Shown here in pieces: positions 1 to 64,000 of a DNA stretch of 64,000 bases (position 1 is its first letter; each line of letters starts with the position of its first letter). The stretch spans positions 1,302,001 through 1,366,000 of the forward strand of contig NZ_FNWF01000003.1 in the NCBI RefSeq assembly GCF_900106515.1, given 5' to 3'. Made by a program: the position numbers and the translations under genes. This DNA comes from Peptoniphilus lacydonensis (GTDB lineage: Bacteria > Bacillota > Clostridia > Tissierellales > Peptoniphilaceae). Under the pieces are notes generated by a model. The model was not told the DNA's origin and made no database searches. It was given only the letters and a program-made list of their open reading frames with translations.

Positions 1-1176
1 ATTTCTTATGCAGAAGAGGGATTTGCAGTGACGCCACAAATTGCGAAACTTTGGAAAGAAAATTGTGAAAAGTATAAAAGATTAAATAGAGATGAGTTTT
101 CTGAATTTTTTAAAACTTTTACAGTTGACGGAAATGCACCAAAAGCTGGAGAGATTTTTAGATCAAAGGATATGGCAAACACTTTAATAGAAATTGCAGA
201 CACTAGTGGCAAGTCCTTTTATAATGGAAGGCTTGCAGAAAAAATTTCTGATGAAGTGGAAAGGCTAGATGGCTTTTTAGATTTTAATGATTTAAAGAGC
301 TTTAATCCAAGTTATGTAAATCCTATTTCTACAAATTACAGAGGTATTGATATTTGGGAAATACCTCCCAATGGTCATGGGATTTCTGTTTTAATGGCTT
401 TAAATATTTTAAGTGAAATGGAACTTAAAGACAGAAGAGATCCTAATACAATTCATAATATTATTGAAGCTATAAAATTATCCCTTACTGATGCGAAAGC
501 TTATGTAGCAGACCCAAAAGATATGAAGATAAAAATTGAAGAACTTTTGTCAGATAATTATGCAAGAAAAAGAAGAGGTGAAATAAAAGACAATGCAATT
601 ATTCCAGAAGAATACGCAATAAAATCATCTGATACAGTTTATTTTGCAACAGCAGATAAATATGGAAATATGGTGTCCATGATTCAGTCAAATTATTCTG
701 GATTTGGTTCTGGTATTGTTGTGCCAAGTACAGGTATTGCCCTTAACAATAGAGTAGAAAATTTTTACTTTAAAGCTGGACTTGCAAATTCTTTGGAGGG
801 GGGTAAACTTCCTTACCACACAATTATTCCTGGTTTTATGACAAGAGATGAAGAAGCTCTTGGAGCTTTTGGGATAATGGGAGCTTTTATGCAGCCACAA
901 GCTCATGTTGAAGTTTTGACAAATATGATTGATTTTAATTTAAATCCACAAGCTGCTCTTGATGCACCTAGAATTATGTGGACTGGTGACAAGAAAATTG
1001 ATGTGGAGTGTGATTTTTATAGTGAAATAATTGAAGGACTTAAAAGTCATGGACATGATGTAAATGTTGTAAGTGATTTTAAGAATATGGGCCGTGGTCA
1101 AATTATTTTGAAGAAAGATGATGTTTACATTGGAGGGACTGAGAAGAGAACGGACTCCAATATTTTTGCTTATTAA
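1..1176 (+). CDS. Gamma-glutamyltransferase family protein, 5' truncated
   Basis: The reading frame is open from the first base, so about 391 C-terminal residues are visible and the start lies upstream. Ggt enzymes are N-terminal nucleophile hydrolases that self-cleave before a catalytic Thr and transfer or hydrolyse gamma-glutamyl groups, for example of glutathione. The candidate nucleophile is the Thr codon at 634-636 in DTVYFATAD. It is followed by GNMVSMIQS, the LNNRVENF substrate-site motif and [12 protein letters not shown], which resembles the YwrD-like branch rather than the TTH-type classical enzymes. Whether it is secreted cannot be told without the N-terminus. The family call is firm; the exact substrate is not. 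Confidence 0.85.
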
Positions 1177-1187
1177 AAGGTGAGTTA

Positions 1188-3179
1188 ATGAAATTTAAAA
1201 TTCATTCAGATTATAAACCAACAGGAGATCAGCCACAGGCTATTGATAAATTGACTGAGGGAATAAAAAAAGGCTACAAACACCAAAATCTTTTGGGTGT
1301 TACTGGTTCGGGAAAGACTTTCACAATGGCAAATGTAATAGAGAAGGTGCAAAAGCCAACTCTTGTAATTGCACACAATAAAACTCTTGCTTATCAACTT
1401 TGCTCAGAGTTAAAGGAATTTTTCCCAGAAAATGCAGTTGAATTTTTTGTGTCTTACTATGATTATTATCAACCAGAGGCTTATGTGCCAGGGACAGATA
1501 CATTTATAGAGAAGGATTCTTCTATTAATGATGAGATAGATAAACTTCGTCACTCTGCAACAATGTCTCTTTTTGAGAGAAAAGATGTAATAATTGTTGC
1601 ATCAGTTTCTTGCATATATGGGTTGGGAGATCCAATTGATTATGAAAGTCTTGCCATATCACTTAGACCGGGAATGATAAAAGATAGAAATGATGTAATG
1701 ACAAAACTTGTCGACATACAATATGTTAGAAATGATTATGAGTTTAAACGTGGAACTTTTAGAGTTCGTGGAGATATTTTGGAAATTTTCCCTGCATCTT
1801 CTTCTGAAAATTCCATTCGTGTTGAATTTTTTGGAGATGAAATAGATAGAATTAGCGAAGTAAATGCTCTCACAGGAGAAGTGGTAGCCTATTTGAATCA
1901 CGCCTTTATAACTCCTGCATCTCACTTTGCAACATCAGAGGAAAAAGTAAAAAGAGCAATTGTTACAATAGAGGAAGAACTAGAAGAAAGACTAAAAGTT
2001 TTAAAGGATCAAGAAAAACTTTTAGAAGCACAAAGACTTGAACAGAGAACAAGATATGATTTGGAGATGCTTTCTGAAATGGGATTTTGTTCTGGAATTG
2101 AAAATTATTCTAGACATTTATCAGGAAGGGAACCTGGCTCAAGACCTTATACTTTGATAGATTATTTTCCAAAGGATTTTCTCACTATTATAGATGAATC
2201 TCATCAAACAATTCCACAAATTAGAGGAATGTTTAATGGAGATAGATCTCGTAAACAAACTTTAGTGGATTATGGTTTTAGACTTCCTTCTGCTCTTGAT
2301 AACAGACCACTTAGATTTAATGAATTTGAAAATATGATGAATCAATGTGTCTATGTTTCTGCAACTCCTGGACCTTATGAACTTGAACATACTGAACAAG
2401 AAGTTGAACAAATTATTAGACCAACAGGTCTTCTTGATCCAATTATTGAAGTTCGACCAATAAAAAATCAAATTGATGATATTGTGAATGAGATTGACAG
2501 TGCAATTGAAAGAAGTGAAAGAGTTTTAATAACGACTTTAACAAAAAAAATGTCAGAAGATTTGTCAAGACATTTAAAAGAAATTGGGTATAAAGTAACC
2601 TACATGCACTCTGATGTCGATACACTTGAGAGAATGCAAATAATAAGAGATTTGCGTCTTGGAAAAGTTGACGTGTTAGTTGGGATAAATCTTTTGAGAG
2701 AAGGATTGGACTTGCCAGAAGTTTCACGAGTTTGTATACTCGATGCGGATAAGGAAGGTTTTTTGCGTTCAGTTACATCTCTTATTCAGACGGCAGGGCG
2801 TGCTGCAAGAAATGCTGATGGAAAGGTTATAATGTATGCAGATACAATTACACCTTCTATGCGAGTGACAATTGATGAAACTTCTAGAAGGAGAAAAATT
2901 CAAGAAGATTACAATAAAGAAAATAACATCACACCGAAAACTATTGTGAAAAGTGTGCGTGATGTTATAAATACTGCAATTGCAGCAGAAGATGAAACAT
3001 TATTTGAGAGTGCAAAAGATGAAGAAACTGAATTTACAAGAGATGAAATTATGGAAATGATTGATGCTTTAAAACCTGAAATGTATAGGGCGGCAGAGGA
3101 ACTTGATTTTGAAAAGGCTGCTGAAATTAGAGATAAAATCAAAGAATTAAAAGAGAAGAAAAAGGACGCCATCCTTTAA
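1188..3179 (+). CDS. uvrB: Excinuclease ABC subunit B (UvrB)
   Basis: This is the DNA-damage recognition helicase of nucleotide excision repair. It takes lesions from UvrA and positions UvrC. Its 663 residues match the usual length. Visible are Walker A GVTGSGKT (residues 37-44), the aromatic beta-hairpin [10 protein letters not shown] (about 90-99) that clamps DNA, helicase motifs such as DESHQT and QTAGRAARN, and a C-terminal UVR motif ([15 protein letters not shown]) that contacts UvrC. The ATG follows AAGGTGAG. uvrA starts a few bases after its stop, so the two are co-transcribed. No SOS operator is evident just upstream because the preceding gene is 11 nt away. Confidence 0.98.
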
Positions 3180-3191
3180 GAGGTGTTATTA

Positions 3192-6008
3192 TTGAAAGAT
3201 GAAATAATAGTAAAGGGAGCAAGAGTCAACAATTTAAAAAATGTTGACTTAAATATTCCACGAAATAAATTTGTAGTTTTCACTGGACTTTCTGGATCTG
3301 GGAAGTCATCTCTTGCCTTTGACACAATTTATGCTGAAGGCCAAAGAAGATATGTAGAGAGTCTTTCCTCTTATGCAAGACAATTTTTGGGGCAGATGGA
3401 TAAACCTGAAGTTGATTATATTGAAGGCATGAGCCCATCTATATCTATTGATCAAAAGACCACATCAAAAAATCCAAGGTCAACTGTGGGGACAGTTACA
3501 GAAATTTACGATTATCTAAGGCTTTTGTATGCAAGAGTGGGTCATGCTTATTGCCCTGAGTGTGGAAGGGAAATCTCGTCATATACAATTGATCAAATGG
3601 TGGATGAAATTATGAAATTAGAAGAGAGGACTAAAATCCAAATTTTATCCCCAATTGTAAGACATAGAAAAGGTCAACACAAAAAAGTTTTTGAGAAGGT
3701 AAAAAAAGAAGGATTTTTGAGGGTAATTGTTGATGGAGAAATGCACGACATTTCCGATGAAATAGAGCTGGATAAAAATAAAAATCACGATATAGATGTT
3801 GTAGTTGATAGAATTATTGTAAAGGAAAAGATTGAATCTAGACTTGCAGATTCTCTTGAAATTGCAACTAATTTAAGTGATGGAATTGCTAAGATAAATG
3901 TAATTGATGGTGAAGATTTAATTTTTTCAACGAAGTTTGCCTGCCCCCATTGCAATATTATAATAGAAGAAGTTACGCCAAGATCTTTTTCATTTAACTC
4001 TCCTATGGGTGCTTGTGAAGAATGTAAAGGTCTTGGATTTTCTAAAGAAGTTTCAAAGGATTTAGTTATTCCTAATAAAGAACTTTCTATTGATGAAGGT
4101 GCTATTGCCTGCTATTCAAACTCAAAGGGAACTTATTATTATGAAATAATTTCTGAAATTGCGAAAAAGTTTAAGTTTAGTACGAAAGAGCCAATAAAAA
4201 ATGCACCAAAGGAATTTATGGATGCGATTTTTAATGGTTACAAGGGAAATTTATCTTTTTCTTTTAACTCTTATTTTTCTGGAGAAAAAAAATATTCTGG
4301 TGGGTTCGAAGGGATTTTAAAAAACTTGAAGAGAAGATACACTGAATCGAGTTCAGATAGAATGTTGGATAAGATTGATGAGTTTATGGAAGAAGTTCCA
4401 TGTCCAAAATGTCATGGAAGTAGATTAAAAGATTCTTCACTTGCTATAAGAGTTGGAGGACTAAATATTTTTGAACTGACAGAACTTTCAATTGACAAAT
4501 GTTTAGAATTTTTTCAAAATTTAAAATTTACTAAAAATGAAATGATTATAGCAGAAGAACTTTTAAAAGAAATAAAGTCAAGATTAGAATTTTTAGTAAA
4601 TGTTGGCCTTGAATATCTTTCTCTTTCCAGGATGGCAGGGACTTTATCTGGCGGAGAAGCACAGAGAATTAGGCTTGCAACTCAAATAGGATCACAACTT
4701 GTAGGTGTAATTTATGTATTAGATGAACCAAGCATTGGACTTCACCAAAGGGACAATGCAAAACTTTTAGAGTCTTTAAGAAATTTAACAGATATAGGAA
4801 ATACTTTAATTGTAGTTGAACACGATGAAGACACAATGTTTGCTGCTGATGAAATTGTTGATATTGGACCACTTGCAGGAGTTAATGGCGGAAGAATTGT
4901 TGCACAAGGTACTGCTGAAGAAATTATGGAAATAGGAGAATCCATAACTGGAGCTTATTTGAGTGGCAGGAAAAAAATTGAAGTTCCCAAAGAGAGAAGA
5001 AAATCCAACGGGAACTCGATAAAAGTTATTGGTGCAAGTGAACATAATTTGAAAAATATTGATGTGGAATTCCCTTTGGGAGAATTTATTTGTGTAACTG
5101 GAGTTTCTGGTTCTGGCAAGTCATCTCTTGTAAATGAAATTTTGTACAAGAGTTTGGCGCAAAAGATAAATAAATCGAGAATAAAACCGGGAAAGCACAA
5201 AAAAGTTGAAGGACTTGAAAATATTGACAAAGTAGTTGATATAGATCAGTCGCCAATAGGCAGGACGCCAAGGTCAAATCCAGCAACATACACTGGAGCT
5301 TTTGATATAATAAGAGATATTTTTGCAAATACAAATGAGGCAAAAATGCGTGGATATAAAAAGGGAAGATTTTCTTTTAACGTAAAAGGTGGAAGATGCG
5401 AAGCTTGCAAGGGCGATGGAATTTTAAAAGTTGAGATGCACTTTCTATCTGATGTTTATGTACCATGCGAAGTTTGCCATGGGAAGAGGTACAATCGTGA
5501 AACTCTTGAAGTGAAATACAAGGGCAAAAATATTTACGATGTGCTTGATATGACAGTTGAAGAGGCAATTCAATTTTTTGAAAATCACGAGAGAGTCTTA
5601 AGAAAACTTGAAACTTTAAGGGACGTAGGTTTATCTTATATTAAACTTGGACAAAGCTCTACTCTTTTGTCAGGAGGAGAGGCACAGAGAATTAAACTTG
5701 CCACAGAACTTTCGAAAAGAGCGACAGGTAGAACTCTATATATTTTAGATGAACCAACAACAGGTCTTCACTCTGAAGATGTGAATAAACTTATAAAAGT
5801 TCTGCAAGAACTTGTAGATCGTGGAAACACTGTAATCACGATTGAACATAATTTAGATGTGATAAAATGTGCTGATCACATAATAGATCTTGGACCTGAA
5901 GGTGGAGAAGGTGGAGGAGAAGTTCTTTTCACTGGAACACCTGAAGAGATTGTAAAGTGCAAAAGTTCATACACAGGTGAATTTTTAAAGGATAAATTGG
6001 AGGATTGA
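3192..6008 (+). CDS. uvrA: Excinuclease ABC subunit A (UvrA)
   Basis: The DNA-binding ABC-type ATPase of nucleotide excision repair forms a dimer that loads UvrB. I place the start at TTG (3192), 6 nt after AGAGGTG. The in-frame GTG at 3183 is part of that ribosome binding site. From TTG the protein is 938 aa. It carries two ABC modules, with Walker A GLSGSGKS near residue 32 and GVSGSGKS in the second half, two LSGGEAQRI signatures and [16 protein letters not shown]. It also has zinc-binding Cys pairs CPECG, CPHC, CEEC, CEAC and CEVC. The stop overlaps the Shine-Dalgarno region of the next gene, indicating coupling. Confidence 0.97.
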
Positions 6009-6009
6009 T

Positions 6010-6804
6010 TTGAATAAAATAAAAAAGTTAAGTATTTTTATTTTGTCTTTAAGCCTTTTGTCAAATTTTGTTTTTGCAGAGGGCTTTGTGAGAGAAAATA
6101 ATTTTATGAATAAAACTGGTACAGAGAAAAGAGATGAACTAAAGAGATGGCAGGCACAAATGAATTTGCCTGTCACTGGAAATTTAAATGACAAAACCAA
6201 GAAGGCTTTATATACAGAAAATTATGAAGCTTATGACATGGTTGTTAATCCTCCAACAAAGGGAAAATGGATTGTGATAAATAAATCGAGAAGAACCCTT
6301 ACGATGTATAAAGGAGAAAATTCAATTGGCAAATATCCTGTAACACTTGGTACAAGTGAAACACCAACTCCATCAGCAAAGGGTAAAATTCAAAATAAAC
6401 GCAAGAATCCAGCTTGGGGAGGAATGAATGGAAAATATACTCCAATCGCAGCTGATGATCCCAACAATCCCCTTGGAGAAAGGTGGATGGGATTAAGTAT
6501 AATAGGATCAAATGGATATGGAATTCATGGAAATATTAAACCTCATCAGATTGGAGGTTATTATTCAAATGGATGTATAAGAATGTTTAATTATGATATT
6601 GAAAATCATGTTTTTCCAAATATTCCTGTGGGCGCACCAGTTTGGCTTGGAACAGATGCTGAACTTGAAAGCTGGGGAGTGTATCAGTATTCTAGAGAAA
6701 AGAAAGTGGATAAAAAAGAACAAATACAAAATCAAAAACCAGTAGAAAAAAGTCCAAATGAAATTATAGAAAATACTCCTTCAGAAGATCTTTTGGAATT
6801 TTAG
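6010..6804 (+). CDS. Secreted L,D-transpeptidase (YkuD domain)
   Basis: A 264-aa exported cell-wall enzyme. The TTG start is 6 nt after GGAGG at the end of uvrA. Residues 1-23 form a signal peptide (KIKKLSIFILSLSLLSNFVF, then AEG). Residues about 35-65 look like a short peptidoglycan-binding-1 repeat (QMNLPVTGNLNDKTKKAL). The YkuD domain follows, with the catalytic segment GIHGN and SNGCIRM, Cys189 being the predicted nucleophile. The C-terminal 40 residues are Lys/Glu/Gln-rich and look disordered. L,D-transpeptidases make 3-3 crosslinks or attach proteins to peptidoglycan. Sitting directly behind uvrBA is probably positional rather than functional. Confidence 0.92.
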   Translation: MNKIKKLSIFILSLSLLSNFVFAEGFVRENNFMNKTGTEKRDELKRWQAQMNLPVTGNLNDKTKKALYTENYEAYDMVVNPPTKGKWIVINKSRRTLTMYKGENSIGKYPVTLGTSETPTPSAKGKIQNKRKNPAWGGMNGKYTPIAADDPNNPLGERWMGLSIIGSNGYGIHGNIKPHQIGGYYSNGCIRMFNYDIENHVFPNIPVGAPVWLGTDAELESWGVYQYSREKKVDKKEQIQNQKPVEKSPNEIIENTPSEDLLEF

Positions 6805-6825
6805 CTAAATAGGTTAAAGGAAAGA

Positions 6826-6854
6826 TTGAAAATTACAATATTTTAAGGTATAAT
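6826..6854 (+). promoter_or_regulatory. Sigma-A-type promoter for the amino-acid ABC transporter
   Basis: TTGAAA (6826-6831), a 17-nt spacer, then TATAAT (6849-6854). It lies about 60 nt ahead of the substrate-binding protein ATG. Confidence 0.8.
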
Positions 6855-6912
6855 AATTTTTAAAATTAAGTGCGACTTTAAAATATTTATCAAAGAGAAA
6901 GAGGAGAAAAAT

Positions 6913-7767
6913 ATGAAAAAGAAATTTTTTAATATTGCAATTGTAGCAATGGCAGCTTTGTTTTTATTTGGCTGTGGCAAAAAAGAAGACACTAAAAATG
7001 AAAATAAGGAAGCAGTAAAAATTGAAATAAAAACTACTGGACCAACAATTGATGCAATAAAAGAAAAGGGAAAGATAGTTCTTGGAACGTCAGCAGATTT
7101 TCCACCAATGGAATGGGTTTCTTTCCAAAGTGGTAAGGAAGAATATGCAGGAGTGGACATTGCACTTGCCGAAGCTGTTGCCGATTCACTTGGAGTTGAT
7201 CTTGAAGTAAAGAATATGGCATTTGAAGGACTTATTTCTTCACTTAATGCAGGTGATGTTGATTTCGTACTTGCAGGAATGGAAGCTGATGAAGAAAGAA
7301 AAGAACAAGTTAACTTTGCAGAACCTTATTATTCAGGAGAACAAGTTTTACTTGTGACAGAAGAAAATAAAGATAAATACAAAAGTATTGATGATCTTGA
7401 GGGAAAAATTGTAGGGACACAACTTGGAACTGTTCAACATAAATTTGCAACAGAAAAATTTGGAGATAATTGCAAGGGATTTGACTTAAATAATGTAATT
7501 ATCGAACAACTAAAAAACAAGTCAATTGATGTAGCATTTTTATCAGAACTTCCTGCAAAACAATTTGCATCAATTACTGACGGACTAGTAATTATAGAAG
7601 ATATTGGAGTGCCTAAGGAAAAAGGTTTTTCAGCAGCTGTTAAGAAAGGAAATGATGATTTAACTGATGCAATATCAGAAGTAGTTAAAGGATTAAAAGA
7701 TTCGGGTCAGGTAGAAAAGTGGCTTGATGAGTATATTGAATTGTCTAATAAAGAAGCAGCGAAATAA
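6913..7767 (+). CDS. Amino-acid ABC transporter substrate-binding lipoprotein
   Basis: A 284-aa family 3 periplasmic-type binding protein, tethered to the membrane as a lipoprotein in Gram-positives. The signal peptide ends in a lipobox LFGC with Cys21 as the lipidated residue, followed by a Lys/Glu-rich linker. The mature domain begins near IKEKGKIVLGTSADFPPMEW and contains GVDIALAEAVADSLGV and FAEPYYSGEQ, typical of polar amino-acid binders of the His/Gln/Arg type. A strong Shine-Dalgarno (AGAGGAG) precedes the ATG. A hairpin with a U-run separates it from the permease, so the binding protein may be made in excess. The exact amino acid cannot be read from sequence. Confidence 0.94.
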   Translation: MKKKFFNIAIVAMAALFLFGCGKKEDTKNENKEAVKIEIKTTGPTIDAIKEKGKIVLGTSADFPPMEWVSFQSGKEEYAGVDIALAEAVADSLGVDLEVKNMAFEGLISSLNAGDVDFVLAGMEADEERKEQVNFAEPYYSGEQVLLVTEENKDKYKSIDDLEGKIVGTQLGTVQHKFATEKFGDNCKGFDLNNVIIEQLKNKSIDVAFLSELPAKQFASITDGLVIIEDIGVPKEKGFSAAVKKGNDDLTDAISEVVKGLKDSGQVEKWLDEYIELSNKEAAK

Positions 7768-7778
7768 ATTAATTAAAT

Positions 7779-7807
7779 ATTCCCTACATGATGTGGGGAA
7801 TTTTTTA
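7779..7807 (+). terminator. Intercistronic hairpin with U-tract
   Basis: A 10-bp stem (ATTCCCTACA with TGTGGGGAAT, one G-U pair) closed by TGA and followed by TTTTTT. It lies between the binding protein and the permease, so it probably acts as a leaky terminator or 3'-end stabiliser. Confidence 0.75.
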
Positions 7808-7824
7808 TTTTAGAGGAGAATAAA

Positions 7825-8502
7825 ATGAGTTTTTTAACATCGCAAATTAATTTTTTACAGAGATATTTTCCCGCATATATAAATGGAGCGATAACTACGA
7901 TTGAGCTTTCTATTGTCGGAGTTCTACTTGGTTTTACTCTTGGAGTTTTACTTGCTCTAATGAAAATATCAAAGTCAAAAATTTTAAATATTATAGCAAG
8001 TATTTATATAGAAATAGTCAGAGGCACGCCAATGCTTGTCCAAATAATGATAGTTTATTTTGGACTAAAAAAAGTAATACCAGAACAGTTTACAATTTTA
8101 ACTGCTCCAATGTTTTTGTGTTCTTTGTCAATAAGTTTAAACTCTGCGGCATATATTGCAGAAATTATTAGATCAGGAATAAGTTCAATAGACAAAGGGC
8201 AAATGGAAGCAGCAAGATCTCTTGGACTCAATCACAAACAAGCTATGAAGAAAGTAATACTTCCACAAGCAATAAAAAATATTTTGCCAGCACTTGTAAA
8301 TGAATTTATAACGCTTATAAAAGAATCTTCAATCACATACACAGTTGGAGTTGGTGAGCTTATGTATGCAGGAAAAAGTATATCTTCTGGAATATACGAA
8401 CCAGTGAGACCTTTTATATATACAGCTCTTGTTTACTTTATAATGACATTTAGTCTTTCAAAGGCGATGGGACGTTTGGAAAGGAGACTTGCAAATGATT
8501 AA
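7825..8502 (+). CDS. Amino-acid ABC transporter permease (HisM/GlnP family)
   Basis: A 225-aa integral membrane permease of a polar amino-acid importer, with about five transmembrane helices. The EAA loop that docks the ATPase is visible as [22 protein letters not shown]. The N-terminal part ([20 protein letters not shown]) matches the His/Glu/Gln/Arg permease family. The ATG is preceded by AGAGGAG. Its 3' end overlaps the ATPase gene by 8 nt, so the two are translationally coupled. A homodimer is likely because only one permease gene is present. Confidence 0.95.
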
Positions 8503-9217
8503 GGTAGAAAATTTGACGAAATCCTTTGGAGAATTAGAAGTTTTAAAGGGAATAGATGAAATTATAAAAGATGGAGAAGTTGTAGTAGTAATTGGACCAT
8601 CTGGTTCTGGAAAATCGACTTTCCTTCGCTGCTTAAATCTTTTGGAAGAACCTACTAATGGAAAAATTTTTGTGGATGATGAAGAGATTACGTCAAGAGG
8701 AACTGACATAAATAAAGTTCGAGAAGATATGGGAATGGTATTTCAATCCTTTAATCTTTTTAACAATTTAAATATTATTGATAACATAACACTTGCACCT
8801 ACTCTTGTAAAAAATATGGATAAAAGTGAATCAGAAAAAAAAGCGATGGAACTTTTAGAAAGAGTAGGGCTCCCAGATAAAAGAGATGTTTATCCAAGTT
8901 CGCTATCAGGAGGGCAAAAGCAAAGAATTGCAATTGCAAGAGCTCTTGCCATGAATCCAAAGGTTATGCTATTTGACGAACCAACATCAGCCCTTGATCC
9001 AGAAATGGTTGGTGAAGTTTTAGATATTATGAAAGATCTTGCAAAAGAAGGAATGACAATGGTAGTTGTAACTCACGAGATGGGTTTTGCTAAAGAAGTT
9101 GGAGATAGAATACTTTTTATGGACGGAGGATATATTATTGAAGAGGGAACTCCAGAAGAAGTTTTTGGAAATCCAAAAAATGAAAGAACCCAAAATTTCT
9201 TGGCAAAAGTACTTTAA
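8495..9217 (+). CDS. Amino-acid ABC transporter ATP-binding protein
   Basis: A 240-aa ATPase that drives the importer encoded by the two preceding genes. It has Walker [11 protein letters not shown]-loop FQSFNLF, signature LSGGQKQR, Walker [13 protein letters not shown] and switch His in [10 protein letters not shown], all in the GlnQ/HisP arrangement. The ATG at 8495 is chosen over the in-frame TTG at 8489 because AAGGAG lies 8 nt before the ATG but only 2 nt before the TTG. A clear terminator follows. Confidence 0.96.
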
Positions 9218-9233
9218 AAAATAAATTTAAACT

Positions 9234-9263
9234 AATGACTTGGGAAACTAAGTCATTTTTTAT
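9234..9263 (+). terminator. Rho-independent terminator after the ABC transporter
   Basis: A perfect 8-bp stem AATGACTT/AAGTCATT with an 8-nt loop, followed by a T-rich run. It ends the transporter operon. Confidence 0.88.
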
Positions 9264-9372
9264 TTGGAAGATTTTAAATTATTAATGTGAAATAAATTTT
9301 TGAGAATATATAGAAAAAAGTAAATGATTAAAATACATTGTAAAAATTCATTTGTTTATCAAAATATAGTAC

Positions 9373-9400
9373 AATTTTATTATCAAAGCATAATAAAATT
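9373..9400. repeat. Perfect 11-bp inverted repeat upstream of hutH
   Basis: AATTTTATTAT and ATAATAAAATT flank the 6-nt loop CAAAGC. It lies about 100 nt upstream of the -35 of the hutH promoter, so it is better placed as a protein-binding site than as a terminator. Its function is unknown, and AT-rich context raises the chance of coincidence. Confidence 0.45.
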
Positions 9401-9496
9401 AGTTTTAAGGCAAAATATAAAAGAATAAATTAACAAAAAAAACAGTTAAAATATTGTATTTTTTTGTATAATATAGTTTTATTTCTGATAAAATTA

Positions 9497-9525
9497 TTGA
9501 CATTGATATATATTTAGAATAAAAT
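9497..9525 (+). promoter_or_regulatory. Consensus promoter for the histidine-degradation operon
   Basis: TTGACA (9497-9502), a 17-nt spacer and TAAAAT (9520-9525). Transcription would begin near 9532, giving an untranslated leader of about 130 nt before hutH. Confidence 0.8.
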
Positions 9526-9541
9526 CAAGTTAGAAAACATT

Positions 9542-9566
9542 TGCAAAATATATAAAAATTTTTGCA
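9542..9566. repeat. Inverted repeat near the hutH transcription start
   Basis: TGCAAAA and TTTTGCA are separated by 11 nt, just downstream of the predicted start of transcription. The position suits an operator. A second AT-rich inverted repeat (TTAAAAT/ATTTTAA) occurs at 9602-9621. Confidence 0.35.
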
Positions 9567-9665
9567 CTTGTTAGAATATTAAATTTGTCAAGAACTGCTT
9601 GTTAAAATATATTAATTTTAACTTAAACAGTTAATGAATTTATTAAAAAGAAAGGAAGTACAATT

Positions 9666-11204
9666 ATGAACAAAGTAGTATTAACAGGTAATGATCTAGA
9701 TCTTGAGCAACTAGTAGCTGTTACAAGAAATCATGTTGAAGTAGAAATTGACGAAAAGGCAATTGCTGATGTAAACAAATCAAGAGAATATGTTGAAGAA
9801 ATTGTTGAAGAAGAAAGAGTTGTTTACGGAATCAACACTGGATTTGGTTCACTTTCAAGAGTAAGTATTTCTAAAGAAGATTCAGCTCAACTTCAAGAAA
9901 ATATTATTAGAACTCACGCTTCTGGTTTTGGCAATCCACTTCCTGAAGATGAAGTAAGAGCAGTTATGCTTATTAGAATTAATTCATTATTAAAGGGAGT
10001 TTCTGGTATTAGACTTTCTACAATTGAATTACTTCTTGAAATGTTAAACAAGAATGTTGTTCCATTTATTCCTGAAAAAGGATCTCTTGGAGCTTCTGGT
10101 GACTTAGCACCACTTGCACACATGGTTCTTCCAATGCTTGGACTTGGTAAAGCTTATTATGATGGAGAACTTCTTCCAGGAAAAGAAGCTATGCAAAAAG
10201 CAGGTCTTGAACCAATTGAACTTGCAGCAAAAGAAGGTCTTGCACTAATAAATGGTACTACTGTTCTTACTGCAACTGGCGCACTTGCTCTTTATGATGC
10301 ACTTAAGCTTTCTAAAATTGCAGATATCGCTGGAGCAATGGCATGTGAATCTTCTAGAGGAATTATTGACGCATTCTGGGAAGAACTTCACACAATTAGA
10401 CCTCACGCAGGATCACTTAAGACTGCTGAAAATTTAAGAAATATTCTTGAAGGATCAACTTATGTAACTCACACTGCTGAACTTAGAGTTCAAGATGCTT
10501 ATACTTTCAGATGTATGCCACAAATTCACGGAGCTTCTAAAGATACTCTTGAATATGTTAAAGAAAAAGTTGAAATCGAACTTAACTCTGCAACTGATAA
10601 CCCAATTATCACTCATGATGGAAAAGTAATTTCTGGTGGTAACTTCCATGGAGAATTAATGGCTCAACCATTTGACTTCTTAGCAATTGCAGTTTCTGAA
10701 CTTGGAAATGTTTCTGAAAGAAGAATTGAAAGAATGGTTAACACTACACTTTCAGGAATGCCTTCTTTCCTAGTTAAACACCCAGGACTTAATTCAGGAT
10801 TTATGATTACTCAATATGCAGCAGCAGCTTTAGCATCTGAAAATAAAACTTTATCTCACCCAGCAAGTGTTGACTCAATAACATCTTGCGAAAACCAAGA
10901 AGACTTTGTATCAATGGGTAACTGGGCTTCTAGAAAAGTTAGAGAAGTTGTTAAAAACACTGCAAGAATTTTAACTACTGAACTTATGATAGCAGCACAA
11001 GCTCTTGACTTTAGAATGGAAATGGAAGAAAACAAATTCGAACTTGGTAAAGGTACAAAAGTTGCTCACGATATAATTAGAAATCAAGTTGCTTTCATAG
11101 AAGATGATTCAAAAATTGAAATTTATGAAGAACTTGAAAAAGCTCAAGAATTAATTAATTCTGGAAAACTTCTAGAAGAAGTTGAAAAAGTGGTAGAACT
11201 TTAA
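9666..11204 (+). CDS. hutH: Histidine ammonia-lyase
   Basis: A 512-aa enzyme that converts L-histidine to urocanate and ammonia, the first step of histidine fermentation. The Ala-Ser-Gly triad that forms the MIO prosthetic group is residues 143-145 in GSLGASGDLAPLAHM. Also visible are GINTGFGSLS at about 57 and QDAYTFRCMPQIHG in the middle. Length and motifs are those of a full HutH. It heads an operon whose later genes handle formiminoglutamate and formimino-folate. Urocanase (hutU) and imidazolonepropionase (hutI) are not in the window, so the pathway is completed elsewhere or urocanate is the product. Confidence 0.97.
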   Translation: MNKVVLTGNDLDLEQLVAVTRNHVEVEIDEKAIADVNKSREYVEEIVEEERVVYGINTGFGSLSRVSISKEDSAQLQENIIRTHASGFGNPLPEDEVRAVMLIRINSLLKGVSGIRLSTIELLLEMLNKNVVPFIPEKGSLGASGDLAPLAHMVLPMLGLGKAYYDGELLPGKEAMQKAGLEPIELAAKEGLALINGTTVLTATGALALYDALKLSKIADIAGAMACESSRGIIDAFWEELHTIRPHAGSLKTAENLRNILEGSTYVTHTAELRVQDAYTFRCMPQIHGASKDTLEYVKEKVEIELNSATDNPIITHDGKVISGGNFHGELMAQPFDFLAIAVSELGNVSERRIERMVNTTLSGMPSFLVKHPGLNSGFMITQYAAAALASENKTLSHPASVDSITSCENQEDFVSMGNWASRKVREVVKNTARILTTELMIAAQALDFRMEMEENKFELGKGTKVAHDIIRNQVAFIEDDSKIEIYEELEKAQELINSGKLLEEVEKVVEL

Positions 11205-11271
11205 TAAATTGGTTATAATATAATTGTAAGAATTAGTAAAAAGTATTAAATATTCGACGGGAGGAAATAAA

Positions 11272-12165
11272 TTGAAAAGAGTAATGTGTATTCCTAACTA
11301 TTCTGAAGGTAGAGACCTAAAGAAAGTTGAAAAGATCACTGAATGTTTTAGAGCAAAAGAAAATATTAAATTAATTGACTATCAACCAGATGCTGATCAC
11401 AACAGACTTGTTGTTGAAGTAATTGGCGAACCTGAAGCTGTAATTGATGCAGTTCTTGAATCTGTAAAAGTTGCAACTGAAGTAATTGATATGTCTAAAC
11501 ACAAAGGTGCTCACCCAAGAATGGGAGCAGTAGATGTTGTACCTTTCGTTCCAGTAACTGAATGTACTACTGAAGAATGTGTTGAATATGCAAAAAGAGT
11601 TGGTAAAGCAATAGGTGATATGGGAATACCTGTATATCTATATGAAGATGCAGCTTCAACTCCTGCTAGAAAGAACTTAGCAAAAGTTAGAAAAGGACAA
11701 TACGAAGGATTCTTTGACAAAATTAAAGAAGATGAATGGAAACCTGACTTTGGTCCACAAGAAATGAATGAAAAATCTGGAGCTACTGCTGTTGCAGCAA
11801 GATTCCACTTAGTTGCATTTAATGTAAACTTAGATACACCAAATCTTGAAATTGCTGATAAAATTGCAAAAACAGTTCGTCACATTGGTGGAGGATTAAG
11901 ATTTGTTAAGGCTATTGGACTTGAACTTGAAGAAAAAGGACAAACTCAAGTATCTATGAACCTTGTTAACTTCGAAAAAACTGCAATTTATCAAGCTCTT
12001 GAAATGGTAAAATCAGAAGCCAAGAGATATGGAGTAACTGTTGTTAACACTGAACTTATTGGACTTCTTCCATTACAAGCTTTAGTTGATTCAGCAGCTT
12101 ACTATATGCAAATTGATGGTTTAAAACAAGAACAAGTTCTTGAAACATTATTAATTGAGGAGTGA
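11272..12165 (+). CDS. ftcD: Glutamate formimidoyltransferase
   Basis: A 297-aa enzyme that transfers the formimino group of N-formimino-L-glutamate to tetrahydrofolate and releases glutamate. It is the stand-alone formiminotransferase domain; in animals the domain is fused to the cyclodeaminase, which here is the separate gene fchA. Diagnostic segments are CIPNYSEGRD at the N-terminus, DYQPDADHNRLVVEV, HKGAHPRMGAVDVVPF and LVAFNVNL. The start is TTG, 7 nt after GGGAGG; an internal ATG four codons on is a weaker choice. A TATAAT 55 nt upstream may give extra initiation but lacks a good -35. Confidence 0.95.
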   Translation: MKRVMCIPNYSEGRDLKKVEKITECFRAKENIKLIDYQPDADHNRLVVEVIGEPEAVIDAVLESVKVATEVIDMSKHKGAHPRMGAVDVVPFVPVTECTTEECVEYAKRVGKAIGDMGIPVYLYEDAASTPARKNLAKVRKGQYEGFFDKIKEDEWKPDFGPQEMNEKSGATAVAARFHLVAFNVNLDTPNLEIADKIAKTVRHIGGGLRFVKAIGLELEEKGQTQVSMNLVNFEKTAIYQALEMVKSEAKRYGVTVVNTELIGLLPLQALVDSAAYYMQIDGLKQEQVLETLLIEE

Positions 12166-12170
12166 TATAA

Positions 12171-13850
12171 ATGGCATTTAAAACAGATATACAAATAGCT
12201 GACGAAGCCACAATGTTTCCTATTGAAGAAGTTGCTGCTAAAATTGGAATTGAAAAAGACGATCTTGAACAATACGGTAAATATAAAACAAAAATTTCTT
12301 GGGAAGCTATTAAAAAAATAGATGAAAATAATGAAAATGGTAAACTAATTTTAGTTTCTGCAATCAGCCCAACACCAGCAGGAGAAGGTAAATCAACTGT
12401 ATCTATTGGACTTTCTCAAGCACTTAATAGAATTGGTAAAAAATCTGCAGTAGCACTTCGTGAACCATCTCTTGGACCAGTTTTTGGTGTTAAAGGTGGA
12501 GCTGCAGGTGGCGGATACTCACAAGTAGTTCCTATGGAAGATATCAATCTTCACTTCACGGGAGATTTACACGCAATGACAGCTGCAAATAACTTAATTT
12601 CAGCTTGTATTGACAATCACATTCACCAAGGTAATGCTCTTAGAATTGATTCAAGACAAATTACTTGGAAAAGAGTAATTGATATGAATGACAGATCTCT
12701 TAGAAATGTTGTTATATCTCTTGGTAAAAAAGCAGATGGATTCCCTAGAGAAGACCACTTTATGATTACAGTTGCATCAGAAATTATGGCAGTTCTTTGT
12801 CTTTCAGAAAATATCGAAGACTTAAAAAATAGACTTGCTAAGATGATTGTTGCATACAATCTTGATGGAGAACCTGTAACTGTTGCAGATCTTGAAATCC
12901 AAGGTGCAGTTGCAATGCTTCTTAAAGATGCGTTAAAACCAAATATGGTACAAACTCTAGAAAATACACCAGCATTTATTCATGGTGGACCTTTCGCAAA
13001 TATTGCTCATGGATGTAACTCAGTTTTAGCTACTAAACTTGCACTTAAGACTAGTGATTATGCTGTTACAGAAGCTGGTTTCGGTGCAGACCTTGGTGCA
13101 GAAAAATTCATGGATATCAAGTGTAGAAAAGCTGGAATTTCTCCAGATGCTGTTGTAATTGTAGCAACAATTAGAGCATTAAAAATGCATGGTGGAGTTG
13201 ACAAAAAAGAATTAAAAGGCGAAAACATTGAAGCTCTTGAAAAAGGATTTGCAAATTTAAGACGTCACGTTGAAAATGTTAAAAAGTTCGGCGTATCTCC
13301 TATTATTGCAATAAATAGATTTGACACAGACTCTGAAGCTGAAATCGAAAAATTAAAAGAACTTTGCAAAGAACTTGGAGTAAGAATTTCCCTTTGTGAA
13401 TGTTTCGCAAAAGGTGGCGAAGGTGCAGAAGACCTAGCTAAACAAGTTGTTGAACTAATCGACGAAGGAAATAAAGACTTTAAATATCTTTATGATGAAA
13501 ATGACAGCATAACAGATAAAGTAAATAAGATTGTTACTGAAATTTATAGAGGTAGACAAGCAAAATTTACTACTGCTGCTAAAAAACAAGTTAAAAAACT
13601 TGAAGAGCTTGGACTTGACAAACTTCCAATTTGTGTAGCAAAAACTCAATTCTCATTTACAGATGATAAGAATATAATGGGAGCACCAACTGATTTTGAC
13701 ATTGAAATTCAAGATGTAAGAGTTTCTGCAGGAGCAGGTTTTATCGTTGTTCAAACATCTAATATCATGGTAATGCCAGGACTTCCAAAAGTACCAGCTG
13801 CCAACAAGATGGATATTGACAATGATGGAGTTATCACTGGATTATTCTAG
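12171..13850 (+). CDS. fhs: Formate--tetrahydrofolate ligase
   Basis: A 559-aa enzyme interconverting formate, ATP and tetrahydrofolate with 10-formyl-THF. In histidine degraders it can run backward, making ATP from formyl-THF. The P-loop TPAGEGKS spans residues 68-75. Other typical segments are [32 protein letters not shown] and [14 protein letters not shown]. It sits between ftcD and fchA with 5- to 8-nt gaps and its own ribosome binding site (GAGGAGTG), tying one-carbon recovery to histidine breakdown. Methenyl-THF cyclohydrolase (folD), needed to link fchA to fhs, is not in the window. Confidence 0.98.
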
Positions 13851-13858
13851 GAGGAAAA

Positions 13859-14485
13859 ATGCTTAAAGATTTAAATATAGTTGAATTCGCAGACGAAACT
13901 GCATCAAATTCACCAGCACCAGGAGGTGGATCCATTGCTGCACTTAATGCATCAATGGCTGCTTCACTTCTTGCAATGGTTGCAGGATTAACTGTTGGAA
14001 AGAAAAAGTATATGGACGTTTCTGAAAGAATGGAAGAACTTCAAACAGAACTTAATAAATACAAAGATGAATTTGTTGAAGGAATAGATAGAGATGCAAA
14101 CTCTTTTAATGGAGTTATGGATGCAATGAAACTTCCTAAGGAAACTGACGAAGAAAAAGAACTTAGATCAGAAAAGATTCAAGAAGGATACAAAGCTGCA
14201 ATCGAAGTACCTCTTGGACTTGGAACTAAAGTTACAGAACTTTACGACTATGCAAGAGAACTTGCAGAAAAAGGAAATTCTAATGCAATCACTGATGTTG
14301 CAGTAGCTCTATTAAATATTAAAGCTGCAGTTGAAGGAGCATTCTTAAATGTAATCATCAACTTAAATTCTCTTAAAAATCAAGATTATAGACGTGAACT
14401 TGAAGAAAAAATGGATTCTGTAAGAAAAATTGTAGATAAAAATCACGAAGAAATAATGAAAATAGTAGATGAAAAATTAGTATGA
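13859..14485 (+). CDS. fchA: Formimidoyltetrahydrofolate cyclodeaminase
   Basis: A 208-aa all-helical enzyme that converts 5-formimino-THF, made by FtcD, to 5,10-methenyl-THF and ammonia. The N-terminal hallmark SPAPGGGSIAALNASMAASL is present, with MVAGLTVGKKKY after it. Full family length. The ATG follows AGGAGGAAAA. The last 4 nt (ATGA) overlap the next gene, so the GlmL-like protein is translationally coupled to it. Confidence 0.95.
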   Translation: MLKDLNIVEFADETASNSPAPGGGSIAALNASMAASLLAMVAGLTVGKKKYMDVSERMEELQTELNKYKDEFVEGIDRDANSFNGVMDAMKLPKETDEEKELRSEKIQEGYKAAIEVPLGLGTKVTELYDYARELAEKGNSNAITDVAVALLNIKAAVEGAFLNVIINLNSLKNQDYRRELEEKMDSVRKIVDKNHEEIMKIVDEKLV

Positions 14486-15825
14486 TATATCTTTTAGTCG
14501 ATGTTGGATCAACCTATACAAAATTAAATTTAGTGGATACAGAAAAAAATGAAATTTTGGGCAGTGCGTCAAGTTACACTACTGTGGAAACTGACGTCAG
14601 AGAAGGCTTCAACAAAGCTTACGAAAAATTATCAAAAAAGACTGATGTCAAATATGATAAAATTTTAGGTTGCTCTTCAGCATCAGGAGGACTAAAAGTT
14701 GTGGCAATTGGTTTTTCAAAAAATCTTACAACTAATGCCGCAAGACTTGCTTCACTGTCTAGCGGTGCCAGAATTTTAAAGGTTTATTCTTATGAACTTT
14801 CTTTAGAAGACGTAGAAGAAATAAAAAATTCTGGTGCTGACATTATTGTTTTGTGCGGTGGAACAGATCATGGAAATCGAGAAAATATAATCTTTAATGC
14901 CAAAAAACTTGCACAGGAAAGTATAAAAATTCCCATAGTTGTTGCTGGAAATATTGACACTCAAAAATATATAAAAGAAATTTTTTATAAAAAAGGAGTG
15001 CCATGTGAATTTACAGAAAATGTAATGCCAACTACAAATACAATAAATTATAAGCCACTTAGAAATGCAATTGGTAATATTTTTATAAAGACAATTGCCC
15101 ATGCCAAGGGTATTGATTTATTGAGCGAGAATTTTGAAGTACTTCTTCCAACACCTATTGCTGTTCAAAAGGCAATGTCAGTCTATGCAAAATATTTAGG
15201 TAAAGTAATTTTATCCGTTGATATTGGAGGAGCGACTACTGACATTCATTCAATTGGAAAAACTTATTATGGAGAAGAAAATGTAATATCGCCACCAATT
15301 GATGAACCCTTTGAAAAGAGAACTGTGGAAGGTGATATGGGAATGAGATATTCTGCAACGGCTCTTTATGAATCAGTGGGAGATGAACCTTTCCTGAAAT
15401 TTGGAATAAATGATGCAAAAGAAAAGGTGGAATATAGATTTTTCCATACAGATTATGTTCCAGACAATGATGAAGATTTATTTTTTGACAATGCACTTTG
15501 TTATATTGCAACAAAGACATCTCTTGAGAGGCACATCGGTCATATAAAAAAAATTGAAACACCTACAAGAACTATTTATAAGCAGTATGGAAAAGATTTG
15601 AGGCCAGCAGAAATGTTTATCGGAACAGGTGGGTCACTAATAAATTCAGATGATCCTAAAAAAATTCTATCTGCGATAGGAGATTTAGATGATAAATATT
15701 TAATAAATGAAGATATAAAATATTATTTGGACGAGAAATATATTTTATCATCGGCAGGTCTTATAAGTACTGTTGACGAAAAAGCTTCCTACGAATTATT
15801 AAATAAATATTTAAAAGAATTATAA
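14482..15825 (+). CDS. GlmL/MutL-family mutase reactivation protein
   Basis: A 447-aa ASKHA-fold ATPase resembling the accessory protein of adenosylcobalamin-dependent methylaspartate (glutamate) mutase, thought to reactivate the cofactor-damaged enzyme. Phosphate-binding loops are visible at the N-terminus (LLVDVGSTYTKLNLVD) and at LSVDIGGATTDIHSIG. Other family landmarks are LCGGTDHGNRENI, ENVMPTTNTINYKP, KRTVEGDMGMRYSA and PAEMFIGTGGSLI. The ATGA overlap with fchA places it firmly in the histidine operon. The mutase subunits GlmS/GlmE are not in the window. It could instead serve another B12 mutase such as an aminomutase, so no gene symbol is assigned. Confidence 0.8.
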   Translation: MIYLLVDVGSTYTKLNLVDTEKNEILGSASSYTTVETDVREGFNKAYEKLSKKTDVKYDKILGCSSASGGLKVVAIGFSKNLTTNAARLASLSSGARILKVYSYELSLEDVEEIKNSGADIIVLCGGTDHGNRENIIFNAKKLAQESIKIPIVVAGNIDTQKYIKEIFYKKGVPCEFTENVMPTTNTINYKPLRNAIGNIFIKTIAHAKGIDLLSENFEVLLPTPIAVQKAMSVYAKYLGKVILSVDIGGATTDIHSIGKTYYGEENVISPPIDEPFEKRTVEGDMGMRYSATALYESVGDEPFLKFGINDAKEKVEYRFFHTDYVPDNDEDLFFDNALCYIATKTSLERHIGHIKKIETPTRTIYKQYGKDLRPAEMFIGTGGSLINSDDPKKILSAIGDLDDKYLINEDIKYYLDEKYILSSAGLISTVDEKASYELLNKYLKEL

Positions 15826-15859
15826 AAAAGAAGTTGTCATTTGTGGCAACTTCTTTTTT
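15824..15859. terminator. Bidirectional terminator after the histidine operon
   Basis: A long stem (AAAAAAGAAGTTGTCA with TGGCAACTTCTTTTTT, one G-U pair) closed by TTTG, with A-tract and T-tract arms. It can stop both the histidine operon and the convergent minus-strand ORF. Confidence 0.9.
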
Positions 15860-15864
15860 AAGCT

Positions 15865-16326
15865 TTATTTTAATATAAAAAAGTAGATTAAGTAAAAATA
15901 TTCTACATATACAATTAATTGTAAAAGTATGAACAAATACAATTTATTTTTGGAACAAAATTCTGTTTTTTTAAAATAATATATATTTAGTATAAAAATT
16001 AGAATACTAATTAAAAGTATTAAATATAGAGAAATCCTAGGAGAAAATAAATTTGCAGTTTCAGGATAATATGAATCAAGAATTAAGGATATCAAGGGTG
16101 TTAATATAATTAAAGACAATAGATATAAATATTCAGTTCCTTTCTTATTTACATTCTCATCATATAGAAAAAATAATATGCCTAACAACATGCAAAATAT
16201 AGTCAAGTATGTTTTATCTATCACTAGGGATATAATTAAAGTAGTTAACAAAATATTTCTTAAAATAATTTCTTTGTATAAGTATTCTTTTTTAGACTTA
16301 TGTAAAATAAATATTATTCGCAGCAT
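15865..16326 (-). CDS. Hypothetical membrane protein
   Basis: A 153-aa ORF read towards the terminator. The product is very rich in Leu, Ile, Phe and Tyr, with about five hydrophobic segments (for example ILLTTLIISLVI, FCMLLGILFFLY, LLSLIILTPLISLIL and LYLILLISILIFIL) separated by short charged loops. That pattern fits a small polytopic membrane protein and not a random AT-rich ORF. No ribosome binding site precedes the ATG and an in-frame stop lies two codons upstream, so expression is doubtful. I recognise no family. It may be a decayed remnant. Confidence 0.4.
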   Translation of the reverse strand: MLRIIFILHKSKKEYLYKEIILRNILLTTLIISLVIDKTYLTIFCMLLGILFFLYDENVNKKGTEYLYLLSLIILTPLISLILDSYYPETANLFSPRISLYLILLISILIFILNIYYFKKTEFCSKNKLYLFILLQLIVYVEYFYLIYFFILK

Positions 16327-16399
16327 TTTTTATTTTTAAAGTGTCTTAATCTTTTAAAAATTCTATAAATAGTGTAAAATAGTGATGAGGAGTTTTGTC

Positions 16400-16894
16400 G
16401 TGGAATATTGGGATGTATATAATAAAAAAGGAAAGTGGAAAAGACGCGTTATAAGAAAAGGAGAGCGTCTTAAAAAAAGTGACTATCACATCATTGTTGA
16501 AGGATGGATTTTAAGAGATGATGGAAATTTTATTATTCAAAAAAGATCTCTCAATAAAAAGTCTTTTGCAGGTATGTGGTATTGTTCTGCTGGCGGGTCT
16601 GTAATATCAAGAGAAACACCAAAGGAAGGTATGATTCGGGAATTTGGAGAGGAACTTGGTGTTAATATAATAGAAGATGAACTCTCTCTTAAAAGAATTA
16701 TAACTGAAAATAATACAATATTTTACATTTTTTTAGTGCGAAAAAATATTTCTCTAAAGGATATAATTATGCAGGAAGAGGAAGTTATGGATGTGGCACT
16801 TGCAGATCCAGAAAAGATAAAGAAAATGGTGGAGGACAAAACTTTTATAGGACTTGATTACTACGAAAAATTTTTCGAAAGTATTTTTAAATAA
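16400..16894 (+). CDS. NUDIX hydrolase
   Basis: A 164-aa nucleoside-diphosphate-linked pyrophosphohydrolase. The 23-residue NUDIX box is complete: GSVISRE, seven residues, then REFGEELG; the Glu residues bind the catalytic Mg. The N-terminus (MEYWDVYNKKGKW) resembles the YfcD/isopentenyl-diphosphate-isomerase-like branch, whose substrates are mostly unknown. GTG at 16400 is chosen because GAGGAG lies 7 nt upstream and the protein then begins at the usual family position. In-frame starts at 16382/16385 overlap or precede that site. A TAAAAT at 16375-16380 may be its -10. Confidence 0.85.
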   Translation: MEYWDVYNKKGKWKRRVIRKGERLKKSDYHIIVEGWILRDDGNFIIQKRSLNKKSFAGMWYCSAGGSVISRETPKEGMIREFGEELGVNIIEDELSLKRIITENNTIFYIFLVRKNISLKDIIMQEEEVMDVALADPEKIKKMVEDKTFIGLDYYEKFFESIFK

Positions 16895-16895
16895 T

Positions 16896-16918
16896 CGTCT
16901 CGAGTGAGGCGTTTTTTT
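16896..16918 (+). terminator. Terminator-like hairpin immediately before cysS
   Basis: A 6-bp stem CGTCTC/GAGGCG (one G-U) with loop GAGT and seven T residues. Only two bases separate it from the cysS Shine-Dalgarno, so cysS must rely on readthrough or on a promoter inside the NUDIX gene. Confidence 0.7.
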
Positions 16919-16930
16919 ATAGGAGGATTT

Positions 16931-18328
16931 ATGAAATTATACAATACTCTAAGTAGAAAGAAGGAAGAATTTGTTCCAATTAAAGAGGGAGAGGTTGGAA
17001 TTTACAACTGTGGGCCAACTGTATACAATTTTATCCATGTGGGAAATGCCAGACCTCTTATTGTATTTGACACTCTCAGAAGATATTTTGAATATAAAGG
17101 CATAAAAGTAAAATTTGTTGTTAATTTTACTGATATTGATGACAAAATGATTAACAAGGCAAATGATGAAGGTGTTAAGGTTTCTGATATTGCAGAAAGA
17201 TATATTAAAGAATTTAAAAAAGATGCAAATGGACTTCATCTATATGATTATGAAACTTTGAACCCAAGGGCAACAGAACATATTGGTGAAATAATTTCTT
17301 TTGTAGGAACTTTAATAGATAAGGGAGCGGCTTATGTTTCAAATGGAGATGTTTATTTTGATATAAGTTATGCAAAGGATTATGGCAAGCTCTCCAAGAA
17401 AAATTTAGAAGATTTAATTTCCGGACACAGAGTTGACATAAATGACAACAAGAAGAATCCCCAAGACTTTGCTCTTTGGAAAAATAAAAAAGAAGGAGAA
17501 CCTTTCTGGAGTGCACCTTGGGGCGAAGGCAGACCTGGATGGCACATAGAATGTTCTGTAATGGCAAAGACACTTATTGGAGATAATATTGACATTCATA
17601 CTGGTGGAGAAGATTTGCAGTTTCCTCATCATGAAAATGAAATTGCTCAATCTGAAACTTGCAATGGAGTTCCTTTTGCAAATTATTGGCTACACAATGG
17701 CATGATAACTGTAGATAACGAAAAGATGAGTAAATCTAAGGGGAATTTCTTTACTGTAAGAGAAATTGCAGATGAGTTTGATCTAGAAGTGTTGAGATTT
17801 TTCCTTTTAACAACTCAATATCGTTCTCCAATTAATTTTTCAAGAGAAGTCATGGAGCAGACAAAAAATGCTAGCAAAAGACTTTACAATGCAAAGTATA
17901 AACTTGAAGATGCAATAGAAAAATCAAGTGTGGAAAAAATTTCTGATGAAGAAAAAAATTTATACAATTCTTTTGACAAGCATATAGAAAAATTTGAAAA
18001 TGCCATGGAAGATGATTTGAATACTGCCGATGCTATAACTGCAATTTTTGATTTAATAAAGGATATTAATTTAAATCTTGATGAAAATAATTCAAAGGAA
18101 ATGTTAAATAATACTTTAGAACTTTTAAAGAAGCTTACGAGAGTTCTTGGGATAATGGAAAATGACAGAGAAGAGCTTTCTCATGATATTGACAAGCTTA
18201 TCAAAGAGAGAAATGATGCAAGAAAGAATAAGGATTTTGCGAGAGCTGATGAAATTAGAGATAATTTAAAAGAAATGGGAATTGAAATAGAAGATACGAG
18301 AAGTGGGACAACTTGGAAGAGAATCTAA
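16931..18328 (+). CDS. cysS: Cysteinyl-tRNA synthetase
   Basis: A 465-aa class I aminoacyl-tRNA synthetase that charges tRNA-Cys. The HIGH-type motif is in NFIHVGNARP and the KMSKS loop is in EKMSKSKGNF. The zinc site that selects cysteine is formed by Cys in NCGPTVYN, Cys in HIECSVMA and His/Glu in HHENEIAQ. The C-terminal helical anticodon-recognition region is complete. The start is the ATG 4 nt after AGGAGGATTT; the upstream in-frame GTG lies within the preceding hairpin. The synteny with mrnC, rlmB and rae1 is that of Bacillus and Clostridia. Confidence 0.97.
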   Translation: MKLYNTLSRKKEEFVPIKEGEVGIYNCGPTVYNFIHVGNARPLIVFDTLRRYFEYKGIKVKFVVNFTDIDDKMINKANDEGVKVSDIAERYIKEFKKDANGLHLYDYETLNPRATEHIGEIISFVGTLIDKGAAYVSNGDVYFDISYAKDYGKLSKKNLEDLISGHRVDINDNKKNPQDFALWKNKKEGEPFWSAPWGEGRPGWHIECSVMAKTLIGDNIDIHTGGEDLQFPHHENEIAQSETCNGVPFANYWLHNGMITVDNEKMSKSKGNFFTVREIADEFDLEVLRFFLLTTQYRSPINFSREVMEQTKNASKRLYNAKYKLEDAIEKSSVEKISDEEKNLYNSFDKHIEKFENAMEDDLNTADAITAIFDLIKDINLNLDENNSKEMLNNTLELLKKLTRVLGIMENDREELSHDIDKLIKERNDARKNKDFARADEIRDNLKEMGIEIEDTRSGTTWKRI

Positions 18329-18720
18329 ACTTTTTAGAAGTTAAAAATTATAAAGAGAGCGAAATAAGAGAACTTAGTCCTTTAGCACTGGCATATATTG
18401 GTGATGCTTGTTATGAAATTTTGGTTAGAAGTAAAATTTTGGATTTGAGGAAAAATCCAAATAAACTTCACAGAGAGAGCATAAAGTTTGTGCGTGCAAA
18501 AGGACAAAGGGATCTTTTTGAAAAGATAGAGGATATGCTTACAGAAGATGAGATGAGAATTTTCAAAAGAGGAAGGAATGCCAAATCGCACACTGTTCCT
18601 AAAAATGCAGATCCAATTGATTACAGAATAGCCACAGGAGTAGAAGCACTTTTTGGTTATCTCTATCTTTTAAAAAGATATGATAGAATACGAGAGTTAT
18701 TTAGGGAGATGATTAAATGA
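18313..18720 (+). CDS. mrnC: Mini-ribonuclease 3
   Basis: A 135-aa RNase III-like dimeric nuclease without the double-stranded-RNA-binding domain. In Bacillus it matures 23S rRNA. Family segments [19 protein letters not shown] (with the catalytic Asp and Glu), [13 protein letters not shown] and [14 protein letters not shown] are all present. The TTG start lies inside the 3' end of cysS (16-nt overlap). No ATG occurs before the conserved LAYIGD segment, so TTG is the only reasonable start. Its last codons overlap thyX by 4 nt. Confidence 0.92.
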
Positions 18721-19478
18721 AGGTAAAAATTATTTCACATACAATGGAACCAGAGAAGACCATTGCATCTGCTGCAAAACTTTGCTATTCAAGAGTTGGA
18801 GTGGAGGAAATCACTGAAAATTTGACAGAGGAATCTACGGAAAAATTTTTAAATAGACTTATGTCTTTTTCGCATGTATCTCCATTGGAACATGTCAGTT
18901 TTACCTTTGCAATAGAAGGGGTGTCTAGGACACTTACACATCAGCTTGTAAGGCATAGAATTGCATCATATTCGCAACAGTCACAGAGATATGTAAAGCT
19001 TGATAGTTTTGAGTACATTATTCCGCCTCAAATAGAAAAAAATGAAGAGGCAAAGAAAGTTTTTATAGAGGCAATGAAAAGGGATCAAGAGGATTACGAT
19101 AAATTAGTAGAAATTCTTGTAAATGAGAATGCAAAACCCCTTATTGAAAATGGAATGGATGAAAAAAAGGCAAAAAAATCTGTTGAAAAAATGTCCATTG
19201 AAGATGCAAGATATGTTTTTCCAAATGCTTGTGAAACAAAAATTGTTGTTACAATGAATGTTAGGACTCTACAACATTTCTTTACAGTGAGATGTTGCGA
19301 GAGAGCACAGTGGGAGATTAGAGAGCTTGCAACAGAAATGTTAAGAGAAGTAAAAGAGGTTGCCCCACTTTTATTTAGAGATGAAGGCCCAGCTTGTGTT
19401 ACAGGTCTATGTCCAGAAGGCAATATGACTTGCGGCAAAGCAAAAGAAATTAGAGAGAAGTTTAAGAATTTAAAATGA
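18717..19478 (+). CDS. thyX: Flavin-dependent thymidylate synthase
   Basis: A 253-aa FAD-dependent enzyme making dTMP from dUMP with methylene-THF, in place of ThyA. The ThyX motif occurs as [14 protein letters not shown] (Arg79 onward); the usual RHRxxSxNxxSxRY is changed at one position (Gln for Asn). [12 protein letters not shown] and the C-terminal region with [13 protein letters not shown] fit the longer Clostridial form. ATGA overlaps couple it to mrnC and rlmB. Its folate need connects loosely to the one-carbon genes a few kb upstream. Confidence 0.95.
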
Positions 19479-20182
19479 AATATATATATGGAAGAGGGCC
19501 AGTTATTGAGGCTCTAAAAAATGAAGAAGTAGAAAAAATTTATGTTGGGAAAAATGCAACAGGTTCAATAAAAAAAATAATTGGAATGGCAAGGGATTTG
19601 AAGGTTCCCACAGTTACAAGTGATATAGAAAAATTGGAAGAACTTGCTGGGACGAAAAATCATCAAGCAGTTGTGGCTCTTGTAAGTGATTTTAAATATA
19701 TTGAACTTGAAGATTTAATAAACAAATTAGAAAATAAATCTGATGCTAAAATTTTTATCTTAGATAAAATTGAAGATCCTCACAATTTTGGGGCAATTGC
19801 AAGAAGTTCTAACTTTTTTGGTGTAGATGCAATTATTTTTCCAAATAGAAGGGCTTCAACTGTCAATGACACAGTAGTGAAATCATCTGCTGGGGCGATT
19901 TATGATATTGATGTTTGTAAAGTTACCAATATTTCTCAAACTTTGGAAAGATTAAAGGATGCTGGATTTTGGATTTATGCCGCAGATCTTAATGGAGAAG
20001 ACATAAGGAATTGTGATTTTTCTGGAAAAGCTGGGATAATTATTGGAAATGAAGGTAAGGGAGTTTCTAAAAATCTCTTGAAGAATTCTGATAAAATTAT
20101 TACTATTCCAAATTTTTCAGATTTTGACTCTCTAAATGCTTCAGTTGCTGCTGCAATTATAATGTATGAAATTTTTAGATAA
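19475..20182 (+). CDS. rlmB: 23S rRNA (guanosine-2'-O)-methyltransferase, RlmB/TrmH type
   Basis: A 235-aa SPOUT methyltransferase for 2'-O methylation of a guanosine in the 23S rRNA peptidyl-transferase region. The N-terminal substrate-binding domain starts [12 protein letters not shown]. The knotted SAM site is seen as [30 protein letters not shown] and [14 protein letters not shown]. It overlaps thyX by 4 nt, and the gene order cysS-mrnC-rlmB-rae1 supports RlmB over other SpoU members. Confidence 0.92.
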
Positions 20183-20190
20183 AAAATAAA

Positions 20191-20772
20191 ATGAAGAAAT
20201 ACATTAGTAGGTATAGAAGAGATGAAAACTATCTCTTTGTCGATGGATACAATATTATAAATTCGTGGCAAAACTTAATAGATCTAAAAAATATATCTCT
20301 TGAAGATGCTAGAAATGAATTAATTGATATTATGATTGAGTTTTCACACAGCACGAGGGAGCATATAATACTTGTCTTTGATGCCTATTTGGTGAAAAAA
20401 TCTGGTGGAAAAATTTATATCAAAGATGGGATTGATATAGTTTTTACAAAGGAATTTGAAACGGCTGACCACTATATTGAAAGGCAACTTGATGAAATAG
20501 GAAAGCTCACAAATGTGAGAGTTGCAACAAGCGACAATGTTGAACAGCAAATTATTTTATCTCGTGGTGGTACTAGAATTTCTGCAAGAGAACTTGAAGC
20601 TGAAGTAGAAAATTCTAAGGAAAAAATTTCTAAAGTTGCTAAAAAATTAAAGGAAGAAAAAGTTTCTGCCTTTCAAGAAAGTGACATAGAAGCCCTTAGG
20701 ATCTTGAAGAGAAATTTAATGGAGAGAGAAAATAAAAAGATAAAGGGGAAGAAAAATGACAAGAGAAAATAA
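20191..20772 (+). CDS. rae1: NYN-domain ribonuclease, Rae1/YacP family
   Basis: A 193-aa PIN-like (NYN) endonuclease. The Bacillus homologue cleaves mRNA in the ribosomal A site. Acidic metal-binding positions are in LFVDGYNIINSW, LVFDAY, ADHYIE and VRVATSDN. The C-terminal 50 residues are Lys/Glu-rich and helical. There is no clear ribosome binding site, so translation may depend on coupling to rlmB 8 nt upstream. In Bacillus sigH follows this gene; here it does not. Confidence 0.88.
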   Translation: MKKYISRYRRDENYLFVDGYNIINSWQNLIDLKNISLEDARNELIDIMIEFSHSTREHIILVFDAYLVKKSGGKIYIKDGIDIVFTKEFETADHYIERQLDEIGKLTNVRVATSDNVEQQIILSRGGTRISARELEAEVENSKEKISKVAKKLKEEKVSAFQESDIEALRILKRNLMERENKKIKGKKNDKRK

Positions 20773-20962
20773 TAAAAATAAAAATTTTGAATATCCTTCT
20801 CTTTCAAGTGCTGAAGAAGAATATACTGAAGACGACAAAAGGATAATTGAAAATAATTCTTTTGAAGACAATTCTCTTTCTGTGAGAGAAAAAGGAGTCG
20901 TTTTTGGGTTTGTTGTGATTGGGATAATTTTGTTTTCTATTTTATTTAAATATATTTTTTAA
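20756..20962 (+). CDS. Small tail-anchored membrane protein, unknown
   Basis: A 68-aa product with a charged, Asn/Glu-rich N-terminal half and a single C-terminal transmembrane helix (GVVFGFVVIGIILFSILF). It overlaps the end of rae1 by 17 nt and has its own GGGGAAG ribosome binding site 5 nt before the ATG, arguing for real translation. It lies where sigH or secE-type genes occur in relatives, but I see no SecE features. A strong terminator follows. Confidence 0.6.
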   Translation: MTRENNKNKNFEYPSLSSAEEEYTEDDKRIIENNSFEDNSLSVREKGVVFGFVVIGIILFSILFKYIF

Positions 20963-21002
20963 TTTTTGAGAAGTTTTTGTAAAAATTCAATAACTGTATT
21001 TG

Positions 21003-21026
21003 ATCTGTCCTTTGGGCAGATTTTTT
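21003..21026 (+). terminator. Terminator after the cysS-rae1 operon
   Basis: An 8-bp stem ATCTGTCC/GGGCAGAT (one G-U) with loop TTT, followed by six T residues. Confidence 0.9.
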
Positions 21027-21121
21027 ATTTGTGCACTATTTAATTTTACAATTAGTTTTTATGAAAATTAAAGACGAAGATAAAAAAATTCACCAAATTG
21101 ATTTTAATTTTCATTTATATA

Positions 21122-21130
21122 TGTTATAAT
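21122..21130 (+). promoter_or_regulatory. Extended -10 promoter of the feo operon
   Basis: TGTTATAAT is an extended -10 about 87 nt before the first feoA. A TTGATT lies 21 nt upstream, too far for a normal -35. The leader contains TTGATAATCGAATTCAA, faintly Fur-like, but I do not call an operator. Confidence 0.6.
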
Positions 21131-21216
21131 TAAATACGAAATTGATAATCGAATTCAAGTATTGTAAGATTTCTTTGAATTTAGTTTTCTATAAAAAGTT
21201 AGAAGTTGGTGTAAAA

Positions 21217-21447
21217 ATGTTAAGCTTGGTGATGGCTCCTTTAAATGTAGACTTTAGAATTGTAAGAGTTAAAAGTCTTAAAAATAGCAATGTTACAGAA
21301 TCACATCTTGCAAATCTTGGTTTTGTAAGAGGAGCAATAGTAAAAGTTTTAAATGAAAATGATGGGAATTTAATTGTATCAATAAAAGGTGCAAGAGTTG
21401 CAATTGGAAAAGACATTGCAAAAAAAATAATGGTTGAGGAGATGTAA
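21217..21447 (+). CDS. feoA: FeoA-family protein 1
   Basis: A 76-aa SH3-like FeoA domain, a small cytoplasmic partner of the ferrous-iron transporter FeoB. The core segments HLANLGFVRGAIVKVL and VSIKGARVAIGKDIAKKIMV follow the FeoA pattern. I choose the ATG at 21217, giving MLSLVMAPLNVDFRIV. An ATG five codons later is possible because GGTG precedes both. The longer in-frame extension upstream overlaps the promoter region and is rejected. It is the first of two tandem FeoA genes. Confidence 0.85.
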   Translation: MLSLVMAPLNVDFRIVRVKSLKNSNVTESHLANLGFVRGAIVKVLNENDGNLIVSIKGARVAIGKDIAKKIMVEEM

Positions 21448-21449
21448 AA

Positions 21450-21692
21450 TTGCAAACTTTAAGAGATGCAGTTGTAGGAAAATACTACATTGTCAAAAAA
21501 ATTAAAGGTTCAGGGCCACTGAAGAGAAGAATAATGGATATGGGAATTACGAAAAATTCTGAAATATACATAAGAAAGGTAGCACCTCTTGGTGATCCTG
21601 TACAAATAAATATTAGAAATTATGAATTAAGCATTAGACGTGAAGATGCAGAGTTAATTGAAATTGAAGAAGTAGAAAAAAAGGAGGGCTAA
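21450..21692 (+). CDS. feoA: FeoA-family protein 2
   Basis: An 80-aa second FeoA domain, immediately before feoB. Visible are GKYYIVKKIKGSGPLKRRIM, DMGITKNSEIYIRKVAPLGD and the C-terminal strand YELSIRREDAELIEIE. The start is TTG, 8 nt after GAGGAG. Having two FeoA proteins per FeoB is frequent in Clostridia and may reflect a hetero-oligomeric regulator, which is inference. Confidence 0.9.
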   Translation: MQTLRDAVVGKYYIVKKIKGSGPLKRRIMDMGITKNSEIYIRKVAPLGDPVQINIRNYELSIRREDAELIEIEEVEKKEG

Positions 21693-23855
21693 ATGGCTAT
21701 TACTATCGCACTTGCTGGCAATCCCAACAGCGGAAAGTCCACACTATTTAATGGACTAACTGGTTCAAATCAATATGTGGGCAATTGGCCTGGCGTAACT
21801 GTTGAGAAAAAAACTGGCAAGTATAAAAAAGATAAGGAAGTTCACTTCACAGATTTGCCGGGAATTTATTCTCTTTCACCTTACACTTTGGAAGAAGTTG
21901 TATCGAGAGATTATCTTGTAAATGAAAAACCAGATGCAATTATTGATGTTGTAGATGCGACAAATATTGAAAGAAATTTATTTTTGGCAACACAACTTGT
22001 TGAATTGGGAATACCTGTTGTAATTGCACTTAATATGATGGATGTAGTCAAAAAGAATAATGACTATATAGATATAAAAAAATTAGAAAAAAGTTTGGGT
22101 TGCAAGATTGTAGAGATTTCTGCACTTAAAAATGAAAATATTGATAAATTAATAGATGTAGCAAAAAGTGTAGCTATGTCAAAAGAAACACATTATCAAA
22201 AATTTGATGATGATATTGAAAAATACATTGAAGAAATAGAAAATTTTAGTGTAATTAAAGACAATCCTGCAAAGAGATGGCTTGCAGTTAAACTTTTTGA
22301 ACAAGATGAAAAAATAATAAATGAATTTCCCCTTTATGGAAATGAAACTAAAAGGCTTGATGAAATTGTTGAAGAAGCTGAAGAAAAGTTTGATGATGAT
22401 GGCGAAGGAATTATTACTGATGGAAGATATAATTTTGTATCAAAGATAACAAAGGATGCTGTCAAAAAGGGCAGAAAGGGAATGACAAAGTCTGACAAAA
22501 TAGATAGGTTTGTAACAAATAGATTTTTGGCAATTCCAATTTTTGTAGGAATAATTACTTTGGTATATATGCTTGCAATAAATGTTGTTGGAGGACCTGT
22601 AACAGATTGGGTAAATGATGTTTTCTTTGGCGAAATTATTGGAGAAAATTTTAGAGGGTTTCTAGAAAATGCTGGAACATCAGAATTTTTGACGTCACTT
22701 TTAGTTGATGGAATTATTGGTGGTGTGGGGGCAGTTCTTGGTTTTCTTCCAGTAATTGCTGTATTATTTTTATTTATTTCAATCTTGGAAGATGTTGGTT
22801 ATATGTCAAGAATTGCGTTTATCCTCGACAGAATTTTTAGGAGGTTTGGTCTTTCTGGGAAAAGTTTTATTCCAATTTTAATGGGTACAGGTTGTTCAGT
22901 CCCAGCTATAATGGCGACGAGGACAATTGAGTCTGACAACGACAGAAGAATGACTATTATGACTACGTCTTTTATGCCATGCGGTGCAAAACTTGATATA
23001 ATTGCAATGTTTGCGGCATTTTTGGGAGGAAGCTGGTGGTATGCTCCTATTTGGTATTTTGGTGGAATAATGGCAGTAATAATTTCTGGAATTATTTTGA
23101 AAAAGACAAAATATTTTTCAGGAGATCCTGCTCCATTTGTAATGGAACTTCCAGAATATCACATGCCAAGTGCACACAATGTTTTAAAAGCAACATGGCA
23201 TAGATGTAAAGCCTTCGTTGTAAAAGCGGGAACGATAATTTTACTCGCAACTGTTGCAATTTGGTTCTTGAAAAATATTTCAGTGACAGGAGAATTTATG
23301 GACTTTGATAGAGATCCATCTGATTCTGTTCTTGCTGCAGCAGGAAAAGTGATTGCTCCAATCTTTAAACCTCTTGGATTTGGAAATTGGATTGCAAGTG
23401 TATCAACGATACTTGGACTTGTTGCAAAAGAAGTTGTAGTAGGAACTTATGGAGTTCTTGCAGGTATAGGAGAAGTTGGAGCAGAAGACGCACCAATGGT
23501 TGCATTAGTTTCTTCACAATTTACAGTGGCATCAGCTTTTGCCTTTGTATTCTTTAATCAACTTACAGTTCCTTGTTTTGCAGCAACAGGAGCGATAAAA
23601 GAAGAAATGGGATCAAGAAAGTGGTATTTATTTGCCATTGGATATCAAATTCTATTCTCTTATACAATTGCATTTATGATTTATCAATTTGGAAGAGTTA
23701 TAGAAGGTGGAGCATTTAATGTAGGCACAGCCATTGCAATAGTAGTTTTATTCATCTATGGATACTTTTTATTTAGAAAAGATAGATCAAAACTTAAAAA
23801 TAAAGATTTTGATCACAACAAAAAAGATGAGGTGATAAAATATGAGTCCAATTAA
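21693..23855 (+). CDS. feoB: Ferrous iron transporter B
   Basis: A 720-aa membrane protein importing Fe2+. The N-terminal GTPase has G1 GNPNSGKST (residues 9-17), the switch segment YVGNWPGVTVE, DLPGIYSL and NMMD. A membrane part of about eight helices holds the gate motifs GTGCSVPAIMATRTIE and SFMPCGAKL. It directly abuts feoA2, so FeoA and FeoB are made together. In anaerobes this is usually the main iron uptake route. The gene end overlaps the following small Cys-rich gene by 14 nt. Confidence 0.97.
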   Translation: MAITIALAGNPNSGKSTLFNGLTGSNQYVGNWPGVTVEKKTGKYKKDKEVHFTDLPGIYSLSPYTLEEVVSRDYLVNEKPDAIIDVVDATNIERNLFLATQLVELGIPVVIALNMMDVVKKNNDYIDIKKLEKSLGCKIVEISALKNENIDKLIDVAKSVAMSKETHYQKFDDDIEKYIEEIENFSVIKDNPAKRWLAVKLFEQDEKIINEFPLYGNETKRLDEIVEEAEEKFDDDGEGIITDGRYNFVSKITKDAVKKGRKGMTKSDKIDRFVTNRFLAIPIFVGIITLVYMLAINVVGGPVTDWVNDVFFGEIIGENFRGFLENAGTSEFLTSLLVDGIIGGVGAVLGFLPVIAVLFLFISILEDVGYMSRIAFILDRIFRRFGLSGKSFIPILMGTGCSVPAIMATRTIESDNDRRMTIMTTSFMPCGAKLDIIAMFAAFLGGSWWYAPIWYFGGIMAVIISGIILKKTKYFSGDPAPFVMELPEYHMPSAHNVLKATWHRCKAFVVKAGTIILLATVAIWFLKNISVTGEFMDFDRDPSDSVLAAAGKVIAPIFKPLGFGNWIASVSTILGLVAKEVVVGTYGVLAGIGEVGAEDAPMVALVSSQFTVASAFAFVFFNQLTVPCFAATGAIKEEMGSRKWYLFAIGYQILFSYTIAFMIYQFGRVIEGGAFNVGTAIAIVVLFIYGYFLFRKDRSKLKNKDFDHNKKDEVIKYESN

Positions 23856-23988
23856 TATAGTGGTTGCTCTTGTGATAATTACTGTAATTTTCTTTGCAAC
23901 AAGAAAAGTAGTAAAGAAAAAAGGTAGTTGCGGTTGTGGTTGTGAGTCATGTCATAGCTCATGTGCTGCACATAATATAGAAAAATAA
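23842..23988 (+). CDS. FeoB-associated Cys-rich membrane protein
   Basis: A 48-aa ORF starting within the end of feoB, with GAGGTG 6 nt before its ATG. One N-terminal transmembrane helix (INIVVALVIITVIFFA) is followed by a basic stretch and a five-Cys tail (SCGCGCESCHSSC). Such tiny proteins follow feoB in many Firmicutes and are thought to take the place of FeoC; metal or redox sensing by the cysteines is inference. Confidence 0.88.
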   Translation: MSPINIVVALVIITVIFFATRKVVKKKGSCGCGCESCHSSCAAHNIEK

Positions 23989-23999
23989 ATTAAATTTTT

Positions 24000-24031
24000 A
24001 GGAATGCTTTTTTTAAGGTATTCCTTTTTTA
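24000..24031 (+). terminator. Terminator of the feo operon
   Basis: Stem AGGAATGC/GGTATTCCT-type with one G-U pair, a T-rich loop of about ten bases and a T6 tail. Confidence 0.8.
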
Positions 24032-24082
24032 TTTTAATTTAGATTAAATAAGAAGTTATGCAAGTGATGGAAATAAAACCAT

Positions 24083-24120
24083 AAAAAACAGATGACAACT
24101 AAAAATAATCACCATCTGTT
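24083..24120 (-). terminator. Terminator of the minus-strand HTH gene
   Basis: A perfect 8-bp stem AACAGATG/CATCTGTT with an 18-nt loop. Read on the minus strand it ends in a run of T. The stem overlaps the stop codon of the gene. Confidence 0.75.
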
Positions 24121-25558
24121 AATTTGAATTATTTGATATTTTTTTAAAAACTTCCGCATATTTTGAGAAAGTCTTTTCCAATTCTTCTACACTATATTTT
24201 TTACTATATGGACTTCTCATTATTTCTTCTAATGCTTGGCACATATTGTTGTGTATTTTTGTATCTGATACTATGGATGTAGGGGTGTTTGAGTCTTCTG
24301 ATAATATTTTTTTGAAAAACATATTATTTTCACTTATAAAAAAATTAAATTGATCTAGACCAAGAGAAGAAATAAACCTATTGTCATTTATAATGTAAAA
24401 ATTTATTTTTTTATTATTTTTCATTACATTAATTATATTTTTAAAGTGTGCTTCTCGGTCTTTGTAACTTAACTTTGCTTTTGTGGAACAGTAAAGCATA
24501 TCACCCGTTTCGAAATAATTTAATAGGCTTGTCTTTGTTGTCAGAAAGTTTATATTTGAGTCTGCAAATAACTCATCCCAAATAAGCTTTATGTTTAATA
24601 TTTCAGATTTTTTGTATTCAAATTTATCACTGATAGAATTAAGGATTTTATCTATTATATAATTTGGCAGTAAAAATTCGAAGCCATAATTTGACAGAAA
24701 TAGAAATTCATTATCTGAATAAAAATATTTTCTGTAATTTGTCTTTGCAATTTCTTCTGGTGATGATATTGTTATAATTTTATTTAACTCATTAAATAGA
24801 TTGTCGATATAAGATGAAAATTCAAGTAGGGTGTCTAATTCGTTGCCGTAAGTTATTGTATTTAAGTTTTGGGCATCGTTGTTAAATACTATATACATTT
24901 TATCTTTTACTAATAAATAATTGTAATTTACATTACTATTCTCATATAGCTCTATATCAACATTGGAGTTATCTGTTATACTTTTCAATATATTCTTATC
25001 TTGTAAATTTTTTTTATCACAGAGAAGATGCAATTTTATTTTTTTGTTTTTTGTCTTTTTTGTAATATTAAATAGTAAATTTGCATATTGACTATATATG
25101 TCAAAGGTTGCCCAAATGTCTAATTCATTATTTTCAAATATTATTTTTTTGAAAATTTTCTTTATATCATCATCAGCGTTATGATTCCTAAAAATAAAGT
25201 TTGTATTGGATCTATATTTTGCTGGAACATCGGAATTTGTGTAATTGTAAGAATCATTTAATAGTTTATAAATTAAAAACTCAAGACCCCTTTCTTCGTT
25301 TGTTTTCAATATTTCAGAGCTCTTTAAGTTAAAGAAAAGCAAGAATTCATTTATTTTATTTTCTTCTATTAAAGCTTTAGAGAAGAGAGTGGCCAATTTT
25401 CCGTTAATTATATAAATATTTTTATAAGAGGGAAGTTTTTTGCCACTATTCCACTTGCTTATATAGGATATGTCGTAATCTAAAATATAGGCAATAGTAG
25501 AGAGTTTTGTATTTGTCATATCTGTTAGTGTTTTAAAAACTTGTCTGTAAGACCACAT
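24119..25558 (-). CDS. Helix-turn-helix protein with large unrecognised C-terminus
   Basis: A 479-aa protein. The first 60 or so residues look like an XRE-type DNA-binding domain: YRQVFKTLTDMTNTKLSTIA then YILDYDISYISKWNSGKK, where SYISKWNSGKKLPS resembles the recognition helix. The remaining 400 residues are Asn/Lys/Ile-rich alternating strands and helices with no transmembrane segment and no motif I know. One stretch (LLVKDKMYIVF) faintly recalls a degenerate HKD fold, but catalytic His is absent. The ATG at 25558 has AGAGG 8 nt upstream; GTG at 25567 lies in that site. It has a consensus promoter with an overlapping palindrome and is divergent from the GlcD/Etf operon, suggesting an autoregulated local regulator. 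Confidence 0.75.
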   Translation of the reverse strand: MWSYRQVFKTLTDMTNTKLSTIAYILDYDISYISKWNSGKKLPSYKNIYIINGKLATLFSKALIEENKINEFLLFFNLKSSEILKTNEERGLEFLIYKLLNDSYNYTNSDVPAKYRSNTNFIFRNHNADDDIKKIFKKIIFENNELDIWATFDIYSQYANLLFNITKKTKNKKIKLHLLCDKKNLQDKNILKSITDNSNVDIELYENSNVNYNYLLVKDKMYIVFNNDAQNLNTITYGNELDTLLEFSSYIDNLFNELNKIITISSPEEIAKTNYRKYFYSDNEFLFLSNYGFEFLLPNYIIDKILNSISDKFEYKKSEILNIKLIWDELFADSNINFLTTKTSLLNYFETGDMLYCSTKAKLSYKDREAHFKNIINVMKNNKKINFYIINDNRFISSLGLDQFNFFISENNMFFKKILSEDSNTPTSIVSDTKIHNNMCQALEEIMRSPYSKKYSVEELEKTFSKYAEVFKKISNNSN

Positions 25559-25588
25559 ATGAAGCACCTCTTATATAGTATGAAGTAC

Positions 25589-25617
25589 ATTATATTGTTT
25601 TATTGACTAAAAGTCAA
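25589..25617 (-). promoter_or_regulatory. Promoter of the HTH gene
   Basis: On the minus strand TTGACT (25617-25612), a 17-nt spacer and TATAAT (25594-25589), about 30 nt before the start codon. Confidence 0.8.
25603..25617. promoter_or_regulatory. Candidate operator palindrome
   Basis: TTGACT-AAA-AGTCAA is a perfect 6-3-6 palindrome whose right arm is the -35 of the minus-strand promoter. A protein bound here would block the HTH gene promoter. Autoregulation by the adjacent HTH protein is inferred. Confidence 0.6.
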
Positions 25618-25632
25618 ATAATGTCTTAAAAG

Positions 25633-25646
25633 TGCAACATGTTTCA
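25633..25646. promoter_or_regulatory. Second palindrome in the divergent region
   Basis: TGCAACATGTTTCA is an imperfect 14-bp palindrome with a perfect AACATGTT core, between the divergent promoters. It could be an operator for the GlcD/Etf operon. Confidence 0.35.
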
Positions 25647-25658
25647 AGAAGTAAAATA

Positions 25659-25686
25659 TTAAATTAAGCCTATGCCATTATATAAT
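25659..25686 (+). promoter_or_regulatory. Probable promoter of the GlcD-Acd-Etf-LrgAB operon
   Basis: TATAAT (25681-25686) with a weak TTAAAT 16 nt upstream, about 50 nt before the first ATG. The poor -35 would suit an activated promoter. Confidence 0.5.
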
Positions 25687-25738
25687 AAAATAAATATGAG
25701 TATATTTTTAATATATAAAAAATTATTTGGAGGAGAAA

Positions 25739-27151
25739 ATGGTAAACTATAATACTGTAACTGATAAAGTTATTGAAGAAATCAAAAGTTCTGTCAGTGG
25801 CAATGTATATGTTGGAGAAGAAATTAATATTGATTTTTTCCACGATGAAATGCCTATATATGGCGAAGGTCAACCTGAACTTGTTGTTGATGCAGTAAAT
25901 GCAAAAGAAATTTCCAAAATTGTTAAAATTTGTAATGAAAATAAGATTCCTGTAGTGCCAAGAGGTGCAGGAACAGGACTTACTGGTGCTGGAGTTTCTA
26001 GATTTGGTGGCGTTATGATTAATATGCAATCAATGAATAATATTCTAGAATATGATGAAGAAAACATGGTAGTTAAGGTAGAACCAGGCGTATTACTTAA
26101 TGATTTGGCTGAAGACTGTCTAGCAAAAGGATATATGTATCCACCAGATCCAGGTGAAAAATTTGCTACTCTTGGCGGAAATGTTGCTACTAATGCAGGT
26201 GGTATGAGAGCTGTTAAATATGGTACTACAAGAAATTATGTGCGTTCAATGGAAGTTGTTCTTCCTACTGGAGAAATAACTAATTTTGGTGCAACAGTTT
26301 CTAAGACTTCAACAGGTTATTCATTAAAGGATCTTATTATCGGGTCTGAAGGTACTCTTGGAATTATTACTGAACTAACGCTTAAAATTATTCCTGCTCC
26401 AAAAGAAACTATTTCATTAATTGTTCCATATGAAGATTTAGACACTTGTATTTCAACTGTTCCACAATTATTTAAAGCTCACTTAAATCCACAAGCTATC
26501 GAATTTATGGAAAAAGAAATTGTTGATATGTCTGAAATCTACATTGGAAAATCTACTTTTCCTAAAGAATTAGATGGAATTGAAATTGGTGCTTACTTAT
26601 TAATAACTTTTGATGGTAATGACGAAGATGAACTTAATGATATTATTGAAGAAGCCGCTGAAGTATTAATGGAAGCTGGAGCAATTGACATTCTTGTAGC
26701 TGATACTCCAAAAAAGATTAAAGAAGCGTGGGCTGCTAGATCATCTTTTCTTGAAGCAATTGAATCTCAAACTAAGCTTCTTGACGAATGTGACGTTGTT
26801 GTTCCAATTAATATGATTGCTAAATACGTTCAATATGTTAATGAAAAAGCAAAGAATTATTCATTTGAAGTTAAGAGCTTTGGTCACGCAGGTGATGGAA
26901 ATTTACACATTTACACTTGTTCAAATGATATGGAAAAAGATGAATTCATGAAACAAGTTGAAGAATTCATGAAAGATATTTATGGAAAAGCTTATGAATT
27001 TGGTGGACAAATTTCTGGTGAACATGGTATTGGTTTTGGTAAAAAAGAATTTTTGAAGATTTTTGAAGGGGATGTAAATACTGATTTAATGAGAGGTATT
27101 AAAAAAGTATTTGATCCAAACTTAATATTAAATCCAAACAAAGTTATTTAA
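25739..27151 (+). CDS. FAD-binding 2-hydroxyacid dehydrogenase, GlcD/LctD family
   Basis: A 470-aa VAO-type flavoprotein related to the glycolate oxidase subunit GlcD and D-lactate dehydrogenases. The FAD domain shows VPRGAGTGLTGAGVSRFGG and TLGGNVATNAGGMRAVKYG. The C-terminal cap has FGHAGDGNLHIY and SGEHGIGFGKKEFL. The ATG is 5 nt after GGAGG. Clustering with EtfB and EtfA resembles the Etf-dependent lactate dehydrogenase of acetogens (LctBCD), so a D-2-hydroxyacid such as lactate is the likely substrate and Etf the acceptor. It could alternatively feed the acyl-CoA dehydrogenase. Substrate is inference. Confidence 0.88.
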   Translation: MVNYNTVTDKVIEEIKSSVSGNVYVGEEINIDFFHDEMPIYGEGQPELVVDAVNAKEISKIVKICNENKIPVVPRGAGTGLTGAGVSRFGGVMINMQSMNNILEYDEENMVVKVEPGVLLNDLAEDCLAKGYMYPPDPGEKFATLGGNVATNAGGMRAVKYGTTRNYVRSMEVVLPTGEITNFGATVSKTSTGYSLKDLIIGSEGTLGIITELTLKIIPAPKETISLIVPYEDLDTCISTVPQLFKAHLNPQAIEFMEKEIVDMSEIYIGKSTFPKELDGIEIGAYLLITFDGNDEDELNDIIEEAAEVLMEAGAIDILVADTPKKIKEAWAARSSFLEAIESQTKLLDECDVVVPINMIAKYVQYVNEKAKNYSFEVKSFGHAGDGNLHIYTCSNDMEKDEFMKQVEEFMKDIYGKAYEFGGQISGEHGIGFGKKEFLKIFEGDVNTDLMRGIKKVFDPNLILNPNKVI

Positions 27152-27166
27152 TAAAAGGGGATATAA

Positions 27167-28303
27167 ATGTCATATTTAATTTCAGAAGAGGCACAAGATT
27201 TATTATTAGATGTTAAGAATTTTTGTGAAAAAGAAGTAGTAGAAGTTGCAAAGGAAGCTGATCGTACTGGTGAATGGCCAGAAGAGCTTTATGAAAAAGC
27301 AAAAGAGCAAGGATATTTTGCTCTAGAAGTTCCTGAAGAATTGGGAGGACCTGGTCTTTCTAGAATTGACATTGCTGCTTTATTTGAAGAAATGGCAAAG
27401 GCTGATGCTGGTTTTGCAACTACTATTTCAGCGTCAGGACTAGGAATGAAACCTGTTCTTATTGCAGGAACTGAAGAACAAAAGGAATACATTGCTGACA
27501 TTACTATGGAAGGTGGACTTGGAGCATTTTGCCTTACTGAGCCAGGTGCAGGTTCTGACGCAAGTTCAGGAACAACTACTGCTGTAAAAGATGGCGACGA
27601 ATATGTATTAAACGGAAGAAAGTGTTTTATTACTAATGGAGCTGTTGCATCATATTATTGCATAACTGCTCTTACTGACAAATCAAAGGGCGTTAAAGGA
27701 ATGTCTATGTTCTTAGTGCCAGCTGGAACTAAGGGTTTAAGTGCAGGAAAAGAAGAAGACAAGATGGGTATTAGAACTTCTAATACTACTGATGTTGTTC
27801 TTGAAGATTGTAGGATTCCTGCTAAAAACCTTATTGGTGAAGAAGGTAAGGGATTTTCAATTGCTATGAAAACTCTTGACCAAGCTAGGGCTTGGATGGG
27901 TTGTATTGCAGTTGGTATTGCTCAAAGGGGCATAGATGAAGCTAAAAAATATACAAGTGAGAGAGTTCAATTTGGAAAATCAATAAACGAAAATCAAGCA
28001 ATACAATTTAAACTTGCAGATATGGATATTCAAACAGAAGTAGCAAGACAAATGGTTGGCAATGCTCTTACAAGAATGGATATGGGATTAACTTACAACA
28101 GAGAGTCTGCAATTGCAAAATGCTTTGCATCAGATATTGCTATGAGAGTCGCTGAAAATTCTATTCAACTTTTTGGTGGATATGGTTACAGTAGAGAATA
28201 TCCTGTTGAAAAACTTTTAAGAGATGCGAAAATTTTCCAAATTTTTGAAGGTACTAATGAGATTTTGAGAATTGTTGTTGCAAATAATTTATTGAGAGGT
28301 TAA
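27167..28303 (+). CDS. Acyl-CoA dehydrogenase
   Basis: A 378-aa FAD-dependent dehydrogenase of the short-chain (butyryl-CoA dehydrogenase) type. FCLTEPGAGSDASSG and the flavin-binding CFITNGAVASYY segment are present. The catalytic Glu is in FQIFEGTNEILRIVVA near the C-terminus, where short-chain enzymes carry it. In butyrate-forming anaerobes it reduces crotonyl-CoA using an Etf. Here EtfB and EtfA follow immediately and a GlcD flavoprotein precedes. No crotonase or thiolase is nearby, so an acyl-CoA other than crotonyl-CoA is possible. Confidence 0.93.
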   Translation: MSYLISEEAQDLLLDVKNFCEKEVVEVAKEADRTGEWPEELYEKAKEQGYFALEVPEELGGPGLSRIDIAALFEEMAKADAGFATTISASGLGMKPVLIAGTEEQKEYIADITMEGGLGAFCLTEPGAGSDASSGTTTAVKDGDEYVLNGRKCFITNGAVASYYCITALTDKSKGVKGMSMFLVPAGTKGLSAGKEEDKMGIRTSNTTDVVLEDCRIPAKNLIGEEGKGFSIAMKTLDQARAWMGCIAVGIAQRGIDEAKKYTSERVQFGKSINENQAIQFKLADMDIQTEVARQMVGNALTRMDMGLTYNRESAIAKCFASDIAMRVAENSIQLFGGYGYSREYPVEKLLRDAKIFQIFEGTNEILRIVVANNLLRG

Positions 28304-28306
28304 TAG

Positions 28307-29074
28307 ATGAATATTTTAGTGTGTATTAAAGAAGTGCCTGATGATTCAGTATCAGTTTCTGTCAGTAATGACAGAGCTGTTACTGAAGACATCACGCCAA
28401 TTGTAAATGCTTTTGATACTTACTCCTTGGAAATGGCAGTAAGATTAAAGGAAAAAGAAGAGGGGCAAGTTGTAGTAGTTTCTATTGGAGATGAAGGTGT
28501 CAAAAATTCACTTAAAAACTGTTTAGCAGTTGGTGCTGACAAAGCATATTTAATTAAGTGCGATGATTATAAAAATTTAGACACAAATTCAATTACAAAT
28601 ATTTTAATAGATGCAAAGAAAAAATTAGAAGAAGAATGTGGCGTTTTTGATTTAGTTTGTTTTGGTAAAGAAACTACTGATAAAGAAGCTTCACAAGTTG
28701 GAGTTTATTTTGCAAATAAAGTAGGTCAAGGTGTTGTTACATCTGTAATTGAAATTACAAAGGATGGGGATTCTCTAATTTCTAAACAAGAAATTGATGG
28801 TGGATATAGAGAAGTTGAAACAAAGATGCCATCTGTGCTAACAATTGCTAAGCCAAATTATGAACCTAGATATCCTACTATAAAGAGTAAAATGGCTGCA
28901 AGAAGACAAAAAATTGACGATATAGAAGTTGAGAGCATCTCAGAATTGATTCTTGAAGAATTAAAAGACTTTGAACCTGAAAAAAGACAAGCAGGAGTTA
29001 AGATCAACGAAGAAGATGCCGAAGTAAGTGTTCAAAAAGCAATTGAATTAATGAAAGAAAAAAAGGTTATATAG
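28307..29074 (+). CDS. etfB: Electron transfer flavoprotein subunit beta (copy 1)
   Basis: A 255-aa EtfB that with EtfA shuttles electrons between flavoprotein dehydrogenases. MNILVCIKEVPDD at the N-terminus is typical, and KMPSVLTIAKPNYEPRYPT marks the C-terminal half. The nucleotide-binding stretch reads GKETTDKEASQVGVYFANKV, not the DGDTxQVGPQIAE form seen in the second EtfB of this window. The pair may therefore have different partners or redox behaviour. Spacing to the dehydrogenase is 3 nt. Confidence 0.93.
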   Translation: MNILVCIKEVPDDSVSVSVSNDRAVTEDITPIVNAFDTYSLEMAVRLKEKEEGQVVVVSIGDEGVKNSLKNCLAVGADKAYLIKCDDYKNLDTNSITNILIDAKKKLEEECGVFDLVCFGKETTDKEASQVGVYFANKVGQGVVTSVIEITKDGDSLISKQEIDGGYREVETKMPSVLTIAKPNYEPRYPTIKSKMAARRQKIDDIEVESISELILEELKDFEPEKRQAGVKINEEDAEVSVQKAIELMKEKKVI

Positions 29075-29083
29075 GAGGTCAAG

Positions 29084-30052
29084 ATGAAAAATATATTAAC
29101 TTATATAGAAATAAAAGATAGGGCTCCTATAAAGCTAAGCTTGGAGTCATTATCTAAGGCAAGTGAAATTGCAAAGGAAAAATCAACTGAATCTATTGCT
29201 CTAATTTTTGATGATATTGTTGATGAAGAAGTAGAAAAGCTAAAAGCAGCAGGTGCTGATAAAATTATAATTGTTAAAAGAGATGCTTACAATATGGAAG
29301 ATTTTTCCAATACTATTGTTAAAGTTGCTGAAAAATATGATGCAGAAGATATATTTATCCCTGGAAGTCTTGATGGAAAAGATTTAGCAGCTAATGTTGC
29401 AGCTATTCTTGATACAGTTTCTGTTACTAATGTAATGGATATTAAATTTGAAGGGGACGAAGTTCACTATGTTACTCCATCTTATGGTGCAACAGTTTTA
29501 ACTGTATCAAAGGTAAAAAAAGGGACTAGAATTATTGCTATAAGAAGTGGATCTTTTGATAAGAGAGATGATTTAGCTGGAAAAGGAGAAATCATAAAAG
29601 AAGAAGTTGATGAATTAAAAGATTTGAAAGCAGTTATAAGAGATGTTGTTACTTCAACAGAAGAAGTAATAAATCTTGAAGATGCACAAATTATTGTAAC
29701 TTGTGGAAGAGGCGCAAGTTCAGAAGAAATTTATCCCCTTGTTAAAGAATTAGCTGATGTTCTTGATGCACCTATTTCTGGAACTAGACCAGTAATTGAC
29801 GATGGAGTTTTGCCAAAGGCTTCACAAATAGGTCAATCTGGCAAAATTGTTTCTCCAAAACTTTACATTGGATGCGGAGTTAGTGGAGCAGTGCAACATA
29901 TATCTGGAATTGAGAATTCAGATTTTATAGTAGCTATTAATAAAGATGAAGATGCTCCAATATTTAATATAGCTGACATTGGTATTGTTGGTGATTGTAA
30001 GGTTATTCTTCCCCTATTCACTGAAGAAATTAAAAAAATAAAAGAAAATTAA
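29084..30052 (+). CDS. etfA: Electron transfer flavoprotein subunit alpha (copy 1)
   Basis: A 322-aa EtfA. The C-terminal FAD-binding domain is canonical: VTCGRGASSEE, SGTRPVIDDGVLP, QIGQSGKIVSPKLYIGCGVS and GAVQHISGIENSDFIVAIN. It follows etfB with AGGAGGTC as ribosome binding site and precedes lrgA by 18 nt. It forms the heterodimer with the preceding EtfB and is predicted to serve the GlcD-type enzyme and/or acyl-CoA dehydrogenase of the same operon. Confidence 0.95.
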   Translation: MKNILTYIEIKDRAPIKLSLESLSKASEIAKEKSTESIALIFDDIVDEEVEKLKAAGADKIIIVKRDAYNMEDFSNTIVKVAEKYDAEDIFIPGSLDGKDLAANVAAILDTVSVTNVMDIKFEGDEVHYVTPSYGATVLTVSKVKKGTRIIAIRSGSFDKRDDLAGKGEIIKEEVDELKDLKAVIRDVVTSTEEVINLEDAQIIVTCGRGASSEEIYPLVKELADVLDAPISGTRPVIDDGVLPKASQIGQSGKIVSPKLYIGCGVSGAVQHISGIENSDFIVAINKDEDAPIFNIADIGIVGDCKVILPLFTEEIKKIKEN

Positions 30053-30070
30053 TTAAAATAGGAGTTAACT

Positions 30071-30424
30071 ATGAATTATTTAAAGGAGTTTGTAATCCTA
30101 TGTGTATGTTTATTTTTAGGAATAATTACAAGACATCTTATTAATTTTCCTATTCCAGAAGCAGTATATGGGATGATTTATCTATTCATAGCTTTTGCCC
30201 TTAAAATTTTAGAACCTGACGATGTTAAAAAGACATCAAATGGTATTCTTCAAAATTTGGCAATATTATTTGTACCAGCAGGTGTTGGAATAATGAATAG
30301 TTATGACGAGATAAAAGGTAAGACTTTAACACTTGCTCTTATAGTAATAGTAGGGACAGGTATTACTATGGGATTAACTGGTAAGGTAATAGAAATATTG
30401 CAAAGGAGGAAAAATGCTAGATAA
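30071..30424 (+). CDS. lrgA: LrgA/CidA-family membrane protein
   Basis: A 117-aa protein with four predicted transmembrane helices; the family signature is around NFPIPEAVYGMIYLFIAFALK. LrgA/CidA proteins were described as holin-like, but LrgAB pairs are now known as pyruvate carriers in Bacillus and Streptococcus, and the plant LrgAB fusion PLGG1 moves glycolate and glycerate. Lying behind a 2-hydroxyacid oxidase and Etf genes, a carboxylate-transport role is the better guess here. It overlaps lrgB by 11 nt. Confidence 0.85.
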   Translation: MNYLKEFVILCVCLFLGIITRHLINFPIPEAVYGMIYLFIAFALKILEPDDVKKTSNGILQNLAILFVPAGVGIMNSYDEIKGKTLTLALIVIVGTGITMGLTGKVIEILQRRKNAR

Positions 30425-31106
30425 TAAATATTTTGGGATTATTTTAACTTTTGCAACTTTCGAAATAGGAAAGATGATTAACAATAAATTAAAATCTCCA
30501 ATTGCCAATCCACTTTTAATTTCAATTGCTATATGTATATTGTTTTTAAAACTTACTGGCATTCCTTATGAGTCCTATAAGCAAGGCGGAGATTTTATTA
30601 TGTTCTTTATCGCACCTGCTACAGTTGCCATGGTAGTAGATCTCTATGAAAACTTAGAGGAATTGAAAAAGAATTTAATGCCTATTTTAACAGGTACAAT
30701 TTTAGGTTCTATTATATCTCTCGCTTTTGTAATAATTGCATCAAAGTTTGTTGGATTAGATGAAAATTTAGTAGTTTCATCAACTCCACAATCTATTACA
30801 ACGGCAATAGCAATATCTTTATCAGCGGAGTATGGTGGAAATTCTGCAATAACAGCAGTACTTGTAGTTCTCAGAGGAGTTACTGGAGCTGTGATTGCAC
30901 CAATAATAATGAAAATATTTAACATAACAGATCCAACGGCACAAGGTGTTGGTATAGGAACATCATCTCACGCAGTTGGTACATCTGAAGCAAGAAAACT
31001 TGGCGAAATCCAAGGGGCTATGAGCGGTCTTTCAATTGCAGTAGCAGGACTTGTTACTGTAGTTTTAATGCCAATAGCTATGAAACTAATAACTGTATTA
31101 TATTAA
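30414..31106 (+). CDS. lrgB: LrgB-family membrane protein
   Basis: A 230-aa integral membrane partner of LrgA with about six or more helices. The conserved segments SSTPQSITTAIAISLSAEYG, LRGVTGAVIAPIIM and GIGTSSHAVGTSEARKLGE are all present. The ATG inside lrgA has a perfect AGGAGG, so the two are coupled. Together they probably form a secondary carrier for a small 2-oxo or 2-hydroxy acid used by this operon; that substrate is inferred from context. Confidence 0.88.
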   Translation: MLDNKYFGIILTFATFEIGKMINNKLKSPIANPLLISIAICILFLKLTGIPYESYKQGGDFIMFFIAPATVAMVVDLYENLEELKKNLMPILTGTILGSIISLAFVIIASKFVGLDENLVVSSTPQSITTAIAISLSAEYGGNSAITAVLVVLRGVTGAVIAPIIMKIFNITDPTAQGVGIGTSSHAVGTSEARKLGEIQGAMSGLSIAVAGLVTVVLMPIAMKLITVLY

Positions 31107-31143
31107 AATAAAATTTAAAATATAAATATAAAAATCGTACTTT

Positions 31144-31178
31144 AGAACTTAGATCACTTTGGTTTAAGTTCTTTTTTT
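31144..31178 (+). terminator. Terminator after lrgB
   Basis: A perfect 8-bp stem AGAACTTA/TAAGTTCT with a 13-nt loop, then six or more T residues. Confidence 0.88.
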
Positions 31179-31508
31179 GTTCAGGCATGAGAGAATATTT
31201 CAATAAGTAAATTACATAGAAAAAAATTGCTAAAGGATTTAAAATAGCTATTTTGAATTCGATAAAAACAGTTTTACAGAATTAAAAGTAAAAAAACTGC
31301 AAAATAAATAGTTTTTTTGGTAAAAAATATTTTATATAAACATTAGAAAAAGCTAATAAATATTTGTCTTCATTTTGCAAAAAAATATTCACTATGTGAA
31401 ATGTGAAAATTAAATGAAATTATGCAAATTTATAAAAAGCTCTTGAAATCGAAGTTAAAAGGTCTATAATGAAGAACGTGTGAAGAAATAAAAAGAGTGG
31501 TGATATTT
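31179..31508. other. AT-rich region upstream of the V-ATPase operon
   Basis: About 330 nt with no convincing ORF. It contains a perfect 14-bp palindrome AAAATAGCTATTTT (31241-31254), an AT-only hairpin AAAAAACT/AGTTTTTT (31291-31317) and the operon promoter near its end. No RNA gene was recognised. Confidence 0.55.
31443..31470 (+). promoter_or_regulatory. Promoter of the V-ATPase operon
   Basis: TTGAAA (31443-31448), a 16-nt spacer and TATAAT (31465-31470), about 40 nt before the first start codon. Confidence 0.78.
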
Positions 31509-31832
31509 TTGAAAGAAAGCATAGATAGTATTTTAACAATAGATAAAAAAACCAGAGAACTTGTTCAAGATACTGATGAAGAGATTGAAAAGATAAAAAA
31601 AGATCTGAGAGAAAAACTTACAGACCTTGAGAATGAATCTATTGAAAAGTCTAAATTACTTGGCAAAGAAAAAAGTGATGAAATTTTATCTGAGTTTGAA
31701 GAAAAAGCTCAAAATTTGCGAAATGACAATGCAAGAAATTTAAAAGAGATTGAAAAATTTTACAATGAGAACTCTGATAGTCTTATTGAAAGTGCTTTTA
31801 ATATGGTGATTGGAAGTAAAAGAGATGTTTGA
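31509..31832 (+). CDS. ntpF: V/A-type ATPase subunit G/H (peripheral stalk)
   Basis: A 107-aa, almost wholly helical, charged protein that should form a coiled coil with subunit E in the peripheral stalk of the rotary ATPase. There is no catalytic motif; identity rests on its helical heptads, length and position as first gene of the operon. I start it at TTG (31509), 6 nt after AGAGTGGTG; the GTG in that ribosome binding site is in frame but unlikely as the start. It overlaps the next gene by 8 nt. Confidence 0.8.
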   Translation: MKESIDSILTIDKKTRELVQDTDEEIEKIKKDLREKLTDLENESIEKSKLLGKEKSDEILSEFEEKAQNLRNDNARNLKEIEKFYNENSDSLIESAFNMVIGSKRDV

Positions 31833-32832
31833 TGGTCTAAAGGCATTAAATGCAAAGATTTCAAAAATGTATTCAGATTTTTTGGATTATGATGATTTTG
31901 TAATAATGGCTGAAAAAGATTCCGCAAGAGAGGTGCTTTCTTATTTAAAAGAGAAGAAATTTCCTGACATAGATTCTTTTTCGGATATTTATGAAGTTGA
32001 AGAATTTTTAGAAGATTATAGGAGAAGACAAGTTTTAAAGCTTCGTGGATTTCTTCCTTTAAGATATAGAGATTTTTTGAAGGCTTATTTGGAAAGAAGC
32101 AATGTAGAAAAAATTTCTAAAATTTTAAGAGCTCTTAAAATGGGAAAAAGTCCAAAAGTGGATGAACTTATAATAGGTGGAAAAAAGATAAATTTTATAG
32201 ATGAAACCTTTGAGTCTTTTATAGATAATTTAAAGGGAACTCATTATTATGACTCCATAAAAAATTATAAGTCTTCTAAGGATGAAGATGCACTTTTTTC
32301 CATTGAGATGAATTTAGATAAGTTTTATTATATGAATCTAACTGAGGCGGTGAAATCTCTATCTAAAGAGGACAGAGAAGAATTCAAAAAGATTTTTGGT
32401 GTGAATATTGATCTTTTAAATATTATTTGGATTTATAGGGCAAAAAAATATTACAATATTTCACCTGAAGAAATTTTTAATTTTACAATTTTTGGTGGGA
32501 ATTATACTTCTGAAAAATTGCTACATCTTTCATATTTAGATGAAGAAGAATTTGAGGAAGAAATCAAAAATTCTAGATACTCTGTTTTGTTTTCTGGAGG
32601 AAGAGTTATTAGGACTGGAAGAACTGCAAAGAAGACCATGTATGGAATTGCAAGAAAAAACTTTAGAAAGACTGATGGAATTGGAAAGTTTATGAGCTTT
32701 TTGGTGCTTTTAGATTTTGAGATTGCAAATATTGAAAGAATTTTAGAGGGTACTAGATTTGGTCTTGATAAAGACGAAAAATTAAAATATATGATTGTAG
32801 ATAGAGAGGGAAGTGAAAAAATTGGCCGTTGA
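31825..32832 (+). CDS. ntpC: V/A-type ATPase subunit C
   Basis: A 335-aa helical subunit that couples the central stalk to the membrane c-ring. Typical for the AC39/V-ATPase C family are LSYLKEKKFPDI, the pattern RRRQVLKLRGFLP and the C-terminal EIANIERILEGTRFGLD. The ATG at 31825 is favoured over the in-frame TTG at 31810 because it gives the family-like MFDGLKALNAKI start. In most A/V operons the C gene comes after E; here it precedes subunit I. Confidence 0.85.
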   Translation: MFDGLKALNAKISKMYSDFLDYDDFVIMAEKDSAREVLSYLKEKKFPDIDSFSDIYEVEEFLEDYRRRQVLKLRGFLPLRYRDFLKAYLERSNVEKISKILRALKMGKSPKVDELIIGGKKINFIDETFESFIDNLKGTHYYDSIKNYKSSKDEDALFSIEMNLDKFYYMNLTEAVKSLSKEDREEFKKIFGVNIDLLNIIWIYRAKKYYNISPEEIFNFTIFGGNYTSEKLLHLSYLDEEEFEEEIKNSRYSVLFSGGRVIRTGRTAKKTMYGIARKNFRKTDGIGKFMSFLVLLDFEIANIERILEGTRFGLDKDEKLKYMIVDREGSEKIGR

Positions 32833-34750
32833 AAAAATGAAGGTCGCTAATATCATTGGAAAGATTGATGATATGGATTCAGTTGTGCTGGACATTTTAA
32901 ATTTAAATTGTATGCAATTTATGTCGGCTGAAGCTAATGTTGCTGATAACAAATTTATGTTTAGTCTTGACAATGAAGAAAACTTGGAGAGAAATCTAGA
33001 ATTAAATTATATTTCTCCTGTTGAAGAAGATGAATCTCACAAGACTTCTGCTAAAAAGGCAGAAGAGATAATGAAATTCTTGGGAATTGAAGAAATTGAT
33101 GAGTCTTATTTTGAAAAGGTAAATGTAGATGAGGATGTAGATTCCTTTGTGGCAAATATAAGTGAAAAAATTGATGAATATGAAAAGACTAAGGAAAATC
33201 TAAAAATTTTAGATACTTTGAAAGAGAATTATGAACTTTTTAAGAATGTAGATATTGATTTAAAGGATATTGCTGATTTAAAGTATTTTAACACTAGATT
33301 TGGTTTTTTAGATCAAGATGCAAGATATAGACTTAAAAAGAACTATGGGAATATTCTCGCTATGATTTATCACACAGGGACTGTGGATAATAGGGAACTT
33401 TTTCTTGTAATTTATCCTAAGGAAACTGAGAAAGATATAAATAGAGTTTTAAATAGTTTAAACTTTACAGAAGTTGAACTTCTTGGAGAAAATGTAGAGG
33501 GGACAGCAAATCTTATTTACAAAAATCTTGAAGAAGAAGAAGAAAAAGTAAAGAGAAAAATGTTTGAAATTGAAGAGTACAATAAGAATTTATTGGAAAA
33601 TAGAAGTGAGGAACTAAAGACTACTCTTGCCCATATGCTTAGTTATGAAGAAATTGAAAAGGCAAAAAAGCATATGCTTAAGTCAAATAAATATTTTTAT
33701 TTATCTGGTTGGATTGGAGATTCAGACAAGAAGAAGTTGGAAGATAAACTTTCTAAATATAAAAATATAGATATAGAATATGTAGATCCTAAAGATGAGG
33801 AAATGAAGACACCTACAAAGCTTAAAAATGCAAATTTTTTCAAGCCCTTTGAGCTACTGATAAATATGTATGGAACTCCAAATTATGAAGAGTTTGATCC
33901 CACTGTCATTTTTGGGATAACATACATGATTTTGTTTGGTGCGATGTTTGGCGATTTGGGTCAAGGGGCTGTGTTTGTAATTGCCGGACTTTTATTGACA
34001 AAAAAGAACAAAGACTTTGGAGGACTCTTAATAAGAATGGGAGCATCTTCAATGTTTTTCGGAGTGATGTATGGGTCAGTATTTGGCAGTGAAGAAATTA
34101 TTCCTGCAATTTGGTTTAGACCTTTTGATAATATAGATGATACGCTTATAATTGCGATTTATTTTGGCATTATTTTACTTGCCATCTCCTATGGTATTGG
34201 TATTTACAATAGATTAAAAAATAACAAAGCAGATGAAGCCTTCTTTTCAAAAGAAGGTGTGCTTGGAGTTTTAATTTTTATAGCTATGATAAATATTGGA
34301 ATAGCTGTAATGGGTGGAAATGCACCTCTTCCAAAGAAAATATCTGTTGGAATTTTAGTAGTAAGTCTACTTTTAATGTTATTTAAAAGACCAATACTTA
34401 AAGTTTTATTTAAGAAAAAACCTGAGGGCAGTGCATCTGATTATTATATTGAGTCCTCTTTTGGACTATTGGAAGCACTTCTTTCAACAATGAGTTCAAT
34501 TATCTCATTTATAAGAGTGGGTGCCTTTGCGATAAACCACGTGGGTTTATTCTTAGCATTTAAAACTCTTGGAGAAATGGTTGGCTCAAGTGGAGGAAAT
34601 ATTGCAGTTTTAATTTTTGGCAATATTTTGATATTGGGTCTTGAAGGTTTAATTGTATTTATTCAATCACTTAGACTTGAATATTATGAAATGTTTAGCA
34701 AGTATTATAGTGGTGACGGAGTTCTTTTTGAACCCGACAGAATTTATTAA
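32822..34750 (+). CDS. ntpI: V/A-type ATPase subunit I (membrane stator)
   Basis: A 642-aa protein with a cytoplasmic helical N-terminal half and a membrane C-terminal half of about eight helices, equivalent to eukaryotic subunit a. It forms the half-channels next to the c-ring. Membrane landmarks are FGITYMILFGAMFGDLGQG and SIISFIRVGAFAINHVGLFL, where the Arg in FIRVGAF is the essential residue facing the c-ring carboxylate. I start at TTG (32822), giving the family-like MAVEKMKVANIIG; GTG at 32813 falls within the GGAAGTG binding site. It overlaps subunit C by 11 nt. Confidence 0.92.
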   Translation: MAVEKMKVANIIGKIDDMDSVVLDILNLNCMQFMSAEANVADNKFMFSLDNEENLERNLELNYISPVEEDESHKTSAKKAEEIMKFLGIEEIDESYFEKVNVDEDVDSFVANISEKIDEYEKTKENLKILDTLKENYELFKNVDIDLKDIADLKYFNTRFGFLDQDARYRLKKNYGNILAMIYHTGTVDNRELFLVIYPKETEKDINRVLNSLNFTEVELLGENVEGTANLIYKNLEEEEEKVKRKMFEIEEYNKNLLENRSEELKTTLAHMLSYEEIEKAKKHMLKSNKYFYLSGWIGDSDKKKLEDKLSKYKNIDIEYVDPKDEEMKTPTKLKNANFFKPFELLINMYGTPNYEEFDPTVIFGITYMILFGAMFGDLGQGAVFVIAGLLLTKKNKDFGGLLIRMGASSMFFGVMYGSVFGSEEIIPAIWFRPFDNIDDTLIIAIYFGIILLAISYGIGIYNRLKNNKADEAFFSKEGVLGVLIFIAMINIGIAVMGGNAPLPKKISVGILVVSLLLMLFKRPILKVLFKKKPEGSASDYYIESSFGLLEALLSTMSSIISFIRVGAFAINHVGLFLAFKTLGEMVGSSGGNIAVLIFGNILILGLEGLIVFIQSLRLEYYEMFSKYYSGDGVLFEPDRIY

Positions 34751-34764
34751 AGAGGAGTTTAAAG

Positions 34765-35187
34765 ATGGAAAAGATTATTATTTTAGCAGTTTTGACAGTA
34801 TTTTCAATGGTAGTTACAGGTTTTTATTTTATTCAAAAGGGAACGAATTCAAATAAAAAATTTGCTCGTGCACTTTTAAAATTAAATTTATTTGTTTTCG
34901 CACCAGTTTTTGTATTTGGTCTAATTACATTTGTACCACAAATGGCATCTGCAGCAACAGCAGCACCAGCATCAGGTAATGGCCTTGGATTTTTGGCAGC
35001 AGGTCTTTCAACAGGTCTTGCATCACTAGGTGCCGGAGTTGCTGTATCAAATGTAGGTTCTGCAGCAATTGGAGCTGTATCAGAAGATCCTAAGATTCTT
35101 GGTAAATCAATGATTTATTTAGGACTTGCAGAAGGTATTGCAATTTATGGTCTTATTATTTCAATTATGATTCTTGGAAGAATATAA
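34765..35187 (+). CDS. ntpK: V/A-type ATPase subunit K (c-ring)
   Basis: A 140-aa proteolipid with four predicted helices. The second pair contains GLGFLAAGLSTGLASLGAGV and LAEGIAIYGLIISIMI, where the Glu is the ion-binding carboxylate. The first pair (IIILAVLTVFSMVVTGF and FVFAPVFVFGLITFV) has no carboxylate. The ring thus appears to have one site per four-helix subunit, the V-type arrangement that favours ATP-driven pumping. Na+ versus H+ use cannot be settled from the motif alone. RBS AGAGGAG. Confidence 0.9.
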   Translation: MEKIIILAVLTVFSMVVTGFYFIQKGTNSNKKFARALLKLNLFVFAPVFVFGLITFVPQMASAATAAPASGNGLGFLAAGLSTGLASLGAGVAVSNVGSAAIGAVSEDPKILGKSMIYLGLAEGIAIYGLIISIMILGRI

Positions 35188-35501
35188 TGAGATCAATTCT
35201 TTTAACATCAAATGACGATATAATTAACGGCCTTCGCCTTGCAGGTGTAAGGTCTGTTAAATGTAAAGACAGATCTGAACTTTTAAAAAATTTTAAAGCT
35301 TATAAAAATGATGAAGAAATTGGGATAATAATTTTAACTTATTCATCTTTTAATGAAATAAAAGATGAAGTATTGGAATTTAAATTAACTGGAAAGCTTC
35401 CTTTAGTTGTAACTATTCCCGATTTAGATGGAAAGATGGAAGATGATTTTATTTTAAAATATGTAAGAGAATCTGTCGGTGTGAAAGCTGTAGGTGATTA
35501 A
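35187..35501 (+). CDS. ntpG: V/A-type ATPase subunit F
   Basis: A 104-aa central-stalk subunit with a Rossmann-like fold. MRSILLTSNDDIINGLRLAG, the GIIILTYSSF strand and KLPLVVTIPDLDG match the family. It binds subunit D in the rotor. The ATG shares one base with the TAA of ntpK, so the two are tightly coupled. It precedes subunit E, whereas it follows E and C in most operons. Confidence 0.88.
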   Translation: MRSILLTSNDDIINGLRLAGVRSVKCKDRSELLKNFKAYKNDEEIGIIILTYSSFNEIKDEVLEFKLTGKLPLVVTIPDLDGKMEDDFILKYVRESVGVKAVGD

Positions 35502-36143
35502 ATGATTTTACTTGAAAACAAAATTGCCATATTCAATAAGATTGTCTATTTAAAGCAAAAAGAAGAGTGCGAAAATAAAATAAGAGAAGAAAAGGAAAAA
35601 GCAGAAAAAGTTTTAGCTGACAAAGTAGAAAAATTAAAAGAGGATGAAAAATCCTATGTGGATAGGAGAGTAGCTCTTGCAAAGAGAAGGGGTTATGAAC
35701 TTATTGCATCAGTTGAAGAACAAAAAAGAGTTCTTTTCCTAGAAGAAGATGAAAAATTATTAAGAGAACTTCTCGAAACTCTTTCACAAAAACTTTTGGC
35801 TTTTACAAAGACAGAAGAATATGTAAATCTAGAAATAAAAAATTTTAGAGAAATATTAGATGAAATTGATGAGAAAAAAATTTATCTATATATAAAAAAT
35901 GATGAAAATAAAGAGCTCGTTGAAAAATTCAAAGAGATAGCAAAAGAAAAGGGCATGGAATTAGAAATTGATGAGCTTTTTGATTATCATATTGGTGGTT
36001 TTATAATATCTGATGTGGATAAAACTTATAATATAAATTTATCTCTTAAAAATAAGTTAGACGATATGAGATATGAAATAGGCTCTATGCTACATGAAAA
36101 ATTAAAAGAAAGAGGTGAAGTCATTGGAAAAGGCATTAATTAA
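35502..36143 (+). CDS. ntpE: V/A-type ATPase subunit E (peripheral stalk)
   Basis: A 213-aa protein with a long N-terminal coiled coil (residues about 20-80, rich in Glu/Lys/Arg) and a globular C-terminal domain ending with FIISDVDKTYNINLSLKNKL, typical of subunit E. It pairs with subunit G/H. Its ATG directly follows the stop of ntpG, with AGGTGATT as binding site. Its 3' end contains the ribosome binding site of ntpA and overlaps that gene by 20 nt. Confidence 0.88.
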   Translation: MILLENKIAIFNKIVYLKQKEECENKIREEKEKAEKVLADKVEKLKEDEKSYVDRRVALAKRRGYELIASVEEQKRVLFLEEDEKLLRELLETLSQKLLAFTKTEEYVNLEIKNFREILDEIDEKKIYLYIKNDENKELVEKFKEIAKEKGMELEIDELFDYHIGGFIISDVDKTYNINLSLKNKLDDMRYEIGSMLHEKLKERGEVIGKGIN

Positions 36144-37896
36144 ATCAGTTGACGGACCAGTTGTAATTGGCAAGAATATGGCCGATTACAAAATTAGAGA
36201 AATGGTTCTTGTGGGCGAGAAAAAATTAATTGGCGAAGTTATTTCAATTGATGGAGACCTAGGAACAGTTCAAGTTTATGAAGAAACTGAAGGGCTAAAA
36301 CGTGATGAAGATATTATATCCACTGGTGCACCACTTTCTGTAAAACTTGGGCCAGGAATGATAAGAGGGATTTTTGATGGGATTGAAAGACCTCTTGAAA
36401 CTATTAAAGAAAAACATGGATCTTTTATGCCTGAAGGTATTGGTCTTATTTCTTTAGATGAAGAAAAACTTTGGGATGTAAAATTTAAAGTTAAGTTGCA
36501 TGATAAAGTTTATGGAGGTCAAATTTTTGCTGAAGTGCCTGAAACTGATATTATAACTCACAAGGTTATGATTCCACCAGAAGTGGATGGAGAGATTGTA
36601 GAAATTTTGGAAGATGGAAAGTACAATATTGAAACAGTTCTCCTAAAAGTAAAAGATGAATTTGGAAAAATAAATGAAGTTAAAATGTACCAAAATTGGC
36701 CAGTAAGAATTCCTAGACCAGTTAAAGAAAGACTTCCCATTGACAAACTTCTTGTAACAGGTCAAAGAGTTTTTGATGTATTTTTCCCAATTGCAAAGGG
36801 AGGAACTACTGCAATACCTGGAGGATTTGGTACTGGAAAGACAATGACTCAACATCAAATTGCAAAATATTGCGATGCAGATATTATTATATATATTGGA
36901 TGTGGAGAACGTGGAAATGAAATGACAGAAGTTTTGGAAGATTTTCCAAAACTAATAGATCCAAATACAGGTAAGGCACTTATGGATCGTACAATTCTTA
37001 TTGCAAACACATCAAATATGCCAGTAGCAGCTCGTGAAGCTTCTATTTATACTGGTGTAACTATGGCAGAATATTTTAGAGATATGGGTTATCACGTTGC
37101 ATTAATGGGCGATTCCACATCTCGTTGGGCAGAAGCACTTCGTGAAATTTCTGGTCGTCTTGAAGAGATGCCAGCAGAAGAAGGTTATCCTGCTTATCTT
37201 CCTTCAAGAATTGCAGGTTTTTATGAAAGAGCTGGATATGTAAAAACTCTTTCTGAAACTGAAGGATCAGTTACTCTTATCGGTGCAGTTTCACCAGCCG
37301 GTGGAGATTTTTCTGAACCAGTTACTGAAAATACAAAGAGATTTGTAAATGTATTTTTGGCACTTGATAAAGAACTTGCTTACTCAAGGCACTATCCTGC
37401 AATAAATTGGATGAACTCATATTCAGGTTACATTCCCCTTCTTAAAAATTATTACGATATGAGGCTTGATGGTGATCTTCCTGATTTGAGGATAAAATAT
37501 TTAGATCTTTTGCACAAAGAAGCAAAGTTAAATGAAATTGTAATGTTAGTTGGAGAAGATGTTTTGCCAGATGAAGAAAGACTTGTTCTTGAAATCTGTC
37601 GTGTGGTAAAAGTTGGATTTTTGCAACAAAATGCGTTCAATCCAATTGACACTTTTGTTCCCCTTGAAAAACAATTTGAAATGTTAAAAACAATAGATAA
37701 TCTTTACGAAAAGGGAAAGCAAGCACTTAAATATAAAATCCCAATTTCAGTTATAAAAAATGATGCACTTTATGGGAAAGTTATAAATATGAAGTATGAT
37801 ATAGAAAATGAAGATTTGAGAAAATTTGTAAGCTTAAATAATGAAATAAATGATTTTTATTTAAATCTTAGTACAACTTATGGTGATGAAGAATGA
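36124..37896 (+). CDS. ntpA: V/A-type ATPase catalytic subunit A
   Basis: A 590-aa catalytic nucleotide-binding subunit of the V1/A1 hexamer. The P-loop is GGFGTGKT (residues 233-240, Lys239), followed by [13 protein letters not shown]. The [17 protein letters not shown] and non-homologous-region features separate it from F-type beta. TTG (36124) is 6 nt after AGAGGTG and gives [14 protein letters not shown], which fits the family start. The in-frame GTG at 36115 belongs to the binding site. It overlaps ntpB by 4 nt. Confidence 0.96.
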
Positions 37897-39284
37897 AAAA
37901 AGAATATTTAACACTTGATAGAATTGAAGGATCCTTATTAGAACTTTCAAATCTTCACAGAGTTAGCTATGGTGAAGTTGTAAGAATTAAATCAAAGGAT
38001 GGAAAGAGATCAGAAATTGGTCAAGTAATAAAAGTTGACGAAGACAAAGCTGTTGTGCAAGTTTTTGGAAACAACTTAGGTGTTTCTACAAATAATACTA
38101 AAGTAGAATTTTCAGCACATCCCTTTGAAGTACCTCTTTCATCAGAAATTTTGGGAAGAGTCTTTAATGGGACAGCAGAGCCGATAGACAAGGGCGGTGC
38201 GATTTATTCAAGTGATGTTTATAATATCAATGGTCGTCCAATAAATCCATCTGCAAGAGAATACCCAAGAAATTTTATTCAAACAGGGATATCTTCAATT
38301 GATGGACTTATGACTCTTATTAGAGGACAAAAACTTCCAATATTTTCTGGATCAGGACTTCCACACAATGAAATTGCCGCACAAATTGTAAGACAAGCAA
38401 AAATTGCAGATGAAGATGGAGAAAATAATTTTGCTATAGTCTTTGCTGCAATTGGTGTAAAACATGATGAAGCAGATTTCTTTAGAGAAAGTTTTAAAAA
38501 TTCTGGAGTAATTGACAAGGTAGTAATGTATATAAATTATGCTGATGATCCAATTATGGAAAGATTGATTGCGCCTAAATGTGCTCTTACAGCGGCAGAA
38601 TATTTGGCTTTTGAAAAAAATATGCAAGTTTTAGTTATAATGACTGATATAACTTCTTATGCAGAAGCTTTAAGAGAAGTTTCATCTTCAAGGGAAGAAG
38701 TTCCTTCAAGAAAGGGCTACCCTGGACACTTGTATTCAGATCTTGCATCACTTTACGAAAGAGCTGGGATGACAAAAGATAGCAATGGTTCAGTCACATT
38801 AATTCCAATATTAACAATGCCAAATGATGATATCACACACCCAATACCAGACCTTACAGGTTATATTACTGAAGGACAAATCGTTGTAAGTCGTGATTTA
38901 TTTTCAAAGGGAGTTTATCCTCCAATAGATGTACTGCCTTCACTATCAAGACTTATGAAAGATGGAATTGGAGAAGGATACACTAGAGAAGATCATCCAG
39001 ATTTATCTTCACAATTATTTGCATCTTATTCAAAGGTACAAGAAACAAGGGCTCTAGCTCAAATTATTGGTGAAGATGACATATCTGATGATGAAAAATT
39101 AGTTTTAAAATTTGGGAATGAATTTGAAAAAAGATTTTTGACTCAAGACCAAAATGAAAATAGAGATATAGAAGAAACATTAAATTTAGGATGGGAACTT
39201 TTAAAAATACTTCCACCTGAAATGATTGATAGAATTGATCCTAAGTTAAAAGAAAAATATTTAGGTGATGATAATGGCAATTAA
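37893..39284 (+). CDS. ntpB: V/A-type ATPase subunit B (regulatory)
   Basis: A 463-aa non-catalytic nucleotide-binding subunit alternating with subunit A. Its P-loop is degenerate ([10 protein letters not shown]), as expected. [20 protein letters not shown] and [19 protein letters not shown] are typical. ATGA overlap with ntpA and an 11-nt overlap with ntpD ensure balanced synthesis. Full family length. Confidence 0.97.
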
Positions 39285-39900
39285 GGTCACACCGACAAAA
39301 GCAAATTTAATAGCGTCAAAAAATGCTCTTATGTTGGCAGAAAAGGGATATGATCTTCTCGACAAAAAAAGAACAGTCCTCATAAAAGAAATGATGGATT
39401 TAAATAAAAATGCAAAAAAGCTTCAAGATGAAATAGAAGAAAAATTTGGAAATTCTTATTCTGAATTAGTTGAAGCAACAATTTCAATGGGTGCTCTTTC
39501 TTTAAAAGAAATGGGAGAGTTTGCACCTCTTGAGGATGAATATAATATTCTATCTCGATCAGTAATGGGTCTTGAACTTCCAAAAGTAAAATATGAAAAA
39601 AGAGATGTGAAAGCTGAGTATTCGCTTCACAAATCAAATGCTGCCTTTGACAGGGCAAAGATAAATATTGAGGAAATTCTTCCTGTTATTTATGAACTTG
39701 CAGAGATAGAAACTTCGGTTTTTAGGCTTGCAAATGAAATAAAAAAGACTGCAAAAAGGGCAAATGCTCTAGATAAAATTCAAATTCCAAAATATAAAGA
39801 TATAATTAGAGAGATAGAAGAAATTTTGGCAGAAAAAGAAAGAGAAGATTTCTTTAGACTTAAAAAAGTAAAAAATAAGAAAAATAGAAAGAGCAAGTAA
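39274..39900 (+). CDS. ntpD: V/A-type ATPase subunit D
   Basis: A 208-aa central rotor shaft, a long antiparallel coiled coil. The family start [19 protein letters not shown] supports the ATG at 39274 over earlier in-frame codons; AGGTGAT precedes it. The C-terminus ends in a Lys/Arg-rich stretch. The stop codon lies within a hairpin, and a strong terminator closes the operon. Confidence 0.93.
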
Positions 39901-39920
39901 CTCCTTGGAGTACCTGCTCT
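39890..39920 (+). other. Hairpin across the ntpD stop codon
   Basis: AGAGCA/TGCTCT plus inner ACTCC/GGAGT pairs form a bulged stem without a good U-tract. It may protect the mRNA end or act with the terminator just downstream. Confidence 0.5.
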
Positions 39921-39940
39921 TATTTCTATAAGGTTCTATG

Positions 39941-39977
39941 ATATCTGTTGGGGAGTAAATCTCTAACAGATATTTTT
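39941..39977 (+). terminator. Terminator of the V-ATPase operon
   Basis: A perfect 9-bp stem ATATCTGTT/AACAGATAT with a 15-nt loop that can pair further, then a short T-run. Confidence 0.82.
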
Positions 39978-40028
39978 ATATAAAAAATTTGCACTTATAC
40001 GCATTTAGTCCTAAACTTAAAATAGAAC

Positions 40029-40056
40029 AAAAAAAGCGTTGAAAAAACAACGCTTT
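40029..40056 (-). terminator. Terminator of the CofE-like gene
   Basis: A perfect 9-bp stem AAAGCGTTG/CAACGCTTT with a 6-nt loop, followed on the minus strand by seven T residues. Confidence 0.9.
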
Positions 40057-40082
40057 AATAAAAATTATTTAATTTTAAAATA

Positions 40083-41267
40083 CTATTCTGTGGCGAAGTT
40101 GTCGAAGTAACCTTGTATTAAAACTACAGGAGTTCCCTTGTCGCCAGATCCACTTGTGAGGTCACACAAACTTCCTAGTAAATCAGTTATTCTTCTAGGA
40201 GTTGTGCCTAGGGTTTCGTCTTTACCAACTAAATCTTTATTTTTGTGGGAAATTTTTTCTTTCATTGCAGCAGTTGCAGTTTCTGTGTCCATATCTTTTA
40301 AATCAGTATCTGCAATGTATTTTATTTTAAGTTCACTTGGAGTTCCGCTAAGGCCTTTAGTGTGAGCAGGGGACACTACGGGATCTGCAAGTTCCCATAT
40401 TTTACCAACGGGATCTTTAAAAGCTCCGTCGCCATAAATCATAACTTCAATTTCTTTGTTGTATTTTTCGTTTAATTTTTTTTGAACTTCATTTACAAAA
40501 GTTTCTCCATCTCGTGGGAAAAGTTTTAATTTTGTTTCAGATGCGAAGTTTGATCCAAGTAGACCAAATTCTTTATTGTAACCACTGTCATTAATTGATT
40601 CATTTAGTAGATCGTCAAGACCTAGAACAGTTTTTGCACCTTGATCTTTTAAAATTCTTTTTATATCAAATCTTGTATGAGTAGATCCAATTAAAATTTC
40701 GTCAGTATAATTTAAAATTGTCTTTGGGTCATTTGAAAAGTGTATTTCACAGTTGCCATTACAAATTTCTTTATAAAGAGTAACATAATCAATTCCAGTA
40801 AATTCATGTTTTACAACTTCACCAAAAATTTTTCTGTAATCTTTTTCTTCTAGAACATCCATGAAAGGATTTATTTTAGTTTCATATAGAAGGTTTGGAT
40901 CCATTAGTGAATTTCCAACTTCGTCAGAAGGATAAGAAAATAGGAAATGAACTTTTTTTCCTGATTTTGCAATTCCTCTTAAGATTGTTGAAAATCTATT
41001 TCTACTCAAGATAGGAAATACTATCCCAATTTCTCCATCATATTTTTTATTTATATCTTCTGCTATATCAGAAGTAGTTACATAATTATTTTGAGCTCTA
41101 GCAACTAATGATTCTGTTACAGCGACAACATCCTTATCGTGCATAGAAATATTTTCTGATTCAATAGCCTTATCTAGGGAATCTACGACAATATCAACTA
41201 GATTGTCTCCACTTTTTACAATCGGAGTACGGATTCCACGTACAACTGTTCCAATGTATCTTTGCAT
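40083..41267 (-). CDS. Coenzyme F420-0:L-glutamate ligase-like protein
   Basis: A 394-aa single-gene transcription unit. The N-terminus (GIRTPIVKSGDNLVDIVVDS) and the segments DVVAVTESLVARAQ, FPILSRNRFSTILRGIA, VMIYGDGAFKDPVGKIWELA and DKGTPVVLIQGY follow the CofE-like family. True CofE adds glutamates to F420, a cofactor not expected in this kind of anaerobe, and no other F420 gene is in the window. The actual substrate, perhaps another gamma-glutamyl acceptor, is unknown. The ribosome binding site AGGAGG and a consensus promoter show it is expressed independently. Confidence 0.8.
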   Translation of the reverse strand: MQRYIGTVVRGIRTPIVKSGDNLVDIVVDSLDKAIESENISMHDKDVVAVTESLVARAQNNYVTTSDIAEDINKKYDGEIGIVFPILSRNRFSTILRGIAKSGKKVHFLFSYPSDEVGNSLMDPNLLYETKINPFMDVLEEKDYRKIFGEVVKHEFTGIDYVTLYKEICNGNCEIHFSNDPKTILNYTDEILIGSTHTRFDIKRILKDQGAKTVLGLDDLLNESINDSGYNKEFGLLGSNFASETKLKLFPRDGETFVNEVQKKLNEKYNKEIEVMIYGDGAFKDPVGKIWELADPVVSPAHTKGLSGTPSELKIKYIADTDLKDMDTETATAAMKEKISHKNKDLVGKDETLGTTPRRITDLLGSLCDLTSGSGDKGTPVVLIQGYFDNFATE

Positions 41268-41308
41268 AATTCCTCCTACATTTACATAAATTACGTTTTT
41301 ACTTCAAA

Positions 41309-41337
41309 ATTATACACGATGTTATTAAAAATGTAAA
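41309..41337 (-). promoter_or_regulatory. Promoter of the CofE-like gene
   Basis: On the minus strand TTTACA (41337-41332), a 17-nt spacer and TATAAT (41314-41309), 42 nt before the start codon. Confidence 0.78.
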
Positions 41338-41446
41338 ATTTTTTTTTAAAGAAATTTAAAAAATTTCCCCAGATTTAAAAATATTAATGGCAAATTTAAA
41401 TATATTAAGAATTATTATATATTTATGAGAAATTTAGTAAATAGAC

Positions 41447-41476
41447 TATACATTTGTAACCACTTTGTAATATAAT
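41447..41476 (+). promoter_or_regulatory. Promoter of the ftsEX operon
   Basis: TATACA (41447-41452), an 18-nt spacer and TATAAT (41471-41476), about 30 nt before ftsE. Confidence 0.6.
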
Positions 41477-41505
41477 CTTATAGAGAATAAAGAAAGGTAG
41501 TATCT

Positions 41506-42204
41506 ATGATAAAATTTGAAAATGTATTTAAGGAATACAACAATGGTGTTGCTGCACTTTCAAATATTAATATTGAAATACCTCGCGGTGATTTTGTTTT
41601 TTTAGTTGGGCCATCGGGCGCAGGCAAATCTACTATGATAAAACTCTTAATTAGAGAGGAAAAAGTAAATCGTGGCAAAATTTTTATTGGCGGCGATGAA
41701 ATAACTAAAATCTCAAAATATATGATACCCAAACTTAGAAGAAATATTTCAGTTGTATTCCAAGACTACAGATTATTGGAGAAAAAGACAGTTTTTGAAA
41801 ATGTTGCTTTTGCACTTGAAATTTTGGGAGCTTCAAAAAAAGAGATAAATAAAAATGTTGATTATGCTCTTGAGCTTGTAAATTTAAGTGAAAAGAAAAA
41901 AGACTATCCTTCAGAACTTTCTGGGGGAGAGTCACAAAGAGTTTCCATTGCTAGGGCGATTGTCAATAGGGCACCTTATCTTGTGTGCGATGAGCCCACT
42001 GGAAACTTAGATGAAAACACTGCATGGGATATAATGAAAGCTTTAAAAAATATAAATGATGATGGAAAGACTGTCATTATGGCAACGCACGCAGTAAATA
42101 TTGTAAATAAATTTAATAAAAGAGTAGTCACTTTAAATAAAGGGAAAATCATATCAGACGTTAGGGAAGGGGGATATTATGAAAATAATAAGACAATTCT
42201 TTAA
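41506..42204 (+). CDS. ftsE: Cell-division ATP-binding protein FtsE
   Basis: A 232-aa ABC ATPase that with FtsX transmits a division signal across the membrane to activate a peptidoglycan hydrolase. MIKFENVFKEYNNGVAALSN is the typical start. Walker A GPSGAGKST, signature LSGGESQRV, Walker B LVCDEPTGNLD and switch THA are intact. RBS AAAGG precedes the ATG. It overlaps ftsX by 26 nt. Confidence 0.96.
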   Translation: MIKFENVFKEYNNGVAALSNINIEIPRGDFVFLVGPSGAGKSTMIKLLIREEKVNRGKIFIGGDEITKISKYMIPKLRRNISVVFQDYRLLEKKTVFENVAFALEILGASKKEINKNVDYALELVNLSEKKKDYPSELSGGESQRVSIARAIVNRAPYLVCDEPTGNLDENTAWDIMKALKNINDDGKTVIMATHAVNIVNKFNKRVVTLNKGKIISDVREGGYYENNKTIL

Positions 42205-43081
42205 TGTTTTGAAAGAGTCCTTTGCAAGCTTTTGGAGAAATAAAACAATGTCTTTTACTTCAGTGATTTCTATAGCGGCAATGTTAACTCTTTTTGGAAT
42301 AGTTATGCTTATGATTTTAAATTTAAATGGCATAGTTTATCAGACAGGTGAGAAACTTGACAAGGTTGTATTTTTTTTGAAAGATGAGGCAGATTCCAAG
42401 GAGGTAAATGCTTTTATTTCTGAATTAAATAAAAATGACAAAGTAAAAAAAGTTTCCTATGTTTCAAGAGAAGAAGCACTTGAAGAATTCAAAAAAGGAT
42501 TTGGAGAAAACTCAACTATATTAGAAAATATTCCTGGAGGGAATCCACTTCCTGCATCTATTACTGTTGAAATGGAAGAACTTTCATATGGAAAAGAAAT
42601 TGAAGAGAAATATAAAGATATTGATATAGTTGAAGACCACAATTATTATTATGATTTTGTAACTCAAATGATGAAGGTGCAAAATGGAGTGAAATATGTT
42701 GGAACAGGTATTGTATTAGTTTTAGTTTTAGTTTCTGTTTTAATTATTCATAATACTATTAAAATAGCTGTTTCAAATAGAAGAAAAGAAATAAATATTA
42801 TGAAATATGTGGGTGCGACAGATACTTATATAAGAGGGCCTTTTCTTATAAATGGAATCATTTTTGGAGTTTTGGGTGCAATGCTTGCGGGGTTTTTAAG
42901 TATGAAGCTTTATGAACTTTTATATGACAAGTTAAACCCTCAACTTTATGATATAACTAATTTGGATTTAATATCATGCTTGTCTATTCAAAGGGAATTG
43001 TATATAATATTTTTGTGTATCGGCGTTGGAATAGGCTTTTTTGGAAGTTTATTTTCAACTAAGAAATTTTTGGATGTGTAG
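42179..43081 (+). CDS. ftsX: Cell-division membrane protein FtsX
   Basis: A 300-aa membrane partner of FtsE with four helices: one near the N-terminus after SFWRNKTMSFTSVISIAAML, a large extracellular loop of about 120 residues, then three more helices. The loop is where FtsX contacts and activates a murein hydrolase. NRRKEINIMKYVGATDTYIR is the cytoplasmic loop that touches the ATPase. The hydrolase gene follows 8 nt later. Confidence 0.95.
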   Translation: MKIIRQFFNVLKESFASFWRNKTMSFTSVISIAAMLTLFGIVMLMILNLNGIVYQTGEKLDKVVFFLKDEADSKEVNAFISELNKNDKVKKVSYVSREEALEEFKKGFGENSTILENIPGGNPLPASITVEMEELSYGKEIEEKYKDIDIVEDHNYYYDFVTQMMKVQNGVKYVGTGIVLVLVLVSVLIIHNTIKIAVSNRRKEINIMKYVGATDTYIRGPFLINGIIFGVLGAMLAGFLSMKLYELLYDKLNPQLYDITNLDLISCLSIQRELYIIFLCIGVGIGFFGSLFSTKKFLDV

Positions 43082-43089
43082 GTGAAAAA

Positions 43090-44322
43090 ATGGATAGTAA
43101 AAAAAAGATTCTTTCACTTTGTCTAGTAGCTCTTATGGCTATTCCAACTGGAGCTATTGCAAAGAGCTCTAAGAATCTGACTATTGAAAAGAATAAAAAA
43201 CAACAAGAACAAAGACAAATAAATAAAAAGATAAATGAACAAAAAAATAATATTTCAAATACTGAAACAGAGAAAAAATCGGTTTCTAGTGAGATTGAAG
43301 ATTTAGATGCAAAAATAGAAGTTGCATCTTCAAGAATTTCTTCTCTTGAAAATGAGATATCAAGTTTAAATAAGGATATTGAAGAAAATCAAAGGAAGTT
43401 GGAAGAAGCACAGGCAAATCTTTCTAAAAACACAGACATACTTAGAAAAAGACTTAGAGAAATGTACAAAAGAGGCAATGTCAATTATATTGAAGTTATA
43501 TTAAATTCAAAAGACATTGAAGAATTACTTAGAAATAATGAAATTATTTCATCTATTGCCGAAGCTGATAGAGATTTAATTGAATATATAAAAGAACAAA
43601 TTGACACGATAGAAGAAGCAGAACAAAGGCTTGAAATAGATAGGGCAAAGGTAACAGCAAATAAAGCAGCTGTTGAAAATGAAAGAGAAACTTATCAGTA
43701 TGCTGTAGATGCGAAAAATGAATACATGAGAGTTTTGGAGTCAAATTTAGATTTGTACAGACAAGAATATGAAAAAGCTGAGTCAAATTGGAATAGCTTA
43801 GATTCTGAAATTTCAAGACTTCAAAAAGAAATAACTGAACAAAAGAAAAAAGAACAAGAGGCAGCAAGGCTTGCTCAACAAAGAAATGCAACTAGAGTAA
43901 ATGTAGACATGTCAGTTTCTTCTGGGCCTAGAAATGGTCAAAAATATAGTTGGCCTGTGCCAGGACACTATTCTATTTCCTCACCTTATGGTTATAGAAT
44001 TCATCCAATACTTGGTTATGCAAAATTCCATTCAGGTGTAGACATACCTGCACCAAGTGGAACTCCAATAGTTGCAGCTAAATCTGGAACAGTTATTATG
44101 TCAAAACTAATGAGTGGATATGGAAATGTTGTTATGATAGATCATGGTGATACTGTTACAGTTTACGCTCATTGTTCTGCAGTAAATGTTTCAGTAGGAG
44201 AAAGTGTAAAAGAAGGAGATGTCATATCTTTTGTAGGAACGACAGGACTTTCAACAGGACCTCACCTACATTTTGAAGTGAGAGTAAATGGTTCTACTGT
44301 AAATCCATTAGGTTATATTTGA
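43090..44322 (+). CDS. Secreted coiled-coil M23 murein hydrolase (EnvC/PcsB-like)
   Basis: A 410-aa exported protein. Residues 1-24 are a signal peptide, residues about 35-260 a long coiled coil with CwlO/EnvC-type N-terminal features (LRKRLREMYKRGNVNYIEV), and residues 290-410 a LytM (peptidase M23) domain. Zinc ligands are His314 and Asp318 in FHSGVDIP and His394 in HLHFE, with His392. The LytM site is complete, so it may cut peptide crosslinks itself and not only activate amidases. Position after ftsEX makes it the likely FtsX-activated hydrolase. Confidence 0.92.
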   Translation: MDSKKKILSLCLVALMAIPTGAIAKSSKNLTIEKNKKQQEQRQINKKINEQKNNISNTETEKKSVSSEIEDLDAKIEVASSRISSLENEISSLNKDIEENQRKLEEAQANLSKNTDILRKRLREMYKRGNVNYIEVILNSKDIEELLRNNEIISSIAEADRDLIEYIKEQIDTIEEAEQRLEIDRAKVTANKAAVENERETYQYAVDAKNEYMRVLESNLDLYRQEYEKAESNWNSLDSEISRLQKEITEQKKKEQEAARLAQQRNATRVNVDMSVSSGPRNGQKYSWPVPGHYSISSPYGYRIHPILGYAKFHSGVDIPAPSGTPIVAAKSGTVIMSKLMSGYGNVVMIDHGDTVTVYAHCSAVNVSVGESVKEGDVISFVGTTGLSTGPHLHFEVRVNGSTVNPLGYI

Positions 44323-45488
44323 TGAAAAAAAATAAAATTTTAAAAATAGCAGCAGTTGTACTTTTAATTGTTACAACTGCTTTTATTACAAGAATGTATA
44401 CTGTAAAAGAAATTTTGGGAAATAATAGAGATTTTGGAAAAGTAATACTCATGGAGGATTATTTAAAAGAAAATTATCTATATAATAAGGAGATAAAAGA
44501 AGAAAATTTAGAAACAGGAATTTTAAAAGGACTTGTTGCAGGTTTGGAAGATCCTTATTCCCAATATTTAACTAAAGATGAAATGAAAAAATTGCAAGAA
44601 CAGACTACTGGTAAATTCCAAGGGATTGGAGTTATAATTTCTCCAGCAGAAGATGGCACTGTAACAGTAATTTCTCCAATAAAAGGTTCTCCAGCAGATG
44701 GAGCTGGGCTTGAGTCTGGTGATAAGATCTTGAAAATAAATGGAAAAGATTTTAATGCAGAAAAAATTGAAGAAGCATCAAAGGAAATGCGAGGAGAAGC
44801 CGGAAGCACAGTTGATCTTCTTGTTTTAAAAAAGAAGAGTCTTAAGACAGAAGAAGTTTCAATAAAAAGAGATGAAATAAAAATTGATTCTGTAATCAAA
44901 AATAAAATTGGAGATATAGGATACATTGGAATAACAATGTTTGATGAGGATACTGGCAAGGACTTTGTAAAAGTTTTAGACGAGCTTACAAAAGAAAATG
45001 TCAAGGGAATTATTTTAGATATGAGGGGTAATCCTGGCGGAGTTGTGGACTCAGCAGTTGAAATTGGAGATGCAATTCTTCCAAAAGGAACTTTTGTAAC
45101 TTTGAAAAACAATAAAAACGAAATAATCGACGAGTATAAATTAGATGAAAATTATAATAATATAAAAATGGTTGTACTTGTCAACGAAGGATCAGCATCT
45201 GCATCAGAAATTTTAGCAGGAGCAATAAGTGATCTTCATCGTGCAAAAATTGTGGGAAAGACAACTTATGGAAAGGGAGTAGTCCAAAATGTAATAGGGC
45301 TTCCTGATGGAGATGGACTTAAACTCACTATATCAGAATATTTTACACCAAGTGGAAAATCTATAAATAAAAAAGGTGTAAAACCTGATGTTGAAGTAGA
45401 ATTGCCGGAAGATATAAAAGGTATTGGCGTGGACTATAAGGACACAGATACTCAACTAAAAAAAGCAATTGAGATGATTGAAAAATAA
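44322..45488 (+). CDS. Carboxy-terminal processing protease (S41, CtpA)
   Basis: A 388-aa membrane-anchored or exported serine protease. An N-terminal hydrophobic segment (ILKIAAVVLLIVTTAFI) is followed by a PDZ domain around FQGIGVIISPAEDGTV and the S41 catalytic core. The likely Ser/Lys dyad is Ser293 in NEGSASASEI and Lys318 in TYGKGVV, spaced 25 residues as in the family. ATG at 44322 overlaps the stop of the hydrolase gene (TGATG). Ctp proteases often control levels or maturation of wall hydrolases, which fits the neighbours. Confidence 0.92.
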   Translation: MKKNKILKIAAVVLLIVTTAFITRMYTVKEILGNNRDFGKVILMEDYLKENYLYNKEIKEENLETGILKGLVAGLEDPYSQYLTKDEMKKLQEQTTGKFQGIGVIISPAEDGTVTVISPIKGSPADGAGLESGDKILKINGKDFNAEKIEEASKEMRGEAGSTVDLLVLKKKSLKTEEVSIKRDEIKIDSVIKNKIGDIGYIGITMFDEDTGKDFVKVLDELTKENVKGIILDMRGNPGGVVDSAVEIGDAILPKGTFVTLKNNKNEIIDEYKLDENYNNIKMVVLVNEGSASASEILAGAISDLHRAKIVGKTTYGKGVVQNVIGLPDGDGLKLTISEYFTPSGKSINKKGVKPDVEVELPEDIKGIGVDYKDTDTQLKKAIEMIEK

Positions 45489-45555
45489 TAAAGAAGTTAG
45501 AAGTTTAATGTAATGTGTAAATAAAACTAGTGATGTAAATATTTAAATTTTCTTT

Positions 45556-45596
45556 ATGGATGTTAACCTATAAAATTAGGTGGCATCCATTTTATT
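45556..45596 (+). terminator. Terminator after the ftsEX-ctpA operon
   Basis: Two-part stem ATGGATG/CATCCAT and ACCTA/TAGGT, followed by a T-rich run. Confidence 0.85.
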
Positions 45597-45634
45597 TGGC
45601 TCTTAAAAATGAATTAAAATAAAAATTTAAAATT

Positions 45635-45661
45635 AAAAAGAGACTTTATATAAAGCCTCTT
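45635..45661 (-). terminator. Terminator of the second etfBA operon
   Basis: On the minus strand an almost uninterrupted self-complementary stretch (AAGAGGCTTTA pairing with TAAAGTCTCTT, one G-U) precedes a T-run. It lies about 50 nt past the etfA stop. Confidence 0.75.
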
Positions 45662-45711
45662 AAATAATTTGATCATAGATTAAATTTTAAACTATAATGC
45701 AAATTTATAAA

Positions 45712-46707
45712 TCATTTTCTTTTTTTAATTTCTTCTATTAAAAGAGGAACAATATCAAAAAGATCTCCAACTATTTTATAATTAGAAATTTTAAAGATTT
45801 CAGCATTAGGATCATTATTTATTGCAATTATGACCTTAGAATTTTCCATGCCCTTTGTGTGTTGAATTGCACCAGAAATACCAAGAGCGATGTAAACATC
45901 AGGTTTTACATTTATCCCTGTAACACCTACTTGAAGATTCTTGTCGCACCAGCCAAGGTCACATACAACTTTTGTTGCACCCACAGCTCCTCCAAGTTCA
46001 TTTGCGAGCTCTTCTACTAAGTGCCAATTTTCTGGGTCACCAAGACCTTTACCACCAGCTACAACAACTTTTGAATTTAATAATTTTTCTATTAGAGGGT
46101 TTATGTCAGATTTTTTAAAATCAACAAATTTTGTTTTAATATCCTCTTCTGTCAATTGAGAATCCTCTTTTATAATTTCAAATTTATTGTCTTCATTTCT
46201 ATTTGCAGCAACAAAAGATCCCTTGCCAATTGTAGCAATCATAGTTTCTGAAGTTATTCTAACATCGCAGAACAATTTTCCATCGAAAGTGGGTCTTATC
46301 CATTTTATATCTTTTTTATCATCTGTAAGTTCTACCTTTGAGCAGTCAGCAACTAGACCAATTCCTCTTTTTGCACAGATTCTACCTGCTAAATCACGTC
46401 TATTATATGTTGCAGGTATCATAATAATAGAAGGATCGTACTTGTCCATAAGATTATCAAAAACTTTTACATAGCCAAGAGTATTATAATGCTTTAAAAG
46501 TTTGTCATTAACTTGAATTACTTTATCTGCCCCATAATAACCTATTTCTTTAACAATTTCATCATTTTCATAACCAAGTTCTATAACTACAAGCTCTTTT
46601 TCTAGAGCATCAGCCAATTCTCTTCCTTTAGACATAATTTCTGTTGAAATAGGTGAAAGTGTATTGTCTAAAGCTTCATTTAATATCCATATATTTCCAT
46701 TTTTCAT
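45712..46707 (-). CDS. etfA: Electron transfer flavoprotein subunit alpha (copy 2)
   Basis: A 331-aa EtfA. The C-terminal domain has VAGGKGLGDPENW, QVGVTGINVKPDVYIALGIS and GAIQHTKGMENSKVIIAIN. Two family positions differ from the usual form: GATKVV where most have an SRP-like Arg, and QVGVTG instead of QVGQTG. It follows etfB with an 8-nt gap and there is no dehydrogenase in the unit, so it serves a partner encoded elsewhere, most simply butyryl-CoA dehydrogenase. Confidence 0.94.
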   Translation of the reverse strand: MKNGNIWILNEALDNTLSPISTEIMSKGRELADALEKELVVIELGYENDEIVKEIGYYGADKVIQVNDKLLKHYNTLGYVKVFDNLMDKYDPSIIMIPATYNRRDLAGRICAKRGIGLVADCSKVELTDDKKDIKWIRPTFDGKLFCDVRITSETMIATIGKGSFVAANRNEDNKFEIIKEDSQLTEEDIKTKFVDFKKSDINPLIEKLLNSKVVVAGGKGLGDPENWHLVEELANELGGAVGATKVVCDLGWCDKNLQVGVTGINVKPDVYIALGISGAIQHTKGMENSKVIIAINNDPNAEIFKISNYKIVGDLFDIVPLLIEEIKKRK

Positions 46708-46715
46708 AATATCAC

Positions 46716-47513
46716 CTACACTAATGCTTTATTTTCTTTAAGAATTTCAATTATCTTTTCAACATTTTTTTCAGCAGAGCCTTCATTAATCTCTATACCC
46801 TTTTCCATTGAATGAGGAGCCTCAACATTTTTAACAATTGTTTTAGAACCTTTTTGTCCAACCTTATCCAAATCTAGGCCAAGACTTTTACAAGTCAAGT
46901 CGTGGATTTCCTTTTCTTTAGCAATTTCTTCGCGTCCAAGAGCAAACTTAGAAGGCTTATTTACAGAATCCTTTAAAGAAGTAACTAAAAATGGAGTATT
47001 TAATCTAACAGTTTCAACTCCAGCGCCGTAATTTCTTTTAACTTCATATTCGCCATCTGCATATTTAATATCGGAAACATAAGTAACTTGATTCATTTTT
47101 AAATTTTCAGCAATTTGTGGGCCAACTTGTCCAGTGTCGCCATCCATTGTTTGATCACCTGTAAAAACAATATCAAAGTCAGCTATGCTTTTTGCAGCCT
47201 CAGCAAGAGCATAGGATGTTGCCAAAGTATCAGAACCTTTAAATTCAATACCTTCTAAAAGATATGCTTCATCAGCACCCATTTGGATACAATCACGTAA
47301 AAAAGTTTCTGCACTAGGTGGTCCCATAGTTAAAACAGAAATTTCAACGTCTTCTTCAACTTGTTTTTTGATATTTAACGCAAATTTAAGACCACATAAA
47401 TCAGACGGATTTATAATTGTTTTAATACCTTCACGAATAAGGTTGTTAGTTTTTGGATCTATTTTTGCATTGCTAGTATCTGGAATAGTTTTAATGCAAA
47501 CTAAAATTTTCAT
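46716..47513 (-). CDS. etfB: Electron transfer flavoprotein subunit beta (copy 2)
   Basis: A 265-aa EtfB. MKILVCIKTIPDTSNAKIDP, MGPPSAETFLRDCIQMGADE and GDQTMDGDTGQVGPQIAENL closely follow the EtfB of Clostridial bifurcating butyryl-CoA dehydrogenase complexes. It thus looks more like an electron-bifurcating type than copy 1. AAGGAGG precedes the ATG. A TATAAT on the minus strand (47539-47534) lacks a good -35, so the promoter is uncertain. Confidence 0.94.
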   Translation of the reverse strand: MKILVCIKTIPDTSNAKIDPKTNNLIREGIKTIINPSDLCGLKFALNIKKQVEEDVEISVLTMGPPSAETFLRDCIQMGADEAYLLEGIEFKGSDTLATSYALAEAAKSIADFDIVFTGDQTMDGDTGQVGPQIAENLKMNQVTYVSDIKYADGEYEVKRNYGAGVETVRLNTPFLVTSLKDSVNKPSKFALGREEIAKEKEIHDLTCKSLGLDLDKVGQKGSKTIVKNVEAPHSMEKGIEINEGSAEKNVEKIIEILKENKALV

Positions 47514-47818
47514 ACTTCCTCCTTAAAAAATTAATTATACTTATATATTTATCATACCCTAAAAAAAATAAAGTATTTAAAAAAGTTAAAAGGAAATCAA
47601 AAAATTAATTTTAAACCTTTTAATTTGTTTGTAAGAGATATTTTTCTAAGTTGTTACATATATAATTTAACAAACTGTAATAATATGTATTAATAAAAGT
47701 ATCTAAGAAAATTAGAAATTTTATTTTTAAATAAGATGAGAAAAAATTAAACAAAAAATTAATTAAGCAAAAATTTTATTGAAAAGTAAAAAATCATAAA
47801 AAAATTGGCTAGATTGTC
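47514..47818. other. AT-rich divergent spacer between etfB and the ribosomal promoter
   Basis: About 300 nt of very AT-rich DNA without a supported gene. It contains the presumed etfBA promoter at its left end and may hold an UP-element-like A/T tract for the ribosomal promoter at its right end. Nothing else was recognised. Confidence 0.5.
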
Positions 47819-47847
47819 TTTACAATTGATGTTTTTTATTGTATAAT
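47819..47847 (+). promoter_or_regulatory. Promoter of the S10-spc-alpha superoperon
   Basis: TTTACA (47819-47824), a 17-nt spacer and TATAAT (47842-47847). It is the only strong promoter seen before rpsJ and must drive about 14 kb. Confidence 0.82.
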
Positions 47848-47854
47848 GCTTAAG

Positions 47855-48056
47855 CGTTTAAAAAAGAATGTTGCGATGAAGTCATAAGTTGCTTGAAATT
47901 TTGTTGAAAAAAAGAGGTTTCAAGGTAATTATGATAGAGAAGTTCAAGCTGGACTTGGGCGAGGGTTATTTTTTTCAGACGGGTCTTTTGATACACTAGG
48001 CTCCGTTTATCGATAGCCCCATTCGCAAGTAAGGCTTTAGCGAATAGGAGGTAAAT
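47855..48056 (+). promoter_or_regulatory. Structured 5' leader of the S10 operon
   Basis: A leader of about 200 nt. It can form several local hairpins: CTTGAAA/TTTCAAG (47892-47924), AAGTTC/GGACTT (47940-47956) and ATTCGC/GCGAAT ending directly at the rpsJ Shine-Dalgarno AGGAGG. The GC content is higher than in ordinary intergenic DNA here. It is probably an autoregulatory ribosomal-protein leader; which protein binds is not known. Confidence 0.6.
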
Positions 48057-48374
48057 ATGTCTAACAAAGGCAAACAAAAAATTAGAATTAAACTTAAAGC
48101 TTACGATCATGAATTACTTGATAATTCAGCACTAAGAATTGTAGAAGCTGCTAAGAAGAGCGGTGCAGAAGTTTCTGGTCCAATTCCTCTTCCAACAGAA
48201 AAGGAAATTATTACAATTATAAGAGCTGTACACAAATACAAGGATTCAAGAGAACAATTTGAGCAAAGAACTCACAAAAGACTAATTGATATTTTAAATC
48301 CTACACAAAAAACTGTAGATTCACTTATGAAATTAAATCTACCAGCTGGTGTGGATATAGAAATTAAACTTTAA
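48057..48374 (+). CDS. rpsJ: 30S ribosomal protein S10
   Basis: A 105-aa protein of the 30S head and also NusE, the antitermination partner of Nus[25 protein letters not shown] and the C-terminal [11 protein letters not shown] are diagnostic. A short Lys-rich extension precedes the usual KIRIKL start. AGGAGGTAAAT is the binding site, with the last leader hairpin immediately upstream, so ribosome access could be regulated. Confidence 0.98.
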
Positions 48375-48389
48375 AACTTTGCTTTATAT

Positions 48390-48407
48390 GACTTTTATTT
48401 AAAAGTC
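48390..48407 (+). other. Hairpin between rpsJ and rplC
   Basis: A perfect 7-bp stem GACTTTT/AAAAGTC with loop ATTT and no U-tract, in a 58-nt gap that is long for this operon. It may be a processing or stability element. Confidence 0.5.
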
Positions 48408-48432
48408 CGCTGTAAATATTAGGAGGTGCAAC

Positions 48433-49065
48433 ATGAAATATTTAGTAGGTAAAAAAATTGGCATGACCCAAATTTTTGATGAAGAGGGTACTGTCACTCC
48501 TGTCTCAGTTATTGAAGTAGAACCAAATGTTGTTGTGCAAAAGAAAACTATTGAAAGTGATGGATATAATGCCATCCAAGTTGCAACACAAGAAGTTAAA
48601 GAAAAGAAACTTAACAAACCACAAAAGGGACATCTTGATAAAGCAGGAGTAGGTTATAAAAAACATCTTTCAGAATTTAGAACTAATGATGTTGATTCTT
48701 ATAATCTTGGAGATGAAATAAAGGTAGATATCTTTGAAGTTGCAGAACATGTTGATGTTGTAGGAACTTCAAAGGGTAAAGGAACTGCTGGGGTTATTAA
48801 ACGTCATAATTTTGGACGTGGTAGAGAAACTCACGGTTCTAAATTCCACAGAATGCCAGGTGGTATGGGTGCTGCTTCTTATCCAGGAAAAGTATTCAAA
48901 AACCATAGAATGGCTGGGAAAATGGGTAATGAAAGAGTTACAGTTCAAAACCTTGAAATTGTTAGAATAGATACAGATAAAAATTTAATTTTAGTAAAGG
49001 GTGCAATTCCAGGACCTAAGAAGGGAACTGTTAGAATTAAAAGCACTGTAAAACTAACTAAATAA
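48433..49065 (+). CDS. rplC: 50S ribosomal protein L3
   Basis: A 210-aa early assembly protein whose extended loop reaches the peptidyl-transferase centre. [19 protein letters not shown] at the start, [14 protein letters not shown] and [20 protein letters not shown] in the loop are typical. RBS TAGGAGGTG. Confidence 0.98.
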
Positions 49066-49082
49066 GATAGGGAGGTAAAGAA

Positions 49083-49706
49083 ATGCCTAAAATTCAAATG
49101 ATTGACATTAAGGGAAATCCTGTTGAAGAAGTCGAACTAAGTGAAGGGCTATTTGATGCTCCTGTAAGCACTCATGCTGTTTATTTAGTTGTTAAAAATA
49201 TTTTGGCAAACCAAAGACAAGGCACTCACTCTGCGAAGACACGTGCTGAAGTTCGTGGAGGCGGAAGAAAACCTTGGAGACAAAAGGGAACTGGTCGTGC
49301 AAGACAAGGTTCTATTAGATCACCTCAATGGAGAGGTGGTGGAGTTGTTTTTGCTAAAAAACCAAGAGATTATTCTTATACAACTCCAAAGAAAACTAGA
49401 AGAGTTGCTCTTAAGTCAGTTCTTACAAGCAAATTCCAAGATGGTGAAATGATTCTTGTTGACAAATTTGAAATGAAAGAAGCTAAGACAAAGATTTTTG
49501 CAAATATTTTAAAAGATATTAATGCACAAGGAAAGACTCTTGTAGTTTTAAATGATGATGAAAGGGATGTGCAAAGGGCAGCGAGAAACATCGCTGGCGT
49601 AAAGACATCAAGAGCTACTGATATAAATGTATATGATTTATTAAAATATGATAATCTAGTTATCAGCAAATCTGCACTTGATGTAGTTGAGGAGGTTTTT
49701 AACTGA
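49083..49706 (+). CDS. rplD: 50S ribosomal protein L4
   Basis: A 207-aa protein lining the exit tunnel through an extended loop, seen here as GGGRKPWRQKGTGRARQGS. In Gammaproteobacteria L4 also represses the S10 operon; whether it does so here is unknown. Its TGA overlaps the ATG of rplW. Confidence 0.98.
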   Translation: MPKIQMIDIKGNPVEEVELSEGLFDAPVSTHAVYLVVKNILANQRQGTHSAKTRAEVRGGGRKPWRQKGTGRARQGSIRSPQWRGGGVVFAKKPRDYSYTTPKKTRRVALKSVLTSKFQDGEMILVDKFEMKEAKTKIFANILKDINAQGKTLVVLNDDERDVQRAARNIAGVKTSRATDINVYDLLKYDNLVISKSALDVVEEVFN

Positions 49707-49993
49707 TGAATAGATATGACATTATCAAAAGACCTTTAATTACTGAACAAAGTATGGATATGATGGCAGACAATAAATACTCTTTTGTAGTTGAAAAAGA
49801 TGCCACAAAACCTGAAATCAGAAAAGCTGTTGAAGAAGTCTTCGGCGTTAAGGTTGAAAAAGTATATACTATGAATATGCGTGGTAAATTAAAAAGACAA
49901 GGAGTTCATCAAGGAAGACGCCCTTCATGGAAAAAGGCAATAGTAAAGCTTACTGATGACTCAGAACCGATAGAATTTTTTGATTCTATCTGA
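49706..49993 (+). CDS. rplW: 50S ribosomal protein L23
   Basis: A 95-aa tunnel-exit protein that docks trigger factor and SRP. It starts [15 protein letters not shown] and contains [20 protein letters not shown]. Its start codon overlaps the rplD stop by one base. Confidence 0.97.
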
Positions 49994-50010
49994 TAGTAGG
50001 AGGTATTAAA

Positions 50011-50841
50011 ATGGCGATAAAAGGATTTAAACCTACAACTCCTGCCCGTAGAAAGATGACTGTTGCTACTTTCGAAGAGATTACTAAAAAATCACCTGAA
50101 AAATCTCTTTTAGTTAGCATGAGCAAAACTGCCGGTAGAAACTCACAAGGTAGAATTACTAGTAGACATAGAGGCGGCGGAGTTAAAAGAAAATATAGAA
50201 TTATAGATTTAAAGAGAGATAAAGACAATATTCCAGCAAAAGTTACAGCTATTGAGTATGATCCATTTAGAACTGCTTACATTGCACTTTTATCCTATGC
50301 AGATGGTGAAAAAAGATACATTATTCAACCAAATGGGTTAAAAGTAGGAGATGTAGTTGAATCTGGTTCTGATGCAGATATAAAAGTTGGAAATGCTTTA
50401 ATGCTTGCAGACATTCCTGTAGGTACTACTGTTCACAATGTTGAAATGACTCCAGGACGTGGAGGACAAATTGCAAGATCTGCTGGATCATCAGCACAGC
50501 TTATGGCTAAAGAAGGAAAGTATGCTCAACTTAGACTTCCTTCAGGTGAATTTAGATTAATCAATCAAAGATGCAAAGCAACTATTGGACAAGTTGGAAA
50601 TATTTCTCACGAACTTATCACTTTAGGTAAGGCAGGTAAGAGCAGATATCTTGGAAATAGACCTCATGTTAGAGGATCTGCAATGAACCCTGTTGATCAC
50701 CCTCATGGTGGTGGGGAAGGTAGAACTCCAGTAGGTAGACCTTCACCAATGACTCCTTGGGGCAAGAAAGCTCTAGGACTTAAGACTAGAAAGAAATCTA
50801 AAAAATCTGATATGTATATAGTAAGAAGAAGAACTAAGTAA
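50011..50841 (+). CDS. rplB: 50S ribosomal protein L2
   Basis: A 276-aa core protein of the 50S subunit needed for subunit joining. [36 protein letters not shown] and the functional [14 protein letters not shown] loop, with its conserved His, are intact. Confidence 0.98.
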
Positions 50842-50853
50842 TCGGAGGGTATA

Positions 50854-51138
50854 ATGAGTAGATCAATAAAAAAAGGACCATTTGCTGATGAACACCTTCT
50901 AAAGAAGGTTGACGAGTTAAACGAAAAGAACGAAAAGAAAGTAATAAAAACTTGGTCTCGTCGCTCAACTATTTTCCCTGAATTTGTTTCACATACAATT
51001 GCTGTTCATGACGGCAGAAAACATGTGCCAGTATATATAACTGAAGACATGGTAGGACATAAATTAGGTGAATTTGTTCCAACAAGAACATATAGAGGCC
51101 ACGGTGCTAAGAGCGAAAAGAGCACAACACTTAAATAA
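50854..51138 (+). CDS. rpsS: 30S ribosomal protein S19
   Basis: A 94-aa protein of the 30S head near the A-site finger. [37 protein letters not shown] and [17 protein letters not shown] are typical. RBS CGGAGGG. Confidence 0.98.
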
Positions 51139-51149
51139 GGAGGGTTATA

Positions 51150-51485
51150 ATGCAAGCACAAGCAATTGCAAAATATGTAAGAATTTCACCTCTTAAGGTG
51201 AATTATATTTGCGCAGAAATACGCGGTAAAAGCGTTGATGAGGCCCTCTCTATTTTAAAGTTTACTAACAAGAGAGGAGCTCATGAACTCTATAAGGTAT
51301 TAAACTCAGCAGTAGCAAATGCTGAAAACAACCTTAATTTGGACAGAGATGATCTTTATGTGAAAAAGGCATACGCTAATGATGGACCTACAATGAAAAG
51401 ATTTCATCCTAAGGCTAAAGGTATGGCTTATCCAATCCTTAAAAGATCAAGTCACATTGGCGTTGTAGTAGCAGAAAGAGAGTGA
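51150..51485 (+). CDS. rplV: 50S ribosomal protein L22
   Basis: A 111-aa protein whose beta-hairpin constricts the exit tunnel with L4. [20 protein letters not shown] starts it and [20 protein letters not shown] is the hairpin; macrolide-contact residues lie here. The TGA precedes GGAGGT of rpsC. Confidence 0.97.
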
Positions 51486-51496
51486 GGAGGTAGAGA

Positions 51497-52243
51497 ATGG
51501 GTCAAAAAGTAAACCCACATGGACTTCGTGTTGGAGTAATCAAAGATTGGGATTCAAAATGGTATGCAGATAAAAAGAACTTTTCCGATCTTTTAGTTGA
51601 AGACAACAATATTAGAAAATATGTTAAGAAGAAACTTTATGCTGCAGGAATTTCTAAAATTGAAATTGAAAGAGCTGCTAATAGAGTTAAGATTTCACTA
51701 TACACAGCTAAACCAGGTATGGTAATTGGACGTGGCGGTGCTGGCGTTGAAGAACTTAGAAATGAAATTGAAAAACTTACAGGAAAATCTGTTGTTATAA
51801 ATGTTGAAGAAATTAAAAATCAAGACTTAGATGCACAAATTGTTGCTGAAGGTATAGCAGAAGCTCTTGAAAGAAGAGTTGCTTTTAGACGTGCAATGAA
51901 ACAAGCTATTCAAAGAACAATGCGTCAAGGAGCTCTTGGTATTAAGACTTCTGTGTCAGGACGTCTTGGTGGGGCTGATATGGCTAGAACAGAAGGCTAC
52001 TCTGAAGGAACTATTCCTCTTCAAACATTAAGAGCTGATATAGATTATGGTTTTGCAGAAGCTGATACTACTTATGGTAAAATAGGTGTAAAAGTATGGC
52101 TTTATAAAGGTGAAGTTCTTCCGGAATTAAAAGAAGATTTTAGAAGAAAACCTAGAGATAATAGAAACCGTAAAAGACGCGATAACAGAAATAATAATTT
52201 CAATAGAAATAATAGAAAAGACAATAAGAATAAAGAGTCTTAA
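51497..52243 (+). CDS. rpsC: 30S ribosomal protein S3 with extended basic tail
   Basis: A 248-aa protein at the mRNA entry site. [20 protein letters not shown] starts it, the [16 protein letters not shown] motif and [19 protein letters not shown] follow. After the conserved KEDFRRKP the protein continues with about 30 residues of alternating Asn, Arg and Lys, longer than in typical S3 (about 220 aa). The tail may contact mRNA or be disordered. Confidence 0.97.
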
Positions 52244-52260
52244 AGAAGGGAGGAATAGTC

Positions 52261-52692
52261 ATGTTGATGCCTAAGAGAGTAAAGTATCGTAAAGTTCACA
52301 GAGGCAGAATGAAGGGCAAGGCTATGCGTGGTAATGAGCTTGCATATGGAGAATATGGCATAAAAGCTTTAGAACCTTGTTGGATAACTTCAAATCAAAT
52401 AGAAGCAGCACGTCGTGCAATGACAAGATATATTCGTAGAGGTGGAAATATCTGGATTAAGATTTTCCCTGACAAACCTGTTACTGAAAAACCTGCTGAA
52501 ACTCGTATGGGTTCAGGTAAAGGTGCTCCAGAATATTGGGTTGCAGTTGTAAAACCAGGAAGAGTTTTATTTGAAATGGGCGGTGTTTCAGAAGAAGTGG
52601 CAAGAGAGGCTATGAGACTTGCGTCTATGAAACTTCCTGTTAGAACAAAATTCGTAATGAAAGATAAGGATGGTGACTCAAATGAAGGCTAA
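52261..52692 (+). CDS. rplP: 50S ribosomal protein L16
   Basis: A 143-aa protein near the A and P tRNA elbow. The start [14 protein letters not shown] and [20 protein letters not shown] with [18 protein letters not shown] are diagnostic. RBS GGGAGG is 7 nt before the ATG. Its end overlaps rpmC by 11 nt. Confidence 0.98.
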
Positions 52693-52888
52693 TGAAATTC
52701 GCAAAATGTCTAGCGAAGATTTAAATAATAAAGTTAATGAACTTAAAAATGAACTTTTTAATTTGAGATTCAGATTGGCAACTGGCCAACTTGACAATCC
52801 ATCAAGCATTAAAAATGTTAAAAGAGATATAGCGAGAGTAAAAACGATCATTAGAGAACGTGAACTTGAAGTTGGAAAGGAGGCTTAA
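52682..52888 (+). CDS. rpmC: 50S ribosomal protein L29
   Basis: A 68-aa two-helix protein by the tunnel exit. [20 protein letters not shown] and the [18 protein letters not shown] segment identify it. ATG at 52682, with GGTGA 5 nt upstream, is chosen over an in-frame ATG four codons earlier because it gives the usual MKANEIR start. Confidence 0.95.
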
Positions 52889-52892
52889 TCTC

Positions 52893-53147
52893 ATGGAAAG
52901 AAATTCAAGAAAGACTTTAACTGGTATTGTAGTAAGCGATAAAATGGATAAAACTATTGTTGTTCAAACTGAGACTTTAAAAACTCATCCAGTTTATAAA
53001 AAGAGATTTAAGAAGACTACTAAATTCAAGGCTCATGATGAAAACAACGAATGTGGTATAGGTGATCGCGTAAGACTTATGGAAACTAGACCACTAAGCA
53101 AAGATAAAAGATGGAGACTTGTAGAAATTATTGAAAAAGCTCAATAA
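52893..53147 (+). CDS. rpsQ: 30S ribosomal protein S17
   Basis: An 84-aa 16S rRNA-binding OB-fold protein. [20 protein letters not shown] and [20 protein letters not shown] are typical. The ATG follows AAAGGAGG; an earlier in-frame ATG at 52860 lies inside rpmC and is rejected. Confidence 0.97.
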
Positions 53148-53170
53148 TTTTAACTTGAAAGGAGAAAAAC

Positions 53171-53539
53171 ATGATTCAACAAGAAACAAGATTGCGTGTT
53201 GCTGACAATTCAGGTGCAAGAGAACTATCTGTAGTTAAAGTCCTTGGTGGAACTAATAGAAAAACAGCTAATATCGGGGATATTGTAGTGTGTTCCGTAA
53301 AACATGCAACACCCGGTGGCGTTGTCAAAAAAGGCGCTGTTGTAAAGGCAGTTATAGTTAGAACAAACAAGGGTATCAGCAGAAAAGATGGATCTTATAT
53401 AAGATTTGACGACAATGCTGCTGTTGTAATTAAAGATGATAGAAGCCCTGTTGGCACTCGTATTTTTGGACCTGTAACTAGAGAACTTAGAGCTGGAAAC
53501 TTTATGAAAATTATTTCTCTAGCTCCGGAAGTACTATAA
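53171..53539 (+). CDS. rplN: 50S ribosomal protein L14
   Basis: A 122-aa subunit-interface protein and binding site of Rsf[21 protein letters not shown] and [14 protein letters not shown] are diagnostic. First gene of the classical spc part; RBS AAAGGAG. Confidence 0.98.
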
Positions 53540-53553
53540 TTTGGAGGTGTAAT

Positions 53554-53862
53554 ATGAAAATTAAAAAAGATGACATCGTAAAAGTTATAGCCGGAAAAGA
53601 TAAAGGCAAAACTGGTAAAGTCCTAAGAACAATTCCTAAGAAAGATTTAGTTGTTGTTGAAAAGGTAAATGTTGTTACTAAACATGTAAAACCAAGAGGA
53701 CCACAAAATCCAGGTGGAATAGAAAAAATGGAAGCACCAATTCATGTATCAAATGTAATGTATTTTGATAGTTCAGCTGGAAAAGCTTCAAGAATTGGAT
53801 ATAGATTTGAAGACGGAAAAAAAGTTAGATTTGTAAAATCTAGCAATAAGACAATTAAGTAG
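53554..53862 (+). CDS. rplX: 50S ribosomal protein L24
   Basis: A 102-aa assembly-initiator protein with an N-terminal KOW motif ([20 protein letters not shown]) and [20 protein letters not shown]. Confidence 0.97.
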
Positions 53863-53873
53863 GGGGTAAGGTA

Positions 53874-54419
53874 ATGACTTCAAGATTACAAGAGAAATAT
53901 AAAACAGAAGTTGTGGGCCACCTAATGGAACATTTCAATTATAATAATGTTATGGAAGTACCAAAGCTTGAAAAGATTACTATTAACATTGGTCTTGGCG
54001 AAGCTAAAGATAATCATAAGGCACTTGAATCAGCAGTTGAAGAACTTACAACTATTGCTGGACAAAAAGCAGTTGTAACTAAAGCTAGAAAATCAATTGC
54101 AAATTTCAAACTTCGTGAAGGTCAAAATGTTGGTGTAAAGGTTACTTTAAGAGGACAAAGAATGTATGAATTCTTAGATAAATTAATGAATGTTGCTCTT
54201 CCAAGAGTAAGAGACTTTAGAGGTGTTAAACCTACTGCATTTGATGGTAGAGGAAATTATGCACTTGGTATCAAAGAACAACTTATTTTCCCTGAAATAG
54301 AATACGATAAAGTCGATGCTATTAGAGGAATGGACATCAATATAGTAACTACTGCCAAAACTGATGAAGAAGCTAAAGTATTCCTCGAAAAGATGGGAAT
54401 GCCTTTTGCAAAGGCTTAA
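53874..54419 (+). CDS. rplE: 50S ribosomal protein L5
   Basis: A 181-aa 5S rRNA-binding protein of the central protuberance. [40 protein letters not shown] and the [20 protein letters not shown] loop are typical. Confidence 0.98.
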
Positions 54420-54430
54420 GGAGGTACATT

Positions 54431-54616
54431 GTGGCTAAAAAATCAATGATTGCAAAACAAAAGAGAAAACAAAAGTATTCTTCTCGTGAATATACAAGAT
54501 GTAAAATATGTGGAAGACCACATGGTGTTTTACAAAAATATGGAATATGTAGAATATGCTTTAGAGAACTTGCTTACAAGGGAGAAATTCCTGGTGTAAG
54601 AAAAGCTAGCTGGTAA
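54431..54616 (+). CDS. rpsN: 30S ribosomal protein S14, zinc type
   Basis: A 61-aa short form of S14. Four Cys in CKIC and CRIC form the zinc site, separated by [11 protein letters not shown]. The start is GTG after GGAGGT, with [12 protein letters not shown]. Confidence 0.97.
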
Positions 54617-54645
54617 AAGCCTTAGATGAAAGGAGGCAAACTGAT

Positions 54646-55041
54646 ATGATGACAGACCCAATTGCAGATATGCTATCAAGAATTAGAAATGCAAATAATG
54701 CAAGACATAAATCTGTTGATATTCCTTGCTCAAACATCAAGAAAGAAATAGCTCAAATTTTATTAGATGAAGGTTACATTAATGGATTTGATGTTGTTGA
54801 AGATGATAAACAAGGTATTATCAAAGTTGATCTTAAATATTCAGAAGACGGAGAGAAAGTTATCTCTGGACTTAAGAGAATATCTAAACCGGGACTTAGA
54901 GTTTATGTTAAGTGCGAAGATGTTCCAAAAGTTCTTGGAGGACTTGGAATAGCAATTATCTCTACATCTAAGGGAATAATTACAGATAAAATGGCAAGAA
55001 AAGAAAAAGTTGGCGGAGAGGTAATCTGCTACGTTTGGTAA
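54646..55041 (+). CDS. rpsH: 30S ribosomal protein S8
   Basis: A 131-aa 16S rRNA helix 21 binder; it represses the spc operon in E. coli. [18 protein letters not shown] starts it and the C-terminal [20 protein letters not shown] is typical. The first of two adjacent ATGs is used, 9 nt after AGGAGG. Confidence 0.97.
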
Positions 55042-55055
55042 TTTGGAGGTGAAAA

Positions 55056-55592
55056 ATGTCAAGAATTGGTAAAAAACCTATTGAAATCCCAAAGGGCGTT
55101 GACATTAAAGTTGATGGTCAAACAGTTACTGTTAAGGGACCAAAGGGTGAACTAACACAATCTTTTGATAAAGATTTAAAAATAGAATTAAATGACGGAG
55201 TTCTCACTGTAGAAAGACCAAATGAAATAAAAAGAATAAAGGCACTTCACGGTTTAACTAGAACTCTAATTTATAATATGATAATTGGCGTTACAGAAGG
55301 TTATTCAAAATCACTTGAAATAATCGGTACTGGATATAGAGCAGCTAAAAAGGGAAAGGTTCTTTCTCTTAATTTAGGATTTTCACATCCTCTTGAACTT
55401 GAAGATCCAGAAGGAATTGAAGTTGAAGTTCCTTCAGCTAATTCCATTATTGTAAAGGGAAATGATAAGCAAAAGGTTGGAGCTTATGCAGCTTACATCA
55501 GAAGCTTTAGAGAACCTGAACCTTATAAAGGTAAAGGAATTAGATATACTGACGAATATGTAAGACGTAAAGTTGGTAAGACAGGTAAGTAA
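55056..55592 (+). CDS. rplF: 50S ribosomal protein L6
   Basis: A 178-aa protein near the GTPase-associated centre. [20 protein letters not shown] and the C-terminal [19 protein letters not shown] are diagnostic. Confidence 0.98.
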
Positions 55593-55607
55593 GAGAGGAG
55601 AATTTAA

Positions 55608-55970
55608 GTGTTAAAAAAGATTAATAAAAATGAAAACAGAAAAAAAAGACACGCTAGACATAGAAATAATATCTCCGGTAATTCTATAAAACCTAGACTT
55701 TCAGTTTACAGATCATCACAACATATCTATGCTCAAATTATTGATGATGAAGCAGGCAATACTTTAACAAGTGCGTCAACTCTTGATAAGTCATTAAATT
55801 TAGAAAATACTGGAAATATTGATGCGGCAAAAGCTGTTGGAGAGTCTATTGCTAATAAAGCAAAAGAAAAAGGCATCAAAGAAGTTGTTTTTGACAGAAG
55901 TGGTTATGTGTACCATGGAAAAGTCAAAGCACTTGCAGAAGCAGCTAGAGAAGCCGGTCTAAAATTCTAA
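55608..55970 (+). CDS. rplR: 50S ribosomal protein L18
   Basis: A 120-aa 5S rRNA-binding protein. [40 protein letters not shown] and [20 protein letters not shown] identify it. GTG start after GAGGAG. Confidence 0.97.
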
Positions 55971-55983
55971 GAAGGAGGAAGTA

Positions 55984-56490
55984 ATGGAGCGTTCATTAAT
56001 AAATGCGGCAGAACTTGATCTTGAAGAAAGAGTTGTATCTATAAATAGAGTTGCTAAAGTAGTTAAGGGTGGTAGAAATTTTAGATTCTCTGCTCTAGTT
56101 GTTGTTGGCGACAGAAATGGACATGTTGGTGTAGGTACAGGTAAAGCTCTAGAAGTTCCTGAAGCAATAAGAAAAGCAACACAAGATGCTAGAAAGCATA
56201 TTATAAAAGTAAACCTATTAAACACTTCTATTCCTCATCAAGTAACTGGAATTTATGGTGCAGGTAGAGTTTTCTTAAAACCAGCAAGAGAAGGTACAGG
56301 GGTTATTGCAGGTGGAGCAGTTCGTGCTGTTTGTGAGCTTGCAGGTATAACTGATATTCGTACAAAAAATATTGGAACTAACAATCCGAGAAATATTGTT
56401 AATGCAACTATGGAAGGTTTAAAACAATTAAAAACAGTTGAATCAGTTGCAAAACTTAGAAATAAATCAGTGGATGAAATTTTAGGATAG
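55984..56490 (+). CDS. rpsE: 30S ribosomal protein S5
   Basis: A 168-aa protein shaping the mRNA entrance and decoding fidelity. [40 protein letters not shown] and [20 protein letters not shown] are typical. RBS AAGGAGG. Confidence 0.98.
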
Positions 56491-56501
56491 GAGGAAATTA
56501 G

Positions 56502-56678
56502 ATGAGTACAATAAAAATTAAACTTGTAAAAAGTCCTATCGGCAAAATACCTAAACACAGAAAGACAATAAAGGCTCTTGGCCTTAAAAAGATTAACCAA
56601 GTTGTTGAAAAAAATGATACACCTCAAATTAGAGGTATGTTAAAACAAGTCGATTATATGATCGAAGTAGAAGAATAA
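56502..56678 (+). CDS. rpmD: 50S ribosomal protein L30
   Basis: A 58-aa protein read directly from sequence: [20 protein letters not shown] then [13 protein letters not shown] and a C-terminal [24 protein letters not shown], 11 nt after the rpsE stop. Confidence 0.96.
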
Positions 56679-56691
56679 GGAGGTGTACCTA

Positions 56692-57141
56692 ATGAAGTTA
56701 CATGACTTAAGACCAAATGAAGGCGGCGGAGTTAAAGCTAGAAAAAGAGTAGGTCGTGGAATTGGTTCCGGTACTGGCAAAACTTCTGGCAGAGGTCACA
56801 AAGGACAAAATGCAAGAAGTGGCGGAGGAGTTAGACCTGGTTTTGAAGGTGGACAAATGCCACTATTTAGACGTCTTCCAAAAAGAGGATTTACAAATAA
56901 CTTTAAGAAAGAATATGCAGTATTAAATGTAGCAGATCTTAATGTATTTGAAGAAGGAACTGAAATCACTCCTGAATTCTTAATAGAAAATAATTATGTA
57001 AAAGCTGCAAAAGCTAAAGACGGAATTAGAATTTTGGGAGATGGTGAATTAAATGTTAAATTAACTGTTAGAGCTCAGCATTTCTCAAAATCTGCTAAAG
57101 AAAAAATTGAGGCTTGCGGAGGAAAGGCCGAGGTGATCTAA
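56692..57141 (+). CDS. rplO: 50S ribosomal protein L15
   Basis: A 149-aa late-assembly protein. [40 protein letters not shown] and [17 protein letters not shown] are diagnostic. The ATG after AGGAGGTGTACCTA is used; an in-frame GTG lies within that binding site. Its TAA overlaps the secY ATG. Confidence 0.97.
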
Positions 57142-58421
57142 TGTTATCCACTTTTAAGGAAGCATGGAAAGTAGAGTCACTTCGAAAGAAGATGCTTTTC
57201 ACTTTATTTATGCTTCTAATTTATAGACTTGGATCTCATATTCCAGTTCCATATATGAATTCACAAGTTATTTCACAACTTATGAGCGGGGCTGATGGAT
57301 CAATCTTTTCCTTCCTTGACTTAATGGCAGGAGGAAACTTTAGACGATTTACAATTTTTGCTGCAAACATATATCCCTATGTAACAGCATCAATTATTCT
57401 TCAACTTTTGACAATTGCAATTCCATCTCTTGAATCTTTGGCTAAAGAAGGAGAAACTGGAAGAAAAGCAATTGCAAAATATACTAGATATTTATCAATC
57501 GCAATAGCTCTTGTACAAGCTATTGGATATACTTTTGGATTTTTTAGAACTGCCATTAATGCTACAACTACTATTGAATATATAACTGTTATTATCTCAA
57601 TAGTTGCAGGTACAGCAATTTTAGTTTGGATAGGAGAACAAATTACTGAACATGGAATTGGAAATGGTATTTCAATATTAATTTTTGCAGGTATTGTTTC
57701 AAGATTTCCAATTGATATTGCTAAGTCCATAGCACTTGTTAAAGCTGGTCAAGCAAGTCCTGTTTTCTTAGTGCTATTCGTAATAATTTCAATTGCAATT
57801 GTTGTATTTGTTGTTACACTTACTGAAGGTGAAAGAAGAATTCCTGTTCAATATGCAAAAAGAGTTGTAGGAAGAAAAATGTATGGTGGACAATCTACTC
57901 ATATTCCTATTAAAGTTTTGATGACTGGTGTAATGCCAATTATCTTTGCCAATTCACTTCTTGCAATTCCAGCTACTATTGCAATGTTTACAAGTGAATC
58001 AACAAGAAATTGGATTCAAAAATGGTTAACTCCTGCAGGAGGACCTGGAGCTGTGATTTATATAATTTTCACAGTAATTTTGATTGTATTCTTTACTTTC
58101 TTCTATACGACAATTCAATTTAATACTGTTGAGTATTCTAAAAATTTACAAGCTAATGGCGGATTTATTAGTGGCATTAGAGCAGGAAAACCAACAAGTG
58201 ATTATCTTGGAAGAACTTTAAATAGATTAGTTATGCCGGGTGCAATTGCACTTTCTATACTTGCAATTCTTCCAACAATTTTAACAATGGTTTCAAAACT
58301 TCCATTTAACTATGGTGGAACTTCAATCATTATCGTAGTTGGTGTTGTGCTTGAAATTCATAGGATATTAGAACAACAATTGATTATGAGAAATTATCGT
58401 GGTTTCTTAAAGAATAAATAG
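57141..58421 (+). CDS. secY: Preprotein translocase subunit SecY
   Basis: A 426-aa channel of the Sec translocon with ten membrane helices. LFMLLIYRLGSHIPVPYMNS starts helix 1 and the cytoplasmic QYAKRVVGRKMYGGQ loop for SecA and the ribosome follows. The start is ATG at 57141, sharing a base with the rplO stop, after GAGGTGAT; this gives [11 protein letters not shown] as in relatives. Confidence 0.97.
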   Translation: MLSTFKEAWKVESLRKKMLFTLFMLLIYRLGSHIPVPYMNSQVISQLMSGADGSIFSFLDLMAGGNFRRFTIFAANIYPYVTASIILQLLTIAIPSLESLAKEGETGRKAIAKYTRYLSIAIALVQAIGYTFGFFRTAINATTTIEYITVIISIVAGTAILVWIGEQITEHGIGNGISILIFAGIVSRFPIDIAKSIALVKAGQASPVFLVLFVIISIAIVVFVVTLTEGERRIPVQYAKRVVGRKMYGGQSTHIPIKVLMTGVMPIIFANSLLAIPATIAMFTSESTRNWIQKWLTPAGGPGAVIYIIFTVILIVFFTFFYTTIQFNTVEYSKNLQANGGFISGIRAGKPTSDYLGRTLNRLVMPGAIALSILAILPTILTMVSKLPFNYGGTSIIIVVGVVLEIHRILEQQLIMRNYRGFLKNK

Positions 58422-58431
58422 GGGGCATTAT

Positions 58432-59073
58432 ATGAAATTAGTTATATTGGGACCTCCAGGAGCAGGCAAAGGCACACAAGCTGAATATATTGTAGATAAA
58501 TACAATATTCCACATATTTCAACTGGAGATATCTTTAGAGAAAATATTAAAAATAATACAGAACTTGGAAAAAAAGCAAAGTCATATATGGACAAAGGTC
58601 TTTTAGTTCCAGACGAACTAGTAATTGCACTTGTTGAAGATAGACTTAACAAGGATGATGCAAAAGATGGATTTTTGCTAGATGGTTTTCCAAGGACTGT
58701 AGCTCAGGCAGTAAGTCTTGATTCAATTTTGGATAAGAATAATGAAAGGCTTACTAAAGTAATTAATATTTCAGTTGATCCTGAGATTTTAATTGAAAGA
58801 GCTGTTGGAAGACGTGTATGTAAAACTTGTGGTATGACTTATCATGTAAAATTCAATCCTCCAAAAGAAGATGGAATTTGTGATAAAGATGGTACTAAGC
58901 TTATTCAAAGAGATGACGATACTGAAGAAACTGTAAAGACAAGAATTTCAGTTTACTTTGATCAAACTGCACCTCTTATTGACTATTACAGAGCACAAAA
59001 TCTTCTTATTGATATTGATGGTGCAAAAGATATTGACAAAGTATTTGAAGATATAGTGACTGGTTTAGAATAG
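58432..59073 (+). CDS. adk: Adenylate kinase
   Basis: A 213-aa enzyme catalysing ATP + AMP to two ADP. The P-loop GPPGAGKGT is residues 7-15; DGFPRTVAQA is the AMP/lid region. The long-form lid has Cys-x2-Cys (CKTC) and Cys-x2-Asp (CDKD), the three-Cys-one-Asp zinc site found in Bacillus. In most Firmicutes map follows; it does not here. Confidence 0.98.
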   Translation: MKLVILGPPGAGKGTQAEYIVDKYNIPHISTGDIFRENIKNNTELGKKAKSYMDKGLLVPDELVIALVEDRLNKDDAKDGFLLDGFPRTVAQAVSLDSILDKNNERLTKVINISVDPEILIERAVGRRVCKTCGMTYHVKFNPPKEDGICDKDGTKLIQRDDDTEETVKTRISVYFDQTAPLIDYYRAQNLLIDIDGAKDIDKVFEDIVTGLE

Positions 59074-59076
59074 ATA

Positions 59077-59331
59077 ATGGATAATACATTTAGTCTTTTG
59101 AGAGGACAAGTTGTAAGATCCAAAAAAGGGAGAGACGAGGGAAAAGTATTTGTAATCACAGAGATTATAGATGAGAATTTTCTCTATCTAGTTGATGGGA
59201 AACTTAGAAAGCTAGATCGACCAAAGAAAAAAAAGGTAAAACATCTTTATATTTATAACAGTTTTGTTGATCTTGATATAAAAGATTTAAATGACAGTTA
59301 TATTAGAAAGAAACTATTACCTTATAGCTAA
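59077..59331 (+). CDS. KOW-domain RNA-binding protein
   Basis: An 84-aa protein like those found between map and infA in Clostridia and other Firmicutes. The KOW stretch is SLLRGQVVRSKKGRDEGKVF, followed by a basic KLDRPKKKKVKHL. Its role is unknown; ribosome association is assumed from fold and position. It starts 3 nt after the adk stop without a clear Shine-Dalgarno. Confidence 0.85.
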   Translation: MDNTFSLLRGQVVRSKKGRDEGKVFVITEIIDENFLYLVDGKLRKLDRPKKKKVKHLYIYNSFVDLDIKDLNDSYIRKKLLPYS

Positions 59332-59349
59332 AGGAGGATCCTTAATAAT

Positions 59350-59568
59350 ATGGCTAAAGAAGATGTAATAGAAGTCGAAGGCGTTGTTGTGGACGCTCTT
59401 CCCAATACTCAGTTCAAAGTAGAACTTGAAAACGGACATATCATACTTGCTCATATTTCAGGTAAATTGAGAATGAATTATATTAGAATTCTCCCTGGTG
59501 ATAAGGTGACAGTTGAGCTTTCACCTTATGATCTTACAAGGGGTAGAATAACTTGGAGAAAAAAATAG
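59350..59568 (+). CDS. infA: Translation initiation factor IF-1
   Basis: A 72-aa OB-fold protein that occupies the A site during initiation. [40 protein letters not shown] and GRITWRKK are diagnostic. RBS AAGGAGG. Confidence 0.98.
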
Positions 59569-59591
59569 TCCTAAAGTTAGGAGGCATTTAA

Positions 59592-59705
59592 ATGAAGGTA
59601 AGACCATCTGTAAAAAAGATGTGCGAAAAGTGCAAAATAATTAAGAGAAACGGAAAAGTAATGGTAATTTGCGAAAATCCGAAACATAAACAAAGACAGG
59701 GATAA
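59592..59705 (+). CDS. rpmJ: 50S ribosomal protein L36, zinc type
   Basis: A 37-aa protein read directly: [20 protein letters not shown] then [17 protein letters not shown]. Cys11, Cys14, Cys27 and His32 form the zinc site. RBS TAGGAGG. Confidence 0.98.
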
Positions 59706-59716
59706 GGGAGGTAATT

Positions 59717-60079
59717 ATGGCTAGAATTTCCGGTGTAGATTTACCGAGAGAAAAGAGAGTTGAAATTGGACTCACTTATATTTACGGTATAGGAAAACCT
59801 AGAGCTCAAGCAATTTTAACTGCTGCAGGTGTTGATTTCGACACTCGTGTTAAAGATTTGACAGAAGCTGAACTTGCTAAAATCAGAGAAGAAATAGATA
59901 AATATCACGTAGAAGGAGATTTGCGTCGTGACGTTGCAATGAATATTAAAAGACTTCGTGAAATCAACTGCTACCGTGGAAGAAGACATAAAGCAGGTCT
60001 TCCTGTTAGAGGACAAAAGACTAAGACAAATGCTAGGACAAGAAAAGGTCCTAAGAAACTTGTTAGTAAAGGTAAGTAA
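59717..60079 (+). CDS. rpsM: 30S ribosomal protein S13
   Basis: A 120-aa head protein bridging to 50[21 protein letters not shown], the [19 protein letters not shown] segment and the basic tail [12 protein letters not shown] identify it. RBS GGGAGG. Confidence 0.98.
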
Positions 60080-60091
60080 GGGAGGACTTTG

Positions 60092-60487
60092 ATGGCTAAA
60101 AAACAAAAAACTACACGTTCAAGAAGACGTGTACGTAAAAATATTGAAAAAGGAGAAGCTCATATAGCTTCAACATTTAATAACACTATGGTTACTCTTA
60201 CTGATGTTAATGGAAATGTTATTTCTTGGGCAAGTGCTGGACAACTTGGATTTAGAGGTTCAAGAAAGTCAACTCCTTTTGCAGCACAAGAAGCAGCACA
60301 AGAAGCGGCTGAAAAAGCTAAGGAACATGGACTTAAGAGTGTTGACGTATATGTTAAGGGTCCTGGTTCAGGAAGAGAAGCTGCAATTAGATCTCTCCAA
60401 GCATCAGGTCTTGAAGTAACTATGATTAAAGATGTTACTCCAATTCCTCACAATGGATGTAGACCACCAAAACGTAGAAGAGTCTAA
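60092..60487 (+). CDS. rpsK: 30S ribosomal protein S11
   Basis: A 131-aa platform protein. [40 protein letters not shown] and [15 protein letters not shown] are typical. ATG at 60092 is 6 nt after GGGAGG; the TTG one codon earlier is closer and less likely. rpsD, usually next, is absent. Confidence 0.97.
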
Positions 60488-60513
60488 ACTATTTGTCGAA
60501 AAGGAGGGTACCC

Positions 60514-61461
60514 ATGATAGAAATTGAAAAACCTAGAATTAGTATTGAAGAATTAGATGAGTCAGGTTTATATGGCAAGTTTGTTGTCGAACCACTAGAA
60601 GCAGGATTTGGTATCACTATTGGAAATTCCTTAAGAAGAGTGTTACTTTCCTCTTTACCTGGCGCAGCGGTATCTTTTATAAATATACGTGGCGTTGAAC
60701 ATGAATTTGATACAATTCCTGGTGTATTGGAAGATGTACCTGAAATAGTTTTAAATATTAAATCTATAGTTTTAAAGATGACTGAAGATGAGCCAGTAAA
60801 ACTAACAATAGAAAAAAAAGGCAAGGGAGAAATTAAAGCTTCAGATATTGAGCTTGCACCTCATGTAACGGTTATTAATCCAGATCAACATATAGCTACT
60901 TTAAATGACGATGCTGATTTTTATCTTGAGATGATGGTTGAAAAAGGAAGAGGTTATGAACCTTCTGAGCTTAAAAAAGATGAAATAACTGAAATTGGTG
61001 TTATTCCAATGGATTCTAACTTTACGCCTGTTGAAAAAGTAAACTGGAAAGTCGAAAATACAAGAGTTGGCCAAAGAACTGATTATGATAGATTGATCCT
61101 TGAAGTCACAACAGATGGTTCAATGAAAGCAGATGAAGCTACATCTCTTGCGGCAAAAATCTTGACAGAGCATCTTGAACTTTTCATTGGTCTTAAAGAA
61201 CATGTCAGTGAAATAAATTTGATGGTTGAAAAAGAAGAAGATCAAAAAGAAAAGGTTCTTGAAATGACAGTTGAAGAATTAGATTTATCTGTTAGATCGT
61301 TTAACTGTTTAAAAAGAGCTGGAATAAATAGCGTTGAGGAACTAACTAATAAGACTGAGAGCGAAATGATGAAAGTAAGAAATCTTGGAAGGAAATCTTT
61401 GCAAGAAGTTACTGAGAAGCTTGAAGAATTAGGACTTAGTCTCAAATCTGAAGAAGAATAA
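60514..61461 (+). CDS. rpoA: RNA polymerase subunit alpha
   Basis: A 315-aa subunit that nucleates RNA polymerase assembly. Its N-terminal dimer domain has [20 protein letters not shown] and its C-terminal UP-element/activator domain has [20 protein letters not shown] and [20 protein letters not shown]. The ATG after AAAGGAGGG is used; an earlier in-frame TTG at 60493 is rejected. Confidence 0.98.
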
Positions 61462-61471
61462 GGAGGGTATT

Positions 61472-61813
61472 ATGGCAAAAAATAGAAAACTTGGCCGTAA
61501 TTCAAGTCATAGACGTGCAATGCTTAGAAACCTTGTTACTTCTCTTTTACGTGAAGGTAGAATTCAAACTACTCACACTAGAGCAAAGGAAGTTCAAAGA
61601 ATTGCAGATCGAATGATTACGCTTGGAAAAAGAGGCGATCTTCATGCAAGAAGACAAGCTTTAGCATATATTTATTCAGAAGATGTTGTAACAAAAGTAT
61701 TTGATGAATATGCAGAAAAATATGCTGATAGAAATGGTGGATACACTAGAGTATTGAAAGTTGGTCCAAGACGTGGAGACGGTGCAGAAATTTCAATTAT
61801 AGAATTAGTATAA
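61472..61813 (+). CDS. rplQ: 50S ribosomal protein L17
   Basis: A 113-aa protein at the tunnel exit, last gene of the superoperon. [20 protein letters not shown] and [20 protein letters not shown] are diagnostic. A terminator lies immediately behind the stop. Confidence 0.98.
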
Positions 61814-61840
61814 GGAAATCCAATGGGGTTTCCTTTTTTT
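61814..61840 (+). terminator. Terminator of the ribosomal superoperon
   Basis: An 8-bp stem GGAAATCC/GGGTTTCC (one G-U), loop AATG and seven T residues. Confidence 0.92.
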
Positions 61841-61872
61841 AATTGTTTTAATATAATATATTTGGTGATAAT

Positions 61873-62790
61873 ATGATAAATGTTGTTGGACTTGGTTCTA
61901 CTTCTTCAAAAGATTTGACACTTGAGGCAGTAGAAATTATGAAGAATGGAAATAATAATTATTTAAGGACAGATAATCATGATTCTGTAAAATTTTTTAA
62001 AGAAAATAAAATTTCTTATGAGTCTTTTGATTATCTATATGAAGAATCAGAAAGTTTTGAGGATGTTTACAATAAAATTGTAGATTTTTTAATTGAAAAA
62101 TCAAAAAAAGGTGATATAAATTATTTTGTTCCGGGAAATCCCTTTGTGGCAGAAAAAACAGTGAAACTTTTATTAAATAGTGATGTTGACATAAATATTA
62201 CTAGTGGTATTTCTTTTATTGAGCCTGTACTTGCAGCAGTAGGTCGTGACGCTGTTGATGGTCTTTTGTTTTTAGATTCTTATGCAAATAGATTTGATTT
62301 TGATTTAAGAAGGGACACATTAATTACTCAAATTTATAACAAAAGGATTGCATCTGATGTTTCTCTTTCATTGCAAGAAGTTTATAGAGAAAATGATTTA
62401 GCTTATGTAATTACTAATGCTGGACTTGAGGATGAAATTGTAAGGGAAATAGAGATCTATAAGCTTCCAAGAATTGAAGATTATAATCATCAATCCTGTG
62501 TATACATACCTAGAACTAGTGGAAGTAGTTTTAATGTTTTGTTTTCTAAAATAAATAATTTGTTGCGTGATGAAGATATTTTTTTAGATGAAGAAATTTT
62601 TGAGAAAATGAAATCAGAAGTTATAAAAAAATCAAAGAACCTTTCTATGGATTTTGAAAATGAGGAAGATATTCTAATTTACTCATTAATTTTGATTTTG
62701 TTAAAATATAATGAAGGTATAATTGATTTGCGAGATATTTTAGAAGAAATGGATAAAAAATTGGATAAAATAGCGATTTTTTTCAAATAA
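61873..62790 (+). CDS. YabN-like protein: tetrapyrrole-methylase domain with vestigial MazG part
   Basis: A 305-aa protein. Residues 1-225 match the SAM-binding tetrapyrrole methylase fold of YabN: NVVGLGSTSSKDLTLEAVEI, VPGNPFVAEKTVKLL, SFIEPVLAAVGRDAVDGLLF and LSLQEVYRENDLAYVITNAG. In YabN a MazG nucleotide pyrophosphohydrolase domain follows. Here only about 75 residues remain, lacking the metal-binding EExxE and ExxD pattern, so hydrolysis is unlikely. Gene order with hup, rqcP and divIC confirms the yabN position. Function of the methylase part is unknown even in Bacillus. Confidence 0.82.
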   Translation: MINVVGLGSTSSKDLTLEAVEIMKNGNNNYLRTDNHDSVKFFKENKISYESFDYLYEESESFEDVYNKIVDFLIEKSKKGDINYFVPGNPFVAEKTVKLLLNSDVDINITSGISFIEPVLAAVGRDAVDGLLFLDSYANRFDFDLRRDTLITQIYNKRIASDVSLSLQEVYRENDLAYVITNAGLEDEIVREIEIYKLPRIEDYNHQSCVYIPRTSGSSFNVLFSKINNLLRDEDIFLDEEIFEKMKSEVIKKSKNLSMDFENEEDILIYSLILILLKYNEGIIDLRDILEEMDKKLDKIAIFFK

Positions 62791-62816
62791 GTGTAGAAAA
62801 TAAAGTCAACATGAGT

Positions 62817-62822
62817 TATAAT
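62817..62822 (+). promoter_or_regulatory. Possible -10 of the hup promoter
   Basis: TATAAT with only a weak TAGAAA 17 nt upstream, about 100 nt before the hup ATG. If used, the hup leader carries the hairpin at 62839. Confidence 0.4.
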
Positions 62823-62838
62823 TGTAACAGTCTTAGGT

Positions 62839-62871
62839 TTGCGTACCCACTTGCGAGTGCGTAATTTTTTT
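62839..62871 (+). terminator. Hairpin with U-tract in the hup leader
   Basis: Stem TTGCGTAC/GTGCGTAA (two G-U pairs) with a 10-nt loop that can form an alternative CACT/AGTG hairpin, followed by seven T residues. It either terminates yabN transcripts or attenuates hup. Confidence 0.7.
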
Positions 62872-62923
62872 GATATTGCAATTCTAAGAAAAGATTAAAA
62901 AAATTCTTCAAGGAGGATATAAA

Positions 62924-63202
62924 ATGAACAAATCAGAATTAGTAGCAAGCATTGCTGAAAAATCAGGTCTTACAAAAAAAGATGCTGAACAAGCTTTAAA
63001 TGGATTTTTAACTTCAGTTCAAGAAGCTCTTGCTGATGGAGAAAAAGTTCAATTAGTTGGATTTGGTACTTTCGAAGTTAGACAAAGAAAAGCTAGAGAA
63101 GGAAGAAACCCTAGAAATCCAGAAGAAGTTATTAAAATTCCTGCATCTAAAGCTCCAGTTTTTAGATCAGGTAAGGCTCTTAAAGAAGCTGTTAATAAGT
63201 AA
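62924..63202 (+). CDS. hup: DNA-binding protein HU
   Basis: A 92-aa histone-like protein that bends and compacts DNA. MNKSELVASIAEKSGLTKKD, VQLVGFGTFEVRQRKAREGR and NPRNPEEVIKIPASKAPVFR with the terminal KALKEAVNK are the classical HU sequence. The strong AAGGAGG and its own terminator fit high expression as a monocistron. Confidence 0.98.
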   Translation: MNKSELVASIAEKSGLTKKDAEQALNGFLTSVQEALADGEKVQLVGFGTFEVRQRKAREGRNPRNPEEVIKIPASKAPVFRSGKALKEAVNK

Positions 63203-63203
63203 T

Positions 63204-63231
63204 AAAAAAGAAGGCAATGCCTTCTTTTTTT
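63204..63231. terminator. Bidirectional-type terminator after hup
   Basis: GAAGGC/GCCTTC core with A6 and T6 arms that extend the stem, loop AAT. Confidence 0.92.
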
Positions 63232-63251
63232 ATGCAATTTTTTTCTTTGTA

Positions 63252-63280
63252 TTGAAATTTTCTTGTTTTTTTGATATATT
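63252..63280 (+). promoter_or_regulatory. Promoter of rqcP-divIC
   Basis: TTGAAA (63252-63257), a 17-nt spacer and TATATT (63275-63280). The downstream start codon is only 18 nt away, giving a very short leader. Confidence 0.65.
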
Positions 63281-63297
63281 CATAAGTGGAGTGGATT

Positions 63298-63540
63298 ATG
63301 AGATTAGATAAATTTTTGAAAAACTCAAGACTTATAAAGAGAAGGACTGTGGCAAAAGAAGCTTGTGAAAAGGGTCTTGTTAAGATAAATGAAAAGGTAG
63401 CAAAACCTTCTGAAGATGTAAATATTGATGATATTATTTCTCTAAAACTTGGTGATAAGGAAATAAAAGTAAGAGTCAAAGATATTTCTGATGTTAATAG
63501 CAAGCGTGATGCACAGACTCTTTATGATAGGATTAGTTAA
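63298..63540 (+). CDS. rqcP: RqcP, S4-domain ribosome quality-control factor
   Basis: An 80-aa S4 RNA-binding protein (YabO). In Bacillus it works with RqcH to add alanine tails to nascent chains on stalled 50S subunits. MRLDKFLKNSRLIKRRTVAK and CEKGLVKINEKVAKPSEDV are diagnostic. The ATG at 63298 gives the family start; GTG at 63286 is in the GTGGAGTGG binding region. Confidence 0.93.
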   Translation: MRLDKFLKNSRLIKRRTVAKEACEKGLVKINEKVAKPSEDVNIDDIISLKLGDKEIKVRVKDISDVNSKRDAQTLYDRIS

Positions 63541-63572
63541 AGGATTTTTTGATTTAAATTGGAGCGGGTTTT

Positions 63573-63887
63573 ATGAATGTTAAAAGAAAAAAATTTCCAT
63601 TGGCACTTGCTATTATTATTTTAATCTCTGCTTTATATGGTTCTGTAAAAATTGGAAAGTCTATTTCTTTAAAAAAACAGAAACTTGAAATAATTTCAGA
63701 AAATAATAGAGAAATCTCTAATTTAAAACTTGAAATAGATAATTTAAATTCTGAGCTTGAGAATTCTTCTTCAACTGATTTTATTGAGAAAGTTGCCAGA
63801 GAAGAACTTGGAATGGTGAAGCCAAGAGAAGTAGTTTATGTTGATAAAAATAAGGATAAAACTTCAAAAACTGAAGGGTTAAAATAA
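63573..63887 (+). CDS. divIC: Septum formation initiator, DivIC/FtsB family
   Basis: A 104-aa bitopic division protein: basic N-terminus, one transmembrane helix (FPLALAIIILISALYGSV), an extracellular coiled coil and the conserved DFIEKVAREELGMVKPREVV segment. It helps activate septal wall synthesis with FtsL/DivIB partners. Its position after rqcP matches Bacillus once yabP and yabQ are removed. Confidence 0.92.
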   Translation: MNVKRKKFPLALAIIILISALYGSVKIGKSISLKKQKLEIISENNREISNLKLEIDNLNSELENSSSTDFIEKVAREELGMVKPREVVYVDKNKDKTSKTEGLK

Positions 63888-63903
63888 AATTTAGGAGGAA
63901 ATT

Positions 63904-64000
63904 ATGGATTTATCGCCAGGCGATATTGTAGATGGTGTTGTTACTAAAGTCACTAAATTTGGTGCTTTTGTTGATTTAGGAGAAGGTAAAAGTGGTTTAG
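63904..64000 (+). CDS. S1 RNA-binding domain protein (YabR-like), 3' truncated
   Basis: The first 32 residues are visible before the window ends. LSPGDIVDGVVTKVTKFGAF then VDLGEGKSGL is the start of an S1 domain. Strong AGGAGG precedes the ATG. YabR follows divIC in Bacillus and Clostridia, so that orthologue is likely; the C-terminus cannot be assessed. Confidence 0.85.
   Translation, partial: MDLSPGDIVDGVVTKVTKFGAFVDLGEGKSGL

Follow-up and report, generated by a model that had tools for sequence, protein, structure and literature searches.

A candidate regulator of lactate fermentation genes in Peptoniphilus lacydonensis that combines an XRE-like helix-turn-helix with two predicted phospholipase D-like lobes

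What does the gene that stands back to back with a glcD-acd-etfBA-lrgAB operon in Peptoniphilus lacydonensis encode? The window analysed here, the whole stretch of 64,000 nucleotides, holds it as an open reading frame of 479 codons, and its product is most likely a DNA-binding switch for the adjacent lactate genes, a role that we read from the neighbourhood. The initial annotation had seen a single-gene unit, equipped with a promoter and a terminator of its own and back to back with an Etf/2-hydroxyacid operon, and both points are confirmed by the features collected in Table 1. A start at GTG 25567 would give 482 codons and is less likely, since AGAGGTG precedes ATG 25558 at normal spacing and since nine other close orthologues align from that position (eight start with MW, one with ML). 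The range first given ran to 25738, directly in front of the glcD ATG, and therefore took in the intergenic region. Of the 13 other genomes of the genus, 9 carry near full-length, stop-free relatives with 57-66% identity, so the frame is not a chance one. Its promoter is the best of the 21 sites scanned, a number that is unremarkable in itself (15.6 ± 3.4 in shuffles), and the stretch 24075-24125 at its terminator has a folding z of -5.3. FeoA/FeoB-like genes, named by eye (21142-23855), end just past this terminator.

Table 1. Features of the divergent locus, with positions as in the window
Feature	Positions	Strand	Remarks
Regulator CDS	24119..25558	-	479 aa; stop 24119-24121; ATG 25558
XRE-like helix-turn-helix and next long helix	25364..25549	-	residues 4-65
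PLD-like lobe 1 (model)	24791..25216	-	residues 115-256; TrmB 3qph_A Z 12.2, rmsd 3.1, 134 aligned
PLD-like lobe 2 (model)	24122..24790	-	residues 257-479, predicted and searched alone; F13 9fhk_A Z 10.4, rmsd 3.7, 153 aligned
Intrinsic terminator of regulator gene	24087..24120	-	15-pair hairpin and T tail at 24120-24087
Regulator promoter TTGACT-17-TATAAT	25589..25617	-	11/12 bases; best of 21 scanned sites
Proposed operator O2, palindrome TTGACTAAAAGTCAA	25603..25617		over the regulator's -35
Proposed O1, second conserved element, CTTGAAACATGTTGCA on - strand	25633..25648		putative function
TATAAT, presumed -10 of glcD operon	25681..25686	+	conserved; putative
GlcD-type FAD lactate/2-hydroxyacid dehydrogenase	25739..27151	+	best NCBIfam glcD, 369 bits, below its cut-off of 568
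Acyl-CoA dehydrogenase (Acd)	27167..28303	+	best NCBIfam acryloyl-CoA reductase AcrC, 415 bits, below its cut-off of 640
EtfB	28307..29074	+	Pfam ETF above cut-off
EtfA	29084..30052	+	Pfam ETF and ETF_alpha above cut-off
LrgA	30071..30424	+	family assignment by profile
LrgB	30414..31106	+	family assignment by profile

Family searches left the protein, called unrecognised in the initial annotation, unnamed: NCBIfam gave no match and Pfam at E≤5 only a sub-threshold one to ThrE (E 0.0077, residues 394-465). This match and one to phrog_16480 (E 0.007) were dismissed as chance, because the ThrE score does not reach its cut-off and neither match points to the phospholipase D (PLD)-like fold described below. 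PDB sequence searches found nothing for the single protein, and the profile gave three sulfatase rows (E 0.56). To the window protein we aligned 45 of the 48 named loci found by pattern and tblastn searching from 12 aligned members (L020, L040 and L059 were omitted as near-copy, split and truncated, respectively), and AlphaFold2 on this 46-row alignment (A2) returned a model with mean pLDDT 88.2 and pTM 0.75; alignment A4 has 37 rows. The N-terminus of the model is compact and all-helical (helices 4-15, 19-26, 30-38 and 45-65), with weak Foldseek rows to the HTH of DdrO (E 0.2). HTH_3 (PF01381 and kin) matches 28 of the 46 aligned members at E≤1, the best at 2e-8, the window protein itself not being one of them. 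Residues Y28, D29, S31, Y32, I33, S34, K35, W36 and P43 are invariant in all 46, and the invariance of the first eight fits a half-site common to the members.

The initial annotation held that the remaining 400 residues match nothing known, and this did not stand: the AlphaFold2 model contains a known fold, phospholipase D-like, twice. With the whole model Foldseek finds PLD-fold proteins as its best matches over about 387-401 columns (E 1.6e-8), at a TM-score of only about 0.26, so that the two lobes do not superpose as one body. Compared by VIA-align, residues 115-264 match archaeal TrmB 3qph_A (Z 12.2, rmsd 3.1, 134 aligned) and 2f5t_X (Z 12.0, rmsd 2.9, 132 aligned), and the rows for NucT, TrmBL2 and polyphosphate kinase score within about 1 Z of TrmB. 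When residues 257-479 were predicted alone (pLDDT 88.3, pTM 0.85), they matched F13 (Z 10.4), SauUSI (Z 10.2) and TrmBL2 (Z 9.1); Foldseek returned for this lobe just 2 matches at E≤0.001, yet its top 11 rows are all PLD-type. In view of the TrmB-type matches of the first lobe and of the F13, SauUSI, TrmBL2 and other PLD-type rows for the second, both lobes of the model are PLD-like, and the C-terminus as predicted is not a new fold. A match to a known enzyme fold had been expected to speak against a new class of regulator. We do not take the PLD-like match in that way, since the catalytic HxKx4D motif is found in 0 of 46 aligned members, window protein included, and since the sensor domain of a regulator, TrmB, is among the closest matches. 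The protein is new in build, an XRE-like HTH followed by tandem PLD-like lobes that lack the catalytic motif, and ordinary in kind, a one-component regulator.

How constant is the company of lactate genes? A regulator match is present in 11 of 61 genomes, our own included: ten belong to the genus, which is represented by 14 genomes, and the eleventh to a different genus of the same family. Regulator and GlcD are adjacent in those 10 of 14 genomes of the genus and both are absent from the other four, which supports the earlier proposal of a single-gene regulator tied to a hydroxyacid/flavin operon, and a locus of a further genus (L176) keeps the divergent arrangement of regulator and operon. 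GlcD homologues (E≤1e-100) occur in 20 genomes, 10 of which, all outside the genus, lack the regulator; in genome G032 an Acd-EtfBA-GlcD-LrgAB cluster has no regulator alongside. Of 249 genomes of the order that were searched by profile, 39 had a match, as did 14 of 291 in the class; many of the weak matches reach no further than the N-terminal part.

The 48 named loci belong, as far as titles tell, to one Fusobacterium and otherwise to Bacillota. At least one lactate-cluster gene is present at 29 of them and none at 19, with several loci cut by contig ends; the 29 comprise 16 lap-type loci (with VOC epimerase, dehydratase/activase or LctP), 10 with GlcD (L040 counts in both) and four with a CoA-transferase only. 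Genes of the acrylate pathway (lap), which leads from lactate to propionate, have relatives of the regulator beside them in Clostridia, in Peptoniphilaceae and in a Fusobacterium. As to whether orthologues always neighbour Etf or LrgAB genes, GlcD adjoins in the genus, and further out lactate genes are frequent neighbours, though not always Etf or LrgAB. Locus genes were named from similarity clusters labelled by tested representatives, otherwise by eye. Representatives of CoA-transferase, VOC, dehydratase, activase, lactate permease, ETF and LrgAB are above the Pfam cut-off; for NCBIfam the activase and one LctP are above it, and the dehydratase subunits, epimerase, CoA-transferase, GlcD, second LctP and acryloyl-CoA-reductase-like Acd are under it. 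At the A. ivorii locus L027, counted among the 19 without lactate-cluster genes, neither lap cluster genes nor GlcD are in view, and an L-lactate dehydrogenase gene (383.5 bits, cut-off 339) converges on the regulator at a distance of 116 bp.

Two loci unite lap, regulator and GlcD-Acd-EtfBA-LrgAB in one island. In Fusobacterium sp. (L178) the order is LrgB, LrgA, LctP, EtfA, EtfB, Acd, GlcD, EtfA-like and one more gene, Acd, LapE, LapD, LapC, LapB, regulator and CoA-transferase; in P. indolicus (L181) it is LapE, LapD, LapC, LapB, regulator, CoA-transferase, Acd and GlcD-Acd-EtfBA-LrgAB. The P. indolicus regulator is in two frames of 371 and 124 codons (L181:8449-9962, and L040:6001-7514), a sequencing error or a broken gene. 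In the tree, the glcD-linked rows group as a single clade (100/100), to which L027 is added next, followed by lap-linked rows of Peptoniphilaceae (97/99) and Fusobacterium (94/96), so that the glcD-linked clade falls among lap-linked rows; long branches were flagged. Rows beside symporter and amidohydrolase genes form a separate clade.

Other surroundings were also observed. A sister clade of Romboutsia and relatives (L046, L047, L049, L053, L058) has symporter-like and amidohydrolase-like neighbours, the symporter-like gene being AGCS by eye with no NCBIfam match. A second copy in P. ovalis (L012), of 27% identity, has a neighbour that is rex-like by eye, and in P. senegalensis (L013:7873-10791) and P. 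grossensis (L016:7848-10765) YfcC-like and beta-aspartyl-peptidase genes lie downstream of the regulator (the L013 copies were tested). The lapD-lapE block is duplicated near the regulator at L107:4230-10187, with the first lapD copy in two pieces. The paralogues L038, L045, L099 and L165-L167 lie near CoA-transferase (not L099), enoyl-CoA hydratase or 3-hydroxyacyl-CoA dehydrogenase-like genes, most of them also near a GntP-type permease, and are perhaps regulators for other short-chain acids.

Does the family accompany lap genes more often than chance would allow? The order of Anaerotignum lactatifermentans was sampled with 392 genomes, of which 46 have a LapD-like gene (E≤1e-150) and 14 the regulator (E≤1e-20); the two occur together in 12 genomes against 1.6 expected (hypergeometric p 1.3e-10, with ancestry ignored). 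The other 34 LapD genomes gave no regulator match, with at most four candidates scored per genome, and some may be missed. Ten of the 17 regulator places in this order are near VOC, LapC-E or LctP, four are near a CoA-transferase only and three near neither. Linkage to lactate genes across lineages thus stands at 29 of 48 named loci and 14 of 17 places in the order sample, four of the latter by CoA-transferase only, and some genomes are common to both sets. In the class sample of 391 genomes, LapD at E≤1e-120 was found in four; the regulator is present in two of these, both times beside lap. Genome G403 carries a lap-like cluster without the regulator. A LapD-like gene of G315 (50% identical) was set aside as part of a different 2-hydroxyacyl-CoA cluster, the regulator being absent there.

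In Coprococcus catus VPIC661 a member of the family (L097:7455-8936, minus strand) is divergent from lapA-F, that is, from genes for CoA-transferase, epimerase, three dehydratase subunits and lactate permease. According to the excerpts of PMC8914356, transcriptomics of another strain, GD/7, found the lap cluster up 2^10.3 to 2^13.1 on lactate versus fructose, and similar lap genes are present in other C. catus genomes. VPIC661 has two further members elsewhere in its genome, three in total, and the lactate switch could be a member other than the one beside lap. The same excerpts name no lap regulator, and LutR/LctA for a separate lct cluster only; the word "regulator" is absent from the retrieved text of PMC9205015 and PMC12342382. 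In the open-access literature searched, a scope that takes in few of the subscription papers, we found no regulator named for the lap cluster. The role proposed here, with its putative ligand and sign, would be new.

The operon beside the window gene has a counterpart of described function. In the excerpts of Do et al. (PMC12630350), Ldh, ETF and Bcd of Fusobacterium nucleatum FN1531-FN1536 couple D-lactate oxidation to crotonyl-CoA reduction, the six-gene cluster includes LrgAB, and this like operon is controlled by ModRS. All six kinds of gene recur in the window operon, with a block order that is alike by locus number; as FN1533 is named the beta subunit in those excerpts, the two Etf genes may be swapped between the two species. 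Most simply, the window operon is the Peptoniphilus version of this cluster.

Where would the regulator bind? TTGACTnnnAGTCAA occurs exactly once in the 1.85-Mb genome, at the shared intergenic region. The palindrome is present in all ten Peptoniphilus intergenic regions, exactly in two and with one arm base changed in eight; their best-kept block is TTGACTTTTA(G/T)TCAA (2 G, 8 T) with TATAAT 17 bp on, and they also keep the upstream TTGnA half-site element and TATAAT on the glcD side. In O1 the TTGnA-type half-sites are spaced one helical turn. L176 carries the exact palindrome at the same operon, and related sites lie between regulator and lapB in two lap-bearing lineages (L022/L023 and the Fusobacterium L024), with another one upstream of the CoA-transferase gene in L022/L023. 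The looser pattern TTGAMn5KTCAA was seen once in the window, at the O2 spot, against 1.37 expected. With one mismatch, TTGACTnnnAGTCAA has eight further places in the genome; six were examined in five stretches (C1:1462979 and C2:16521 were left out), two of them in one stretch with no or short ORFs and four inside ORFs, and none was accepted as a regulon member.

Outside Peptoniphilus, half-sites within 250 bp upstream of 34 regulators number 118 against 65.2 ± 7.0 in shuffles, a limit that leaves out the L022 site. The strict palindrome is not enriched there: it was seen once against 0.1 expected, and 37 of 300 shuffles reached that number. When the arms may stand 3-8 bp apart, six are found against 0.8 in shuffles. 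Compared with other genes of the same loci, some of which share divergent intergenic DNA, the half-site excess outside Peptoniphilus is modest (3.15 versus 2.24 per 250 bp), with p values of 0.012 and 0.027 outside the genus and 0.059 and 0.021 inside. L023, L045, L057, L058 and L060 were removed as near-copies before these counts. In the comparison with shuffles, L037-L039 (CoA-transferase only) were taken as lactate-linked; L029 was so taken there, in the tree and in the residue comparison, though its short locus shows no lap gene.

A model of how the switch might work can be drawn from these elements. The XRE-like HTH of a putative dimer would recognise half-sites of the type TTGA(C/A) between the two divergent genes, and the 400-residue C-terminus, a degenerate, non-catalytic PLD pseudodimer, would hold a small ligand, most likely lactate. 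Seated on O1 and O2, about 52 and about 83 bp upstream of the presumed glcD start, the regulator would turn on glcD-acd-etfBA-lrgAB from a promoter with TATAAT and no recognisable -35. O2 covers the regulator's -35, and binding there would also limit transcription of the regulator itself. Could the regulator instead repress the operon until lactate relieves it? Many one-component catabolic regulators are repressors, and O2 does overlap a promoter; however, judged from consensus sequences, this is the regulator's own -35 and not the promoter of glcD, and O1 and O2 are alike placed upstream of the glcD -10, where the scan lists no promoter-like pair on the plus strand. Repression is therefore a possible but doubtful reading, and the regulator is probably an activator.

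Which ligand would an activator of these genes respond to? Hydroxyacid, acyl-CoA and redox signals had all been suggested, of which a hydroxyacid is the best supported and the other two less so; the ligand is probably lactate. With gene and targets unchanged, it could be pyruvate or a CoA thioester such as lactoyl-, acryloyl- or crotonyl-CoA. Many members have a CoA-transferase or acyl-CoA dehydrogenase gene as neighbour, and a PLD-like cleft that presumably contains the conserved R276, H371 and K416 could accommodate a ligand that is anionic or bears phosphate; in PLD enzymes, phosphoesters are bound in this cleft. Against a thioester stand the A. ivorii regulator, beside L-lactate dehydrogenase in a locus with neither lap nor GlcD, and our own and three other genomes of the genus, which gave no LapD match at E≤1e-120, so that lactoyl-CoA dehydration need not occur there. 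We regard such a ligand as unlikely. For the residue comparison, 24 of the 46 rows were placed in the lactate group, 10 in the other group and 12 in neither. D153, R276, F279, Y280, G292, W327, H371, N382 and K416 are identical in all 24 lactate-group rows; in the other group R276 and G292 occur in none of ten, H371 and N382 in half and K416 in seven. These nine residues are a candidate ligand signature, confounded by ancestry. A restriction- or defence-like role, in which an HTH is joined to a PLD-type nuclease or lipase that is active and the gene stands beside lactate genes by chance, would agree with NucT, SauUSI and PLDs among the fold matches and is highly improbable, given the absence of HxKx4D from all 46 aligned members, no PADLOC match for the window or C. 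catus protein, matches for the Fusobacterium protein that are weak and in the HTH region only (E 0.009 and 0.017), and lactate neighbourhoods in two phyla.

We thus favour, with reasonable though not firm confidence, a dedicated cytoplasmic one-component regulator of lactate fermentation, in which ligand, sign, dimerisation and binding to O1/O2 are putative. The wider proposal has about an even chance in our judgement: an undescribed regulator family with a dead tandem phospholipase D fold as lactate sensor may be the missing switch of lap clusters and lct-lrgAB operons, using one operator type across Bacillota and Fusobacteriota, with paralogues that have the same DNA-reading helix recruited to other operons. 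Lactate use by gut anaerobes decides between lactate build-up and the formation of propionate and butyrate. For the acrylate cluster of C. catus, strongly lactate-induced according to the excerpts of PMC8914356, the family offers a concrete candidate switch with a proposed operator.

How does this protein compare with regulators and enzymes already described? Among the literature matches listed for HTH-PLD regulators there are TrmB papers and nothing nearer. LutR and LctA are GntR-type regulators, and no GntR-type match is among the best 25 of 44 Pfam families for the 46 members. LutR/LctA and ModRS are alike in controlling lactate operons with similar enzymes, as the excerpts of PMC8914356 and PMC12630350 describe. 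The pseudodimeric PLDs (vaccinia F13, bacterial PLD 7e0m and PLD3) are alike over about 387-401 Foldseek columns of the whole model, and the second half of F13 aligns with lobe 2 alone; they differ in that the window protein lacks HxKx4D and has an added HTH. The TrmB/TrmBL sugar regulators of archaea (PF01978 and PF11495; excerpts of PMC4158304) resemble it as one-component proteins with an HTH followed by a PLD-like effector domain. However, TrmB has a winged HTH, one PLD-like lobe and a sugar-binding subdomain, whereas the window protein has an XRE-like HTH and two PLD-like lobes, and its neighbours are lactate genes and not sugar genes. Membership in TrmB, considered from the fold match, is not claimed. 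Pfam gave no match of the window protein to PF01978 or PF11495, and TrmB is absent among the best 25 of 44 Pfam families for the 46 members. A known enzyme fold which has lost its catalytic motif and been doubled apparently serves as a sensor in bacteria, a situation that parallels TrmB of archaea.
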